From an uncultured Clostridia bacterium (GTDB lineage: Bacteria; Bacillota; Clostridia; Oscillospirales; Acutalibacteraceae), in contig CANQUV010000003.1 in assembly GCA_947627135.1 (NCBI GenBank), forward strand, positions 1 to 64,000: a stretch of 64,000 nucleotides of DNA. Direction: 5' to 3'. Below are positions 1-64,000 of the stretch, in pieces. A program made the position numbers and the translations under genes. How positions within the stretch are numbered: the first letter of the stretch is position 1; each line of letters begins with the position of its first letter. Below the pieces are notes generated by a model. The model saw only the letters and a list, made by a program, of their open reading frames with translations. It did no database searches and was not told where the DNA came from.

Positions 1-187
1 CAATGTCTTGCAATCCTATGAGTTTTTCGGTAAAATGTTTGTAGAGCATATTTTTAAACCTCCGTTTCTGGTTTCTTGACAATTCCATTTTAACGGATTT
101 TTCAAATATGCTCTACTCTTTTTTTATTTTCTTATTATTTTTATTTCTGTAGGCTCTATTTGTTACCCCAACATTTATTATAGAGCC
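1..187 (-). mobile_element. Right-hand end of a probable ISL3-like insertion sequence, with the transposase 5' end running off the window
   Basis: Minus-strand ATG at 49 with upstream GGAGGT RBS encodes MLYKHFTEKLIGLQDI... off the left edge. The minus strand at about 187 begins GGCTCTATAATAAATGTTGGGGTAA, resembling ISL3-family terminal inverted repeats (GG.TCTTTG..AA..TGTGGGGTA type). Confidence 0.5.
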
Positions 188-442
188 TAAATTTATGCTT
201 ATCTAATAATTTATTATATTATATCAGTTTTGTTTTTGACAAAAAATATATTGATTTAATTTTATGAAAGTTGTATAATTATAATTAGTTATTTGTAGGA
301 GTTTTTATTGTTCATTTTTGTAAAAATAAAAAAGATGTTTTTTATTGCTGCAAATAAATAAATATTATTTTAAAATTTTGTAATTAATGTTTTTCTAAAA
401 CATTAAAATATAAAATAAATAAAGAAAAGAGGTTTTGGAATT

Positions 443-2899
443 ATGAACAAAAAAGTTATAAGCATAGTTTTAACCCTATGCTTGGTGCTTTCATGTATTG
501 CATTGGGCGGCTTTAATTCTTTAGCTGTCGGAACAGATAAGCAGTCTGTTGCAGCCGAAGTAAGCAGCGATATATCATCTGCAAGCACAGGAGCACAAGA
601 TGACATTCAGGGCAGTGCAGTTTTGCATTGTTTTAACTGGTCATTTAATTCCATCAAAGCAAATTTACAGGATATTAAAAATGCAGGCTACACAGCAGTG
701 CAGACTTCGCCCGTTCAGCCTCCAAAGGATTATAGTCCAAATTGGACTGACCAAACTGGACAGTGGTGGAAATTGTATCAACCGCTGGATATCTGTATTG
801 CAGAAGGTAATTCTTGGCTTGGTACAAAATCAGAGCTGAAATCATTGTGTGATGCTGCTGAAAATATGGGTATCAAGGTTATCGTTGATATTGTTGCAAA
901 CCACATGGCTGATGTTGATGGTTCCGGAAACAAAACCAGCAATATTAATTCCGGTGTTAACCCAAAATGGAGAAATAACAATAACTATTGGCACCTTAAT
1001 GACAAATGGGCAAATGATAGCAACCGTTATGATATGACACAGGGTTCAATACAACAACCTGACCTTAATACAGGCAACAGCGATATTCAAAATGCTTACA
1101 AGAATCTTCTTATTGACTGTATTAAGCAAGGTGTAGACGGATTCCGTTTTGATGCTGCAAAGCATATTGAATTACCGTCAGACAGCGGCTGCGGAAGTCA
1201 GTTCTGGCCAACAGTTATAAACGGTTCAAAGAACAGTACAAGCAATAAGATATTTTATTACGGAGAAATTCTTAACGGCTGCGCAACAAGTATTTCAAAC
1301 TATACTCAATATATGAGTGTTACTGAAAACGAATCAAGTGATGCAGTATTAGCTTCAGCAAACAGCGGTAATGCATCAGGAATGGCAAATCCAAGTTTTC
1401 AAAAGGGAGCATCCCCCGACAAAGTAGTATTATGGGCTGAATCCCACGACACATATATGGGTAGTTCAGGTAATACTAAAAATATTTCAGATGACAAAAT
1501 TGTAAAAGCATGGGCTATGGTAGGCTCAAGAGCCCAAGCTATGTCACTTTATTTTGCTAGACCTGCTGCTACAATGGGTTCTCCAAGTACAAACACAACA
1601 TGGAAATCTAAAGCAGTAACAGAGATAAATAAATTTAAAAATTATTTTAATGGACAGAGTGAATACCTTGCTTCAAGCGGAAATATTGCATACAATGAGC
1701 GTGGTACAACAGGAGTAGTACTTGTAAATGCAACAGGAACAAGTACATCTGTAAATGTTAAAGCAAACAAAATGCAAAACGGCACATATAAAGATGCAAT
1801 TACAGGCTCCACATTTACAGTTTCAAACGGACAAATTTCAGGACAAATCGGTTCAACAGGTGTTGCTGTTGTTTATAATGCAGGACCGGAACCTACAACA
1901 GAACCTACAACAGCGCCTACAACAGCACCTACAACTGCACCTACAACTGCACCTGTGAAAGAAAAGGTTTTAATTGGAGATACAAATACTGATAATACAG
2001 TAAATGTAAAAGATGCTACATTGATTCAGTTATATTTAGCAAAGTTGGGATCATTAAATTCAAAACAAGTTATTGCTGCAGATGTTGATTATAATGATGA
2101 CGTAAACATCAGAGATGTAACATATATTCAGCTGTACTGTTTAGACATAAAGGCAGCTAACACACATGTTGGCGAATATAAAGAAATTTCAGACGATCCT
2201 ACTATTCCTACAACAACACAGCCTATTACACAGCCTACAACACAGCCTACATCACAACCAATAACAGACCCTGTACCAAATGTTATTAAGTTTACTGACA
2301 ATCAGGGTTGGGGAAGTGTAAATGCTTATTTCTGGAGTGACAGTCAGAGCGATATAGGCGGCGTATGGCCCGGAACACCAATGAATCTTGACGGACCAAA
2401 TGAATTTAATGAAAATGTATTTTCAATACAAATTCCGGCAGGTGCAACTTATGTAATTTTTTCTGGTGGTTCAGACCAGACAGTAGATATTCCGCTAACT
2501 GGTGAAGAGGGATATTATACAGACGGTAGTAAAGACGATAAAGGACATTTCAATGTAAAACCATGGTCGGGTGGAGGAGATGATCCTACAGACCCGTTAC
2601 CATCAGGAACAGTCAAGTTTACAGATAATCAAAATTGGGGTACAGTTTATGCTTACTTCTGGGATGATGGCGGAAATGCTTTGGCAGGTCAATGGCCGGG
2701 AACCCAGATGAATTCTGATGGACCTAACGGTTTTGGTGAAAATGTATTTTCAATTAGTATCCCTTCAGGTGCAACTTATGTGATTTTTTCAGGAGGTTCA
2801 GACCAGACGGTTAATATTCCATTGACCGGAGCTGAAGGATATTATACAAAAGGAACAAGAGATGGCGAAGGTCATTTAGAGGCATTCCCTTGGGAATAA
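443..2899 (+). CDS. Secreted GH13 alpha-amylase with internal dockerin and two C-terminal CBM26-like starch-binding modules
   Basis: Signal peptide; GH13 motifs (DIVANH, GFRFDAAKH, WAESHD); dockerin duplicated repeat (GDTNTDNTVNVKDATLIQLYLAKL / ADVDYNDDVNIRDVTYIQLYCLD); PTTEPTTAP linkers; two near-identical modules FTDNQxWGxVxAYFW...WPGTxM...VIFSGGSDQT. Confidence 0.95.
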   Translation: MNKKVISIVLTLCLVLSCIALGGFNSLAVGTDKQSVAAEVSSDISSASTGAQDDIQGSAVLHCFNWSFNSIKANLQDIKNAGYTAVQTSPVQPPKDYSPNWTDQTGQWWKLYQPLDICIAEGNSWLGTKSELKSLCDAAENMGIKVIVDIVANHMADVDGSGNKTSNINSGVNPKWRNNNNYWHLNDKWANDSNRYDMTQGSIQQPDLNTGNSDIQNAYKNLLIDCIKQGVDGFRFDAAKHIELPSDSGCGSQFWPTVINGSKNSTSNKIFYYGEILNGCATSISNYTQYMSVTENESSDAVLASANSGNASGMANPSFQKGASPDKVVLWAESHDTYMGSSGNTKNISDDKIVKAWAMVGSRAQAMSLYFARPAATMGSPSTNTTWKSKAVTEINKFKNYFNGQSEYLASSGNIAYNERGTTGVVLVNATGTSTSVNVKANKMQNGTYKDAITGSTFTVSNGQISGQIGSTGVAVVYNAGPEPTTEPTTAPTTAPTTAPTTAPVKEKVLIGDTNTDNTVNVKDATLIQLYLAKLGSLNSKQVIAADVDYNDDVNIRDVTYIQLYCLDIKAANTHVGEYKEISDDPTIPTTTQPITQPTTQPTSQPITDPVPNVIKFTDNQGWGSVNAYFWSDSQSDIGGVWPGTPMNLDGPNEFNENVFSIQIPAGATYVIFSGGSDQTVDIPLTGEEGYYTDGSKDDKGHFNVKPWSGGGDDPTDPLPSGTVKFTDNQNWGTVYAYFWDDGGNALAGQWPGTQMNSDGPNGFGENVFSISIPSGATYVIFSGGSDQTVNIPLTGAEGYYTKGTRDGEGHLEAFPWE

Positions 2900-2916
2900 C
2901 AAAAAGAATTTTATAA

Positions 2917-2947
2917 ATAAGAGCAGGATTAAATCCTGCTCTTATTG
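2917..2947 (+). terminator. Rho-independent terminator after the amylase
   Basis: AATAAGAGCAGGATT-AAATCCTGCTCTTATT hairpin just downstream of the stop. Confidence 0.75.
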
Positions 2948-3075
2948 AAAAATAATAAAGCTCGGATAAGACGATAATCTTAACCGAGCTTTTACTTATT
3001 ATGAAAAAGATATTGAATTACGCACTTTTAAATGTTTAAGTTGTTTTTTATTATGAAAAAACTCTTTTAATGTTG

Positions 3076-4293
3076 TTATACATTTTTTTCGTTTAAGAAT
3101 TTTACTTCAGCCTGACCGTAGGTTTTGTTTAACTGTTCTCTTATTGCTTTGCTTATGTCTGTGTTTTCAATTGTATTTTCGGCAAATAATTTATCAGATT
3201 GTGCGCCTGCCGCCATAAGCAAAACGTTTGTACTTGTGTGTTCACCGCCTGAAGTAAAACAATTATCGTTAATGTCTTCCGGCTTTGCGTTTTCCGGTAA
3301 AGTAACTCCTCCTGTTTCGTGATCAGCAGTTACAATAACAAGCGTACCCGGATTTTTTTCTGCCCATGAAAGAACAGAATTAACTGCTTTGTCAAAGCTT
3401 TGCATTTCCTTTAAGGTGCCTTCCATATCAACTTCTTGTTCCTGAATGTCAATATTGCTTCCTTCAATCATCAGGAAAAATCCGTTATCATTATTAAGCA
3501 AATCAAGTGCTTTTTCTGACATAGTCGATAGTGAAGGTACGGCATCTCCGAAAATTCCTGCATAAGAGAACAATCCTAATGCTTTTTTCGTTCCGTCAAG
3601 TTTAAGAAGACTTTCTTCGTCCGTTACATATTCATAATCGTTTTTTTCAGCAGTCTTTTTAGTACTTCCTCTGTAATACTCGCTGCCGCCGCCAAACAAA
3701 ACATCTACATTTGCGTTGACCATTTGCTTGAACAGTGTATTATAAACTGAACGGGCATTATAATGACAAACCATACCTGCCGGTGTTGCATGAGGCATAA
3801 TTTGAGTTACTACAAGTCCTGTTTTTAAACCTCTTGCTTTGGCAAATTCAACCATTGTTTCAACAGGTTCTCCGTTTTCATCAACGCCTAAATATTTATT
3901 TTCTGTCTTAATTCCACAACTCATAGCAGTCGATGCAGCAGCACTGTCAGTAGTACCTGAAAGAGAGTCTGTTTTTACATAAACCGTATTTTTGATTCCC
4001 TGCATAACAAGATTGTCACCTTTAACAATTTGCGAACCTTTAATAATGTTTTCGCCCATACCGTCGCCTATCATAAGAATAACATTTTTAACCGGCTCAT
4101 CAGAGTTCAGATCATATTCTTTAAAATCTACCCATTCAAGTTTGTCTGTTTCAAGAGCAGAAACAGTAGTTTCTTCAGCTTGTGAGACAGCAGAAGTTGT
4201 TTCTTTTGACGGTTGATTTTCCTGTGATACTTGACATCCGCAAAAGCCTGCCGCCATTATCAATGATAATATAATGCCTAAAAATCGTTTCAT
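3076..4293 (-). CDS. Alkaline phosphatase family lipoprotein
   Basis: Lipobox (AAGFCGC); motifs VILMIGDGMG, DSAAASTAMSCG, TADHETGG; start moved to 4293 (MKRFLGIIL). Confidence 0.9.
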   Translation of the reverse strand: MKRFLGIILSLIMAAGFCGCQVSQENQPSKETTSAVSQAEETTVSALETDKLEWVDFKEYDLNSDEPVKNVILMIGDGMGENIIKGSQIVKGDNLVMQGIKNTVYVKTDSLSGTTDSAAASTAMSCGIKTENKYLGVDENGEPVETMVEFAKARGLKTGLVVTQIMPHATPAGMVCHYNARSVYNTLFKQMVNANVDVLFGGGSEYYRGSTKKTAEKNDYEYVTDEESLLKLDGTKKALGLFSYAGIFGDAVPSLSTMSEKALDLLNNDNGFFLMIEGSNIDIQEQEVDMEGTLKEMQSFDKAVNSVLSWAEKNPGTLVIVTADHETGGVTLPENAKPEDINDNCFTSGGEHTSTNVLLMAAGAQSDKLFAENTIENTDISKAIREQLNKTYGQAEVKFLNEKNV

Positions 4294-4312
4294 AAATTGC
4301 CTCCTAAATTTA

Positions 4313-4873
4313 TTAAAATTCCCATGGCTTAATTTTTTCGCCATAGACTAAAAAAGCCTTGTCTGAAATTTCTGCAAGAGGTGTATCACTTTTGCTGTCA
4401 GAGTAAAACTTATCGATTTTTGCATTTTTAAAGTATTTTTTAAAAACTTTTACTTTTTCCTTTCCGTGACAGTTTACACCTGTGTATTTTCCTGTGTTTT
4501 TATCAACAACCGAAGCTAATAAATTTTTTATTCCAAGGTCATCGCAAATTGGTTTAAGTAAAAAAACAGGTGATGCAGATATGATAACATCGTCATCTTT
4601 TTTCTGATTTAAGTACCACTTTTTTATATTTTTTTTATGTTTTTTCCAAAAGTCATCCAAATCTTCAGGATATTTTACGTACCTAAGAAATTTGTACATA
4701 CTCTCTTTAAATTCAGTTTTTGTACCCTTTTTAAATAAATAATATTTTAATGCCGATTTTATTAATGAAGAAGTAGTAAAAAAAATTTTTTTATGCCTTT
4801 TCAGCGAAAAAATATAAAAATCAAAAGTTGAGTCGCCATCATAAATGGTATTGTCAAAATCGTAAACATTCAT
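4313..4873 (-). CDS. HAD-IB family phosphatase
   Basis: N-terminal VYDFDNTIYDGD, VIISASP, later SDSKSDTPL motif; internal start at 4873. Confidence 0.85.
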   Translation of the reverse strand: MNVYDFDNTIYDGDSTFDFYIFSLKRHKKIFFTTSSLIKSALKYYLFKKGTKTEFKESMYKFLRYVKYPEDLDDFWKKHKKNIKKWYLNQKKDDDVIISASPVFLLKPICDDLGIKNLLASVVDKNTGKYTGVNCHGKEKVKVFKKYFKNAKIDKFYSDSKSDTPLAEISDKAFLVYGEKIKPWEF

Positions 4874-5043
4874 ATAGTTATCATAAATTCCTAACATTAT
4901 TGGTTTATATTACTGATTATAATGGCAAAATATGAAAAGTTCAATATATAAATACCAAAAGTAAGTTACAAAATTGAAATTCTATTGTTTATTTTTGGGT
5001 TTTAGTGTATATTAAAATAGAATTACTATTTAAAGGTGAAGAA

Positions 5044-5910
5044 ATGTTTGGCTACATAAAGATTCATAAAGACGAACTGTTAGTTAGAGAATATGAAGCT
5101 TATAAGTCTGTTTACTGCGGACTTTGCAAAAAATTAGGTAAAGAATATACTTTTCTTTCTCGATTTATACTAAGCTATGACTCCACCTTTTATGCTATTT
5201 TTTTAATGTCACAAAATTATAAATGCACAGGTTTTGAAAGAAAACGCTGTACCTGTAATCCTCTCAAAAAATGTACTTTTTGCAAAGGCGGAGACGAAGC
5301 ACTTTCGAAAGCGGCGGCTTTGTCGGTAATTCTTTCATATTATAAGCTTGAAGATGATGTTAATGACAGCAAATTTTTTAAAAGAGCATTAATAAAACTT
5401 ATAAAGCCTGTTTTTTCATGTTGGCGAAAAAAAGCGGCAAAAAGATTTCCTATAATTGATATGTATGCAAAAGAAATGCTTTATTCCCAATTTGAAGCAG
5501 AAAAGAATAAGGACTGCTGTCTGGATATGGCGGCAGAGCCTACGGCAAAGCTTTTGTCAAATATTTTGTCGATAGAATCAGAAGATAAAACATTAAAAGC
5601 AGTTTATGAGCAATTTGGATATCATATAGGAAGATGGATTTATTTAATGGACGCAGTTGATGATTTAAGGGATGATATTAAAAAACACAATTTTAATCCG
5701 TTAATGCTGTTAAGAGAAGAAGAAAGAAATACAGAAAGTTACAGAATAATTTTAAGCAGATGTCTTGCACAGGCATTTAATGCCTATAATTTAATAGATA
5801 TAACAGATTTTAAGGGAATACTTAATAATATAATTTTAAAAGGCCTGCCATTAATGCAAGAAAAAGTGTTAAAAGGTAAGAAAGGAGACAGAAATGAGAG
5901 ATCCGTATGA
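5044..5910 (+). CDS. DUF5685-type cysteine-rich protein
   Basis: [32 protein letters not shown] with Cys pairs, resembling DUF5685 proteins encoded beside DnaJ genes. Confidence 0.7.
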
Positions 5911-6517
5911 GGTTTTGGGAATAACGAGAAATGCAACTGATGATGAAGTAAAATCAGCATATAGAAAACTTGCGAAGAAATATCATCCTGATAATTATAA
6001 TAACAGTCCTTTGGCATCTGTTGCGGAAGAAAAAATGAAAGAGATCAACGAAGCTTATGACGCAATAAGTTCAGAGCGTAAAGGCGGTAATACTAATAAC
6101 GGTACAAACGGTTATTACGGCGGCTACGGAGGATATCAGAGGAATAATTATACGGGAAGCACCGAATACTTAAATGTACGCCAGCTAATACAGCAGGGAA
6201 GGATCCAGCAAGCTGAACAAATTCTTGATAATGTAGATTTAAACAGCAGAAGTGCAGAGTGGTATTTTTTAAGAGGAATGTGTTATTATCGTAAAGGCTG
6301 GACGCAGCAAGCAGCATCACATTTTCAGACTGCATGTAATATGGATCCTAATAATCAGGAATATAGATCAGCTGTAAATAGTATGAATAACCAAGGAAAC
6401 TACGGTTATGGAGGTTACAATACAGCCGGAAACGCAGGCAGTCAATGCAGTATATGTGATATTTGTACTGCAATTTGGTGTGCAGATTGCTGTTGCGATT
6501 GTGCAAGAGGCTGTTAA
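5894..6517 (+). CDS. DnaJ-domain protein with TPR-like region and Cys-rich tail
   Basis: J domain [34 protein letters not shown] (HPD motif); C-terminus [24 protein letters not shown]. Confidence 0.88.
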
Positions 6518-6527
6518 GGTGGGGTTT

Positions 6528-7064
6528 ATGAATAGCAGTAAAATTGCTTACAAGGTGGCATTGTGCGGAGTTTTATCCGCACTTTCCCTTGTTTTTATGA
6601 TGTTTACAACAATAATTCCCGTTGGTACTTATGCTCTGCCGATAATGGCAGGAATTCTGCTTGTATCGGTGGTAATTGAATTCAATGCAAAATGGGCATT
6701 AGCAGTATTTTTTGTAGTGTCTGTTTTGTCTTTTTTACTTTCGGGAGATAGAGAAGCGGTATTGTACTTTATAATGTTTTTCGGTTTTTATCCCATAGTT
6801 AAGAGCTATTTTGAAAAGATAAAATCTAAATTATTTCAATGGATTTTAAAATATTCTCTGTTTAATGTATGTATGATAGTCTCATTTTATATTGGAATTT
6901 ACCTTTTAGGCGTACCCATAGAGTCATTTGAAATATTCGGGTATAATCTTCCGATTGTTTTTCTTTTTATCGGAAACCTTGTATTTTTCTTTTATGATAG
7001 ATGTGTAACTGTTGTTATAATCAACTACATAACAAAATGGAGAAATAAACTGATTAAATATTGA
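6528..7064 (+). CDS. Multispan integral membrane protein
   Basis: Hydrophobic helices; ATG at 6528 with preceding GTGGGG; same orientation as DnaJ gene. Confidence 0.7.
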   Translation: MNSSKIAYKVALCGVLSALSLVFMMFTTIIPVGTYALPIMAGILLVSVVIEFNAKWALAVFFVVSVLSFLLSGDREAVLYFIMFFGFYPIVKSYFEKIKSKLFQWILKYSLFNVCMIVSFYIGIYLLGVPIESFEIFGYNLPIVFLFIGNLVFFFYDRCVTVVIINYITKWRNKLIKY

Positions 7065-7172
7065 GTTTATGTTGAATTAAAATTGATTTTATAGTATAAT
7101 TTATAAAATAGTATTAATTGAAAGATTTAAATGATTTAAATATAATTTATTGATATTTTAAAGGTGTTTATT

Positions 7173-9278
7173 ATGAAAAAATACGACTTTATAAAAAAAA
7201 TATCATCTGTCTTTCTCGTAGGAATAATGTCATTTACTGCGGCAGTTTTATCAGCAGAAGCCGAACAGTTACCTTCAAATTCAGCTTATGACCAATCCTA
7301 TGTTGATGAAATAATCGGTAAAGAGTCATCAAAAAATAATATGAAGAACAATGTTTATCTTTCTGAAAAAATAATCTCAATTGATTTGGGAGACACTTTT
7401 AAGCTTCAGGCATTTGTTTCAAGCAATAAAACTGTTATGCATTCAGTTGAATTTTCAAGCAGTAATAATTCTGTGGCAACTGTTGATAATAATGGAAATG
7501 TAACAGGTATTGCAGAGGGTAAGTGTACTGTAACGGTAAAAGTTAAAGGTTCCAATAAAACAGCAAGCTGTACAGTAAATGTTAATGGCAGAATAGAACC
7601 TACAACCGAACCGACGACCCAGCCTACAACAGCTAAACCGACGACACCGCCCACAACAGCAAAGCCTACAACTCCTCCCACAACGGTTAAACCTACATCA
7701 GTTGACGAGAATGTATCTTTATCACAAACATCCGCGACAATTTATAAAGGCTGTAACTTTATTCTAAAAGCAACAAGCAGTGCATCTGTAAGCTTTAAAA
7801 GTTCTAATACAAGCGTTGCAACAGTTGACTCAAAAGGAATTATCAGTGCTGTATCAGCAGGAACTGCAACTATTACTGCTTCAACAAAAACCAAGAGTGC
7901 AACCTGTAAAATAACAGTAAAAACAGGTTCAAGCGTAAATATTTCCAATACTTCAAAAACTATTTGCAGAACACAATCATTGTTGCTTTCATCTTCAAAC
8001 AGCGTAACTTGGAGCTCTAGTGACACATCTGTTGCTACGGTTTCTTCAAAAGGTGTAGTTTATGGCGTATCAGCAGGATATGTTGTGATTTCGGCAAAAA
8101 CATCAAGTGGAGAAGCAACCTGCCTTTTGACGGTTAACTCTGCTCCTCCAATAAGATTTGCTTATGTATCTCCCAATTCAGCATCAAAAAATTCAACTGT
8201 TAACTTTAAAACTATTACAGATAAAAACAGAACAGCCGTTAAATTTGAATATACAATAAATGGAACTACAAAAACAGTTAATGCCACAAGCAAAGAGTCA
8301 GACGGAAATAATTATATCTGGACTGCATCTGTTAAACTTACTGCTGCCGGAGAATATAATGTTGTTGCCTATGCACAGTATAATAATACTGAAAAATGGA
8401 GTACCTGTGCAGAAGCAAAGACAACTGCATTTGTAACATCAGCATCCAATTTAACGGAAACATCTAATGAAAAAAGAAGGGTAAGCGACAGTGCTATTAA
8501 TATCATAGCAACATTTGAGGGCTTTTTAAGTACGCTTACTGACGATATTCTTACCGGAGATCCTACAATAGGTTATGGACGCGTAATTTATCCGGGAAAT
8601 GTTTTTTATAATAATTTGACAAAAAAAGAGGCCTATGCTTATCTTACACAGTCAGTAAATAATGACGGATACGCCTCAAGTGTTAATACATATTTGTTAA
8701 ACCGAAACGCAAAATTTAATCAACAGCAGTATGACGCTTTGGTTTGCTTTGCGTATAATGTAGGAGTGAACGCACTTCCCAACGACGATGATTTAGCGGC
8801 AGTATTTTTTAATAATACAACTGCTGTTTCAACATCATCAAGCAAATATATAGGACAATCCTGTTATGTAAGCGGAGATTATGTAAATATAAGATCAGGT
8901 CCGAATACAGACTCAAGCATTTTGACAAATGTAAGGATAAATACAACAGCAACGCTTTTAAGCACGACCCTTTACAGCGGAAGCGGATTAAATTGGTATT
9001 ATATTCAGCTGTCAAACGGAATAAAGGGATATATTTGTTCTGATTATTTAAGTTTTCAGGGAACAGGAACAATGTACGACTTATCAAAAGTAAATAAAAA
9101 TGATTTCATTAAAAATTTCCTTCAATGGCACCACGCAGGAGGATGTATAAAAGGACTTTTAAACAGAAGAGTTGATGAGGCAGAAATGTTTATGTACGGC
9201 GATTATGTACAAGACGGAAGCTTAAATAAATATAATTTCAAATTTACATGTAAAAATAACCCTTATTTTTACATTTAG
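7173..9278 (+). CDS. Secreted Big2-repeat protein with GH24-type lysozyme domain interrupted by an SH3b domain
   Basis: Signal peptide; Big2 repeats (SSNNSVATVDNNGNVTGIAEGKCTVTV and others); lysozyme N-part IATFEGFLST...GDPTIGYG; SH3b YVNIRSGPNTDSSIL...GYICSDYL; lysozyme C-part FLQWHHAGGCIKGLLNRRVDEAEMF. Confidence 0.85.
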   Translation: MKKYDFIKKISSVFLVGIMSFTAAVLSAEAEQLPSNSAYDQSYVDEIIGKESSKNNMKNNVYLSEKIISIDLGDTFKLQAFVSSNKTVMHSVEFSSSNNSVATVDNNGNVTGIAEGKCTVTVKVKGSNKTASCTVNVNGRIEPTTEPTTQPTTAKPTTPPTTAKPTTPPTTVKPTSVDENVSLSQTSATIYKGCNFILKATSSASVSFKSSNTSVATVDSKGIISAVSAGTATITASTKTKSATCKITVKTGSSVNISNTSKTICRTQSLLLSSSNSVTWSSSDTSVATVSSKGVVYGVSAGYVVISAKTSSGEATCLLTVNSAPPIRFAYVSPNSASKNSTVNFKTITDKNRTAVKFEYTINGTTKTVNATSKESDGNNYIWTASVKLTAAGEYNVVAYAQYNNTEKWSTCAEAKTTAFVTSASNLTETSNEKRRVSDSAINIIATFEGFLSTLTDDILTGDPTIGYGRVIYPGNVFYNNLTKKEAYAYLTQSVNNDGYASSVNTYLLNRNAKFNQQQYDALVCFAYNVGVNALPNDDDLAAVFFNNTTAVSTSSSKYIGQSCYVSGDYVNIRSGPNTDSSILTNVRINTTATLLSTTLYSGSGLNWYYIQLSNGIKGYICSDYLSFQGTGTMYDLSKVNKNDFIKNFLQWHHAGGCIKGLLNRRVDEAEMFMYGDYVQDGSLNKYNFKFTCKNNPYFYI

Positions 9279-9295
9279 AATAAAAGGATGGTAAT

Positions 9296-10096
9296 ATGAA
9301 AAAAATCGGTTTTATAGGCGCAGGCAATATGGCAACTGCAATTATTAAAGGACTTATTTCCAATAAAGCAGTTGAAGCAAAAAATGTAAATGTGTTTGAT
9401 TTAGATAAAGAAAAGCTAAATCTGATGGCTAAAAAGGGAATAAATGCACTTTCAAGTTCCAAAGAAGTTGCAGAAAAAAGCGAAATCATTGTACTTGCTG
9501 TGAAACCCCAGAATTACAGCGAGGTTTTGCAGGAACTTAAAGAGGCGGTAAATGAAACAAAAATTATAGTTTCAATTGCGGCAGGTATTTCTATTTCTTA
9601 TGTAAGAAATGAGATTTCATGTAATTGTCCAATGGTAAGAGTAATGCCAAATACACCTTTATTACTGGGTAAGGGAGCAACAGCTCTTTGTCCGTCGGAA
9701 AATATTTCATCCGACGATTTTGAAACAATAAAAAATATGTTTGCATTAAGTGGAACGGTAGAAGTTTTTACTGAAGACCACATGAATGAAATTATTTCCG
9801 TAAACGGAAGTTCACCTGCATACATTTATCTTTTTGCAAAGGTTATGGCAGACTATGCAAAATCCTGCAATATTGATTACGATAAGGCGATGAACTTAAT
9901 TTGCGCAACTTTAGAGGGAAGTGCCGAAATGTTACGCAGCAGCGGCGACAGCGCTGAAACCCTGATTGAAAAGGTAAGCTCGAAGGGCGGAACAACAATT
10001 GAGGCATTAAATAAACTTCGTGAATATAAATTTGAAGAAGCGATCACACAGGCGATGAAGGCCTGTACGAAAAGGGCAGAAGAGCTAGGTAAATAA
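9296..10096 (+). CDS. proC: Pyrroline-5-carboxylate reductase
   Basis: MKKIGFIGAGNMATAIIKGL, MVRVMPNTPLLLGKGATAL, SSKGGTTIEAL. Confidence 0.95.
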   Translation: MKKIGFIGAGNMATAIIKGLISNKAVEAKNVNVFDLDKEKLNLMAKKGINALSSSKEVAEKSEIIVLAVKPQNYSEVLQELKEAVNETKIIVSIAAGISISYVRNEISCNCPMVRVMPNTPLLLGKGATALCPSENISSDDFETIKNMFALSGTVEVFTEDHMNEIISVNGSSPAYIYLFAKVMADYAKSCNIDYDKAMNLICATLEGSAEMLRSSGDSAETLIEKVSSKGGTTIEALNKLREYKFEEAITQAMKACTKRAEELGK

Positions 10097-10168
10097 TCAT
10101 ATTTAAGAATCCTTGAGCATAATTTTATGTAGGACAAACATAAAAGAGTTGTGAAAGGAACAATAAAT

Positions 10169-10846
10169 ATGAAAGCAATATTTTTTTCATTAAATAAAAT
10201 CAAACCGAATATAAGCGGAAATTTTAGACATTATAGTAATTTCAGCTTGAAAGTATTTTTTAAAAAATACGGTATAATTGCTTTTTTTACGGTATCTTTA
10301 TTGATGGGAATGTTTTTTGGAGTAATATATGCCAAAGGAGCGACAGATACTCTGTATAAAGGCTTGGACTTTCTGTTTACAACAAATTTAAACGCAAGGC
10401 TTACGCAAGATTTTTTTGAAACCTTTTCTGCTTGTTTTGCGTCTGATTTTGTGTTTATGACTGCAATATTTTTATTAGGAGTAACACCTTGGGGAATGCC
10501 TTTCATACCCATTGTTTGTGCTTTTAAGGGATTCGGAACAGGACTTTCAGGAGGTTTTTTGGTAGAAAGTTATTCATTATCAGGTTTTTTCTTTTACTTA
10601 GTTGTACTTCTGCCGGGAGTATTTGCATTTTGCCTTGTTCTTTTAACGCAAAGCAATTTGGCTTTTTATAATTCAAAAAAGATTTTTATAACCTTGTTTA
10701 CTGATAATCAAAATAAAATTATACCCAGGGCAACTATGTTATATTATTTGCAAAAAAGTTTAACACTTTTTATAATAACACTGGGATGTGCAGTTTTAGA
10801 TACTTTTTTTTGGTGTTTGATCTCACCCTTATTTGGACTTGTTTGA
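10169..10846 (+). CDS. Stage II sporulation protein M-like membrane protein
   Basis: SpoIIM-like helix pattern and VTPWGMPFIPIVCAFKGFGTGLSGGF. Confidence 0.65.
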   Translation: MKAIFFSLNKIKPNISGNFRHYSNFSLKVFFKKYGIIAFFTVSLLMGMFFGVIYAKGATDTLYKGLDFLFTTNLNARLTQDFFETFSACFASDFVFMTAIFLLGVTPWGMPFIPIVCAFKGFGTGLSGGFLVESYSLSGFFFYLVVLLPGVFAFCLVLLTQSNLAFYNSKKIFITLFTDNQNKIIPRATMLYYLQKSLTLFIITLGCAVLDTFFWCLISPLFGLV

Positions 10847-10869
10847 AAATATAAAATAGGAGATATAGA

Positions 10870-11835
10870 ATGGCGGATACAGAAAAAACTAAATTAGGTA
10901 TTACAAAATTTTTTACTGCATATTTTAAAAACTTTTCTAAAATCATTTATGCAAATGTGATTTTTGCGGTACCGCTTGTAATATTTTTTATGTTGTTTTA
11001 CTTTTTAGGACAAGCAATAAATTTTAAAAATATAATTATTTTATGTCTTACTGTAATTTTTGTTATGCCCTTCTATGCAGGACTCACCCTTGTTACCAGA
11101 AATATGGTAAGAGGAGATGATTACATTCCGGTTTTTAAAACATTTTTAAAAGGAATAAAAGAAAACGGTCTGATATTTCTTTTGCATGGAGCAGTACTTT
11201 ACTGCGCAATACTGTTCAGTTATTTTTCAATTATGCTTTACGGCAATCTTGCACAACAAAATACAATGTTTTATGCAGTAATGATTTTGTGTATAATAGT
11301 GTCGATTTTATTTTTGTTTATGTTTTTTAATCTCCCATTAATGACGGTTACTTTTGATATTTCAATAAAAGATACCTATAAAAACTGTGCGTTAATGACT
11401 TTTGGCGAAATTAAAAATAATTTTTTGGCGCTAATCGGTGTATTTTTATTGGGGATTTTCTGCCTTTCTTTTTTAATTGTCAGCGGTACTGCATTGTGGG
11501 TAATTATACTTACAATTCTTTTTGTTGTATGCTTAGTACCTGCATCAATGTCTTTTATTATTAACTATGCTGAATATAAAGATATGATGAATTTACTTGT
11601 TTCCAAAGAGCAGAGAAAACATGAAATTGAAAGAGAAATTCTTTATAAGAAAAATCCCAACTTAAAAAAACAGGACGAAGCAAGAAAATTCAGAGATGAT
11701 TTTTCTGATGTTGTAATTGATGAAAATGAAGACGGAGACGAATATATTTTTCACAACGGTAAAATGGTGAAAAGAAGCGTACTGATTAAACAAATGAAAG
11801 CAGCCGGTGAAATCATTGATAAAAAGGAAGAATAA
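10870..11835 (+). CDS. DUF624/YesL-like membrane protein
   Basis: Multispan protein with YesL-like N-terminus and charged C-terminal tail. Confidence 0.6.
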   Translation: MADTEKTKLGITKFFTAYFKNFSKIIYANVIFAVPLVIFFMLFYFLGQAINFKNIIILCLTVIFVMPFYAGLTLVTRNMVRGDDYIPVFKTFLKGIKENGLIFLLHGAVLYCAILFSYFSIMLYGNLAQQNTMFYAVMILCIIVSILFLFMFFNLPLMTVTFDISIKDTYKNCALMTFGEIKNNFLALIGVFLLGIFCLSFLIVSGTALWVIILTILFVVCLVPASMSFIINYAEYKDMMNLLVSKEQRKHEIEREILYKKNPNLKKQDEARKFRDDFSDVVIDENEDGDEYIFHNGKMVKRSVLIKQMKAAGEIIDKKEE

Positions 11836-12352
11836 TAAAGAGTATAAATCAAATAAATCTATAATACTTTTAAGCATAATTTTTGCATTAATACTTGTTG
11901 CAGCAACAGTAATAGCATATTATATGTTTGGTTTAAATTCAAATAGTATTTCAGATAATAACTCACCTGATAGTATTCAAAGAGATTTGTCAGAAATTAC
12001 CTTGTCTGATACGGATTCATCTGATACAGAAGAAGTTTCTTTTTATACTTCATACAAACCTTATAAAGCTATTGAATCTGAAACAACTAAAGAGATTTCT
12101 CTTGCAACTGTTTTCGGAAGTGCATACAGTCAATACGGAGGAGAACTTAAGCTTAATGAAGATAATACATTCAGTCTTTATGTAGGTATAAGCAACAGTG
12201 ATGATTCTAAGGGAACATTTAATTTAGAGGATAATAAAATAAAAGCAACATTTAACAACGGGGAAGAAAAAGAATTTTTAATTTCAAATGAAAACGGAGC
12301 AACAGTTATTATGGTTCCAATGGGACTTTACAATATATACTTTAAACCATAG
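11807..12352 (+). CDS. Membrane-anchored hypothetical protein, paralogue of the next ORF
   Basis: Single TM helix then FGSAYSQYGGELKLNEDNTFSLYVGISNSDDSKGTFNLEDNKIKATFNNGEEKEF. Confidence 0.6.
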   Translation: MKSLIKRKNNKEYKSNKSIILLSIIFALILVAATVIAYYMFGLNSNSISDNNSPDSIQRDLSEITLSDTDSSDTEEVSFYTSYKPYKAIESETTKEISLATVFGSAYSQYGGELKLNEDNTFSLYVGISNSDDSKGTFNLEDNKIKATFNNGEEKEFLISNENGATVIMVPMGLYNIYFKP

Positions 12353-12362
12353 GTGAGATGCC

Positions 12363-12860
12363 GTGAGCAAAAATAAAAAGAAAATAAAGATAGATGTTAA
12401 TAAAAAAAACACAAAGATTAAAAAATCATATAAAAATAAAGTAATAATAGGAACGGTAATAGGGATTTTGATTATTGCGGCAATAATTGTGTTGGCAGTA
12501 GTTTTTTCAAAAAATCCCAATGCAGAGTTAACAGATAAAACATGGACAAGTTATATTGCTTATGATTCCGGTAATAATGAAGTAGATATTTCGAATGTTT
12601 ATAATAATAATTATACTCAATATCGGGGAAGCCTTACATTTAATAACGACGGAACATTTGAAATATGGCTGACTGCCGGTGACCCCGACGACGGAACTCA
12701 TAAAGGTATATATACTTATAAAGACGGGGTTATAAATGTTCAGTATGATTCCGGAGAAAAGGCGGAATTTCAGGTATCGAAAGGTGAAGACGATAAAATT
12801 CTTTATATTGTTGTGCCATATACAAATGATAATGATACTTACAGCGTATATTTTAATTAA
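12363..12860 (+). CDS. Membrane-anchored hypothetical protein
   Basis: Single TM helix then YNNNYTQYRGSLTFNNDGTFEIWLTAGDPDDGTHKGIYTYKDGVINVQYDSGEKAEF, alignable with the preceding ORF. Confidence 0.65.
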   Translation: MSKNKKKIKIDVNKKNTKIKKSYKNKVIIGTVIGILIIAAIIVLAVVFSKNPNAELTDKTWTSYIAYDSGNNEVDISNVYNNNYTQYRGSLTFNNDGTFEIWLTAGDPDDGTHKGIYTYKDGVINVQYDSGEKAEFQVSKGEDDKILYIVVPYTNDNDTYSVYFN

Positions 12861-12885
12861 AAATATAATAAAAGAAACATCATAT

Positions 12886-12920
12886 AAAAAGGGGCAGATT
12901 TTAATCTGCCCCTTTTAAAA
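12886..12920. terminator. Rho-independent terminator, possibly bidirectional
   Basis: AAAAGGGGCAGATT-TTAATCTGCCCCTTTTAAAA. Confidence 0.75.
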
Positions 12921-12976
12921 ATTACGGTTACAATCCTTATAGTGAATTAATAAAGCTTTTGTTTTTTCTGTTAAGT

Positions 12977-13207
12977 CTACGGTTTTTCAATAAACCATCT
13001 GTTATCATCAAGGTATAAATATCTTAAATGATTTCCTATTCTGCAAGTATATCTTAATCCTGTTCCGCCGGATTTTAATGACGCCGAATATCTTACATCG
13101 GTAACTCTGTCAATTTCAAATTTTCTTCCGTCATCCCAAATAATAGAAAGAGGAAGAAGATTGCCGTCAGTGTCAAATTTAGCTTCTACGCTTACAAACT
13201 GTTTCAT
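12977..13207 (-). CDS. Small conserved-looking protein downstream of the Y-family polymerase gene
   Basis: MKQFVSVEAKFDTDGNLLPLSIIWDDGRKFEIDRVTDVRYSASLKSGGTGLRYTCRIGNHLRYLYLDDNRWFIEKP. Confidence 0.7.
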   Translation of the reverse strand: MKQFVSVEAKFDTDGNLLPLSIIWDDGRKFEIDRVTDVRYSASLKSGGTGLRYTCRIGNHLRYLYLDDNRWFIEKP

Positions 13208-13236
13208 TTAGTTGTTCTCCTTTAATCTTATCTAAA

Positions 13237-14628
13237 TCAGAAAAATCCCACAGGGTGTACCGTATGGTCATCATAAGGATTAAAATGTGATAATTCAGGG
13301 TCTTTTAGTAAATTAGCCGTCATCAGGCTGTAATTTCCGAATCTTCTTTTTAATACATCTATTGTTTTATCAAGAGCTTCCAGCTTATGTTTTTTATTTT
13401 CATCATTAAAAAAACTTATTTGATAGGGCATATTATCGCCCGAAAAATCAGATAATGAAATTCCTAAACTTCTTATAGGTGCACTCCAGCTGTAACTTCT
13501 GTAAAAAAGCCTTAATGCACTTTCGGTAATTTGTTTTGTTATATTTGTTGGAGTATCAAAAGTCATCTGTCTGTTGGAACTCATTAAAAACTTATCTCTT
13601 ATGGTAATTTGCAAGGTTCTGGCTTTAAACCCGTTTGCTCTTAATCTTCTGCAAACACAATCACATAGTACAGTCATAACGGATTTTACATCTTCAAAAT
13701 TATTTAAATCTCTGGGAGTAGTAGTGGAATTTCCAATGGATTTAACAGTATCCTGCTCGTTTATTTTGGCAACAGGAGAAGTGTCATATCCGTTTGCAAA
13801 CGCCCATAAAACATCACCCCATTTTCCAAAACTGTATCTTAAGGTTTCAATGGGAGTGTTGGCAATTTCACCTATGGTATAAATTCCTAAAGAATTCATT
13901 TTTTTCTTTGTAGCTTTCCCCACATATAAAAGGTCTTGTGCCGGACTGTTCCATACAATATCCTTGTAGTTTTCTTTATTGATAACGGTAATTGCATCAG
14001 GCTTTTTGTAATCGCTTCCGAATTTTGAAAAAATCTTATTAAAGCTTACTCCTATACTTACGGTAATTCCCAATTCTTTTTTTATTCTTTGATTTATTTC
14101 CTTGGCAATATATTCACCTTTTCCTATAAATCTTTCACTGTCTGTAACATCTATCCATGCCTCGTCAAGACCAAATCCCTCAATTCTGTCTGAATATTCC
14201 GAATATAGTTTTCTGGTCATATTTGAAAAGCGCCTATATAAATCAAAATGAGGCTCAATAGTAATAAGTTCAGGACATTTATTTTTAGCCTGCCATATAG
14301 GTTCTCCTGTTTTAACACCAAACTTTTTTGCAATTTCATTTTTTGTAAGAATAATTCCGTGTCTGTTTTCAGGATTTCCGCTTACAGCTACCGGTTTGTT
14401 TCTTATATCGGGATTATAAAGGCATTCAACGCTTGCGTAAAAGCAGTTGCAGTCGCTGTGGAGAATTACTCTTCGTCTTTTATCATTTCCGATTTTTTCA
14501 TAAACTCCTTTTTGGAGAGAAAAAATAGAAGATTGTGTGTTTTCTTTCTTACTTGTTTTAGAATGATTTATATTTTTGTTTGTATCCTTATTTAATTGTT
14601 CATCTGTATTTTTATTATATTCTTTCAT
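13237..14628 (-). CDS. dinB: Y-family DNA polymerase (DinB/UmuC type)
   Basis: HSDCNCFYASVECLYNPDIRNKPVAVSG, EGFGLDEAWIDVTD, SIGVSFNKIFSKFGSDYKKPDA. Confidence 0.92.
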   Translation of the reverse strand: MKEYNKNTDEQLNKDTNKNINHSKTSKKENTQSSIFSLQKGVYEKIGNDKRRRVILHSDCNCFYASVECLYNPDIRNKPVAVSGNPENRHGIILTKNEIAKKFGVKTGEPIWQAKNKCPELITIEPHFDLYRRFSNMTRKLYSEYSDRIEGFGLDEAWIDVTDSERFIGKGEYIAKEINQRIKKELGITVSIGVSFNKIFSKFGSDYKKPDAITVINKENYKDIVWNSPAQDLLYVGKATKKKMNSLGIYTIGEIANTPIETLRYSFGKWGDVLWAFANGYDTSPVAKINEQDTVKSIGNSTTTPRDLNNFEDVKSVMTVLCDCVCRRLRANGFKARTLQITIRDKFLMSSNRQMTFDTPTNITKQITESALRLFYRSYSWSAPIRSLGISLSDFSGDNMPYQISFFNDENKKHKLEALDKTIDVLKRRFGNYSLMTANLLKDPELSHFNPYDDHTVHPVGFF

Positions 14629-14638
14629 AATATCATCT

Positions 14639-14652
14639 CGAACAAATGTTTT
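14639..14652. promoter_or_regulatory. Putative LexA (SOS) box 1
   Basis: CGAACAAATGTTTT against the Gram-positive consensus CGAACRNRYGTTYC. Confidence 0.7.
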
Positions 14653-14670
14653 ATATTTTAAAATAATTAT

Positions 14671-14684
14671 AGAACAAATGTTTC
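14671..14684. promoter_or_regulatory. Putative LexA (SOS) box 2
   Basis: AGAACAAATGTTTC, 32 nt from box 1, upstream of dinB. Confidence 0.7.
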
Positions 14685-14755
14685 TGAAAGTCAACAGTGA
14701 AAATTTGACAATATATGAAATAATGTTATAATAAAAAAATTCAGGAGGAATTAAT

Positions 14756-15334
14756 ATGACACAAATATATTTTGTAAGGCATGCTCAACCCGACTATAAA
14801 TGGAAAGATGATATGACAAGGCCTTTAACGCAGGAGGGTAAAAAGGACAGTAAAAAAGTAAATAAAAAGTTATATTCTATTGACCTGAATTATGTTGTAT
14901 CAAGTCCTTATAAAAGAAGTATAGATACGATAAAAGAATGTGCAGATTATCATAATATTAATATTGTTACCGATAAAAGATTCAGAGAAAGAGAAAGCGG
15001 AGAAAACGGTAATAATTTTGTGCAGTTTCAGAAAAGATGGTCAAATTTTGATTACCATGAAACGGGAGGAGAATCATTAAGGTCTGTACAAAACAGGAAT
15101 ATAGAAGCATTATTTGAAATTTTAGATAAACATAATAATGAAAGGATTTTATTAGGAACACACGGTACGGCATTGAGTACAATATTGAATTATTATGACA
15201 GAGAATATAATGTAAATAATTATTTAAGAATGATAGATTTTATGCCATATATAATAAAACTTGATTTTAACGGCAGAGAATGTATAGGAAAAGAAGAAAT
15301 TTTAATTATAAAAAAAGAGTATAAAAAACCTTAA
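14756..15334 (+). CDS. Histidine phosphatase family protein
   Basis: IYFVRHAQPDY, GTHGTALS. Confidence 0.88.
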   Translation: MTQIYFVRHAQPDYKWKDDMTRPLTQEGKKDSKKVNKKLYSIDLNYVVSSPYKRSIDTIKECADYHNINIVTDKRFRERESGENGNNFVQFQKRWSNFDYHETGGESLRSVQNRNIEALFEILDKHNNERILLGTHGTALSTILNYYDREYNVNNYLRMIDFMPYIIKLDFNGRECIGKEEILIIKKEYKKP

Positions 15335-15425
15335 AAATAATTGTGCAAAAATATAAAAGAAAATAGAAAAGGCCGGATCATAAAAATGAACCAGCCTCTT
15401 AAATTATAAAATTTACTTTCAGTTA

Positions 15426-17147
15426 TTATTTAAGTCCTAAATCGTTTTCCATAGCTTTTGCAAGCTTATCGGTAATATTTTTAGCTTCAGTTTTATCTTT
15501 ACCAACAGCAGTAATGTAAAGCTTAATCTTTGGCTCTGTACCGCTGGGTCTAACAATGACTGCATTGTTACCCTCAAGATTAAATTGAATAACATTTGAT
15601 TTAGGAAGATCAATAACAGTTTCTGTATTATTTTTAAGATCTTTTTCAACGCTCAAATTGTAGTCGGCAGTTTTAACCACCTTATAGTCACTAATAATTG
15701 TGGGCATCGTTTTTCTTAAATCTGACATAATATCTGCCATTTTCTGCATACCGACAGCACCATCAAATTCGTAACTTAAGGTTGTATTTTTGTAATAACC
15801 GTATTCTTCATAAATTCCGTCAATAACTTGAGCCAGGGATTTGCCCTGTTTTTTAAAGTAAGCTGCCATCTCGCAAATAAGCATGGATGCAACAACGGCG
15901 TCTTTATCCCTTACATAAGAGCCTGCAAGATAACCGTAGCTTTCTTCAAAACCGAATACATAACGGTCTTCCTCATTATTCTTTTCAAGATTAAGAATAA
16001 CTTCACCGATATACTTAAAACCTGTAAGAACGTTTTTAAGCTCACATCCGTATTTTTCGCAAATTCTATTTAAAAGAATACTTGTAACGATCGTTTTAAC
16101 AATAACAGGTTTTTTTGGAAGTGTACCGTTAGCTTTTCTTGAAGATAAAATATAATCAGAAAGCATAATTCCGTCTTCATTACCGGAAATAAGTCTGTAA
16201 CTTCCGTCGTAATCTTTTACAGCAATACCTACACGGTCAGCGTCAGGGTCGGTAGCAAGAAGTAAGTCAGGCTTTACCTTTTCACAAAGCTCAAGACCTT
16301 TCTGTAATGCTTCTTTAATTTCAGGATTAGGGTAGGGACAGGTAGTAAAATTGCCGTCGGGCATTTCTTGCTCTTTAACGATTTCTACATCTTTAATTCC
16401 AATTTCCTTTAAAATTCTTCTGACAAGCTTGTTTCCGGTGCCGTTTAAAGGTGTGTAAACAACTTTAAGATCAGCATCTTTACAAATTCCGGGATTAATT
16501 TGCTGTTCTTTTACCTTTTCAATGTAGCTGTCATATACTTCATCTGAAACATACTCAACTAATCCCTTTTCAATGGCTTCATTAAGTTCTATTATTTTAA
16601 CATCATCAAAAATGTCAAGTTTGTGGATTTCTTCGTAAACTGTATTAGCGGCAAAATCAGTCATTTGACATCCATCTTCACCGTACGCTTTGTAACCGTT
16701 ATAAGCGGCAGGGTTGTGGCTTGCAGTAATCATAATACCCGCCTGACATTTAAAGTAACGCACAAGATAGCTTAAAACGGGAGTTGGCTGAAGCTCTTTA
16801 GTAATATAAACCTTAATGCCGTTTGCGGCAAGAACCTTTGCGGCTTCAATCATAAATATATCAGCTTTAATTCTGCTGTCATGAGAAATTGCAACAGCGC
16901 CCTTTCCGTATTTATTTAATACATAATTTGCAAGTCCCTGTGTTGCGTGTCTTACAACATAAATATTCATTCTGTTAGTGCCTGCACCAATAATTCCTCT
17001 TAATCCGGCAGTACCAAATTCAAGTGATTTGTAAAATCTTTCGTAAATTTCATTATCATCGTCTTTAATGCTTTTAAGTTCATTTATAAGATCTTCATCT
17101 TCTTGAACTTTTTCACACCAAATTTTGTAAAGTTTTTTATAATCCAT
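15426..17147 (-). CDS. Phospho-sugar mutase (phosphoglucomutase/phosphomannomutase family)
   Basis: GLRGIIGAGTNRMN, ITASHNPAAYNGYKAYGEDGCQM, ATDPDADRVGIAV, VRPSGTEPKIKLY. Confidence 0.94.
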   Translation of the reverse strand: MDYKKLYKIWCEKVQEDEDLINELKSIKDDDNEIYERFYKSLEFGTAGLRGIIGAGTNRMNIYVVRHATQGLANYVLNKYGKGAVAISHDSRIKADIFMIEAAKVLAANGIKVYITKELQPTPVLSYLVRYFKCQAGIMITASHNPAAYNGYKAYGEDGCQMTDFAANTVYEEIHKLDIFDDVKIIELNEAIEKGLVEYVSDEVYDSYIEKVKEQQINPGICKDADLKVVYTPLNGTGNKLVRRILKEIGIKDVEIVKEQEMPDGNFTTCPYPNPEIKEALQKGLELCEKVKPDLLLATDPDADRVGIAVKDYDGSYRLISGNEDGIMLSDYILSSRKANGTLPKKPVIVKTIVTSILLNRICEKYGCELKNVLTGFKYIGEVILNLEKNNEEDRYVFGFEESYGYLAGSYVRDKDAVVASMLICEMAAYFKKQGKSLAQVIDGIYEEYGYYKNTTLSYEFDGAVGMQKMADIMSDLRKTMPTIISDYKVVKTADYNLSVEKDLKNNTETVIDLPKSNVIQFNLEGNNAVIVRPSGTEPKIKLYITAVGKDKTEAKNITDKLAKAMENDLGLK

Positions 17148-17505
17148 AAAATTACCTCCAAAAAGATAAAACCTAACATAAGATAAAAATTTATATTAAA
17201 AATTAAATTATAAACAAGTTAAATTAACAATTCTCATTCAGACAATAAAATATATAAATATAAATATTTAGAAATTTATTCCAAAATCCTATATATTATA
17301 TCATAAGCTTATTATTTTTACAAGATATAACATTTTCGCATAATTTTAAGTAAATATTAGTATTTTTTAAATATTATTGTTAATAATTGATAAAATTTTC
17401 ATAAGTGAATTGTGAAGGTTAAGGAAAAACAGTTGATTTATTAAAATAAATATAGTATTATAAATAAGATAAATAGTAACATATAAAGAAAAGGAGGTAT
17501 CTTAA

Positions 17506-18459
17506 GTGGAGAATAATTCAGGTAAAGATTTTCTTGAAGAGGAATTAACTTCAGAAAACGATAATATTAAATCCATGGAAGATACAGATTCAATTGATTC
17601 AGAAAATACAGAATATACTGACAATACTGATAATGCTTATAGCACAGAAACTGATAGTGCTGATACTACCGGTTATGCTGACAATAATCCAGAATCTAAT
17701 GTAAAAGCAACTCCGGTAAAGAGTAAACGTTTAATACAGTTTCCGCTAATAATTGCGGCATGTATTTTAGCTGTGGCAATGCTTGCATTTGGTATTTGGA
17801 AAGTTTTCTTTGATACATCTATTGAAGGAACATGGGTAATGGAAAATTCATCAAATACTGCAACGCCGGATCAAACTGATAATAAATTAGACAGTAATTT
17901 ATATGTTAAATTTTCTTCTAAAATTGTAGACGAAGAAAACGGATATAAAGAGATAAGTGCATATCAGGGAACACAAGAGAGATATGAGTTGTATATTACA
18001 GACGAAAATGAAGATGGTACTAAGAGTCTTCAAAGTTCAATGGGACTTGCAGGTGAATATCAGGTAACAGGTAATTGGATTACAGGAAGAACCCTTACAA
18101 TTACAGCAGCATCATACGATGGCACAGAGGTACAGCAAGTATTCAGAAGTGCATCTTTGCCGAAGGTGGAATTACCGCCTGTTTCAGACGAATTTAAAGT
18201 AAATGAAGATGTAATAGGAGAATGGAACGAAAGTGAGTTTCAGATTACATACACATTCAGAGAAGACGGAACATTTACCTGCAATCAATATGGCTCCAGT
18301 ATAGTAAACGGTACTTATGTAGTATATGAAGAAGAAGGTAAAATTACTCTTAAATATATAGGACAAGAAATTAAAACTTTTGATATAACATATTCAAGAG
18401 ACGGAGACAAACTCATAATAGACGATTTAGGATATACTAAAGTAGAAACAGAAAAATAA
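17506..18459 (+). CDS. Membrane-anchored hypothetical protein with acidic N-terminal region and beta-rich ectodomain
   Basis: Acidic N-terminus, TM helix LIIAACILAVAMLAFGIW, then GTWVMENSS...GEWNESEFQITYTFREDGTFTCNQYGSS repeats. Confidence 0.6.
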   Translation: MENNSGKDFLEEELTSENDNIKSMEDTDSIDSENTEYTDNTDNAYSTETDSADTTGYADNNPESNVKATPVKSKRLIQFPLIIAACILAVAMLAFGIWKVFFDTSIEGTWVMENSSNTATPDQTDNKLDSNLYVKFSSKIVDEENGYKEISAYQGTQERYELYITDENEDGTKSLQSSMGLAGEYQVTGNWITGRTLTITAASYDGTEVQQVFRSASLPKVELPPVSDEFKVNEDVIGEWNESEFQITYTFREDGTFTCNQYGSSIVNGTYVVYEEEGKITLKYIGQEIKTFDITYSRDGDKLIIDDLGYTKVETEK

Positions 18460-18493
18460 AATTTAGTATATAGTATAATACTTATAATACTCA

Positions 18494-18526
18494 AAAGAGC
18501 CTGTATTTGTTAAAATTCAGGCTCTT
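18494..18526 (+). terminator. Terminator hairpin
   Basis: AAGAGCCTG...CAGGCTCTTATTT. Confidence 0.6.
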
Positions 18527-18652
18527 ATTTATGATAAAATATATATTTTTAGCAAAATAGGTTTTTGAAAAAAATAGCAAAAACATATTGACTTTTAAAA
18601 TATATAATGATATAATTCTACTTGCTGATTTGAAAACAGCTAATAAAAATTT

Positions 18653-18736
18653 GCGAGTGTGCTGGAATAGGCAGACAGGCACGTTTGAGGGGCGTGTGTC
18701 TTTGACGTACGGGTTCAAGTCCCGTCACTCGCACCA
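18653..18736 (+). tRNA. tRNA-Leu (anticodon GAG)
   Basis: GCGAGTG/CACTCGC acceptor stem, long variable arm, GGTTCAAGTCC T-arm, encoded CCA; anticodon loop TTGAGGG. Confidence 0.92.
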
Positions 18737-18742
18737 AACAGT

Positions 18743-18786
18743 ACAAATCCGAACCCAAAGCCTATTGGCGAAGGGTTCGGATTTGT
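18743..18786 (+). terminator. Strong hairpin immediately 3' of tRNA-Leu
   Basis: ACAAATCCGAACCC ... GGGTTCGGATTTGT, perfect 14-bp stem. Confidence 0.65.
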
Positions 18787-19069
18787 CGTTTATTTCGACA
18801 ATCTGAATTTGACCTCAGGCAAAAAACAAACCAAATTGAAAAACGGAGGTCAAGAAAATGAAGCTAAACATCTGAAACATCGGAGTCTGGGAACTCCGGC
18901 AATATGCAAAGGCGGAGGGCGTCACATAAGCTCTCAAAGCTGCCGAGCCACTGGATTGAGTGTGGAGGATGAACAATATCCGCAGCTGCGCCGAAGAGAT
19001 CGTACTGAACGAAATCATATACCAATAAACGCGCGAGGCGGGAGTTTAATCTCACCGCTACGCAGCATT

Positions 19070-19642
19070 TTACTTAGAAGCAAGACTGTTTACGCCGTTG
19101 CAGATTAGCTTTGTCGTCAGAGAAATAATTTCTTCCAGTGGGATTTTCTTTCCGTCAGCAATCCATTGCTTGTAAATTTCGATGGTGCTTTGGGAAACGA
19201 ACGTCATTATGACATTCTGAACATACGGATTGATGTTTTTCTGTTTCCCGTCAGCGCCCCAGGTTTCCGACATTATTTCGTTTGTAATCCGGCGGCTGAT
19301 ATAGTGGTAGCTGCCGCTGCACATCAGTCGTTCGTGAAGCTGTCCCGCACCTTCGCTCACCAAAAAGAACTCCCGTGTGATCTTATCCATATCGCGGGGG
19401 CGTTCAAGGTCATGGGTGCGCTTAATGAAATTCTTTGCCATTTCATTTTGCAATTCCCGTAATAGATCGTCCAGAGAATTGTAATGCAGATAGAAGGTCT
19501 TGCGGTTGATCCTTGCCCGCTCCGTCAGTTGTTTTATGGAAATCTGCTCATAGTTCATCTCGCAGATCATTTCTTCAAAGGTTTTCCGAATGGCCTCCCT
19601 TGTGCGGATCACACGCAAATCTTCTTTGCCTGTGTTGTTCAT
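19070..19642 (-). CDS. TetR/AcrR family transcriptional regulator
   Basis: N-terminal HTH: RTREAIRKTFEEMICEMNYEQISIKQLTERARINRKTFYLHYNSLDDLL. Confidence 0.88.
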   Translation of the reverse strand: MNNTGKEDLRVIRTREAIRKTFEEMICEMNYEQISIKQLTERARINRKTFYLHYNSLDDLLRELQNEMAKNFIKRTHDLERPRDMDKITREFFLVSEGAGQLHERLMCSGSYHYISRRITNEIMSETWGADGKQKNINPYVQNVIMTFVSQSTIEIYKQWIADGKKIPLEEIISLTTKLICNGVNSLASK

Positions 19643-19719
19643 AACGATACCTCCTGCTATTCAAATCGTGCTTATTTTTATTATACACCATTCGTGTGTA
19701 AAAAACAACTCGTGTGTAG

Positions 19720-19752
19720 TTACGCCACATTTCTGCGTAGAGTGTGGCGTAA
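19720..19752. promoter_or_regulatory. Inverted repeat, putative TetR-regulator operator
   Basis: TTACGCCACA-13 nt-TGTGGCGTAA, perfect 10-bp arms in the intergenic region between the divergent TetR gene and the SDR remnant. Confidence 0.55.
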
Positions 19753-19811
19753 ACCTCTTTTGAAACAGAATTGTTGTTGTTTGCTTCAAGGGAAAACAAT
19801 ATAATGGACTT

Positions 19812-20077
19812 GTGAGTAATAAGTTGTTGTGCTTTTGGGAGCCGGCATCATCGTGACGCCGCTGGTCTATGACGAGTTCAATGCGTCTGGTAACACCTAT
19901 CAGAACATGATTGACTGTTCCGCCGTTCGCCGCGCCGGAACATCGTACGAGATTGCGGCGGCGGGCGTGTCCCTGTTGGACCCGGACGCCGGATTTATCA
20001 CGGGAACCGATTTGCTGATCGACGGCGGCGTGATTGCGTCGCTGAAAAGCGGCAGATTTAATCTTCGCGTAAGATAG
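19812..20077 (+). pseudogene. Short-chain dehydrogenase remnant with N-terminal start joined to C-terminal end
   Basis: GTG-AGT-AAT-AA, then one frame over GTT-GTT-GTG-CTT-TTG-GGA-GCC-GGC (VVVLLGAG, SDR nucleotide-binding start), followed directly by IIVTPLVYDEFN...DPDAGFITGTDLLIDGGV (SDR C-terminus). Confidence 0.7.
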
Positions 20078-20087
20078 GGGAACGAAA

Positions 20088-20240
20088 ATGACAAAGATAT
20101 TGATCGCATACTTTTCCCATGAGGGACAGAATTATTCCCATGGCGGGATTCGGAACCTGCCTGTGGGCAATACTGAGGGTCTTGCCATCAACGGCGATAA
20201 AGACCTTGAAAAATGGGTAAAGAAAATCGGTTTAAAATAG
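20088..20240 (+). pseudogene. Flavodoxin with large in-frame internal deletion (50 aa left)
   Basis: MTKILIAYFSHEGQNYSHGGIRNLPVGNTE fused to GLAINGDKDLEKWVKKIGLK*. Confidence 0.7.
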
Positions 20241-20251
20241 GAGGAAGAAAC

Positions 20252-21106
20252 ATGAATCAGACATATCTCACACTCAACAACGGAGCAAAGATTCCGCAGT
20301 TCGGCATGGGTGTTTTCACGGTGCCGGAGGGAGAAGAAACCAAACAGGCATGCCTTTCGGCGCTTCGCATGGGCTACCGCCACATTGACACCGCCCACGC
20401 CTATCAAAATGAGCGAAGCGTCGGAGCGGCTGTTCGTGAAAGCGGTATTCCCCGCGAGGAAATTTGGGTCACTTCCAAGCTCTGGCCGTCCGAATACGGC
20501 GAGGGAAAAACCATGGAGGGTATCGACAAAATGCTCTCCCGCCTGAATATCGGCTATATCGACCTGCTTCTTTTGCACCAGCAGGTGGGCGATTACATGG
20601 GCGCATGGCGTGACATGGAGAAGGCCGTCGCACAGGGAAAGGTGCGCTCCATCGGACTTTCCAACTTTGAATCCGAGCGACTGGAGGAAGTCTGCGAAGC
20701 TGCTGACATCAAGCCCGCTGCGCTGCAAGTCGAGTGCCATCCCTACTATCAGCAACAACGTCTGAAAAAGCGCCTTGCGCCTTACGGTACGGTGATTGAA
20801 TCCTGGTATCCCATCGGCCACGGCGACGCAGGGCTGATAGGTGAGCCGGTCTTTACCGAAATTGCGAAGAAATACGGCAAGACCAATGTGCAGGTCATTC
20901 TCCGCTGGCACATTCAGGCGGGCAATGTGATCTTCCCGAAATCCACCAATCCGCAGCATATCCGAGATAACTTTGACATCTTCGATTTTGTTCTGACCGC
21001 AGAAGAAATGGATAAAATTGCGGCTCTTGACTGCGGCAAGCGGTTTTATCACGCCACTCTGGAGGAACAGGAGCGCAACTTTTCCCACTGGGCTCCGGCA
21101 GACTGA
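20252..21106 (+). CDS. Aldo/keto reductase
   Basis: LNNGAKIPQFGMGVF, GYRHIDTAHAYQNE, VTSKLW, LLLLHQQ, IGLSNFE. Confidence 0.94.
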   Translation: MNQTYLTLNNGAKIPQFGMGVFTVPEGEETKQACLSALRMGYRHIDTAHAYQNERSVGAAVRESGIPREEIWVTSKLWPSEYGEGKTMEGIDKMLSRLNIGYIDLLLLHQQVGDYMGAWRDMEKAVAQGKVRSIGLSNFESERLEEVCEAADIKPAALQVECHPYYQQQRLKKRLAPYGTVIESWYPIGHGDAGLIGEPVFTEIAKKYGKTNVQVILRWHIQAGNVIFPKSTNPQHIRDNFDIFDFVLTAEEMDKIAALDCGKRFYHATLEEQERNFSHWAPAD

Positions 21107-21124
21107 CGGGAAGGAGCGCAGGAT

Positions 21125-21625
21125 ATGAGAAAGATGCTGATTGTTTACTATTCGTGGTCGAATGGGAATACAGAGAACATTGCGAAGATGCTGCAAAAAG
21201 CGACCGGTGCGGATCTTGCGAAAATCGAAACGGTCAAGCCCTATGAGGGCAGCTATCAGGACGTGGTGGATCAGGGTAAACGGGAGGCGGACAGCGGTTT
21301 CCAGCCGGAAATCAAACTTCTGCCGTATTCCGCTGCCGACTATGATGTGATCGCCATCGGAACACCTACATGGTGGTACACCATGGCTCCTGCTGTTTTG
21401 ACCTATCTGAACAGTCAGGATTGGAACGGAAAAACGGTCGTCCCGTTTATGACGAACGCAGGATGGCCGGGTCATGTAATCAAGGATATGAAAAAAGCCT
21501 GCAAGGGAGCAAAGTCCGCCTTTGATTTGCAGGTGAAGTTTGACGCGGACGGCGGAAGCCGTATGGAGACACCCGAAAGCGAAATCCAAAAGTGGATCGA
21601 GTGTGTAAAGAAATTATGCGAGTAA
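21125..21625 (+). CDS. Flavodoxin
   Basis: MLIVYYSWSNGNTENIAKMLQ, IGTPTWWYTMAPAVLTYL. Confidence 0.92.
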   Translation: MRKMLIVYYSWSNGNTENIAKMLQKATGADLAKIETVKPYEGSYQDVVDQGKREADSGFQPEIKLLPYSAADYDVIAIGTPTWWYTMAPAVLTYLNSQDWNGKTVVPFMTNAGWPGHVIKDMKKACKGAKSAFDLQVKFDADGGSRMETPESEIQKWIECVKKLCE

Positions 21626-21651
21626 GCCGTAACAGGCGTACAGGAGTAGAG

Positions 21652-22323
21652 ATGAAAGCCAAAAAGATCATTAAAATTATCATAGATACGGCCATGCTCA
21701 TTTTCCTGCTCCTGCTCATGGTGTATTCTCTCATTGGAGAGGCGGCGCACGAATGGCTGGGACTTACCATGTTCCTGCTGTTTATTCTGCACCACATCAT
21801 GAATCCGGCGTGGCTGAAAATGTTTTTTAAAGGCAGATACACTCCATATAGGGTTTACAACACGGCAATCAATGTTCTTCTTTTGGCAATCATGGTGTTG
21901 CTGCCGATTAGCAGTATTATGATATCAAAGCACATATTTCGCTTTTCCGGCGTCGACGGTATGTCCTTTGCCCGGACGGTTCATCTGCTTCTGTCCCATT
22001 GGGGATTTATTCTGATGTCCGTTCATGTGGGTAATCATGTTGGTGTGCATCGTGCGGAGAAGAAAAAGGGCGTCTATGTCCTATTATGGGCAGTTGCCAT
22101 CGCCGTGTCAATTTATGGAACATACGCATTTGTAAACCGTGATATGGCTTCCTATCTGCTTTTGAAGAATCAGTTTGTTTTCTTTTATTTTGGACAGTCG
22201 CGGCTGCGGTTTATGGCGGATTACGCTTCCACGATGTGCCTTTTTGCCTGTATCGGAGCTGTTCTTTCCAAAGGGTTGAAAATGCTGAAACGACCTAAAC
22301 GAGGAATTTCAAAAGATGAATAA
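21652..22323 (+). CDS. DUF4405-like membrane protein
   Basis: Multispan protein with HEWLGLTMFLLFILHHIMN and HLLLSHWGFILMSVHVGNHVG; internal ATG at 21652. Confidence 0.75.
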   Translation: MKAKKIIKIIIDTAMLIFLLLLMVYSLIGEAAHEWLGLTMFLLFILHHIMNPAWLKMFFKGRYTPYRVYNTAINVLLLAIMVLLPISSIMISKHIFRFSGVDGMSFARTVHLLLSHWGFILMSVHVGNHVGVHRAEKKKGVYVLLWAVAIAVSIYGTYAFVNRDMASYLLLKNQFVFFYFGQSRLRFMADYASTMCLFACIGAVLSKGLKMLKRPKRGISKDE

Positions 22324-22576
22324 GGTTTTGAATACAATTAATTCTGCTATGGGAGCAAAAGAGCCTGCACAAACTGTGGCAGATGCAAGGAGGCGTGTTC
22401 TGCGGGCATTGACATTCCCGCAGTCATCGGGGCATACAGACGGCATGAGAAAAAAGAAACGCCGTTCGAACTTGCCGGACTGTAGGATTGCATCGAGTGC
22501 GGTGCCTGCACCGCCTGCTCCTTGCCGAACATTTCCGATGTTCGTTCTTTCCCGTATCGCTTTTCCATTTCAACAA
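22316..22576 (+). pseudogene. 4Fe-4S dicluster ferredoxin-like gene, disrupted
   Basis: ATG at 22316 overlaps the upstream stop (MNKVLNTINSAMGAKEP). After a frameshift the frame at 22366 reads CTNCGRCKEACSAGIDIPAVIGAYRRHEKKETPFELAGL-TAG-DCIECGACTACS, with a single in-frame TAG at 22483. Confidence 0.75.
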
Positions 22577-23045
22577 GGTGACGCTTTACTTCAAAAATTG
22601 TATATTTCTGTAGGATTTCTTTTCCCATAATTGTCTCCATTTCTGTGGGTTATTAGAGGTGCAGGTCGCCGACGGCGACCTCTGCCAAAGGAGGAAGCAC
22701 CGATCGAGTCGATAGGTGATGCCACCCTAACAGACAGCAGGCGAGGTAGGCAATATTTGTTTGCTAAGAAAATATCGAATAATTCAGAATGGCAATTTTT
22801 CTGTATAGTTCTCTTTAGCAATATTTAGTTTTGGTATAATTACTGAAGAATCATCTGACAGCAATTGCTTAATTGAACCTTGTTTGGGGTGAATTTCTAA
22901 AAATAGGCACAAAAAATCCCATCGCTTTGAAAATGTGAGGGGAAAATAATGATTGTTTTTATTTTGCAAGTCTCGTAACAACAGTCTTGAAAAAGTTCGT
23001 TTAACCGTATATAATATTAATATAGAATGAAAAGGGGGATTTTTC

Positions 23046-23255
23046 ATGCTCGACGCGATTTCCGTAAAAAAAGCTGCGGAAAAATGGCAGATTTCCGAAC
23101 GACGAATTCAGAAGCTGTGCGAAAACGTCAGAATTGAAGGTGCAAAGCGTTTCGAGCATTCTTGGATGATCCCCGCATACGCAGAAAAGCCCTGTGATTT
23201 AAGAAAGCGCCGAAAGGCTGACAAAAGCGAGGTGGAAGCTGCGAATGAACATTAA
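23046..23255 (+). CDS. Small HTH DNA-binding protein
   Basis: ISVKKAAEKWQISERRIQKLCENVRIEGAKRFEHSWMIP; start overlaps the LysR gene downstream. Confidence 0.75.
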   Translation: MLDAISVKKAAEKWQISERRIQKLCENVRIEGAKRFEHSWMIPAYAEKPCDLRKRRKADKSEVEAANEH

Positions 23256-24162
23256 TAATATTAATTTTACATCCTTTATCCGTGTGGCGGAGGCAGGTAG
23301 CTTCAACAGGGCCGCCGAGGATTTATATATTACTTCCACTGCTTTGATTAAGCAGATCAATCTGCTGGAAAACGATCTTGGAGTTCGTCTCTTTAAGCGG
23401 ACGCATCGAGGACTGACCCTGACAAAGGCCGGAGAGTCCTTTTACAAAGACGCCAAGTACATAACGGACTACTGCCGGGAAGCGGTCGAGCGCGCAAGGA
23501 GTGCGGAGCGTCAGCAGGAACAAGTGATTCGTATTGGTACTTCTCCCATTATGCCCGCCCAAATGCTGATGGATCTGTGGCCGAAAATCCACGAACATTG
23601 TGCCGATGTGAGTTTCAAGCTGGTTCCATTTGAAAACACTTCGGACAATGCAAGAGAAATTCTGAAAAACTTAGGGCAGAACATTGACATCGTTACCGGA
23701 TTTGTAGACGAGCTTCTCATGAGCCAACGAAACTGTCAAGGGCTGGTGATCGAAAATGAGCCGCTTTGCTGTGCGGTGTCCATCTATCACCCGCTGGCAT
23801 CGAAGAAGAAACTGACGGTACAGGATTTGTACGGAAAAGACCTGATGATGATCCATCGCGGGTGGTGTCGTCACATGGACGACCTGCGGGACGATTTGAC
23901 GGAGCACCATCCGCAGATCAACCTCGTAAATTTTGATCTGTACGATGTGGGCGTTTTCAATCAGTGTGAAGAAAATAAAGATATTCTGGTAGTCATCAAG
24001 AGCTGGAGCATGGTGCATCCGCTGATGCGCGTGATCCCGGTAGAGTGGGATCATGTCATGCCCGTGGGAATTCTATACTCGCCCCAGCCAACGGAAGTTG
24101 TCCGCCGGTTCCTCTCCGCACTGGGAACGGTACTGACCTCTCCAAAAGAAAACGCTCGGTAA
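23245..24162 (+). CDS. LysR family transcriptional regulator
   Basis: FIRVAEAGSFNRAAEDLYITSTALIKQINLLENDLGVRLFKRTHRGLTLTKAG. Confidence 0.93.
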   Translation: MNINNINFTSFIRVAEAGSFNRAAEDLYITSTALIKQINLLENDLGVRLFKRTHRGLTLTKAGESFYKDAKYITDYCREAVERARSAERQQEQVIRIGTSPIMPAQMLMDLWPKIHEHCADVSFKLVPFENTSDNAREILKNLGQNIDIVTGFVDELLMSQRNCQGLVIENEPLCCAVSIYHPLASKKKLTVQDLYGKDLMMIHRGWCRHMDDLRDDLTEHHPQINLVNFDLYDVGVFNQCEENKDILVVIKSWSMVHPLMRVIPVEWDHVMPVGILYSPQPTEVVRRFLSALGTVLTSPKENAR

Positions 24163-24170
24163 TAACCTGC

Positions 24171-24202
24171 GGTTAGAACTGATTAACGAATCGAGACTTC
24201 TT
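24171..24202 (+). promoter_or_regulatory. 32-nt island motif, copy 1 (candidate LysR operator)
   Basis: GGTTAGAACTGATTAACGAATCGAGACTTCTT; TATAAT at 24221, 18 nt after the motif. Confidence 0.65.
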
Positions 24203-24275
24203 CGGAAGCCTCGATTTTTTTATAATGATAGCGTGGATTGGCAAAACAAATTGCCCACAAAGAAGGATGATAAAG

Positions 24276-26237
24276 ATGAAACAAAAAGTTGTAATATGCC
24301 TGATTTTTGTCTTGTTCCTAACTCTGCTTTGTGCCTGCAATGGAAATCAGGTAAACATTGGAACGCCGGCAGAGAAACCGTCTCAGATAACAGAAGCAGT
24401 CAGTGACCCGGAGGAAAACAGGTCGCCTGCCGGGGACGAGGAATCAGGAGTGAGTGACATGGAAATACCGCAGACCGGCTGGACGGAAGCTGTTCCGGCA
24501 GAGTACACTAAGGCGGCAGCCGAACAAGGCGCCGTCGTTTGCCTCGACTATGAATCCGAGGACTATGTGCGGGACGGCAGCGCCATTACAAAAACCGCCT
24601 ATGTTTATACGCCCTACGGCTACGATGAGAACGATGCCGAAACGCGGTACAATATTCTCTATCTCATGCACGGTTGGGGCGGGCGAGCGGGAGAATATTT
24701 TGATTTTGCGGCAACGAAAAATATGTTTGACAACCTGATCGAGAAGGGCGATATCCCGCCGCTTATCATCGTGTCAGCGACTTTCTACAACAAGAACAGC
24801 AGCACGGATTTTTCGAGCTCCATTGAAGAATTTCGGACTTTCCATCAGGATTTTGAAACGCACCTGATGCCCGCAGTAGAGGGACGGTTCCACACCTACG
24901 CCGTATCCACGTCCCCGGAAAATTTGAAAGCCTCCCGCGACCATCGGGCGTTCGGCGGCTTCTCCCTCGGTTCGGTCACAACATGGCTCCAGTTTTGCTA
25001 TGACTACGATTATATCCGCTGGTTTTTACCGATGAGCGGTTCCTGCTGGTATTACGGTACCTATGGTGATTTCCGCTTTGAGGACAACGTGGACTTTATC
25101 GAGCAGCTCGTGAGGAACGAAAACCTTGATGAGCGCGGGTACTTTATCTATCACGCAGTCGGTACAGAGGACGCGGTAAAGAGCCAGTCGATAGGTATGG
25201 CGGAGGAAATGCTGTCACGGGAGATCTTCACACCGGAACACTATGTATTCTACCGGAAAAACGGCGGCAACCATGACTTCAATGCCGTGCAGGAATATCT
25301 CTACAACGCACTCCCGCTGTTCTTTCGGGACGATTCTACCGAAAACGTGCAGACGGAAAGCCAGCCCTTTACAGCCGACACCGCCATTTCGGATGTGATA
25401 AACGATCCCGCTTTCGGAGAGTATGGGCGGCTGATTTTTCCCGTGGATACCGGATATTGGAGCGGAAAGACGCTGGGAGACCTTCACCTGACGTGGTATT
25501 CGAATATCGACCCGAATAAAACTGTGGAGATCGCAAACTACATGAAATCACACGCGCAGGCGGGCGAAACGATCTTTTACGATATTTATACCGATGAGGA
25601 AAAAGCGGCTGACCCCAACAAGGCGGATACGGGACTGTTCTTTTTCAAGGGCGATCCCGGCGAAAAGTTTGCCGTATGTAATGCCGGAGGCGGTTTTGCA
25701 TACGTCGGTGCGATGCAAGACAGTTTCCCACACGCACTGGAGCTTTCCAAAATGGGCTACAACGCCTTTGCGCTGATCTATCGTCCCGGCTGGGACACGG
25801 CGATGGAGGATCTTTCGCGGGCAATCAGCTTTATTTTTGAACACGGGTCGGAACTGGAAATAGACACCGACTGCTATTCCCTGTGGGGCGGTTCGGCGGG
25901 CGCACGAATGGCAGCCGACGTCGGTTCTTACGGTACGGCAGCCTTCGGCGGAGATGATCTGCCGAAGGCGGGCTGCGTTGTCATGCAATACACGGGTCAC
26001 AGCGAGTGGCAGAAAATCGACCCGCCCACCTATGTCTGCATCGGAACCAGCGACGGCATTGCAAACTGGCGCACGATGCAAAGAAGAATAGAGGCAATGT
26101 CCGCCGCGGGCATTCCCACAGAGTTTCACGCCTATGAGGGACTTTCACACGGCTTCGGGCTGGGTACGGGAACGGTCGCTGAGGGCTGGATAAACGACGC
26201 TGTGGCGTTTTGGAAACAGCAAATGAAGAAGCTATAA
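24276..26237 (+). CDS. Lipoprotein with two alpha/beta-hydrolase (esterase) domains
   Basis: Lipobox LLCAC; first domain LYLMHGWGG, FGGFSLGS (G-x-S-x-G); second domain LWGGSAGARMA and C-terminal GLSHGFGLG. Confidence 0.85.
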   Translation: MKQKVVICLIFVLFLTLLCACNGNQVNIGTPAEKPSQITEAVSDPEENRSPAGDEESGVSDMEIPQTGWTEAVPAEYTKAAAEQGAVVCLDYESEDYVRDGSAITKTAYVYTPYGYDENDAETRYNILYLMHGWGGRAGEYFDFAATKNMFDNLIEKGDIPPLIIVSATFYNKNSSTDFSSSIEEFRTFHQDFETHLMPAVEGRFHTYAVSTSPENLKASRDHRAFGGFSLGSVTTWLQFCYDYDYIRWFLPMSGSCWYYGTYGDFRFEDNVDFIEQLVRNENLDERGYFIYHAVGTEDAVKSQSIGMAEEMLSREIFTPEHYVFYRKNGGNHDFNAVQEYLYNALPLFFRDDSTENVQTESQPFTADTAISDVINDPAFGEYGRLIFPVDTGYWSGKTLGDLHLTWYSNIDPNKTVEIANYMKSHAQAGETIFYDIYTDEEKAADPNKADTGLFFFKGDPGEKFAVCNAGGGFAYVGAMQDSFPHALELSKMGYNAFALIYRPGWDTAMEDLSRAISFIFEHGSELEIDTDCYSLWGGSAGARMAADVGSYGTAAFGGDDLPKAGCVVMQYTGHSEWQKIDPPTYVCIGTSDGIANWRTMQRRIEAMSAAGIPTEFHAYEGLSHGFGLGTGTVAEGWINDAVAFWKQQMKKL

Positions 26238-26242
26238 CTTCT

Positions 26243-26274
26243 GGTATGAACTGGTGAACGGATAGAGACTTCCG
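26243..26274 (+). promoter_or_regulatory. 32-nt island motif, copy 2
   Basis: GGTATGAACTGGTGAACGGATAGAGACTTCCG; TATACT at 26293, 18 nt after the motif. Confidence 0.65.
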
Positions 26275-26328
26275 TAAACGGGAAAACGAATTTATACTAA
26301 TATCATCAAATGGAAAGGACGAATTACT

Positions 26329-27018
26329 ATGAAACGAATTTTAGCAATTTTATTTAGCCTTACGCTGATTTTTTCTCTTGCGGCCTGTTCCGGTCAAAAC
26401 GGAGAGAGCAACCCCAGTTCCGGTAGTTCCACAGGCGAAAGTATATCGCCGGAAAACAGTTCCGCACAGCCAGAGCAGCCCAGCGAGCCGTCTGATACGG
26501 CCTCTTCCGAAACACCGAATGCGAAACCGGTCGAGGGAAAGACGTTGGTTGTTTACTACTCCGCTACAAACAACACTGAGGCGATTGCTGGATATATTGC
26601 GAACGCCATAGGCGCAGATATATTTGAGCTTGTTCCGGTAAAGCCTTATACCTCCGATGATTTGGACTGGACGAACCGGGACAGCCGCGTATCCCGTGAG
26701 CATGACGATGAATCCCTGCGCACCGTCGAACTGGAAAAATCAGTCCCCGATAACTGGGAGGAATATGACACGGTGTTCATCGGTTACCCCATTTGGTGGG
26801 GCATCGCCGCGTGGCCGACTGACACATTCGTAAAATCCAATGATTTCACCGGCAAAACCGTGATCCCGTTCTGCACTTCATCATCGTCCGGTCTCGGGCA
26901 GAGCGGTGAACTGCTAAAAGAGGAATCCGGAACCGGCAACTGGCTGGAAGGTCAGCGGTTCCAGTCGGGAGCAAGTGAGGACACAGTAAAGGAATGGATC
27001 TTGGGCTTGGAACTATAA
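26329..27018 (+). CDS. Flavodoxin lipoprotein
   Basis: Lipobox SLAAC; LVVYYSATNNTEAIAGYIA, IGYPIWWGIAAWPTDTFV. Confidence 0.92.
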   Translation: MKRILAILFSLTLIFSLAACSGQNGESNPSSGSSTGESISPENSSAQPEQPSEPSDTASSETPNAKPVEGKTLVVYYSATNNTEAIAGYIANAIGADIFELVPVKPYTSDDLDWTNRDSRVSREHDDESLRTVELEKSVPDNWEEYDTVFIGYPIWWGIAAWPTDTFVKSNDFTGKTVIPFCTSSSSGLGQSGELLKEESGTGNWLEGQRFQSGASEDTVKEWILGLEL

Positions 27019-27764
27019 TCGGTTCCGGCACTTCCTATCAAGTTGACGCCGGAACCGAAACCTATCGTGGCTTTATGATTGACAACATCTATCACTCCCC
27101 AAGTGACGGGGAGATTCACTACAACGTCTATATCCCCGAAAGCTACGACGGCAGCCGTCCCTATGCGCTGTTCTTCACGCTTCCGGGCTATGAGGGATTG
27201 TATTTTCAGGGCGTGGCCCGAAATCTGGAGGCGGAAGCGTTTGGCTTTGAAGCGCAGAAGTACAACGAGAAAATGATCGTTGTAGCTCCCCAGCTTTCCG
27301 ATTGGGGAGAAACCTCCGCAAATCAGACCATCGCTCTGCTTGAATACTTCCTTGACGCCTATAACATAGACCCCGAAAAGGTCTATGCAAACGGCTATTC
27401 GGGAGGCGGAGAGACGATGTCTCTCGTAATGGGAAAGCATCCCGAAATGTTTACCGCGTATCTTCATTGTTCTTCGCAATGGGACGGCGATTTGGAGGTG
27501 TTGGCAGAAAGCCGCACGCCGGTGTATCTTGCCATAGGCGAGGACGATGAGTATTACGGTTCCGAGCCGACCAAGCGCGCCTACGATACCCTGCGCGGAC
27601 TGTATGAGAAGCAGGGGCTTACAGATGCGGAAATCGAGGAACTGATGGTGCTGGATGTTAAAGAGGACAGCTATTTTCGGGATAAAGGCGTGAACAATCA
27701 GCATGGAGGCGGCGGGCTGTTCGCCTATGATGCGGACATCATGGGCTGGCTGTTCGGAAAATAG
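26994..27764 (+). CDS. Esterase (alpha/beta hydrolase) that appears to lack its signal peptide
   Basis: GEIHYNVYIPESYDGSRPYALFFTLPGYEG, ANGYSGGGETMSLVM (G-x-S-x-G); reading frame overlaps the flavodoxin 3' end and has no export signal. Confidence 0.7.
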   Translation: MDLGLGTIIGSGTSYQVDAGTETYRGFMIDNIYHSPSDGEIHYNVYIPESYDGSRPYALFFTLPGYEGLYFQGVARNLEAEAFGFEAQKYNEKMIVVAPQLSDWGETSANQTIALLEYFLDAYNIDPEKVYANGYSGGGETMSLVMGKHPEMFTAYLHCSSQWDGDLEVLAESRTPVYLAIGEDDEYYGSEPTKRAYDTLRGLYEKQGLTDAEIEELMVLDVKEDSYFRDKGVNNQHGGGGLFAYDADIMGWLFGK

Positions 27765-27777
27765 ACAGGAGGCAATC

Positions 27778-28113
27778 ATGAATAGATCGACTGTAATATG
27801 CCATATGTTAATGGCGCTGGACGGAAAGGAAACCATCGAGTGCGAAGTGCTGCTGCGGAAACTGAAAACGCTTTTCGGGATCAACCGGGTTCTGCTTGCC
27901 GGAGGCGGCGTAACAAATCAAACTTTCGCTGCGGCGGGGCTGATCGACGAACTTAGCATCGTTTTAGCGCCCACAGCGGACGGCGACAGCGGCTGTGCAT
28001 CTCTGTTTGAAACAGGCGGATTTTCTCCCGCCGCTCCTGTCGCGTTTTCCTTGAAAGCGGTGGAACAGATCGAAAATGATACACTGTGGCTTCGGTACAT
28101 ATTAAAAAAATAG
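27778..28113 (+). pseudogene. RibD C-terminal-like reductase with internal deletion
   Basis: MNRSTVICHMLMALDGK joined to a C-terminal segment LLRKLKTLFGINRVLLAGGGVTNQTFAAAGLIDELSIVLAPTADG. Confidence 0.6.
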
Positions 28114-28125
28114 GAGGATAATGGA

Positions 28126-28677
28126 ATGAGAAAGAATTTTGGAGTGAAACCGTGGGTCTATCCACAGCCGGTGCTGATGATCGGCACTTATGACGAAAAC
28201 GGGAAGCCGAACCTGATGAACGCAGCCTGGGGTGGTCAATATGACGCAAATCAGGTCATGCTGTGCCTAAGCTCCCACAAAACCACGGACAATATCAAAG
28301 TGACCGGCGCTTTTACCGTCAGCTTTGCCACCGCCTCTACCGTCGTACCCTGCGACTATGTGGGAATCGTATCTGCAAAGCAAGAGCCAAACAAAATGGA
28401 AAAAGCAGGCTTCACGACGTTGAAAAGCGAATTTGTAAACGCCCCGATAATCAACGAACTTCCTTTGACGCTGGAATGTAAATTTCTGAAATGCAACGAG
28501 GACGGCAATGTGATCGGTGAGATTGTCAATGTCAGCGCCGACGAAAGCATCCTGACGGACGGCAATGTGGACCACAAAAAGCTGGATGCCATCATCTTTG
28601 ATCCTGCGACTGCTGCTTATATCCGCTTTGGTGAGAAGGTAGGAAACGCTTTCAAAGACGGTGCAAAGCTGAAATAA
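28126..28677 (+). CDS. Flavin reductase family protein
   Basis: PVLMIGTYDENGKPNLMNAAWGGQYDANQVMLCLSSHKTTDNI. Confidence 0.9.
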   Translation: MRKNFGVKPWVYPQPVLMIGTYDENGKPNLMNAAWGGQYDANQVMLCLSSHKTTDNIKVTGAFTVSFATASTVVPCDYVGIVSAKQEPNKMEKAGFTTLKSEFVNAPIINELPLTLECKFLKCNEDGNVIGEIVNVSADESILTDGNVDHKKLDAIIFDPATAAYIRFGEKVGNAFKDGAKLK

Positions 28678-28687
28678 TTTAAGCAAT

Positions 28688-28719
28688 CTGTCCCACACCG
28701 TATTACCGGCGTGGGACAG
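28688..28719 (+). terminator. Terminator-like hairpin
   Basis: CTGTCCCACACCG-TATTAC-CGGCGTGGGACAG. Confidence 0.6.
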
Positions 28720-28831
28720 ATTTGGAATCAGTTTTGTTACTGTCGTTGATTATAAATGCGGCTGTTGTCGCAAATTGCTAAGTTGAATGACGGGGCAAGC
28801 CCCTTATTAAACGAGATTCAGAATCCTGTAC

Positions 28832-28866
28832 CCGTCCACACTTCCGGTTTGTGGACGGTTATTTTT
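28832..28866 (+). terminator. Terminator-like hairpin
   Basis: CCGTCCACA...TGTGGACGG followed by TTATTTTT. Confidence 0.65.
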
Positions 28867-28882
28867 ATGAGTTCTAACTTGA

Positions 28883-28914
28883 GGTAAGAACTACTGAACC
28901 AACCGAGACTTCTG
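28883..28914 (+). promoter_or_regulatory. 32-nt island motif, copy 3
   Basis: GGTAAGAACTACTGAACCAACCGAGACTTCTG; TAAAAT at 28933, 18 nt after the motif. Confidence 0.65.
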
Positions 28915-28973
28915 TTATCCGGCAAATCAGTCTAAAATATAATTACAAACAAACCCCATAGGAGGTATTGAAC

Positions 28974-29813
28974 ATGGAATACATTACACTCAATAACGGA
29001 ATCAAAATGCCTATGGCCGGGATCGGTGTGTTTATGATGTCCCCTGCCGAAGCGGAGGCGTCTGTGGAAAGCGCACTGAAAAACGGCGTACGCATGATAG
29101 ATACGGCCAACGGATACATGAACGAGAGCGGCACAGGCCGCGGTATCAAGAAAAGCGGCGTGCCGAGAGAAGAAATTTTCCTTGTCACTAAGCTCTGGCC
29201 TACGGTCTATGAAAAGGAAACGGCGGTAGACGAAACCCTCTCACGGCTCGGCACAGACTACATCGACTTGCTGTTCCTGCACCAGCCCACCGCCAACTGG
29301 CGCGAAGGCTATCGGAACATCGAAAAGGCGGTCAAAACCGACAAGGTGAAAGCCATCGGGCTTTCTAATTTTCCCGATGAACTCCTTCGGGAAGCCATCG
29401 ACACTATGGAACTGAAACCCCAGGTCGTTCAGGTGGAGGCGCATCCGTACTACCCGCAGACCGAGCTGAAAAAGATTCTGGCTGAGACGGGCATGGGCCT
29501 TATGGCATGGTATCCGCTGGGCCATGGCGACAAGAGCCTACGGGAAGAACCGGTCTTTACAGAACTTGCGAAAAAGTACGGAAAGACGAACGCCCAGATC
29601 ATTCTGCGCTGGCACATTCAGAGCGGCAATGTGGTGATCCCCGGCTCCAAGAATCCCGATCACATCCGTGATAATTTTAATATCTTTGACTTTGTCCTTT
29701 CCGATGAAGATATGGCGGAAATCGCAAAGGTCAACAAAAATAAGCGGTATTACACGGCAACGCCGGAAATGCTGGCCGCCTACGCAAATATGGAGCTGCA
29801 GCCTGACCTTTGA
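28974..29813 (+). CDS. Aldo/keto reductase
   Basis: LNNGIKMPMAGIGVF, RMIDTANGYMNE, VTKLWP, LLFLHQP, IGLSNFP. Confidence 0.94.
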   Translation: MEYITLNNGIKMPMAGIGVFMMSPAEAEASVESALKNGVRMIDTANGYMNESGTGRGIKKSGVPREEIFLVTKLWPTVYEKETAVDETLSRLGTDYIDLLFLHQPTANWREGYRNIEKAVKTDKVKAIGLSNFPDELLREAIDTMELKPQVVQVEAHPYYPQTELKKILAETGMGLMAWYPLGHGDKSLREEPVFTELAKKYGKTNAQIILRWHIQSGNVVIPGSKNPDHIRDNFNIFDFVLSDEDMAEIAKVNKNKRYYTATPEMLAAYANMELQPDL

Positions 29814-29846
29814 TCTGACCACAGAACCAACAGGAGGGAGTTTATC

Positions 29847-30695
29847 ATGGAATACACGATATTGAACAATGGTGTAAAAATGCCCATGGAGGGTTTCGGC
29901 GTCTTTCAGGTGCGCGATCCGCGTGAGTGTGAGCAGGCAGTTTTGGACGCCATCAGTGTGGGGTATAGGCTGATCGACACGGCAGCGTCCTACGGAAACG
30001 AGGAAGCGGTCGGTGCGGCTCTGGGCAAGAGCGGAGCCTGCCGGGATGACCTGTTTATCACCACAAAACTGTGGGTATCTGATGCAAGCTTCGAAGGCGC
30101 GAAAAAAGCGTTTGAAAGCTCCTTACAAAAGCTGGGGCTGGAATACCTTGACCTGTATCTTCTTCATCAGCCTATGGGCGATTACTACGGCGCGTGGAAA
30201 GCCTTAGAGGAATTCTATAAGGAGGGTCGAATCCGCGCCATCGGCGTATGTAATTTCTATCCTCATGTGCTTGCGGATTTCTGCGAGACGGTGGAAGTTC
30301 TGCCCATGGTGAATCAGGTGGAACTGCATCCTTTCTTCCAGCAGCCGGATGCGCTTTCCCTTATGAAAGAATACGAAGTACAGCCGGAAGCGTGGGGTCC
30401 GTTTGCTGAAGGGCGCAACGGAATTTTCACCAACCCGGTACTGACCCAGATCGGCAAAAAGTACGGCAAATCACCCGCCCAAGTCGCTTTGCGGTGGAAC
30501 GTGCAGCGGGGCGTTGTCGTGATTCCGAAATCCACCCACAGAAACCGTATGGAGCAGAATTTCGATATCTGGAATTTCAGTCTCACTGACGAGGAAATGG
30601 CCCGCATTTCGGCTCTTGACCTCGGCCACAGCGAGATCGTCAACCATTTCGATCCGAACTTTGTCCGGACGCTCCACGGGCGTTTTGCCGGATAA
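29847..30695 (+). CDS. Aldo/keto reductase
   Basis: LNNGVKMPMEGFGVFQV, YRLIDTAASYGNE, TTKLWV, LYLLHQP, IGVCNFYP. Confidence 0.94.
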   Translation: MEYTILNNGVKMPMEGFGVFQVRDPRECEQAVLDAISVGYRLIDTAASYGNEEAVGAALGKSGACRDDLFITTKLWVSDASFEGAKKAFESSLQKLGLEYLDLYLLHQPMGDYYGAWKALEEFYKEGRIRAIGVCNFYPHVLADFCETVEVLPMVNQVELHPFFQQPDALSLMKEYEVQPEAWGPFAEGRNGIFTNPVLTQIGKKYGKSPAQVALRWNVQRGVVVIPKSTHRNRMEQNFDIWNFSLTDEEMARISALDLGHSEIVNHFDPNFVRTLHGRFAG

Positions 30696-30706
30696 AGGAG
30701 GCTATT

Positions 30707-31867
30707 ATGAACAGTTTTACCTACCGTTATCCCGTAACGGTTTATTTTGGAGAAAAAGCGGCAGAAAAGAATTTGCCCGCAGAGCTTTTAAAGGTCGGCA
30801 AAAACGTCATGTTGGCCTACGGCGGCGGGTCCGTCAAAAAGAACGGCGTTTACGACGAACTGATAGGACTTCTCACCGCTGCAGGAAAGAATGTCACAGA
30901 ATTTTCCGGCATTATGTCAAACCCCACCTACGCCAAAGTGCAAGAGGGCGCTCGTCTTGCCCGCGAGAATGAGATTAATTTCATTTTAGCCGTGGGCGGC
31001 GGCAGTGTCATCGACTGTTGCAAGGTCGTTTCGGCGCAGGCAAGGACGGATACCGATCTGTGGGAACTGGAAACCGTGAAGCACGGCGGACCCGTGGACT
31101 TGATCCCTATGGGAGCAGTGGTGACGGCTTTCGGAACGGGCGCGGAAATGAATAACGGTGCGGTCATCACGAATGAGGAAAAGAAGGTCAAAGGCCCGCT
31201 GTGGGGTGCGTTTTACGATTTTGCCATCCTCGATCCGGCCTATACCATGACCATGCCCATGAACCAGGTCATTTCCGGCGCTTTTGATGCGCTTTCCCAC
31301 TGCATGGAAACCTATATGGGTGCGCCGAGAGAAACGAATATCTCTGACGAGATCAACGAGGCATGCCAGCGCAGCATCATCCGCAACCTTCGGGCAACGC
31401 TGAAAAACCGGCAGGATAGAAAGGCGAGAAGCGAGCTGGTATGGGCGGCGGCTATGGGTGAAAACGGGATACTCAAAATCGGCAAGGTCACGGATTTCCA
31501 GGCGCATATGCTGGAACACCAACTCGGTGCGTACACAGACTGCAACCACGGGCAGGGGCTGGCGGTGATTCATCCCGTCCTCTACCGTTATATGCTTCCC
31601 GAAACCGCACCGCAGTTGGCCCGCCTCGCCGTGAGCGTCTGGGACATCGATCCTGCAGGAAAGACAGAAGCAGAGCTGGCGAACGCTTTTCTAGATGCGC
31701 TGGCATCGTTCATTAAAGAGATTGGCCTGCCGATGACATTCACGGAAATGGGCATTCCGGCCGATACGGACTATGCGGCAATCGCAGACAGCACCGTTCT
31801 CACGGTTGGCTGCTGCAAGAAATTCACGAAGGACGAACTGCTGGCGGTTCTCAATGAATGTAAATAA
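30707..31867 (+). CDS. Iron-containing alcohol dehydrogenase
   Basis: LAVGGGSVIDCCKVV, FDALSHCMETYMG, HNHGQGLAVIHP-like metal-binding motif (DCNHGQGLAVIHPVLYRY). Confidence 0.93.
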   Translation: MNSFTYRYPVTVYFGEKAAEKNLPAELLKVGKNVMLAYGGGSVKKNGVYDELIGLLTAAGKNVTEFSGIMSNPTYAKVQEGARLARENEINFILAVGGGSVIDCCKVVSAQARTDTDLWELETVKHGGPVDLIPMGAVVTAFGTGAEMNNGAVITNEEKKVKGPLWGAFYDFAILDPAYTMTMPMNQVISGAFDALSHCMETYMGAPRETNISDEINEACQRSIIRNLRATLKNRQDRKARSELVWAAAMGENGILKIGKVTDFQAHMLEHQLGAYTDCNHGQGLAVIHPVLYRYMLPETAPQLARLAVSVWDIDPAGKTEAELANAFLDALASFIKEIGLPMTFTEMGIPADTDYAAIADSTVLTVGCCKKFTKDELLAVLNECK

Positions 31868-31879
31868 GGAGGCATGGAT

Positions 31880-32121
31880 ATGGCAAAGAAACAAACGGCG
31901 GGACGGGACAGGCTCGGCACTCTCACACCCAAATTTGCGGAACTGAATGACGATGTATTGTTCGGAGAGGTATGGTCGCGGGAAGATAAATTCTCACCCA
32001 GAAACAGAAGTATGGTCACCATAGCAGCGCTGTTCACGGCTGGTATCAGGAGAAAGGAAAAGAGGAGCAGGAATTTCACCACGGAGATGTCGTGAACATT
32101 CCTGCAAATGTCAAGCACTGA
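31880..32121 (+). pseudogene. Carboxymuconolactone decarboxylase/cupin fusion with internal deletion and frameshift
   Basis: MAKKQTAGRDRLGTLTPKFAELNDDVLFGEVWSREDKFSPRNRSMVTIAAL; then in another frame GWYQEKGKEEQEFHHGDVVNIPANVKH*, a cupin C-terminal fragment. Confidence 0.7.
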
Positions 32122-32316
32122 CTCGGTTTTGCACTGATTTTTCTGCTTTATGCATATGTTTTCGTCAAAAGCTTATTATTCGTCGGTTTGCTCTTCAATT
32201 TTGTAAAACAGCATAGTTGATCCTCACGTTTTTATGATGTCTTAATTGTATCAGAGACAATGCGACAAAAAAAGGACACTTTTGCCTTCGCAACCGGTGA
32301 CAAAAAGTTTTAGATT

Positions 32317-32365
32317 GCAAAAACAACCCTCACAGAAGTTTTAAAATTCCGCAAGGGCTGTTTGC
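32317..32365. terminator. Terminator-like hairpin
   Basis: GCAAAAACAACCCT...AGGGCTGTTTGC. Confidence 0.5.
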
Positions 32366-32401
32366 ATATTTTATTCGCTAAATCTTAGAATGATTCTTTG
32401 A

Positions 32402-33436
32402 TTAATCCAACGGATAGATGCCACCGGAAAAGGAGAATTTTGTGCCTTTACTTTGTATCGCTTCAATTTCAAAGGCTTTGCAGCGGTCGTCTGCCGGATT
32501 CCACTTAACTCCCTTTTTCCCAAACGTGTATATAAATTTTCTACACCCCAAAATATTCATTTTTTTGTCGTTGCTTCCAATCTCTACATCCAATCTTTTG
32601 AAAGCTAGATGCATATCATCAGAGTATGCTTTTCCCTTTAGACCGTGGAAAGCGCAAATCACGCCGTCAAGCATGGGCTTCACTGCCGCCGCAAGATTCA
32701 GTTTTTTTCCCTTCGGGACACAGAGAGTAATTTTTACACCAAAATCGCCATCTATGCATTCGGGCGAATCTTTGCACTTGTTTATTTCTTTTTCATTCGT
32801 TTTTAAAATTTTCCAATAATCAAACGGTTTCCTATCAGCGCCGGGATTCTTGTCAATAGAAATCTTTTCCCAGCGTACCGCAGGCACAGGCCACGACTGT
32901 TCCGGTTTTGAAGACGGTTCTACCCGATAAACATATCTGCACGGAAAATTTTTTATCTCTTCTTCCGGTAGATTTAAAATTGTTTTTATCGTGTTGTCTA
33001 TATCGTTTTCTTTACTGCATTTCGCATAAATGTGTTTATCGGCGATGCCGGAAAAGGCGGATGGCTTTTTTAAGTTATAAAAAAGAATGTTGTCTAAATC
33101 AAATGTTTTTTTGTACCATGCCTTCTTGCCGTAGTCTTCCGTTTGACAGTAGTATGCTTTTAGCATTTGTCCTTCGTCTGAACACAATTTTTTCAGTTGC
33201 TCAGACAAATTCTTGCGGAAGGTATTTATCCATGGATCTTTGACGTTGTATGGGATTCGTTCTTTTGACAAGGCTAAAACAGAGTCCCCAGTGTAAGCAA
33301 TAAGGTATTGTTCCTCCCGATTTTGCTCATCATATATATACTTCAAGAATTCCTCTTTTGAAAATTTTTTCTGTTCTTGATTGAGCTTTTGAATAATTAT
33401 TAAACAGTTGCTTTTTTCTGTATCATTGCACACCAT
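32402..33436 (-). CDS. Hypothetical protein, C-terminal region weakly RusA-like
   Basis: 344-aa ORF; C-terminal VKPMLDGVICAFHGLKGKAYSDDMHLAFKRLDV. Confidence 0.6.
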   Translation of the reverse strand: MVCNDTEKSNCLIIIQKLNQEQKKFSKEEFLKYIYDEQNREEQYLIAYTGDSVLALSKERIPYNVKDPWINTFRKNLSEQLKKLCSDEGQMLKAYYCQTEDYGKKAWYKKTFDLDNILFYNLKKPSAFSGIADKHIYAKCSKENDIDNTIKTILNLPEEEIKNFPCRYVYRVEPSSKPEQSWPVPAVRWEKISIDKNPGADRKPFDYWKILKTNEKEINKCKDSPECIDGDFGVKITLCVPKGKKLNLAAAVKPMLDGVICAFHGLKGKAYSDDMHLAFKRLDVEIGSNDKKMNILGCRKFIYTFGKKGVKWNPADDRCKAFEIEAIQSKGTKFSFSGGIYPLD

Positions 33437-33496
33437 TATTTTCTTCCTCCTGATCTTTGCAGATAGTCGTCAGAGCATCTTATATTTTGTTATAAA

Positions 33497-33823
33497 TCAG
33501 TTGCTTGGGATAGTACCGGTAGTCCGCAAAAACCGAAATGTCCGTTCTTTTAAAAACTCCAAAATTGCCGCCGCACAGGCGGTGCTCCGACTCTGCCCGT
33601 ACTCGCATTGGAAAAGAATGTCCAGCCCATCCCTCTTTGCGGAAAGGATAAATTCCGCAAGCCGTTCGGACTCCGGCAGATAAGTTTCGTAGCTCAGGTC
33701 GTACTCTCTGAAAATTTCCAAATCAATGTCATGAACGGCGATTTGGAATATCCGCTCCGCCTTTCCGTTGTAATCCGGAAGTTTCGGCGGATCTTTTTCT
33801 CTGCGGCTCGGCGGTCGGCACAC
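33497..33823 (-). CDS. Dual-specificity/tyrosine phosphatase-like protein, possibly 5'-truncated
   Basis: C-x5-R signature in ILFQCEYGQSRSTACAAAILEFL; N-terminus does not look native. Confidence 0.55.
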   Translation of the reverse strand: MCRPPSRREKDPPKLPDYNGKAERIFQIAVHDIDLEIFREYDLSYETYLPESERLAEFILSAKRDGLDILFQCEYGQSRSTACAAAILEFLKERTFRFLRTTGTIPSN

Positions 33824-33977
33824 ATCCCTTGTTTTTTATTAGGGCCAAAAACAGAACATTTCGACACGGAAGTTTTAGCTCTGTATGCCGTTTGAGAACC
33901 GTTTTTAAAAATGGATTTCAACAGGTGTTTTTGTTTTAAATAATTTTAAAATTTAAGTTATGTTAATATAAATTATA

Positions 33978-34865
33978 TTAATCATCATTAATTAATTTTT
34001 TTTGAAGTGTTTCCAAAAATTTTTCAGAAGCTTTTGAAAATATTTGATACTTTTTCCATGCCACAATAAGTTCTGCACTAATTTTAGGTTCGAAGGGTAG
34101 AAAGCATAAATTGCTGTTTCCTGAAGTATTAATTAGTCTGTCAATGGATATAGCACATCCGATACCTTCCTCTACCATTATAGAAGCATTATAAATCAAA
34201 TTATAAGTACCGATTATGTTCAATTTTTCAATGGAATACCCTAAGTATCCTGAAAGTTCATTTTGAATAAGTACCTGCTTTGAACACATTATAGGAAGTC
34301 CTATAAGATTTTTTGGGTTAATGTTTTTTTGATTTGCTAATGAATTATCTTTTCTTATTAATAATCCCCATTTATCAGTTGTGGGTAACTTCAAATAATC
34401 ATATTTTTTAAAATCCGCAGAGCCTACAAATAATCCAAAATCAATGAGTCCTTTATCAAGCTTTTCCATAATATCTTCGGCATTACCGCTGTACAAATGA
34501 AATCTTATATTTGGATAGTTTTGTCTCAAATCTTTGATTGTTTTTGCAATATATCTCATAGAATCCGTTTCTCCAGCACCTATATATACATCGCCGATCA
34601 CATCTTTATCATCTGAATGAAAATCATTTTCGGTCTTATCTGCTAAATCAACAATTTCTTCTGCACGTTTTTTTAAAAACAGGCCTTCATCAGTAAGGGT
34701 GATTTTTCTTTTACCTCTGATAAATAATTTTTTACCGAGTTCATTTTCTAAATCCATTAATTGTTTAGAGAGAGTAGGCTGTGTAATATGAAGTTCGTTT
34801 GCTGCCGCAGTAATATTTTCTTTTCTTGCAACAGCAAGATAGTATCTTAAAACACGAAGTTCCAT
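33978..34865 (-). CDS. LysR family transcriptional regulator
   Basis: MELRVLRYYLAVARKENITAAANELHITQPTLSKQLMDLENELGKKLFIRGKRKITLTDEG. Confidence 0.95.
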   Translation of the reverse strand: MELRVLRYYLAVARKENITAAANELHITQPTLSKQLMDLENELGKKLFIRGKRKITLTDEGLFLKKRAEEIVDLADKTENDFHSDDKDVIGDVYIGAGETDSMRYIAKTIKDLRQNYPNIRFHLYSGNAEDIMEKLDKGLIDFGLFVGSADFKKYDYLKLPTTDKWGLLIRKDNSLANQKNINPKNLIGLPIMCSKQVLIQNELSGYLGYSIEKLNIIGTYNLIYNASIMVEEGIGCAISIDRLINTSGNSNLCFLPFEPKISAELIVAWKKYQIFSKASEKFLETLQKKLINDD

Positions 34866-35013
34866 GTTGACACTCCTAATAGTTTAATACAAAGATATTA
34901 TATTTGTTTTAAGTATTCCTGTCAACTATGGTAAATAATAATTTATAAATATTTGCTATTTTAAAAATATAGGGATATTATAATAGTAAAAAAAATACAA
35001 GGAGATTTTTATT

Positions 35014-36186
35014 ATGATGAACTTTGATTTTTTTAATCCCACAAGAATTATTTTCGGCAGCGGTAAACTTAACGAACTTGGAAATCAGACTATGCCGGGT
35101 AAAAAGGCATTACTTTTAACATCAAACGGAAAATCCGTAAAAGTAAACGGTTATCTTGAACGCACAGAAAATCAGCTTAAAAAAGCAGGAGTTGAATATG
35201 TTCTCTTTGATAAAATTATGGAAAACCCTATAAGAGAAGTAATTATGGAAGGGGCTGATTATGCAAAGAAAAATAATTGTGATTTTATAGTTGCGCTGGG
35301 CGGAGGAGCAGTTTTGGATTCTTCGGTTGCAATTTCAGCCATGGCAACCAATCCCGGAGATTTGTGGGATTATGTTTACGGCGGTACAGGAAAAGGCAAA
35401 CCACTGGTTAATAAAGGACTTCCTATTGTTACAATTACAACAACAGCAGGTACAGGTTCGGAGATAAACTGCTGGGGAGTTATATCTAACCTTGAAACCA
35501 ATGAAAAAATAGGTTTTGGAGCGGTTGAACTTAATCCCGTACTTGCAATTGTAGACCCCGAATTGATGACGACTGTACCTGCAAAATATACTGCATATCA
35601 AGGTTTTGATGCATTGTTCCATAATACAGAGGTAATGATGTCAAACGGAGTAAATATTTTAAGTGAAGCTATTGCGCTCTCAGCAATAGAAAACATTACA
35701 AAATATTTGCCTAGAGCGGTAAAGAACGGAAATGATATTGAAGCGAGAGAGCATATTGCTTATGGAAGTACAATGGCTGGAATAACAATGCAGCTTACAA
35801 GTACAACAGCACAACATAGTATGGAACATTCTATGAGTGCATATCATCATAACTTACCCCATGGTGCAGGTCTTATTATGATTTCAAAAGCATTTGCAGA
35901 ATTTTTCATAGAGAAACACGCTTGTGACGAGCAGTTTATAAAAATGGCAAAAGTAATGGGAATCAATGATGCCGATAAACCGGAAGACTTCATCACAGCA
36001 CTTGTAAAGTTACAGGAAGACTGCGGTGTTGCAGATTTAAAGATGAGCGACTACGGATTTAAGCCTGATGAATCTATGACTCTTGCAAAAGGCGCACGCT
36101 CTATGCAGGGCGGACTGTTTCTTGCAAATCCCTGCGAGATGACAGACGAAGATTGTGCAGACATTTTTGACAAATCATACAGATAA
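35014..36186 (+). CDS. Iron-containing alcohol dehydrogenase
   Basis: [52 protein letters not shown]. Confidence 0.94.
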
Positions 36187-36196
36187 GGTGAACTAT

Positions 36197-36766
36197 ATGA
36201 ATTTAGAACAGTATTTAGACATTTTAAATTCAGGCGAACACATTGAAGCAGGTTCAGAAGTGCATTTATATATGCACAAAATTTCCCAAGAAGCGCTGCG
36301 TTTAACATCAGAATTAAACAGTAGTTATCATACACCGGAGGAAATACGAAAAATTTTTGAAAAAATCATAGGAAAGCCGGTAGATGAAACTTTTGGACTT
36401 TTTCCGCCGTTTTATACAGACTGCGGAAAAAATATAACAGTGGGTAAAAAAGTTTTTATAAATATGGGATGTAAGTTTCAGGATCAAGGCGGTATTTATA
36501 TTGATGACGGTGCACTAATTGGTCATAATGTAGTGCTTGCAACTCTCAATCACGATGTATCTCCCATTACACGTCATAGCATGACACCAAAGCCTATTCA
36601 CATTGGTAAAAATGTTTGGATTGGTGCCAATGCTGTAATTTTGCCGGGCATAACAGTGGGAGACGGTGCCATTGTAGCAGCAGGAGCAGTAGTTACCCAT
36701 GATGTACCAAATAATGCAGTAGTAGGCGGCGTTCCTTCAAAATTAATAAAAAAAGCAGAGAGATAA
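36197..36766 (+). CDS. Sugar O-acetyltransferase, left-handed beta-helix (maltose acetyltransferase-like)
   Basis: Hexapeptide repeats; [71 protein letters not shown]. Confidence 0.92.
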
Positions 36767-36769
36767 AGT

Positions 36770-37306
36770 ATGAAAAACAGTATAAAAATAATAGTTTTGC
36801 TAATTTCTATTTTTATGTTATGTAATTTATCTTCCTGTAATTCTATTGATACAATTAATTCGGAAAATGATACTGCACAACAAATTACCAAATCAAAACA
36901 AACTGAAAATTCTCAAAAAACCATAACATCAAAGAATGAAAATGTGGAAATTACAGATATTCAAATTACTTTGGGAGAAAAATCATATACAGTAAAAATG
37001 TATGATAATGCATCAGCAAAAGAGTTAATAGACAGACTTCCTATAACAATAGAAATGCAGGAATTAAACGGAAATGAAAAGTATTACTACTTTGAAAATG
37101 ATTTTCCGACAAATGAAGAAGTTGTTAAAAATATTAAGTCAGGAGAGCTTATGCTTTATGGTTCAGATTGTCTTGTACTATTCTATAAAGATTTTTCCAC
37201 ATCATATAATTATACAAGGCTTGGAGTCATAGAAGATCCGTCTGCTCTTGCTGAAGATGTGGGAAAAGAAAATATTACTGTTACATTAAAAAAGCAAGTC
37301 TGTTGA
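36770..37306 (+). CDS. Lipoprotein with cyclophilin-like domain
   Basis: Lipobox NLSSC; ITLGEKSYTVKMYDNASAKELIDRLPITIEMQELNGNEKYYYF. Confidence 0.8.
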   Translation: MKNSIKIIVLLISIFMLCNLSSCNSIDTINSENDTAQQITKSKQTENSQKTITSKNENVEITDIQITLGEKSYTVKMYDNASAKELIDRLPITIEMQELNGNEKYYYFENDFPTNEEVVKNIKSGELMLYGSDCLVLFYKDFSTSYNYTRLGVIEDPSALAEDVGKENITVTLKKQVC

Positions 37307-37318
37307 CTTGCTTTTTTA
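37288..37318 (+). terminator. Rho-independent terminator
   Basis: AAAAAGCAAGTC-TGTT-GACTTGCTTTTTTAAT. Confidence 0.8.
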
Positions 37319-37374
37319 ATATATTTTTTGTTATATTTTTAGTTATAATTAGAAATTTAAGTGATCTCAGTCTG

Positions 37375-38820
37375 TCAGTTGGTGAGTCTTTTTAGCAAAA
37401 CAAGGTCTTTGTTTGTGATTTTGTTATCTTGATTTAAATCACAGGCAACAGTTTCAACATCAGTTAAAGATATTTGGTTAAGCAGATAATTGAACATTTT
37501 ATTTAAATCAAGGGAATTAACATTTCCTTCACCAGTTAAGTCACCGTTTACAGCAATTTTAAATTGTACTTTTTCATTTCCTTTTGAAAATATTACTGTC
37601 ATTCCGGTTCCGATATTTCCGCTTGTTTTTATATTACCGCTTTTGTCATACAACGTAATTGTACCGTTGCAGTTAATATTCTTCTTGAATTCTGTAACAG
37701 ATGTTTTGTTATCAATGTTGTAAATAACATTTCCGTCCTTAAATTTATAAGTGTTGCTTGAATATTTCAGCGGACTATTATCACTATTGTTTGTGTCATT
37801 ATTTTTTGATGAACCTCCATTATTGGAACCGGAATTTCCGTCTGAATTTTGTGAAGCTCCGTTTGTGTTAAGTTCTTTGTCTGTGATTTTATAAACATAG
37901 AACTGATTGCCGCTGTAACCGCCTACATAAATATAGGAATTATAATAATAAATACAACTTATATTTATATCGAAACTGTAATATACAGTAACGGATGGAT
38001 TCGTAATACTGTTACCGTAAATTGAATTTTGATAAGAATATAAATAATAATTGTTTGTTTTAATACAATTTATATTATCGGCATTAAAATCTGCAATTAA
38101 ATTCAAGCTGTTATTTTGAAGTTCAAATAATTTTCCCTGATAATCGCATACAGTATTATTACCGGTATAAGTACAGGGCATTATAAGATCATCGCTTGAA
38201 TTAATACTTTTTAAAGTATTGTTTTCAATACAGTACATTCTACTGTCACAAATACAGTAAATTTTTTTGTTGAAAAACATAAGCTGTTCAGTAGTGTACA
38301 CAGTGCTTATTTTTGACAAAAGTTTTCCGTTTTTTGAAAATTTAAATATACTGTCAGCATCAGGATAATAAGTGGTATAAATGTTAAAATCATTATCGAT
38401 TGCAAAATTAAACTGGTTAAGTTTGCACTGAAAACTTAAATTTATTTTGCCATTGTATTTACCGTCAAAACTTTTGATTAAAAAATCATAAAAATATAAA
38501 TTATTTTCTTTATGTTCCAAATAAGCCGCACAAAATCCTTTTTCGCTTAATGCATAGAGTTCAATATTTTTTTCGATATTAAAGGAATACTGCATATTAT
38601 TGTCAGAAACATTATTATAAATAAAATTATTATTGCTTATTCCAGTAACCATAAGTTGATTATCGGCATTAACAAATTTTAATGTATTAATATTATTTGT
38701 ATTGCTGAATTTAATTCTGTATAAGGCAGAACTGTAAATAGTACCGGTAATTATTGATATAATTATTGCAACAGCTGATAACGAGACCGTCCATATTTTA
38801 ACATTCCTAATTTTTATCAC
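37375..38820 (-). CDS. Membrane-anchored propeller-like protein with C-terminal dockerin-like domain
   Basis: TM helix IWTVSLSAVAIIISIITGTIY; repetitive beta-rich middle; GDLTGEGNVNSLDLNKMFNYLLNQISLTDVETVACDLNQDNKITNKDLVLLKRL. Start revised to GTG near 38820 because the full ORF overlaps yebC. Confidence 0.75.
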   Translation of the reverse strand: MIKIRNVKIWTVSLSAVAIIISIITGTIYSSALYRIKFSNTNNINTLKFVNADNQLMVTGISNNNFIYNNVSDNNMQYSFNIEKNIELYALSEKGFCAAYLEHKENNLYFYDFLIKSFDGKYNGKINLSFQCKLNQFNFAIDNDFNIYTTYYPDADSIFKFSKNGKLLSKISTVYTTEQLMFFNKKIYCICDSRMYCIENNTLKSINSSDDLIMPCTYTGNNTVCDYQGKLFELQNNSLNLIADFNADNINCIKTNNYYLYSYQNSIYGNSITNPSVTVYYSFDINISCIYYYNSYIYVGGYSGNQFYVYKITDKELNTNGASQNSDGNSGSNNGGSSKNNDTNNSDNSPLKYSSNTYKFKDGNVIYNIDNKTSVTEFKKNINCNGTITLYDKSGNIKTSGNIGTGMTVIFSKGNEKVQFKIAVNGDLTGEGNVNSLDLNKMFNYLLNQISLTDVETVACDLNQDNKITNKDLVLLKRLTN

Positions 38821-38826
38821 CCCGAA

Positions 38827-38863
38827 ATTAAAAAGGCAACAGAATTTTCCGTTGCCTTTAATT
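38827..38863 (-). terminator. Terminator downstream of yebC
   Basis: TTAAAAAGGCAAC...GTTGCCTTTAATTT. Confidence 0.65.
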
Positions 38864-38866
38864 TGA

Positions 38867-39607
38867 CTATTCTTCCGGCATCTCCCAGTTGTGCCAAACG
38901 TTTTGAATATCGTCGTTATCTTCAAACATATCAAGCATTTTTTGCATATTTTCACGCACTTTTTCGTCTTCAATAGCCGTATAAGTATCAGGAACCATCT
39001 CAACTTCAGCAGAAACAAAAGTATATCCTGCATTCTCAAGGTCTTGCCTTACACCGCTAAAGTCTTCCGGCTCGGTGTAGATAGTGAAGATATCGTCGTC
39101 AGCTTCAAAGTCAGATGCACCGAATTCAAGAGCGTCTTCCATAACTTTATCCTCGGTTTTGTCAAGGTCTTCACGCTCAATAACTAAAACGCCTTTCTTC
39201 TGAAACATAAATCCTACGCAACCGGGTGTTCCCATATTTCCACCGAACTTGTCAAAATAATGTCTTACTTCACCGGCAGTTCTGTTTCTGTTGTCGGTAA
39301 GAGCTTCAACTATTACTGCAACGCCGCTGGGACCGTATCCCTCATAAGTAACAGATTCATAGTTGGCAGTATTGGAATCACCGGCAGCTTTTTTTATAAT
39401 TCTTTCAATGTTATCGTTAGGAACATTGTTAGCTTTAGCTTTAGCAATACAGTCTCTCAATTTAGAGTTTACATTTGGATCGGCACTGCCTCCGTCACGA
39501 ACAGCAACTGCCAGTTCTCTGCCTATTTTAGTAAATATTTTAGCACGAGCAGCGTCGTTTTTACCTTTTTTCTGTTTAATAGTACTCCATTTATTATGTC
39601 CGGACAT
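38867..39607 (-). CDS. yebC: YebC/PmpR family transcriptional regulator
   Basis: [53 protein letters not shown]. Confidence 0.96.
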
Positions 39608-39800
39608 AAATTCACATTCTTTCTTAAACATATTATTGAACAGAAAAATTATATCATAAGAGAATATACGATGTAAACACGAAAAACGGTTACAGTTTTG
39701 TTACAAATCTATTGCCAAACATCTTTGTAAATGCTACAATAAAATGGAAACAAAATAAGTGTTTTGCAGAATAATTTACATATAGAAAAGAGAATGTAGC

Positions 39801-40679
39801 ATGCTTAAATCTATGACAGGCTTCGGAAGAGCCGAGGCAACGGTAAACGGACGGGACATTACTGTTGAAATAAAAAGCGTAAACCACCGTTATTTCGAGT
39901 TTAGCTGCAGAACTACACGGGGTTACAGTTTTCTTGAAGAAAAACTGAAATCTTATGTATCTCAAAAGGTTTCAAGAGGAAAGATTGATATGTTTGTATC
40001 ACTTTCTACAAGTGATGAAACACCGGCAGAAGTAACGGTTAATCATCAGCTTGCAAAGGCATATTTAGATGCATTTAAAGAAATTGAAACTGAATATAAA
40101 CTGGAAAATGATATAACTGTATCAGCTGTTGCAAGATATCCTGATGTTTTAACAGTGACAAAGGCTCCCGAAAATGAAGAACAGGTATTAAATGATGTTT
40201 TACAGGCAGTTGATGTTGCCCTTACTTCGTTTATATCAATGAGGGAGGCAGAGGGTGAAAAACTAAAAGCTGATATTTTAAACAGGGCAGAAACGGTACT
40301 TAATATTGTTTCAAAAATTGAAGAAAGATCACCGCAAACCGTGTTGGAATATGAAAACCGTTTAAAATCGAAAATAGAAGAAACATTGTCTGATAAGAAT
40401 ATCGACGAGCAGAGAATATTAACTGAAGTTGCAATTTTTGCAGATAAGGTAGCGGTTGCAGAAGAAACTGTACGATTGAGAAGTCATTTTGCACAGCTTA
40501 CAAAATTTATGAATTCAGACGAGGCAGTAGGCAGAAAGGTCGATTTCATAATTCAGGAAATGAACAGAGAAGCAAACACAATAGGTTCGAAAGTACAGGA
40601 TGCTGAAATTGCCCATTTGGTAGTTGATATAAAGTCTGAAATAGAAAAAATAAGAGAGCAGATACAAAATATTGAATGA
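39801..40679 (+). CDS. yicC: YicC family endoribonuclease
   Basis: MLKSMTGFGRAEATVNGRDITVEIKSVNHRYFEF; EEIEKIREQIQNIE-type end. Confidence 0.95.
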   Translation: MLKSMTGFGRAEATVNGRDITVEIKSVNHRYFEFSCRTTRGYSFLEEKLKSYVSQKVSRGKIDMFVSLSTSDETPAEVTVNHQLAKAYLDAFKEIETEYKLENDITVSAVARYPDVLTVTKAPENEEQVLNDVLQAVDVALTSFISMREAEGEKLKADILNRAETVLNIVSKIEERSPQTVLEYENRLKSKIEETLSDKNIDEQRILTEVAIFADKVAVAEETVRLRSHFAQLTKFMNSDEAVGRKVDFIIQEMNREANTIGSKVQDAEIAHLVVDIKSEIEKIREQIQNIE

Positions 40680-40688
40680 GGTGATTAA

Positions 40689-40943
40689 ATGAAGTTAATA
40701 AATATAGGTTTTGGAAACCTTGTTTCATACAGCAGAATCATAGCGGTTGTTTCTCCTGATTCGGCGCCCATAAAGCGTATGGTTCAGGATGCAAAGACAA
40801 GCAGTATGCTTATAGATGCAACCTGCGGAAGAAGATGTAAGGCGGTTATTATAACAGACAGTGACCATGTTGTACTATCGGCAATTTCGCCTGAAACCAT
40901 AGGCAACAGAGCAGAAGAGCAGGAGGAAAAAAATGAGCAATAA
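40689..40943 (+). CDS. remA: DUF370/RemA-like extracellular matrix regulator
   Basis: [32 protein letters not shown]. Confidence 0.92.
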
Positions 40944-41487
40944 AGGAAAACTCATTGTTTATACAGGGGCATCAGGTGTAGGAAAGGGAACAATAATGAA
41001 ACAAATCCTGCAAAAAGACCCAACTGTAAGACTTTCTGTTTCCGCAACAACCAGACAACCCAGACCTGAAGATGTTGAAGGAGTAACATATTACTTTGTA
41101 ACAAAAAAAGAATTTGAAGAAATGATAGCTAAAAACGAATTTCTCGAATATGCCCAGTACTGTAAAAATTATTACGGTACCCCCAAAAAGCCGGTTGAAA
41201 AAATGCTTAATGAGGGAATAAATGTAATGCTTGAAATTGAAGTTCAGGGCGGACTTCAAATTATGAAAAAAAATCCTGATTGTACAAGTATTTTCATAAT
41301 GCCTCCTTCAAACGAGGAACTTGAAAGACGATTAAGAGGAAGAGGAACAGAAGATGAAGATACCATTGTTCAGAGGTTAGAAACAGCAAAAACAGAAATG
41401 GAATATGCCAATAAATATAATTTTGTAGTTGTAAACGATGATGTTGAAAAGGCTGCAGAAGAGATAATAAAAATAATACATTTATAA
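40933..41487 (+). CDS. gmk: Guanylate kinase
   Basis: [34 protein letters not shown]. Confidence 0.96.
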
Positions 41488-41649
41488 AATATAAAGATAT
41501 AAAATTTAATATGAAAATTAAAACTTTTGCTTTAGTCTTTAAAAGGCATAGAAAAATTTAATAATAAATAAACATTTGTCGTTTTTGCATGGGCAGAAAC
41601 AACTGATATATAAGAATTATTAATTTTAATATTATAAGGAGTGCTAAAT

Positions 41650-41853
41650 ATGCATACAATTAATGTAGATGAAATGTTCAACGGAAAAAAAAGCCGTTAT
41701 GCTTTGGTAATTGCAGTAGCAAAGCGGGCAAGGGAAATTACCCAGCAGCAGGAGGATGAAGGCATAATATCTGATGAAAAACCTGTTCTTACAGCTATAA
41801 ACGAATTTAAACAGCATAAGTATAGTATTTTAACTTTAGAAGATGACGAATAA
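41650..41853 (+). CDS. rpoZ: RNA polymerase subunit omega
   Basis: SRYALVIAVAKRAREITQ...KPVLTAINEF; between gmk and priA. Confidence 0.9.
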   Translation: MHTINVDEMFNGKKSRYALVIAVAKRAREITQQQEDEGIISDEKPVLTAINEFKQHKYSILTLEDDE

Positions 41854-44284
41854 TAAAAATTTTGTTGCCGGAATTGCAGTGGAAAAGGCTGCAACTTCCT
41901 TTGATAAAATTTTTGATTATAAAGTTCCCGAAACTTTAGCGGATAAAAATATACAACCGGGCTGCCGTGTGCTTGTGCCGTTTGGCAGAGCAGGAAAAAA
42001 TCGACAGGGAATAGTTGTATATATAAAAGAAGAAAATAAAGATAATTTAAAAGAAATATCAAAACTTCTCGATGAATCTCCTGTTGTAACAAAGGAAATG
42101 CTTGAAACTGCTGATTTTATTAGAAAACATTATTTTTGTACCTTTTATGAGGCAGTTAAAACAATGCTTCCGGCGGGAATAAACTATAAAATCAAAAATT
42201 TTTATTCAGCCGTAAAAAATTGTAATGTTCCGCTTACTATTTATGAACGGCAGTTGTATGATTATCTGATAAAATCAAAACAGCAGATAAAAGAAGATAA
42301 AATATATGAACTGTTTGATTTTGCAGATGAAGATCTGCTTAAAAATCTTGTTTTAAAAGGAGTAATCAGAAAAAGCGAACAGGCATTTAGAAAAGTAGGA
42401 GATGCCGCTATGAAGATGGCGGAACTAAATGAAGATGTTGATTTTTCAAGTGTAAAATTAACACCGAAACAGCAGACGGTAATAGATGTACTGCAAACTG
42501 CAGGAAGCGTATCGGTAAAAGAAATATGCTATTATACCGGAATCACAACATCTGTAATTGATACTTTGGTAAAAAAGAACTATGTTTTTTATTATGAAGA
42601 AGAAGTTTTCAGAACACCAAAAGCAGAGATACCACAGACTTTTCAGACCTTAACGCTTACGGAAGAACAAAATATTGCTTTTAAAGAAATATACGAAAAA
42701 TTTAAAGAGAATAAGCCTGCTGTGTCATTACTTTTCGGAGTAACAGGTTCAGGTAAAACATCGATTTTTTTAAAGCTGATTGAAAAGGTATTGGAAGAAG
42801 ATAAAGGCATAATTATAATGGTACCTGAAATTTCTCTTACACCGCAATTTATAAATATTTTTTCAGGAAGATTCGGCAAAAAAGTAGCTGTATTTCATAG
42901 CGGATTATCTTTTGGAGAACGTCTTGACGAATATAAGCGTGTTAAAAACGGTGATGCTAAAATTGCAATAGGTACAAGAAGCGCAGTTTTTGCACCATTC
43001 GAGAATATCGGACTTATTATAATGGATGAAGAGCAGGAAAGTACTTATAAATCAGAGTCGACGCCAAGATATCACGCCAGAGAGGTTGCAAAGTTTCGTA
43101 TAACAAAGCATAACGCATTATTGCTTTTAAGCTCTGCAACTCCGAGTGTAGAAAGCTTTTATAATGCACTAAACGGAAGATACAGTCTTTCGGTATTAAA
43201 TAATCGTTTCGGCGGTGCAGTACTTCCAAAAGTAATAATTGCTGATATGAATTTAGAAACACAAGAGGGAAATATTACAGGATTTTCTTCAGTGCTTTTA
43301 AAAAATCTTAAATATAATTTAGAAAACAATAAACAATCAATTTTGCTTTTAAACCGTAGAGGACATAATGTGTATGTATCCTGTACTCACTGTCAGGAGG
43401 CAGTAAGCTGTCCTAACTGTTCAATAACAATGACATATCATAGCGCCAATAACCGGCTTATGTGTCATTATTGCGGATATTCATTACCTTTTACAGATGA
43501 ATGTCCAAGTTGTCATGGCAAAGGACTTAAAATGTTGGGAGCAGGAACCCAAAAAGCAGAGGAAGAACTTGAAAGAATTTTACCTAATGCAAAAATTCTG
43601 CGTCTTGATACAGATGCAACTATGAAAAAGTTTTCGCATCAAAGAAAGCTGTCTGCGTTTGCAAAAGGAGATTATGATATTTTAATAGGAACACAAATGG
43701 TAGCAAAAGGACTTGATTTTCCTAATGTTACTCTGGTTGGAGTGTTAAATGCAGACCAAATGCTTTATGCAGATGATTACAGAAGTTACGAGAGGACATT
43801 TTCTCTTCTGACGCAGGTAGTTGGCAGATGCGGCCGAGGTAAGGATAAAGGTCTTGCTGTAATTCAAACATATACTCCTGAAAATAACATTATCTCAATG
43901 GCATCAAAACAGGACTATAAAAAATTCTACAAGGGAGAAATTGCTATAAGAAAGGCTATGCTTTATCCGCCCTTTGCAGATATTTGTATGATAGGTTTTG
44001 TAGGAAATAATCAGGAAAAAACATTTAAAGCCTCAAAAGCATTTCTTGATTTTCTTATAAGTGTTGCAAGAAATGATTATAACAATATTCCGTTAAGGAT
44101 TTTAGGTCCTTCGCCGGCAAATATATTAAGGGTAAGTAATAAATACAGATATAAATTAATAATTAAGTGCAGAAATAATTCAACTTTCAGAAATATGTTA
44201 AATACTGTACTTGTTAAATTTGAAAAAAAGAGAGAATATAAAGATGTAACCTATTACGCAGATATGAATACATTGTCATTTTAA
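41843..44284 (+). CDS. priA: Primosomal protein N' (replication restart helicase)
   Basis: LLFGVTGSGKTSIFLKLI, DEEQESTYKSESTPRYHAREVA, zinc-binding CTHCQEAVSCPNC. Confidence 0.96.
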   Translation: MTNNKNFVAGIAVEKAATSFDKIFDYKVPETLADKNIQPGCRVLVPFGRAGKNRQGIVVYIKEENKDNLKEISKLLDESPVVTKEMLETADFIRKHYFCTFYEAVKTMLPAGINYKIKNFYSAVKNCNVPLTIYERQLYDYLIKSKQQIKEDKIYELFDFADEDLLKNLVLKGVIRKSEQAFRKVGDAAMKMAELNEDVDFSSVKLTPKQQTVIDVLQTAGSVSVKEICYYTGITTSVIDTLVKKNYVFYYEEEVFRTPKAEIPQTFQTLTLTEEQNIAFKEIYEKFKENKPAVSLLFGVTGSGKTSIFLKLIEKVLEEDKGIIIMVPEISLTPQFINIFSGRFGKKVAVFHSGLSFGERLDEYKRVKNGDAKIAIGTRSAVFAPFENIGLIIMDEEQESTYKSESTPRYHAREVAKFRITKHNALLLLSSATPSVESFYNALNGRYSLSVLNNRFGGAVLPKVIIADMNLETQEGNITGFSSVLLKNLKYNLENNKQSILLLNRRGHNVYVSCTHCQEAVSCPNCSITMTYHSANNRLMCHYCGYSLPFTDECPSCHGKGLKMLGAGTQKAEEELERILPNAKILRLDTDATMKKFSHQRKLSAFAKGDYDILIGTQMVAKGLDFPNVTLVGVLNADQMLYADDYRSYERTFSLLTQVVGRCGRGKDKGLAVIQTYTPENNIISMASKQDYKKFYKGEIAIRKAMLYPPFADICMIGFVGNNQEKTFKASKAFLDFLISVARNDYNNIPLRILGPSPANILRVSNKYRYKLIIKCRNNSTFRNMLNTVLVKFEKKREYKDVTYYADMNTLSF

Positions 44285-44325
44285 TAATCGATTTTAATAC
44301 TTATAAAGTGTATATGGAGGAAATT

Positions 44326-44808
44326 ATGGCTATCAGACAAATTGTAAAAGAGGGCGATGATGTACTTACAAAAAAGTGCAGAGAGGTTGTAAAATTTGAC
44401 AACCGGTTATCGATGATCTTAGATGATATGAAAGAAACTCTTGCCCTTGCTGAGGGCGTAGGGCTTGCGGCGCCTCAAATTGGCATTTTAAGAAGAATAG
44501 TAGTTGTAGATGTGGGAGAAGGTCCGATAGAGCTTGTTAATCCTGTGATTATAGAGAAGTCAGGAGAGCAGGAAGGGTTAGAAGGTTGTCTGTCATGTCC
44601 GGGCGAATGGGGAATAACCAAACGCCCGATGAATGTAACCGTTAAGGCACAGGATAGGTACGGCAAGGAGTTTACAGTAAGCGGAGAAGGTCTGCTTGCA
44701 AAAGCGTTTTGTCATGAACTTGACCATCTTGAGGGCATTCTTTATAAGCAGATTGCTATAAGAATGGTAAGTCCTGAAGAAATTGAAGAACTTGAATCCA
44801 GTAAATAA
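44326..44808 (+). CDS. def: Peptide deformylase
   Basis: GVGLAAPQIG, EGCLSCPG, FCHELDHLEG. Confidence 0.96.
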   Translation: MAIRQIVKEGDDVLTKKCREVVKFDNRLSMILDDMKETLALAEGVGLAAPQIGILRRIVVVDVGEGPIELVNPVIIEKSGEQEGLEGCLSCPGEWGITKRPMNVTVKAQDRYGKEFTVSGEGLLAKAFCHELDHLEGILYKQIAIRMVSPEEIEELESSK

Positions 44809-44865
44809 GCTAAGAAATAAAAAAATTTAGAAAATTAAGTAAATTTAAATATAATACCATAAAGA

Positions 44866-45792
44866 GTGATTAATTTGAATATAATATTCATGGGGACACC
44901 GGATTTTGCAGTTCCGTCATTAAAAAAACTTATAGCATCTTCTCATACTGTTCAGGCGGTTTTTACACAGCCGGACAAGCCCAAAGGAAGGAAAATGATA
45001 TTAACTCCGCCAAAAGTAAAGGTTTGTGCGTTAGAAAACAACATAAAAGTATATCAGCCGAATACATTAAAGGATGGAGAAGCGTTAGAAATTATAAAAT
45101 CATATAATCCCGATGTAATAGTAGTTGCGGCTTACGGAAAAATACTTCCTAAAGAAATTTTAGATTATCCTAAATACGGCTGTATTAATGTTCATGGTTC
45201 GCTTCTCCCCAAATACAGAGGTGCCGCACCTATACAGCGTGCAGTATTGGAGGGTGAAAAGGAGACAGGCGTCACCACAATGCAAATGGCAGAGGGACTT
45301 GATACAGGCGATATACTTTTTGTGTATAAAACAAAAATAACAGAAGACGAAACATCAGGAGAACTTTTTGACAGACTTTCTTTCGCAGGTGCAGAGTTAC
45401 TTGTTGATACCCTAAAGGCCGTAGAAATTGGAAAAATCAAACCGCAAAAACAGGATGACAGTAAAGCCACTTATGCAAAAATGATAGATAAAACAATGTG
45501 TCCGATTGATTTTTCAAGATCAGCAGATGATGTTCATAATCAAGTGAGAGGATTAAAGCCATGGCCTGTTGCAACAGCGGTTATAAACGGTAAAAATCTG
45601 AAAATTCATAAAACAAGAATTTCTTCTTTAAGCGGTAAAGAAGGGGAAGTTGTTTCGTTAAATCCGCTTACGGTTGCCTGCAAAGAAAATTCAATAGAGA
45701 TTTTGGAGCTCCAGCCTGAAGGTAAAAAGGTTATGGATTCAAAAGCGTATCTTGCCGGCAACAAAGTTAGTATTGGAGATAAATTTACTTAA
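44866..45792 (+). CDS. fmt: Methionyl-tRNA formyltransferase
   Basis: IIFMGTPDFAVPSLKKL, INVHGSLLPKYRGAAPIQRA; start GTG 44866 or TTG 44875. Confidence 0.95.
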   Translation: MINLNIIFMGTPDFAVPSLKKLIASSHTVQAVFTQPDKPKGRKMILTPPKVKVCALENNIKVYQPNTLKDGEALEIIKSYNPDVIVVAAYGKILPKEILDYPKYGCINVHGSLLPKYRGAAPIQRAVLEGEKETGVTTMQMAEGLDTGDILFVYKTKITEDETSGELFDRLSFAGAELLVDTLKAVEIGKIKPQKQDDSKATYAKMIDKTMCPIDFSRSADDVHNQVRGLKPWPVATAVINGKNLKIHKTRISSLSGKEGEVVSLNPLTVACKENSIEILELQPEGKKVMDSKAYLAGNKVSIGDKFT

Positions 45793-45856
45793 ATTAATAA
45801 CAAGTGTTAAAGGAAAATGAGTTAAATTAAAAGATATATCAAAGGAGATAAAATAT

Positions 45857-46561
45857 ATGTTCAGTTATTTATATTATTATAATTGGTCATATTTAGTGTT
45901 TATGCTGCCTTGTGTTATTATCAGCTTAATATGTCAGATAAAAGTGCAGTCAGCGTACTCAAAATATTCAAAAATACCAAACAGCCGTAATATGACAGGT
46001 GTTCAGGCTGCACAGCATGTTTTAATGAGCAACGGTGTTACAAATGTAAGAATTGAGCGTGTTAAAGGAAAACTTACCGACCATTTTGATCCCAGAAGTA
46101 ATGTTATAAGGCTTTCGGAAGGTGTTTACGACTCTACAACTGTTGCAGCGGTAGGAATTGCCGCTCACGAGGCAGGACACGCTGTTCAGCACGCACAAAA
46201 CTATTTGCCTAATAAAATCAGATCTGCAATTTTACCTGTTGCCAATATTGGCTCAAAATTAAGCTGGATATTTATAATAATTGGATTGGTAATGCCTAAT
46301 TTTGGTAATATTATGCTTGATATCGGAATTATATTTTTTGCAGCGTCAGTTCTTTTTACGGTAGCAACCTTGCCCGTTGAATTTAATGCATCTGCAAGAG
46401 CATTAAGGTGTATAAGAGAAACAAATATTATGCAGGAAAATGAATATGCAGGAGCAAGGTCGGTATTAAGGGCTGCTGCCATGACTTATGTTGCTGCTGC
46501 ACTTACAGCAATTTTGCAGCTATTGCGTCTTATTTTAATTTCAAGCAGCAGACGGAGATAG
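45857..46561 (+). CDS. Zinc metallopeptidase (YugP-like)
   Basis: GIAAHEAGHAVQHAQNY (HExxH), multispan membrane protein. Confidence 0.92.
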   Translation: MFSYLYYYNWSYLVFMLPCVIISLICQIKVQSAYSKYSKIPNSRNMTGVQAAQHVLMSNGVTNVRIERVKGKLTDHFDPRSNVIRLSEGVYDSTTVAAVGIAAHEAGHAVQHAQNYLPNKIRSAILPVANIGSKLSWIFIIIGLVMPNFGNIMLDIGIIFFAASVLFTVATLPVEFNASARALRCIRETNIMQENEYAGARSVLRAAAMTYVAAALTAILQLLRLILISSSRRR

Positions 46562-46563
46562 AT

Positions 46564-47934
46564 ATGCCTTATAATGTCTCAAATAATTATTCAAACAGTA
46601 TGTCGAATCCCAGAAATATTGCTTTTAAAATACTTGTAAAAATAGAAACCAATGCTTCTTATTCGTCTCTATTGCTCAAAACTTATATAAAAGAAAACAA
46701 ATTATCAAATTTAGACGCTTCATTTGTATCTGCAATAGTTTACGGAGTCATTGAAAGACAAATTACACTTGATTATATTTTAAAACAGTATTCAAAAATA
46801 GTGTTAAGAAAAATCGAAACGAAAACACTTATTATTTTAAGAATGGGACTGTATCAAATATTATATATGGATAAAGTTCCTGATTCAGCAGCTGTAAATG
46901 AAAGTGTAAAGCTTGCCAAAAAACATCGTTTAATTCAGTCTTCAGGTTTTATAAACGGAATTTTAAGAAGTTTTTTAAGAGCAGATAAACAATATAAATT
47001 ACCGGATAAAAATAATAAAATTCTTTATTTGTCAGTTATATATTCATGTCCGGAAGAAATTATTTCAATGTGGCTTAAAAGCTACGGAGATAAAAATACA
47101 GAGGGAATACTTAAAAGTCTTTATAACAGACCTCCCTTGTATGCAAGGGTAAATACACTTAAAACTGATTCTGAAAATTTAATTGAAATTTTAGAAAATA
47201 ACGGTATAAAAGCTGGAAAAACAGATATTTTGAATACTGCACTTATTCTTGAAAATACAGGGTCAATAGAAAATATTAAAGCTTTTCAGGAGGGATTTTT
47301 CTATATTCAGGATTTGTCATCACAAATTTGTGTTGAATTAATATCTGCAAAACCTAACCATTTACTAATGGATGTTTGTTCTGCACCCGGCGGAAAATCA
47401 ATGGGTTGTGCAATAAATATGCAAAATAAAGGAAAAGTTTATGCTTATGATATGTATGAGCATAAGGTCAAACTTATAAATTCTGCCTCTAAAAGGCTTG
47501 GAATAGATATAATTAACTCCTCTGTTAGAGACGCACAGAAAGATCATAAGAATTTACCGTTAATGAACAGAGTTCTTTGTGATGTACCGTGCAGTGGTTT
47601 GGGATTATTAAGGAGAAAGCCTGAAATCAGATATAAGAAAGATATACTTAATAATTCTCTGCCTGAAATTCAATATGAAATTTTAAAGAATAATTCCCGT
47701 TATGTTTCTTCCGGCGGCTTATTAATATATTCAACCTGCACATTAAATCCCAAAGAAAACGGAAAAGTAGCCGACAAATTTTTACACGAGAACAAGGATT
47801 TTGAGGCTTATAATATAAAAATGTCAGATAAAATAAAAAGGGTAATAAACGAACCTGAAAATCAGCTTACTTTATTTCCTCATATAAATAATACAGATGG
47901 TTTTTTCATTTCTTTATTCAGAAAGCGTGGTTAA
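46564..47934 (+). CDS. rsmB: 16S rRNA (cytosine-5) methyltransferase RsmB
   Basis: NusB-like N-terminal region; DVCSAPGGKSMGCA, CDVPCSGLGLLRRKPEIRY, STCTLNPKEN. Confidence 0.95.
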   Translation: MPYNVSNNYSNSMSNPRNIAFKILVKIETNASYSSLLLKTYIKENKLSNLDASFVSAIVYGVIERQITLDYILKQYSKIVLRKIETKTLIILRMGLYQILYMDKVPDSAAVNESVKLAKKHRLIQSSGFINGILRSFLRADKQYKLPDKNNKILYLSVIYSCPEEIISMWLKSYGDKNTEGILKSLYNRPPLYARVNTLKTDSENLIEILENNGIKAGKTDILNTALILENTGSIENIKAFQEGFFYIQDLSSQICVELISAKPNHLLMDVCSAPGGKSMGCAINMQNKGKVYAYDMYEHKVKLINSASKRLGIDIINSSVRDAQKDHKNLPLMNRVLCDVPCSGLGLLRRKPEIRYKKDILNNSLPEIQYEILKNNSRYVSSGGLLIYSTCTLNPKENGKVADKFLHENKDFEAYNIKMSDKIKRVINEPENQLTLFPHINNTDGFFISLFRKRG

Positions 47935-47936
47935 TT

Positions 47937-48974
47937 TTGCTTAATGATATTAAATCTTTCACTTATGATGAGCTTGAAAATTTAATAGTAACAGCAGGAT
48001 TTCCAAAATTCAGGGCAAAGCAAGTTTCACTCTGGCTAAAAAAAGGTGTTTCCGATTTTGATGAAATGATGAATATTCCCAAAAAAATTCGTGAATTTTT
48101 AAAAATAAGTAGTTACATTTCTGTTGCAAATATTGAAAAAAAAATGATTTCAATGTATGATGATACGGTGAAGTACCTTTTTAAATTTAATGACGGCGAA
48201 TGTGTAGAGTCTGTTGTTATGAAATACATACACGGTTACAGTATATGCGTATCTACACAGGTAGGCTGTAAAATGGGATGTACTTTTTGTGCAACTGGGA
48301 AAAGCGGTTATTCCAGAAATTTAACACCATCTGAAATTATTTGTCAGATTGAAGCAGCCCAAAAAGATTTGAATATAAGAATAACCAATGTAGTACTTAT
48401 GGGTATGGGCGAACCTTTAAATAATTTTGAAAATGTTGTTAAATTTTTAAATCTTGTAAGCAGCAAAGATAATCTCAATATCGGATTAAGACACATAACC
48501 TTATCGACCTGCGGAATAGTACCAAAAATTTACGAGCTTGCAGATTTAAGATTGCCTGTAACCTTATCTGTTTCACTTCACGCACCAAATGATGAAATTC
48601 GTTCAAAAACTATGCCCATCAACAAAAAATATAAAATCAGTCAGTTGATCGAGGCTTGTATATATTATTTTAATACAACAAAAAGGCGAGTTTCTTTTGA
48701 ATATGCTATGATAGAAAATGTGAATGATTCAGAAGAAAATGCAAAAGAGCTTGCAAAACTGCTGTCGGTTTTCCCCTGTCATGTGAATTTGATACCGATA
48801 AATGCAGTAGAAGGAACGCATTATAAAAAAAGTTCTAAAATAAGGCAAAAGGCGTTTATAGAGATTTTATCAAAAAAAGGAATAAAAGCCACTGTCAGAA
48901 GAACTTTAGGAAGCGATATAAATGCTTCCTGCGGACAACTTAAAAGAAACTACGAAAATAAAGGAGGTAAATAA
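47937..48974 (+). CDS. rlmN: 23S rRNA (adenine-2503-C2) methyltransferase, radical SAM
   Basis: GCKMGCTFCATGKSGYSRNLTPSEI, NVVLMGMGEPLNNF, LSVSLHAPND. Confidence 0.96.
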   Translation: MLNDIKSFTYDELENLIVTAGFPKFRAKQVSLWLKKGVSDFDEMMNIPKKIREFLKISSYISVANIEKKMISMYDDTVKYLFKFNDGECVESVVMKYIHGYSICVSTQVGCKMGCTFCATGKSGYSRNLTPSEIICQIEAAQKDLNIRITNVVLMGMGEPLNNFENVVKFLNLVSSKDNLNIGLRHITLSTCGIVPKIYELADLRLPVTLSVSLHAPNDEIRSKTMPINKKYKISQLIEACIYYFNTTKRRVSFEYAMIENVNDSEENAKELAKLLSVFPCHVNLIPINAVEGTHYKKSSKIRQKAFIEILSKKGIKATVRRTLGSDINASCGQLKRNYENKGGK

Positions 48975-48975
48975 C

Positions 48976-49701
48976 TTGGAAGTTTTATGCAAAAGCGATG
49001 TAGGCTTAATAAGGGAACAAAATCAAGATGACTGCCGCTTCGGAGTTATTTCCCCAAGTTGCGTGTGGGCTGTTGTATGCGACGGTATGGGCGGAGCACA
49101 AGGAGGAAATATAGCCAGTGCAACAGCTGTTGAATATATAAATTCACAGGTAGAACAACTTTATAACGAAGACCTGACAAAAGATGAGTTAGGAAATTTA
49201 ATGGCAGAAATAGTAGTAAACGCAAATTTAAAGGTTTATGAGCTTGCCTCATCCGACAGCGAATTGGCAGGAATGGGAACAACCTGTGAATTTGTATTTG
49301 TGAAGGATACAACGGTTCATATAGTTCATATAGGCGACAGTCGAACCTATGCCATAAGAGGCGGAAAAATTAAGCAGCTTACGGAAGACCATTCGGTTGT
49401 AATGGAAATGGTAAAAAGGGGAGAGATCACATCGGAGCAGGCGCAAAATCACCCCAATAAAAATTATATAACACGAGCATTAGGCGTTAAGCCTGAAGTA
49501 CACCTTGATTATATAGAAGCAAACTTTATTTATGGAGATGTACTTCTGATATGTACAGACGGTCTTTCAAATTGTGTTTCAACAGGAGACATGGTAAAGA
49601 TATGTCATGAAAACAGGGGAGAAAAGCTAACAGAAAAATTAGTTGAAAGAGCAAAAGAAAACGGCGGACCTGATAATATCACAGTAACGGTAATATATTG
49701 A
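48976..49701 (+). CDS. stp: PP2C-type serine/threonine phosphatase
   Basis: SDVGLIREQNQDDCRF, VCDGMGGAQGG, HIGDSRTYAIRGG; TTG start with AAGGAGG RBS. Confidence 0.94.
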   Translation: MEVLCKSDVGLIREQNQDDCRFGVISPSCVWAVVCDGMGGAQGGNIASATAVEYINSQVEQLYNEDLTKDELGNLMAEIVVNANLKVYELASSDSELAGMGTTCEFVFVKDTTVHIVHIGDSRTYAIRGGKIKQLTEDHSVVMEMVKRGEITSEQAQNHPNKNYITRALGVKPEVHLDYIEANFIYGDVLLICTDGLSNCVSTGDMVKICHENRGEKLTEKLVERAKENGGPDNITVTVIY

Positions 49702-49716
49702 GAGGAGTGTTGAATT

Positions 49717-51888
49717 TTGGATAAATACATCGGCAAAAAGCTTGACGGACGATATGAAATTCATGAACTCATAGGTGTAGGCGGTATGGCGAATGTATAT
49801 CGTTGCACAGATACAATAGACGACAGAGAAGTAGCTGTAAAAATATTAAAGGACGAATTTCTTAATAACGAGGAATTTATCAGGCGTTTTAAGAATGAAT
49901 CAAAAGCGATAGCTATGTTATCACATCCTAATATTGTAAAAGTTTTTGATGTAAGCTTCGGAGATATGATTCAGTATATTGTTATGGAATATATTGACGG
50001 CATCACTCTCAAAGAATATATTGAAATGCAGGGTGTTTTAAGCTGGAAAGAGGTTGTGCATTTCACAACACAGATACTAAAGGCATTACAACACGCTCAT
50101 GAGAAGGGCATAGTTCACCGAGATATTAAGCCGCAGAATATCATGTTGCTTCAAAACGGAACGATTAAGGTGACTGACTTTGGAATTGCCCGATTTTCAG
50201 ATAAAGCAACAAAAACCATGACAGAGCAGGCAATCGGGTCAGTTCACTATATTGCGCCCGAACAGGCAAGAGGTGCGTCAACAGACGGCAAATCAGATAT
50301 ATATTCAGTCGGAGTAATGCTTTATGAAATGCTTACAGGAAGATTGCCCTTTGAAGCAGACAGTGCTGTATCAGTTGCATTAATGCAGCTTCAGTCAACA
50401 CCAACAATGCCGAGGGTGATTAATCCTGACATTCCCCAAGGTCTAGAGCAAATAACAATGAAAGCTATGCAAAAGGATCCTGATAGACGTTATCAGTCAG
50501 CTGTTGAACTTTTGACTGACCTTGAAAGATTCAGGTTGAATCCGTCAGTTACCTTTGACTATAACTATTTTGTAGACGAGCAACCTACAAAGGCAGTTGG
50601 CGATTTAAGAAGACCTGACAAAAAAGATGATAAAGAAAAGAAATCTCTTAAAAAATCAAAAGAAAAAGAAGAGTATAATGACGAATTTAACAGAGAAAAA
50701 GATGCTGATGAAGATACAGGAGTAATTGAAAACTTTGAAGATGAAAATATTAAAGTACATAAACCCGCATATTATGCGGTAAAGGGTGCTTTAATATCTG
50801 CGGTTATAGTAATTATAATTATTTTGTTGTTATGTGTTTTCAGAGCTTGCTCAACCTCACAGGCATCAGATGTTGATGTACCTGAATTCGTAGGAAAGAC
50901 AATTGTTGAAGTACAGGAAAGCAATCCCAATAACTTTAACTTTGAAATTAAGACCCAGTATGATCAGTCACAGGAAATAGGCTTGATACTTGAGCAGGAG
51001 CCGGAAGCAAATTCAATGAAAGTAAAACAGGGCTCAACAATTACGTTGACTGTAAACGGTACAGATACAAATGTAACAGCTCCATTTGTACTGAACACTT
51101 CAGAAAAAGAAGCTGCACAATTAATTAAAGATAAAAATTTAGTACCTCAGATCATTTATATAGAAGATACTCAAACTTCTAAAGGATATGTATCAAATGT
51201 ATTTCCAAATGCCGGGACCCAACTTACAATCGGCTCAAATGTTTATGTATATATTGCAAGCGGAGCAAGAGAAGAGAAGGTTACTATTCCTGATGTTACA
51301 GGCCTGCCTTTAGCGTCTGCACAGGAAAAACTTGAAGCATTGGGGCTTACTGTTGAAACGACCTATGATGATGAAAGTAAAGAAACTAAAGATACTATAC
51401 TTAACCAATCACCTTTGCAGTACGGTAAGGTTACAAAAGGAACAAAGGTTAATCTTGTAGCAAGCGCCGGTAAAGAAGATGAAAATAAAGTAACAATATA
51501 TGTTGATTTGCCATCTAATGTTACAAAAGAAATAAATATGACAGTACTTGTGGACGGAGTTGTAAATACAACATATTCAAAATTAATTTATCCTCAGTAC
51601 ACGCGAACAACAACTTTGGAATTTGAAGGTACAGGAACATCTCATATAGTTGTTCAATTAGACGGTAATGTTTATAGAGAGTATAATATTGACTATTCTT
51701 CAGGAAATGTATCAACAACAACTTATGAATATATTCCTCCTACAACAGAACCGGTAACTGAAACTCAACCTTCAAGTACCGTACCGGAAACTACCCAACC
51801 TCAAACTTATGAACCGACTGAAAGTGTGCCTGAAACAAATGATACTGTTTCCGAACCTAATTACAATAGTACAGAAAATGTACGATAA
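49717..51888 (+). CDS. prkC: PASTA-domain serine/threonine protein kinase
   Basis: VAVKILKDEF, HRDIKPQNIML, VTDFGIAR, APEQARG; TM helix; three PASTA repeats; Thr-rich tail. Confidence 0.96.
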   Translation: MDKYIGKKLDGRYEIHELIGVGGMANVYRCTDTIDDREVAVKILKDEFLNNEEFIRRFKNESKAIAMLSHPNIVKVFDVSFGDMIQYIVMEYIDGITLKEYIEMQGVLSWKEVVHFTTQILKALQHAHEKGIVHRDIKPQNIMLLQNGTIKVTDFGIARFSDKATKTMTEQAIGSVHYIAPEQARGASTDGKSDIYSVGVMLYEMLTGRLPFEADSAVSVALMQLQSTPTMPRVINPDIPQGLEQITMKAMQKDPDRRYQSAVELLTDLERFRLNPSVTFDYNYFVDEQPTKAVGDLRRPDKKDDKEKKSLKKSKEKEEYNDEFNREKDADEDTGVIENFEDENIKVHKPAYYAVKGALISAVIVIIIILLLCVFRACSTSQASDVDVPEFVGKTIVEVQESNPNNFNFEIKTQYDQSQEIGLILEQEPEANSMKVKQGSTITLTVNGTDTNVTAPFVLNTSEKEAAQLIKDKNLVPQIIYIEDTQTSKGYVSNVFPNAGTQLTIGSNVYVYIASGAREEKVTIPDVTGLPLASAQEKLEALGLTVETTYDDESKETKDTILNQSPLQYGKVTKGTKVNLVASAGKEDENKVTIYVDLPSNVTKEINMTVLVDGVVNTTYSKLIYPQYTRTTTLEFEGTGTSHIVVQLDGNVYREYNIDYSSGNVSTTTYEYIPPTTEPVTETQPSSTVPETTQPQTYEPTESVPETNDTVSEPNYNSTENVR

Positions 51889-51908
51889 TAATTAAAGCGG
51901 GGAAATCA

Positions 51909-52814
51909 ATGTCGGAGAATAAAGTAACAGGAATTATAACTAAATTAACAGGCGGCTTTTATTATGTAGAAGCCGCCGAAAATGTATATGAATGTAAAGC
52001 TAGAGGAATTTTCAGAAAAAGAGGAAATTCTCCCTTAGTTGGTGATAAGGTGGAAATTTCCGTTCCAAATGACGGATACTGTGCAATTGAAACAATTGTT
52101 CCCAGAAAGAATAAGCTAAAAAGACCACCCCTTGCCAATGTAGACACTTTGGTTATAGTTTGTTCAGCTGCAAAACCCAGTCCGAATTTTCTTATTATAG
52201 ATAAAATGACTGCGGCTGCGGTAAATAATAATATGGAACCTGTAATTGTGGTATCTAAATCAGATTTGGCAGATAGTTCGGAAATTGCAGAAATATATAA
52301 AAAAACAGGGTTTAGGGTGTTTGAATATTCATCACAACATCCTGAAACAGCTTGTGCGATCAAACCGGTCTTAAAAGATAAGATCACAGCTTTTACAGGT
52401 AATACAGGAGTCGGAAAATCTACACTTCTTAATGTTTTGTTCAATGATTTGAATTTGGAAACGGGAGATATCAGTCAAAAATTAGGCAGGGGTCGTCATA
52501 CAACAAGAACAGTGGAACTGTTTAAAACCGATGGTGGTTATGTTGCTGATACACCGGGTTTTTCAACTGTTGATCTGGAAAGATACGAAATGATAGAAAA
52601 AGAACAGCTTCAGTATTGTTTTCCTGAATTTAAAGAATATTTAGGAACATGTAAATTTACTTCCTGTGCTCATATTTGTGAAAAAGGCTGTAAAATACTG
52701 GAAGCAGTAGAAAACGGAAAAATTTCACTGTCCCGACATAACAGCTATAAGATAATGTATAACGAAGTTAAAGATATTAAAGCTTGGGAAAAACAGCGGG
52801 GAGAAAATAAATGA
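51909..52814 (+). CDS. rsgA: Ribosome small subunit-dependent GTPase A
   Basis: TGNTGVGKSTLLN, DTPGFSTVDL, C-terminal zinc motif CKFTSCAHICEKGC. Confidence 0.95.
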   Translation: MSENKVTGIITKLTGGFYYVEAAENVYECKARGIFRKRGNSPLVGDKVEISVPNDGYCAIETIVPRKNKLKRPPLANVDTLVIVCSAAKPSPNFLIIDKMTAAAVNNNMEPVIVVSKSDLADSSEIAEIYKKTGFRVFEYSSQHPETACAIKPVLKDKITAFTGNTGVGKSTLLNVLFNDLNLETGDISQKLGRGRHTTRTVELFKTDGGYVADTPGFSTVDLERYEMIEKEQLQYCFPEFKEYLGTCKFTSCAHICEKGCKILEAVENGKISLSRHNSYKIMYNEVKDIKAWEKQRGENK

Positions 52815-53440
52815 GATGTGTAATTATTGCAGGTTCACCTGAATACAATATAAATTTTCTAAAGACACAAATAAATAAAGATGATTTTGTTGTGTGTGCA
52901 GACAAAGGATATGAATACTGCAAAAAAGCACAAATTACTCCTGATTTAATAGCGGGAGATTTTGATTCCTACTGTGGAATTCTTCCAAAAGGTGTAGAGA
53001 TATTAAAGCTTAATCCTGTAAAAGATGATACAGATGTACTATCATGTATTAGAAAATGTATGGAAAAAGGATATAAAGATTTTTTAATTTTATGTGCACT
53101 GGGTGGAAGATTAGATCATACTTATGCAAATTTATCTTTATTGTTATTTCTTAATAAGAATAATTGTCAGGGAGTAATTAAAAATGAAAATGAAACCGTA
53201 CACTTAATATCCGATTCGTATTTAAAATTAGAAAATGTAAAATCAAAAACATTTTCCGTTTTTCCTTTAGGATGTGAAAATGTATATGTAACATACGAGG
53301 GTAAAGTAGCTTATCCGCTTGAAAATTATTTGCTTGAATCAAGCTTTCCGCTGGGTGTATCTAACATATTTCTTGAAGATAAAGCTAAAATTACTGCACA
53401 AAAAGGTAATATAATTTTAATTATAAATAAAATAATTTAA
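52811..53440 (+). CDS. thiN: Thiamine diphosphokinase
   Basis: VCADKGYEYC, LIAGDFDS, DDTDVLSCIRKCMEKGYKDFLILCALGGRLDHTYANL. Confidence 0.92.
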   Translation: MRCVIIAGSPEYNINFLKTQINKDDFVVCADKGYEYCKKAQITPDLIAGDFDSYCGILPKGVEILKLNPVKDDTDVLSCIRKCMEKGYKDFLILCALGGRLDHTYANLSLLLFLNKNNCQGVIKNENETVHLISDSYLKLENVKSKTFSVFPLGCENVYVTYEGKVAYPLENYLLESSFPLGVSNIFLEDKAKITAQKGNIILIINKII

Positions 53441-53505
53441 TACAAAATTTGTCATTAAATTTTTAAGTATTAATATATAATTTATATTACAGTAATAAAA
53501 TGTAC

Positions 53506-53581
53506 GGGGATGTAGTTCAGCTGGAAGAATGTTTGACTGGCAGTCAAAAGGTCGTGGGTTCGAGTCCCATCATCTCCACCA
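53506..53581 (+). tRNA. tRNA-Ala (anticodon GGC)
   Basis: Cloverleaf with anticodon loop CTGGCAG; acceptor GGGGATG/CATCTCC with G3:U70 wobble (Ala identity element); encoded CCA. Confidence 0.85.
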
Positions 53582-53717
53582 GAATGTTTATAACAAAACT
53601 GTAACTATATTATCCGTACAGTTTCTTGATTTTTAAATATTTATTATGATATAATTAACTAAAGTGTATTAATATAGGTTATTAGCGTTAAATTTTGATT
53701 AGTTTGGAGTGAAACAA

Positions 53718-55340
53718 ATGTCATTGTGTATGGGTTGTATGCAAGAAATCGGTGATAATACAATATGTCCAGGATGCGGTTTCGATAATACTCAAACTCA
53801 GTCAGCACCGTTTTTGCCTTATAAAACTGTTTTAAATAACAGGTATGTTGTAGGAGAAGTAATTGATAATAACGGTGAAAGTACTCGCTACTTAGGATTT
53901 GATAAATTAACAGGCGATATTGTAGTTATATGTGAATTTTTACCTATTGGTTTATTTGAAAGAGAGCAGGATTCTAAAGAAATAAAAGTTTCTTATGAAA
54001 ATGAAGCTGTTTATAAAAAACTACTTGATGAGTTTGTATCTTACTATAATACATTATCAGATTTAAAAGAACTTTCAGCGCTGGTTGAAATACATGAGAT
54101 TTTCAAAGAAAATAATACAGCTTATGTTATAGAAGAAAACGAGGATTTAATTCCCTTTGAAGAATATGTAAACAGAAGCAGCGGACATTTGGAATGGGAT
54201 ATAGCAAGACCGCTGTTTATGCCGCTTATTTCAGCCCTGGAGGCTATGCATAAAAGAGGGATCGGCCATTATGCAATTTCCCCTAAAAATATTTATGTAA
54301 CAGCATCAGGCAAAATTAAAATTACAGGTTTTGCAACACAGAATGAGAGAAAACGAGGCACATATTTAAAATCACAATTGTTTGGCGGCTGTGCAGCGCC
54401 GGAGCAGTATGCTGATAATTTTCCTCTTGATAATATTACTGATATCTACGGTTTTTCTGCTACACTTTTTTATGCTCTTACAGGTCATCTGCCTAATAAT
54501 GCACAGGAGAGAATAAAGGACAGCAGACTTTTAATGAGTACAAATACAGTTAAAAGACTTCCTCCTCATGTTGTGTCTGCATTGGCAAACGGTTTGCAGG
54601 TTAAGCGTGAAAACAGAATCACAACCTTTGATGATTTGCGTTCACAGCTTTCACTTGCGCCAACAGTTCAGGCAATTCAGGAAGAAATCTCCAGAACTGC
54701 AAGTATGGCTAAAATTGATGAAACCGAGCAGGGCGGAATGTCACATTTTTCAATTGGTATTATAGCCGCTGCAATTACAGCACTTGTTTTAGGAATTATC
54801 GGTGTTTTTGTATTAATGCAAAATCCATTGGCTTCTTTTTTTAATGACGGTGCAATTGATCAGGAAACAACAGTTAATCAAGATTGGACAGGACCAACAG
54901 TTGCAAACTATGTAGGTCAGAAGTACAGTGATATAATGTCTGCTGCTGAATCTAACAGTTCAGTAATTTTGTATCGTGCATTTGAAGATAAGTACAGTGA
55001 TGAATATGCTGAAGGGGTAGTAATGTCGCAGTATCCGGCAGGCGGTGCGGAGATTTCAAGCGACACTGAAATTGCCGTTACTCTGGTAGTCAGCAAAGGT
55101 CCTCAAATGAGAGAATTACCTGAAGTTGAAAATAAAAAACTTGATGATATTGCAGAAGAGTTAGGAAATGCAGGTTTCATTGTAACTGCCGATTACGAAT
55201 ACAGTAATGACTACGCAAAAGACAGGATTATAGCTTATAAAGACTATAAACCTGGAGATAAAGTTGAAGACGGAGCTGAAATCAGAATTATTATAAGTAA
55301 AGGGGCAGCAGCGTCAAGCTCAAATTCATCATCAAACTGA
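53718..55340 (+). CDS. Zinc-ribbon protein kinase homologue with PASTA repeats, predicted pseudokinase
   Basis: N-terminal MSLCMGCMQEIGDNTICPGCGFDN; kinase-like fold with VVICEFLP, GHYAISPKNIYV and ITGFAT in place of VAIKEFLP, HRDISPxNI and xxDFGx; APEQY retained; TM helix; two PASTA repeats. Confidence 0.85.
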   Translation: MSLCMGCMQEIGDNTICPGCGFDNTQTQSAPFLPYKTVLNNRYVVGEVIDNNGESTRYLGFDKLTGDIVVICEFLPIGLFEREQDSKEIKVSYENEAVYKKLLDEFVSYYNTLSDLKELSALVEIHEIFKENNTAYVIEENEDLIPFEEYVNRSSGHLEWDIARPLFMPLISALEAMHKRGIGHYAISPKNIYVTASGKIKITGFATQNERKRGTYLKSQLFGGCAAPEQYADNFPLDNITDIYGFSATLFYALTGHLPNNAQERIKDSRLLMSTNTVKRLPPHVVSALANGLQVKRENRITTFDDLRSQLSLAPTVQAIQEEISRTASMAKIDETEQGGMSHFSIGIIAAAITALVLGIIGVFVLMQNPLASFFNDGAIDQETTVNQDWTGPTVANYVGQKYSDIMSAAESNSSVILYRAFEDKYSDEYAEGVVMSQYPAGGAEISSDTEIAVTLVVSKGPQMRELPEVENKKLDDIAEELGNAGFIVTADYEYSNDYAKDRIIAYKDYKPGDKVEDGAEIRIIISKGAAASSSNSSSN

Positions 55341-55351
55341 CATAATAAAAG

Positions 55352-55373
55352 GGTGGGAGTGATCCCACCTTAA
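55352..55373 (+). terminator. Terminator hairpin
   Basis: GGTGGGA-GTGA-TCCCACCTTAAAT. Confidence 0.5.
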
Positions 55374-55416
55374 ATTATATATTATTAAATTAAAATTAAA
55401 TTTTTATAATGAACTT

Positions 55417-55863
55417 ATGAATAAATTTTCTTATGATACGCCAATTGGTATAATTACCGTTGAAGATGACGGAAGTTTTGTAACTGCAATATACCTAGAC
55501 AATAAAAAGACTTGTGAAAAGGAATCCAAACTTGCAAAGCTGACTTTTAAACAGCTTTACGAATATTTTGACAAAAAGAGATTCTCTTTTGATTTACCGC
55601 TTAAATTTGAGGGAAGTTCATTTCAAAAAGCTGTTTGGAAAGAATTGTGTAACATTCCTTACGGAAAAACCTGCTCATATAAGCAAATTGCAGAAAAAAT
55701 CGGCAATCCAAAAGCCTGTCGAGCTGTGGGAATGGCAAATAATAAAAATAAAATTATGATAGTTGTACCTTGCCACAGAGTAATAGGCAGCAGAGGAGAC
55801 TTGGTAGGTTATGCCGGAGGACTGAATATTAAAAAATTTTTGCTTAATTTGGAACAAGGATAA
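55417..55863 (+). CDS. ogt: Methylated-DNA--protein-cysteine methyltransferase
   Basis: IPYGKTCSYKQIAEKIGNPKACRAVGMANNKNKIMIVVPCHRVIG. Confidence 0.95.
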   Translation: MNKFSYDTPIGIITVEDDGSFVTAIYLDNKKTCEKESKLAKLTFKQLYEYFDKKRFSFDLPLKFEGSSFQKAVWKELCNIPYGKTCSYKQIAEKIGNPKACRAVGMANNKNKIMIVVPCHRVIGSRGDLVGYAGGLNIKKFLLNLEQG

Positions 55864-55962
55864 ATTAAGCAAAAGTTGGTAGTTTCTGCGAACATTTTAA
55901 TAACGTCCGATGTTTTAAGTAACAATTATTTTTCAAATGCCGTAGTGCGGCAAAAATAATAT

Positions 55963-56643
55963 TTATAATTTTTGTTTTATATTTTTTTCTGAATTTTGAA
56001 TTAAATTATACAAAGAACTTGCTTTATCTCTGTATTTTCTTTCAATTTCTTCAGGAGATAAGTTAATATGTATTTTATTTTTTGGTGAATTTAAAAGATT
56101 GTCAATTTTTGTTTCTTCAATATTCATAATTGCTCTTATGTATCCCGAATATGTATCTTTATCTACTGAAAATACAGCTTGCGGATTTTCTTTGTTTGAT
56201 GAAAAGAGCTTCCTGAATAATAAATAGATTGAATTCATCAAGTAGTTTGACACATAACTTGTAAGCTTTTTATTTGACGCACTGATAAGCGTATCAAAAA
56301 TTATTGAAATAGTGTTCATAATAAGTCTTTTGTTAAGTACTGCAAGCATATTCTCTTTAACATTATCATTGTCTGTTTTATCAGTATATTCGGGTATTTC
56401 CTCGATAGTTATGGTGGCACCGCTTCTGTCTGGAGTTCTTCCCAATAAATAGTCGCAGGATACATCGTAATAAGATGCAATTTTTACAAGAAAATCAAGA
56501 CCACATTCTCTTATTCCTTTTTCATAATGAGAAAGTAATGCCTGTGAGATATCTAAATCATCGGCAACCTTTTTCTGGCTTAATCCTTGTTCTTTTCTTA
56601 ACATACTGATAATTCTCGGAAAATCCCTGTTCATAAAAGTCAC
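55963..56643 (-). CDS. XRE-type HTH regulator
   Basis: RIISMLRKEQGLSQKKVADDLDISQALLSHYEKGIRECGLDFLVKIASYYDVSCDYLLGRT. Confidence 0.92.
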   Translation of the reverse strand: MTFMNRDFPRIISMLRKEQGLSQKKVADDLDISQALLSHYEKGIRECGLDFLVKIASYYDVSCDYLLGRTPDRSGATITIEEIPEYTDKTDNDNVKENMLAVLNKRLIMNTISIIFDTLISASNKKLTSYVSNYLMNSIYLLFRKLFSSNKENPQAVFSVDKDTYSGYIRAIMNIEETKIDNLLNSPKNKIHINLSPEEIERKYRDKASSLYNLIQNSEKNIKQKL

Positions 56644-56721
56644 CCCTGTTTTTTAATCAACTGTTTTAATAATTTTACTTTAAATATTACTATTTGTAAA
56701 GATTTCTTTAGGAGATTTATT

Positions 56722-57351
56722 ATGAAATCATATATTATTCATTTTATAAGGCACGGAAAAATCGATGAAACACTAAAAGGTGCATATATAGGTACGACAA
56801 ATGTTCCGTTAAGTGAAGACGGAAAAAAAGAGTTAAAAATTCTTGACAGAGAGTATAAATATCCCGGGACAATGGCCGTTTTTACAAGTCCATTAAAGAG
56901 ATGTACGCAAACGGCAGAGATTTTATATCCACAGCAAAAACCTATAATTATAGACCAGCTTTCAGAATGTAATTTCGGAGAATGGGAGGGAAAAACCGCT
57001 GAAGAGTTAAAAGACGAGCCTGATTTTAAAAAATGGCTTTCGGGCTCTTCTGAAGTAAAACCTCCTAGGGGAGAATCAAATGCAGATTTTACAAAAAGAG
57101 TCTGCAATATGTTTGAAAGTATAGTAGAGGGATTAATGAAAACAGGAACGACAGAATGCGTAATAATAACTCATGGCGGAGTAATAATGACCTTGCTTGC
57201 CGTTTACGGATTGCCTCAGGCAAAGCCTTTTGACTGGGTAATGGATAACGGATTCGGATATTCTGTAAGGATCACGCCTCTTTTATGGCAGAGAGATAAG
57301 GTGTCAGAAGTATTTAAAAGAATTCCCGAAAAAGCAGAAAATTATGACTAA
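56722..57351 (+). CDS. Histidine phosphatase family protein
   Basis: IHFIRHGKIDETLKGAYIGTTNVPLSEDG, ITHGGVIM. Confidence 0.94.
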   Translation: MKSYIIHFIRHGKIDETLKGAYIGTTNVPLSEDGKKELKILDREYKYPGTMAVFTSPLKRCTQTAEILYPQQKPIIIDQLSECNFGEWEGKTAEELKDEPDFKKWLSGSSEVKPPRGESNADFTKRVCNMFESIVEGLMKTGTTECVIITHGGVIMTLLAVYGLPQAKPFDWVMDNGFGYSVRITPLLWQRDKVSEVFKRIPEKAENYD

Positions 57352-57441
57352 TTCATTTGATGAATTGTAGCATAGTTTACAATGTTTTTTAATTAGTTGT
57401 GCAATAATATTAATTATAGTAAATTTAAGGAGATATAAAAA

Positions 57442-58512
57442 ATGGAAAATTATAAAATTGTGCTTTTAAAGGGTGACGGTATAGGACCTGAAATTGTAGA
57501 TCAGGCAGTTAAGGTTCTTAATAAAACCGGGGAAAAATTTGAATTTACAATTGAATATGATGAGGCGCTATTAGGCGGCTGTGCAATAGATGCAACAGGG
57601 GTACCTCTTCCTGATGAAACAGTAGCAAAATGCAAAAAGGCAGACAGCGTACTTTTAGGTGCAGTTGGAGGACCTAAATGGGATACACAACCGGGGAATA
57701 ACCGACCTGAAGCAGGTCTTTTAGGTATAAGAGGAGCTTTAGGTTTGTTTGCAAATCTTCGTCCTGCCGTAATATTTGAACCTTTAAAGGGAGCATCGCC
57801 AATAAAAGACGAAATTATTGGCGGTGCACTTGATATAATGATCGTAAGAGAGCTGACAGGCGGTATTTACTTTGGTGAAAAAGGCAGAAAAGAAGTAAAC
57901 GGTAATTCTGCTGCTTACGATACTGAAATGTATTCAGTTCCTGAAATCGAGCGTATTGCAAGAGTTGCTTTTGACCTTGCTATGAAAAGAAATAAAAAAT
58001 TGACAAGTGTAGATAAGGCAAATGTGCTTGAATCCTCAAGATTATGGAGAGAAACGGTAATAAGAATATCAAAAGAATATCCGCAGGTTGAGCTTAATCA
58101 TCTTTATGTTGATAACTGTGCTATGCAGCTTGTGATAAATCCCGGTCAGTTTGATGTGATTGTAACTTCAAACATTTTCGGAGATATTCTTTCTGATGAA
58201 GCTTCAATGATAAGCGGTTCAATAGGAATGCTTGCATCTGCGTCACTTTCAGGAGGAAAAAGCGGACTGTATGAACCTATTCACGGTTCTGCTCCGGATA
58301 TTGCCGGTCAGGGTGTAGCCAACCCTCTTGCAACTATTCTTTCAGCCGCTATGATGTTAAGATATTCCTTAGACCAGCCAAAAGCCGCAGACGCAATTGA
58401 AAACGCAGTAAGTACAGTATTAAAAGACTACCGTACACCTGACATTTATGCAGAAGGCACAAAAAAAGTCAGCACAGATGAAATGGGAGATTTAGTTTGC
58501 AGGGCGCTTTAA
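57442..58512 (+). CDS. leuB: 3-isopropylmalate dehydrogenase
   Basis: [45 protein letters not shown]. Confidence 0.96.
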
Positions 58513-58528
58513 TATTAAAGGTGATAAT

Positions 58529-59239
58529 ATGAATTTATACGATATGCATTCTCATATACTTCCTGCTATTGATGATGGAAGTAAAAATCTAGATATTTCT
58601 CTTGAACTTATAAATATGCATTTAAAGCAGGGTGTAAATAATATTTGTCTTACTCCGCATTTTTATTCTAATGAGGAAAGTATAGAAGATTTTACAGAAA
58701 GAAGAACAAAATCTTTTGAAATATTAAAACCTCATTTACCGGAAGATGTGAATATTTGTTTAGGTGCAGAGGTATATGTAAGCAATTTTATTTTTAATAA
58801 TCATGATTTATCACAGCTTTGTTATGGTAATTCAAAATATATGCTCACTGAGTTTGCATATCAGTCAAAATTCACAGGAAAATCGATGGATATTCTTGTA
58901 AAATTAAAAGAAAATTATGGAATTACTCCTGTAATTCCTCATATTGAAAGATATGAGAATTTGTTTTATAACGATAATATGCTCGAAGAATTAACTTATA
59001 TGGGAGTTGTTATACAAACAAATGTTTATTCTTTTAACAGCTTTTTGAAAAAAAGACGCTTATGTAAACTGATTAATAATGGATTAGTTCATATTTTAGG
59101 AACCGATGCCCATTCTTTAATTAAAGGAAATCCTTTAGAATATAAGCAGGCTTGTAATATTATACTTGAAAAATGCGGCAGACCGAGGTTTAACAAAATT
59201 CAGGCTACTTCTGCAGATATTTTCAATAAAACAAACTGA
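58529..59239 (+). CDS. CpsB/YwqE-like PHP-domain tyrosine phosphatase
   Basis: YDMHSHILPAIDDGSKNLDISLELI, GTDAHS. Confidence 0.88.
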   Translation: MNLYDMHSHILPAIDDGSKNLDISLELINMHLKQGVNNICLTPHFYSNEESIEDFTERRTKSFEILKPHLPEDVNICLGAEVYVSNFIFNNHDLSQLCYGNSKYMLTEFAYQSKFTGKSMDILVKLKENYGITPVIPHIERYENLFYNDNMLEELTYMGVVIQTNVYSFNSFLKKRRLCKLINNGLVHILGTDAHSLIKGNPLEYKQACNIILEKCGRPRFNKIQATSADIFNKTN

Positions 59240-59240
59240 A

Positions 59241-59271
59241 AAAAGGAGCAATCAATTTTGATTGCTCCTTT
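59241..59271. terminator. Terminator hairpin
   Basis: AAAAGGAGCAATCA-ATTT-TGATTGCTCCTTT. Confidence 0.75.
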
Positions 59272-59292
59272 AGCGTTATCTATAAATTAGTA

Positions 59293-60051
59293 TCATAATC
59301 TTACAGGAATATTTTTTTCATTAAGATATTTTTTTAATTTTGGGATAGGTATCTCTCCGAAATGAAATAATGAGGCCGCCAGAACTGCGTCTGCCTTACC
59401 GATTGTAAAAGCGTCATAAAAATGTTCAAGTGCGCCTGCTCCTCCGCTTGCAATAACCGGAATAGAAACATTTTCAGAAACTGCTCTTGTAAGCTCTAAA
59501 TCATAACCTTTTTTCTGACCGTCTTCATCCATACTTGTTAAAAGTATTTCTCCTGCACCTCGTTTTTCACATTCAATTGCCCATTTAACAGCGTCTAAAC
59601 CAACAGGTACACGTCCTCCGTTAATGTAAACCTCCCAGCCGCCGTCAGTTTTTCTTTTAGCGTCAATAGCAGCTACTACGCATTGACTGCCAAATTTATA
59701 TGCCGCCTCGTTTATTAAATCAGGACGTTTTATAGCTGCAGAGTTTACGGATACTTTATCTGCACCTGCTCTTAAAATTTCATTGAAATCGTCAACGCTT
59801 CTTATACCTCCCCCTACGGTAAAGGGAATGAAAATCGAATTGGCAACCTGCTCAACCATATCGACCATAATATTTCTTGCGTCAGAAGAAGCAGTTATGT
59901 CAAGGAATACAAGCTCGTCTGCACCTTGTTTGTCATATTGCTTTGCACATTCAACCGGGTCTCCTGCATCAACAAGGTTTACAAAGCTCATTCCTTTTAC
60001 AACTCTGCCGTTTTTAACATCAAGGCATGGAATAATTCTTTTTGCATACAT
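59293..60051 (-). CDS. hisF: Imidazole glycerol phosphate synthase cyclase subunit
   Basis: [34 protein letters not shown]. Confidence 0.97.
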
Positions 60052-60064
60052 ATAAAAGCCTCCA

Positions 60065-60682
60065 TTAACCGTTTACTATTTCTGCAAAGTTTTTAAGCAT
60101 TTTAAGTCCTACATCACCGCTTTTTTCAGGATGAAACTGCGTAGCGAAAATATTGTCATGCTGAACACTTGCATCAATAATAGTACCGTAAGTTGTTTGT
60201 GAGGAAACAATGCTTTTATCCTTTGCATCAAGATAATATGAATGAACAAAATAAACATAAGGATTATCAGTAATGCCATTAAAAAGGCCGTTTTTTTTCT
60301 TTATGTTAAGACTGTTCCAACCTATATGGGGAATTTTAAGTTCACCGTTGCTATTTGGAATTTTTTTGATAGTTCCATCAAAAACAGAGAGTCCTTTTGC
60401 ACCCATACTTTCTTCACTTTCTGGAAATAAAAGCTGAAGTCCCAAGCATATTCCTAAAAAAGGTTTTCCGCTTTTTGTGTACTCTATAACTGTATCTTTT
60501 ATTTTAAGCTGTTCCATAGTATTCACTGTATCTCCAAAAGAACCTACTCCGGGCAATATTGCACCTTCAGCTTTTAAAATTTCATCGGGATCATTTGTAA
60601 CCTTTGAATCACAGTTAATATATTTTAAAGCTTTATAAACGCTTTGAATATTTCCTGCACCGTAATCAATAATTGCTATCAT
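60065..60682 (-). CDS. hisH: Imidazole glycerol phosphate synthase glutaminase subunit
   Basis: [46 protein letters not shown]. Confidence 0.97.
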
Positions 60683-60908
60683 ATTACTACCTCAAACAAT
60701 AAAACTAAAATACACAAAAATTTTACCATAAAATAAGTTTTATTGCAATAAATTAGAAATTTATTTTATCTGATGCATCATATACAACCGTTTTTGCAAT
60801 CTGTTAAAAAAATTCTTGCAAAAAAGCCTCGTTTTACAAGTTTTTTATTGAAATGACATAATAAATATGATAAAATTAATTGAATTATGCAAGAAGAAGG
60901 TATTATAA

Positions 60909-61817
60909 ATGATTACTCATTTACTTACAAGAATTGATTTGCAAATGAATACTTTTTCAAAAGGACAAAAAAGGATTGCTGCTTATATTGAAGAGCATTA
61001 CGATAAAGCAGCATTTATGACTGCCTCAAAACTGGGAGAGACAGTGGGAGTATCTGAAAGTACCGTAGTTCGCTTTGCAACTGAGATCGGATACGACGGA
61101 TACCCAAAACTTCAAAAGGCTATGCAGGAAATGATAAGAGACAAACTTACTTCTGTACAGAGAATTGAAGTCACTTCAACAAGAATTGGCGACGATGATG
61201 TTTTAACAAGTATTTTAAATCAAGACATCGATAAAATCAGGAGAACTCTTGATGAAACGGACCATGATGATTTTAAAAAAGCAGTGAAATCAATAGTAAA
61301 TGCTAAGACGATCTATATATTCGGAGTTCGTTCAACAGCATCTCTGGCACAATTTTTAGGATATTATCTTCAGCTTATGTTCGATAATGTAAGGATAATA
61401 ACAACAACAAGTCATAACCAGACTTATGAGCAGATGTTCAGAATTTCTAAAGGTGATGTTTTTATTGGAATAAGCTTTCCAAGATACAGCAATATGGCGG
61501 TTGACGCTATGCATTTTGCAAGAGATAGAGGAGCAGATGTAATAGCAATAACAGACAGTATGATTTCACCCCTTGTTGCAAATGCCGACTATATTCTTCT
61601 TGCAAGAAGCGATATGGCATCCATAGTAGATTCTCTTGTAGCACCATTAAGTTTAATAAATGCATTGGTAGTTGCAGCTGTTCTTGAAAGAAAAGATGAA
61701 GTATCAGAAACCTTCAGACAGCTGGAAGAAGTATGGAACAGTCAGGAAATATATGCAAACCGTAGTGATGTTATAAAAAGGGATATAGAGGCTTCGATTT
61801 CGGAAAATGAAAAATAA
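60909..61817 (+). CDS. MurR/RpiR family regulator
   Basis: MTASKLGETVGVSESTVVRFATEIGYDGYPKLQ plus SIS domain. Confidence 0.94.
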   Translation: MITHLLTRIDLQMNTFSKGQKRIAAYIEEHYDKAAFMTASKLGETVGVSESTVVRFATEIGYDGYPKLQKAMQEMIRDKLTSVQRIEVTSTRIGDDDVLTSILNQDIDKIRRTLDETDHDDFKKAVKSIVNAKTIYIFGVRSTASLAQFLGYYLQLMFDNVRIITTTSHNQTYEQMFRISKGDVFIGISFPRYSNMAVDAMHFARDRGADVIAITDSMISPLVANADYILLARSDMASIVDSLVAPLSLINALVVAAVLERKDEVSETFRQLEEVWNSQEIYANRSDVIKRDIEASISENEK

Positions 61818-63051
61818 GATAGTTGTAATTGGTGCAGGTGCCTCCGGATTAATGGCAGCCGGAACAGCCGGTATTTATGGTTCTGTTGTAACAGTTTTGG
61901 AAAAAAATCAAAGAGTTGGCAGAAAGATTGCAATTACCGGAAAGGGAAGATGCAATTTAACAAATGCCTGTGATGTTCAGACATTTATCAGTAATGTTCC
62001 TACAAACGGGAAGTTTTTGTATAGTGCAATTAATAATTTTTCACCTTATGATACAATGGATTTTTTTCAAGAGCAAGGCTTAAAAATCAAGATTGAAAGA
62101 GGAAATAGAGTATTTCCCGTATCGGATAAAGCTTTGGATGTTGTAGATACAATGCGTGATTACGCAGTCAAAAACGGGGCAAGAATTATTAATGATACAG
62201 CAAAGGCATTAATAATAAACAACGGTAAAGTTACAGGAGTAAAAACTGAAAAACAAAATTATGACTGTGACAGCGTGATTATTTGTTGCGGAGGAATGAG
62301 TTACCCATTAACAGGCTCAACGGGAGACGGATATATTCTTGCAAAGCAGGCGGGACATACAATTGCTGAAATAAAACCGTCTTTAGTGCCGCTTGAAAGT
62401 CCGGATAAGTGCTGCAAGGATATGCAAGGACTCTCACTAAAAAATATTACGTTAAAATTAGAAGATAAAAAATCCAATAAGATTTTATATTCTGATTTCG
62501 GAGAAATGCTGTTTACGCATTTCGGTATTTCAGGGCCTACTGTTTTAAGTGCAAGCTCACATATAAAAAATACAGATAATTACGATTTATACGCTTTAAT
62601 TGACTTAAAACCGGCACTTTCAAATGAACAGCTTGATACAAGGCTGTTGCGTGACTTTTCGGAAAATATCAATAAAGCTGTTTCAAATTCTTTTTCAAAG
62701 CTTTTACCTAAAAAGTTAATTCCTGTTATTTTACAGCGATGGGGAGTACCGTTTGATAAAAAGTGTAATTCCATAACAAAAAAAGAGAGAACCCAATTAA
62801 TAAGCATACTTAAAAATTTTGAAATAAAAATCAGCGGTTTCAGACCGGTTAAAGAAGCGATCGTCACATCAGGAGGGGTAAAGGTTTCAGAAATTAATCC
62901 CAAAACTATGGAAAGCAGACTTTGCAAAGGACTTTACTTTGCAGGAGAAGTAATAGATGTTGATGCCTACACAGGAGGATTTAATTTACAAATTGCCTGG
63001 AGTACAGGAAAATTAAGCGGTGAAAATGCCGCATACGGAAAGGAAGAATAA
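61807..63051 (+). CDS. NAD(P)/FAD-dependent oxidoreductase (HI0933/BaiN-like)
   Basis: KIVVIGAGASGLMAAGTAG, GRKIAITGKGRCNLTNA, VDAYTGGFNLQIAWSTGKLSGE. Confidence 0.94.
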   Translation: MKNKIVVIGAGASGLMAAGTAGIYGSVVTVLEKNQRVGRKIAITGKGRCNLTNACDVQTFISNVPTNGKFLYSAINNFSPYDTMDFFQEQGLKIKIERGNRVFPVSDKALDVVDTMRDYAVKNGARIINDTAKALIINNGKVTGVKTEKQNYDCDSVIICCGGMSYPLTGSTGDGYILAKQAGHTIAEIKPSLVPLESPDKCCKDMQGLSLKNITLKLEDKKSNKILYSDFGEMLFTHFGISGPTVLSASSHIKNTDNYDLYALIDLKPALSNEQLDTRLLRDFSENINKAVSNSFSKLLPKKLIPVILQRWGVPFDKKCNSITKKERTQLISILKNFEIKISGFRPVKEAIVTSGGVKVSEINPKTMESRLCKGLYFAGEVIDVDAYTGGFNLQIAWSTGKLSGENAAYGKEE

Positions 63052-63052
63052 T

Positions 63053-63721
63053 ATGCCTATTGCGATTGCAATCGACGGTCCTGCCGGAGCAGGAAAATCC
63101 ACAATAGCTAAATTAGCGGCTAAACAGCTTAACTTTATTTATGTTGATACAGGAGCATTGTACAGAACAGTTGGTTTAGCGGCAACAAAAAATAATGTTG
63201 AGCCAAAAACATCTGAAGAAATAGATGAACTTTTAAGAAAAATTAAGGTAGAGCTTACATTTAATGATAAAAACGAACAAATTGTTTTGCTTGATGGTGA
63301 AGATGTTTCATCTCAAATAAGAACTCCTGAGGCATCTATGATGGCATCTGCAATTTCTGCAGTTCCGGCAGTCAGGGCATATCTGCTCGATTTGCAGCGT
63401 AATATAGCAAAGACAAATAATGTAATTATGGACGGCAGAGATATTGGAACAGTTGTTTTGCCAAATGCGCAGATAAAGATTTTTCTGTCAGCGGACCCTG
63501 AAGAAAGAGCAAAACGCCGTTACGATGAACTTATTGAAAAAGGAATGAAGGTAAAATATGAAGATATTCTGGCAGATGTAATTGAGCGAGATTATAATGA
63601 TTCTCATAGAGAAATTGCACCTTTAAAACCTGCTGAAGACAGCATTATGGTTAATACAACAGGAAATACACTTAAACAGTCTGTTGAGCTTCTCATAGAA
63701 ATTATGAAGGAGAATATGTAA
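63053..63721 (+). CDS. cmk: Cytidylate kinase
   Basis: IAIDGPAGAGKSTIAKLAAKQLNFIYVDTGALYRTVGL, MDGRDIGTVVLP. Confidence 0.96.
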   Translation: MPIAIAIDGPAGAGKSTIAKLAAKQLNFIYVDTGALYRTVGLAATKNNVEPKTSEEIDELLRKIKVELTFNDKNEQIVLLDGEDVSSQIRTPEASMMASAISAVPAVRAYLLDLQRNIAKTNNVIMDGRDIGTVVLPNAQIKIFLSADPEERAKRRYDELIEKGMKVKYEDILADVIERDYNDSHREIAPLKPAEDSIMVNTTGNTLKQSVELLIEIMKENM

Positions 63722-64000
63722 TGAAGCAATCAAAGATACTTTATAAAATCGGTCGTGTTGTTTGCAGACCAATTTTCAAAATTCTGTACAGATATAAAGT
63801 TGTAAACAGCGAGGCAATTCCCAATGACGGTAAAGGATATTTGATTGCCTGTAATCACTTGTCATATTCAGACCCGGTTCTGATAGGATTAGCACAAAAA
63901 AGAAATTCATTTTTTATGGCAAAAGCAGAACTTTTTAAAAACAAGTTTTTTGCTTCATTAATTAGAGCATTAGGGGCCTTTCCTGTTGAAAGAGGCGCAG
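63721..64000 (+). CDS. 1-acyl-glycerol-3-phosphate acyltransferase (partial, runs off the window)
   Basis: Overlapping TAATG start; MKQSKILYKIGRVVCRPIF...ACNHLSYSDPVLIG (NHxSxxD motif). Confidence 0.88.
   Translation, partial: MKQSKILYKIGRVVCRPIFKILYRYKVVNSEAIPNDGKGYLIACNHLSYSDPVLIGLAQKRNSFFMAKAELFKNKFFASLIRALGAFPVERGA

Follow-up and report, generated by a model that had tools for sequence, protein, structure and literature searches.

A probable zinc-ribbon PASTA pseudokinase conserved in gut Clostridia and its possible tie to PrkC

Our analysis of the gene at 53718-55340 (+) in the window (the whole stretch of DNA under study, 64,000 nucleotides from a genome of the Ruminococcus bromii group) indicated that its 540-residue product, encoded with the stop codon included, is very probably a pseudokinase: it has a kinase fold, and the beta3 Lys, the HRD Asp and the DFG Asp are all gone. 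A preliminary description of this DNA had already proposed as much, and the case is now stronger than it was then, since the losses are old, extend across the family and are kept under purifying selection.

Architecture and the degenerate active site

The reading frame is open from a GTG at 53709, the start that orthologs have in common is the ATG at 53718, and the stop ends at 55340. An N-terminal zinc ribbon is followed by a kinase-like domain, a transmembrane helix and two PASTA repeats, a domain type that binds fragments of the cell wall (Table 1), and each of these parts, as first described, was recovered: the CxxC...CxxC N-terminus as C4, C7, C17 and C20, invariant in an alignment of 25 family members; the kinase-like fold and the PASTA pair as Pfam matches over the cut-off (Pkinase, PF00069, E 3.3e-12; PASTA, two matches, E 3.7e-18); and the transmembrane helix as a hydrophobic stretch that contains an AF2 helix at 348-365. 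The AF2 model, built from 45 genus sequences, adopted a kinase fold with moderate confidence (pLDDT 68.6 on average and close to 80 in the N-lobe), and its Foldseek matches comprised PpkA (E 3.5e-17, TM-score by target 0.79), Stk1 and PknA/PknB. With the protein modelled alone, confidence dropped below 50 at residues 206-224, in the activation segment; this low-confidence ERKRGTxLKSQL stretch fits a segment that might depend on a partner, although it is no proof of one.

Table 1. Features of the pseudokinase gene and its surroundings in the window
Feature	Position	Strand	Basis
PP2C phosphatase (prpC/stp type), start uncertain	48922..49701	+	ORF; order with prkC conserved in genus
prkC, intact PASTA Ser/Thr kinase, candidate partner	49717..51888	+	NCBIfam NF033483, 561 bits (cut-off 450)
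tRNA-Ala(GGC), between prkC gene cluster and pseudokinase gene	53506..53581	+	Gene order
Upstream box TATAACAAAACTGTAA, TRTAAC-N5-TGTAA form	53589..53604	+	Similar boxes in part of genus
Probable own sigma-70-type promoter, TTGATT-18-TATAAT, TG before -10	53626..53655	+	Scan and conservation
Zinc ribbon, N-terminal, C4-x2-C7 ... C17-x2-C20	53718..53789	+	Four Cys invariant, 25-member family alignment
Pseudokinase domain, residues about 37-312	53826..54653	+	PF00069; AF2 kinase fold; Foldseek
beta3 Lys position, Cys72	53931..53933	+	Sequence, genus orthologs, comparison with active relatives
alpha-C Glu position, Tyr109	54042..54044	+	Glu in 28/29 active relatives, 0/76 of pseudokinase clade
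HRD position, His184-Tyr185-Ala186	54267..54275 (Ala186 codon 54273)	+	Ortholog and family comparisons
DFG position, Gly204-Phe205-Ala206	54327..54335	+	Ortholog and family comparisons
Activation segment ERKRGT-x-LKSQL...GCAAPEQY, invariant, residues 210-231; candidate partner-binding surface	54345..54410	+	Ortholog alignment, conservation, AF2
Transmembrane helix, residues about 347-370	54756..54827	+	Hydrophobic stretch; AF2 helix 348-365
PASTA repeat 1, residues 394-456	54897..55085	+	Pfam
PASTA repeat 2, residues about 463-531	55104..55310	+	Pfam (two stretches); ortholog alignment

The three catalytic losses originally claimed, those of Lys, the HRD Asp and the DFG Asp, correspond, at the codons first given, to C72, A186 and G204, and two further ones were found, namely the replacement of the alpha-C Glu by Y109 and of the glycine loop GxGGFG by xxNGES. 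Among the genus orthologs, which include the named loci of R. bromii ATCC 27255 and YE282, Y185 and A186 are invariant (57 sequences) and G204 is present in 55/56, while position 72 is occupied by Cys in 31, Arg in 22 and Lys in one. Conservation of the substitutions among 57 genus orthologs means that they are due neither to sequencing error nor to chance. When 29 zinc-ribbon kinases, nearly all of them with the active site intact, were used for comparison, the HRD Asp was seen in 28/29 of these active relatives, against none of the 57 genus orthologs, 62 sequences from other genera and 20 further sequences; across the family it is absent from all 139 sequences, Ala or Gly taking its place in 137, Glu in one and Leu in one. 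The DFG Asp is likewise present in 28/29 active relatives but in only 10/76 of the pseudokinase clade. Position 70 in PKA numbering, in beta3, is a small residue that packs on adenine; it is Ala in 28/29 active relatives and mostly bulky or charged in the pseudokinase clade. The clade reads N-G-E-[GS] or a near variant at the glycine loop, H-[YRLG]-[AG] for HRD and GF[ACS] for DFG, with a full activation segment. Residues with a structural role were retained, the APE Glu and the Arg at R300 throughout the clade and the active relatives alike; the clade also keeps the HRD His and, in most members, the DFG Phe.

Relatives, descent and selection

Clostridial zinc-ribbon Hanks kinases of the HRDISPDN type, frequently arranged in tandem clusters, were the nearest relatives by search; they share the N-terminal CxxC...CxxC, a KE[YF]xP element after beta3 and a GYAPEEQY-like segment. 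The pseudokinase carries the paired cysteines and E[YF]xP, with Cys in place of the Lys, but lacks the HRDISPDN/DFG active site, whereas these kinases keep Lys, alpha-C Glu, HRD and DFG, vary in copy number and occupy a separate branch. The PASTA kinases PrkC/PknB/StkP/Stk1 (NF033483) resemble it in their cytosolic kinase fold, single transmembrane helix and external PASTA repeats; unlike them, it has no catalytic residues, bears an added zinc ribbon and has a fold nearer to that of the zinc-ribbon kinases. It scored 118.8 bits against NF033483, under the cut-off of 450, and combines the PASTA-kinase architecture with a lost triad. An anti-phage kinase was considered and rejected, as its PADLOC matches are to generic kinase models on which PrkC scores far higher.

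In a tree calculated with the motif columns removed, the pseudokinases formed one clade against the active zinc-ribbon kinases (SH-aLRT 99), although the sampling is not neutral, because the active kinases were picked as hits to the pseudokinase protein itself. The two main parts of the clade track two families, with one member of a third family inside the second part, and a single origin followed by vertical descent is the simplest reading. In the search of the order, the gene was single-copy and present in 42/43 sampled genomes of its own family and in 76/81 genomes of the second family (f26), including 58/58 of the near-complete ones; we take the two families to be Acutalibacteraceae and Ruminococcaceae. 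PASTA repeats were found in all 25 diverse members scanned. Further pseudokinase relatives elsewhere in the class were sought and rejected, since 14 of the best 16 loci have an intact HRD/DFG, the other two being unreadable by a simple pattern. One near-complete genome of 1.2 Mb (G452, L348:3548-4690) encodes a shortened form of 381 aa, apparently without the PASTA part and with the pseudokinase part kept (HGGLSPET), which offers a natural way to see which of the two halves is important.

For the pair formed by the window and its near relative HAN024, Ka/Ks was 0.054 in the dead domain against 0.18 in the PASTA part. Identity within the genus rose from.61 in the N-lobe to.79 in the C-lobe and.87 in the activation segment, the most conserved part. 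PrkC at the same loci displayed the opposite trend (N-lobe.94, C-lobe.84), and its own PASTA repeats were likewise variable. A relaxed N-lobe with a fixed C-lobe and activation segment is what a protein-binding role would predict, and the pattern argues for one. The domain, whose nucleotide-site lobe has lost the constraint that the C-lobe and activation segment still show, thus appears to be an ancient protein-binding module, and a non-catalytic, protein-binding function is likely. Its near-universal presence together with strong selection suggests that the protein probably serves cell-wall signalling as a functional component without enzymatic activity.

Gene neighbourhood and the relation to PrkC

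The local gene order is rsmB-rlmN-PP2C-prkC-rsgA-thiN, tRNA-Ala and then the pseudokinase gene, which confirms its reported position downstream of an intact PASTA kinase (active site VAVK, HRDIKPQN and DFG) and a PP2C phosphatase. The reported closeness to prkC holds within the genus of the window, where 61 of the 68 loci with enough DNA have prkC upstream on the same strand, three more having a prkC of lower identity (64/68), but not in other genera (0/60 loci). No neighbour is conserved across genera. Downstream HTH and phosphatase-type neighbours are shared with several of the other-genus loci, by position the nearest in the tree; the adjacency to prkC, confined to the genus, is hence recent. 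The position and hexamers of the probable promoter are conserved in relatives, although the promoter scan as a whole was at chance level, and a conserved extended -10 promoter of its own argues against simple operon membership with the prkC cluster.

Further upstream, the strict box pattern occurs in 25/75 upstream regions of the genus (0.05 expected by shuffling) and in 0/60 of those in other genera. Near-identical, WalR-box-like 16-base boxes (TRTAACAAAACTGTAA) are located at 53589-53604 and 39690-39705 (-), the latter preceding a YebC-like gene (38867-39631, -); a YebC-like gene is also found directly upstream of the pseudokinase gene in six loci from other genera of the family. A regulon defined by the WalR-like box was rejected, with 33 genome-wide matches being only slightly above the 24 of a control pattern. 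The gene at 37375-39039 (-) encodes a predicted secreted or membrane protein with an apparent type I dockerin at its end (LTGEGNVNSLDLNKM...DLNQDNKITNKDLVLLKRL), in keeping with an amylosome-type organism.

Profile searches revealed just two Pkinase matches, PrkC and the pseudokinase, in 15 of 25 gene-bearing genomes, including one of ~0.7 Mb at 97% completeness; if the output runs via a Hanks kinase, that kinase is PrkC in those species. According to PMC8262956, all Firmicutes have PrkC, and its co-occurrence with the pseudokinase therefore cannot prove a link. A functional link to PrkC is plausible at a little under even chances. The suggestion that the protein is a muropeptide-sensing partner of PrkC agrees with the shared PASTA architecture, with PrkC as the sole other Hanks kinase in those 15 genomes and with a precedent in C. 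difficile; against it stand the genus-only adjacency, the intervening rsgA, thiN and tRNA genes and the separate promoter. The genome of the window also encodes a further Hanks kinase of 673 aa (L002:364-2385 (-), contig C3 about 107 kb), with HGDIKPEN and DFG intact, a PASTA-like repeat and a YARHG-type C-terminus, which is not universal in the genus.

Two other candidate partners were rejected. Active zinc-ribbon kinases are absent from 15/25 genomes with the pseudokinase. The other candidate, by a parallel with MviN and FhaA, was a fusion of an FHA domain with an FtsW/RodA-type SEDS protein (L305:5502-7166 in the genome of the window, contig C9 about 72501-74165), but it does not track the pseudokinase gene: it is absent from f26 and present in f13 and f14, and among the kinase-domain matches listed in the order search there were none in f13 and only weak ones in f14. 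Downstream of the FHA-SEDS gene lie a penicillin-binding protein gene and secA; most genomes of the genus have an FHA gene of about 560-580 aa, with related N-termini in f13, f14 and f16 and not in f26. The FHA-SEDS protein is likely a phospho-Thr reader for PrkC signalling.

On balance, an even chance can be given to the reading that the protein is an obligate pseudokinase acting as a membrane-anchored scaffold or co-receptor, most likely in the PrkC pathway; that pathway is favoured because of the two-kinase genomes and the precedents of C. difficile and MviN. The two external PASTA repeats would locate the protein at nascent peptidoglycan, or sense it, through a presumed PASTA ligand. Inside the cell, the kinase fold would neither bind ATP in the normal way nor transfer phosphate, and could offer a cytosolic partner the conserved surface of its C-lobe and activation segment. 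The pseudokinase may bind PrkC or substrates of PrkC; alternatively, PrkC may phosphorylate it on conserved Thr/Ser residues such as T215, S219, S325 and T327. Either way, the amount or choice of PrkC substrate phosphorylation could be altered, in a direction that may be up or down. The parts of this explanation read from sequence are the catalytic loss, its age and near-universality, the selection on the dead domain and the separate promoter. More doubtful is the narrower proposal that this core single-copy PASTA pseudokinase serves as an obligate non-catalytic co-receptor of PrkC in two of the main gut-Clostridia families.

Known systems offer partial parallels. MviN of M. tuberculosis is a pseudokinase phosphorylated by the PASTA kinase PknB and works with FhaA (PMC12599244). 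MviN (ActPs3) is also a membrane protein with a pseudokinase domain and a link to peptidoglycan synthesis; it is a large peptidoglycan-synthesis protein, and ActPs3 is actinobacterial with a deletion in the activation loop, whereas in the present protein the activation segment is full and PASTA repeats are present, and the one FHA protein compared does not track its gene. CD2148 of C. difficile, an atypical and perhaps dead membrane kinase, shifts PrkC-dependent phosphorylation (PMC8262956, PMC9674922). It is likewise clostridial and has lost the HRD Asp (to Ser, with no autophosphorylation detected), but it has no PASTA repeats, and the likeness is one of features. EssB/YukC of type VII secretion, also a Firmicutes membrane pseudokinase with all three motifs degraded, belongs to a secretion apparatus, and its activation loop is attenuated, unlike the full segment here; no genes for type VII secretion were noticed around the pseudokinase gene.

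Alternative readings and significance

A lesser but substantial possibility is a scaffold in a PrkC-independent pathway, bound to another universal cytosolic or divisome partner, with the nearness of prkC being incidental. The lack of linkage to prkC in 60/60 other-genus loci, the gene's own conserved promoter and a kinase fold that groups with zinc-ribbon kinases and not with PrkC all speak for it, whereas the occurrence of PASTA in 25/25 members, an ectodomain of the same type as that of PrkC, and the fact that many of these genomes have no Hanks kinase besides PrkC and the pseudokinase point back to PrkC.

An unorthodox active enzyme, a kinase or other transferase holding its nucleotide by other residues (Arg57 in beta2, Lys/Arg72, Asn191), is unlikely. 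No displaced catalytic residues were found beyond possibly Arg57, which does not vary within the genus and is frequent in sister genera; the genus also retains Asn191. Among the 62 sequences of other genera, the beta3 Lys occurs in 19 and the DFG Asp in 10, and some f26 members retain both Lys72 and the DF-type Asp, so nucleotide binding may persist there. Two families of bacterial pseudokinases, DYD and DLHK, are predicted to bind ATP (PMC12599244), and YegI, a protein without canonical motifs, is reported as an active kinase (in a paper cited by PMC9674922). Such an enzyme would nevertheless have to work with Ala or Gly for the HRD Asp in 137/139 sequences, the alpha-C Glu lost in all examined, a bulky or charged residue at the Ala70-type pocket position and an N-lobe less conserved than the C-lobe.

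The earlier suggestion of a decoy, whose PASTA repeats would dampen PrkC by competition for muropeptide or lipid II, found no support and is very unlikely: two PASTA repeats do lie outside the membrane, but constraint is strongest on the cytosolic domain (a weak point being that the PASTA repeats of PrkC vary too), and an invariant activation segment would be superfluous in a mere ligand trap. A decaying kinase gene heading for loss is refuted despite the loss of all catalytic residues, since the frames are full-length across the whole genus and two families, Ka/Ks is about 0.05 to 0.1, the substitute motif HYA never varies and a 0.7-Mb genome retains the gene.

A review of bacterial pseudokinases recognizes seven families, ActPs1-3, GLW, CP1, DYD and DLHK, with largely unknown functions; GLW replaces HRD, DYD and DLHK keep HRD and/or DFG, and the ActPs families are mainly actinobacterial (PMC12599244). 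Judged by the published motifs and lineages, the present protein belongs to none of them, CP1 and ActPs1-2 being set apart by lineage and description only. Our literature searches, with subscription journals mostly outside their scope, found no paper on this protein. As far as sequence and the published descriptions go, this is a new bacterial pseudokinase family with its own architecture. As none of the seven is described with a zinc ribbon and PASTA domain set, it would be a further one (PMC12599244), and its anatomy is informative: the PASTA repeats are external, and the protein is near-universal in two gut-bacterial families that include the starch degrader R. bromii. Species with the minimal kinome of PrkC and the pseudokinase would allow a clean test of whether a dead kinase tunes cell-wall signalling. 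If the co-receptor reading is true, a fixed pair of one live and one dead kinase would run peptidoglycan signalling in many species, as a bacterial counterpart to the pairing of receptor kinases with pseudo-receptor kinases.
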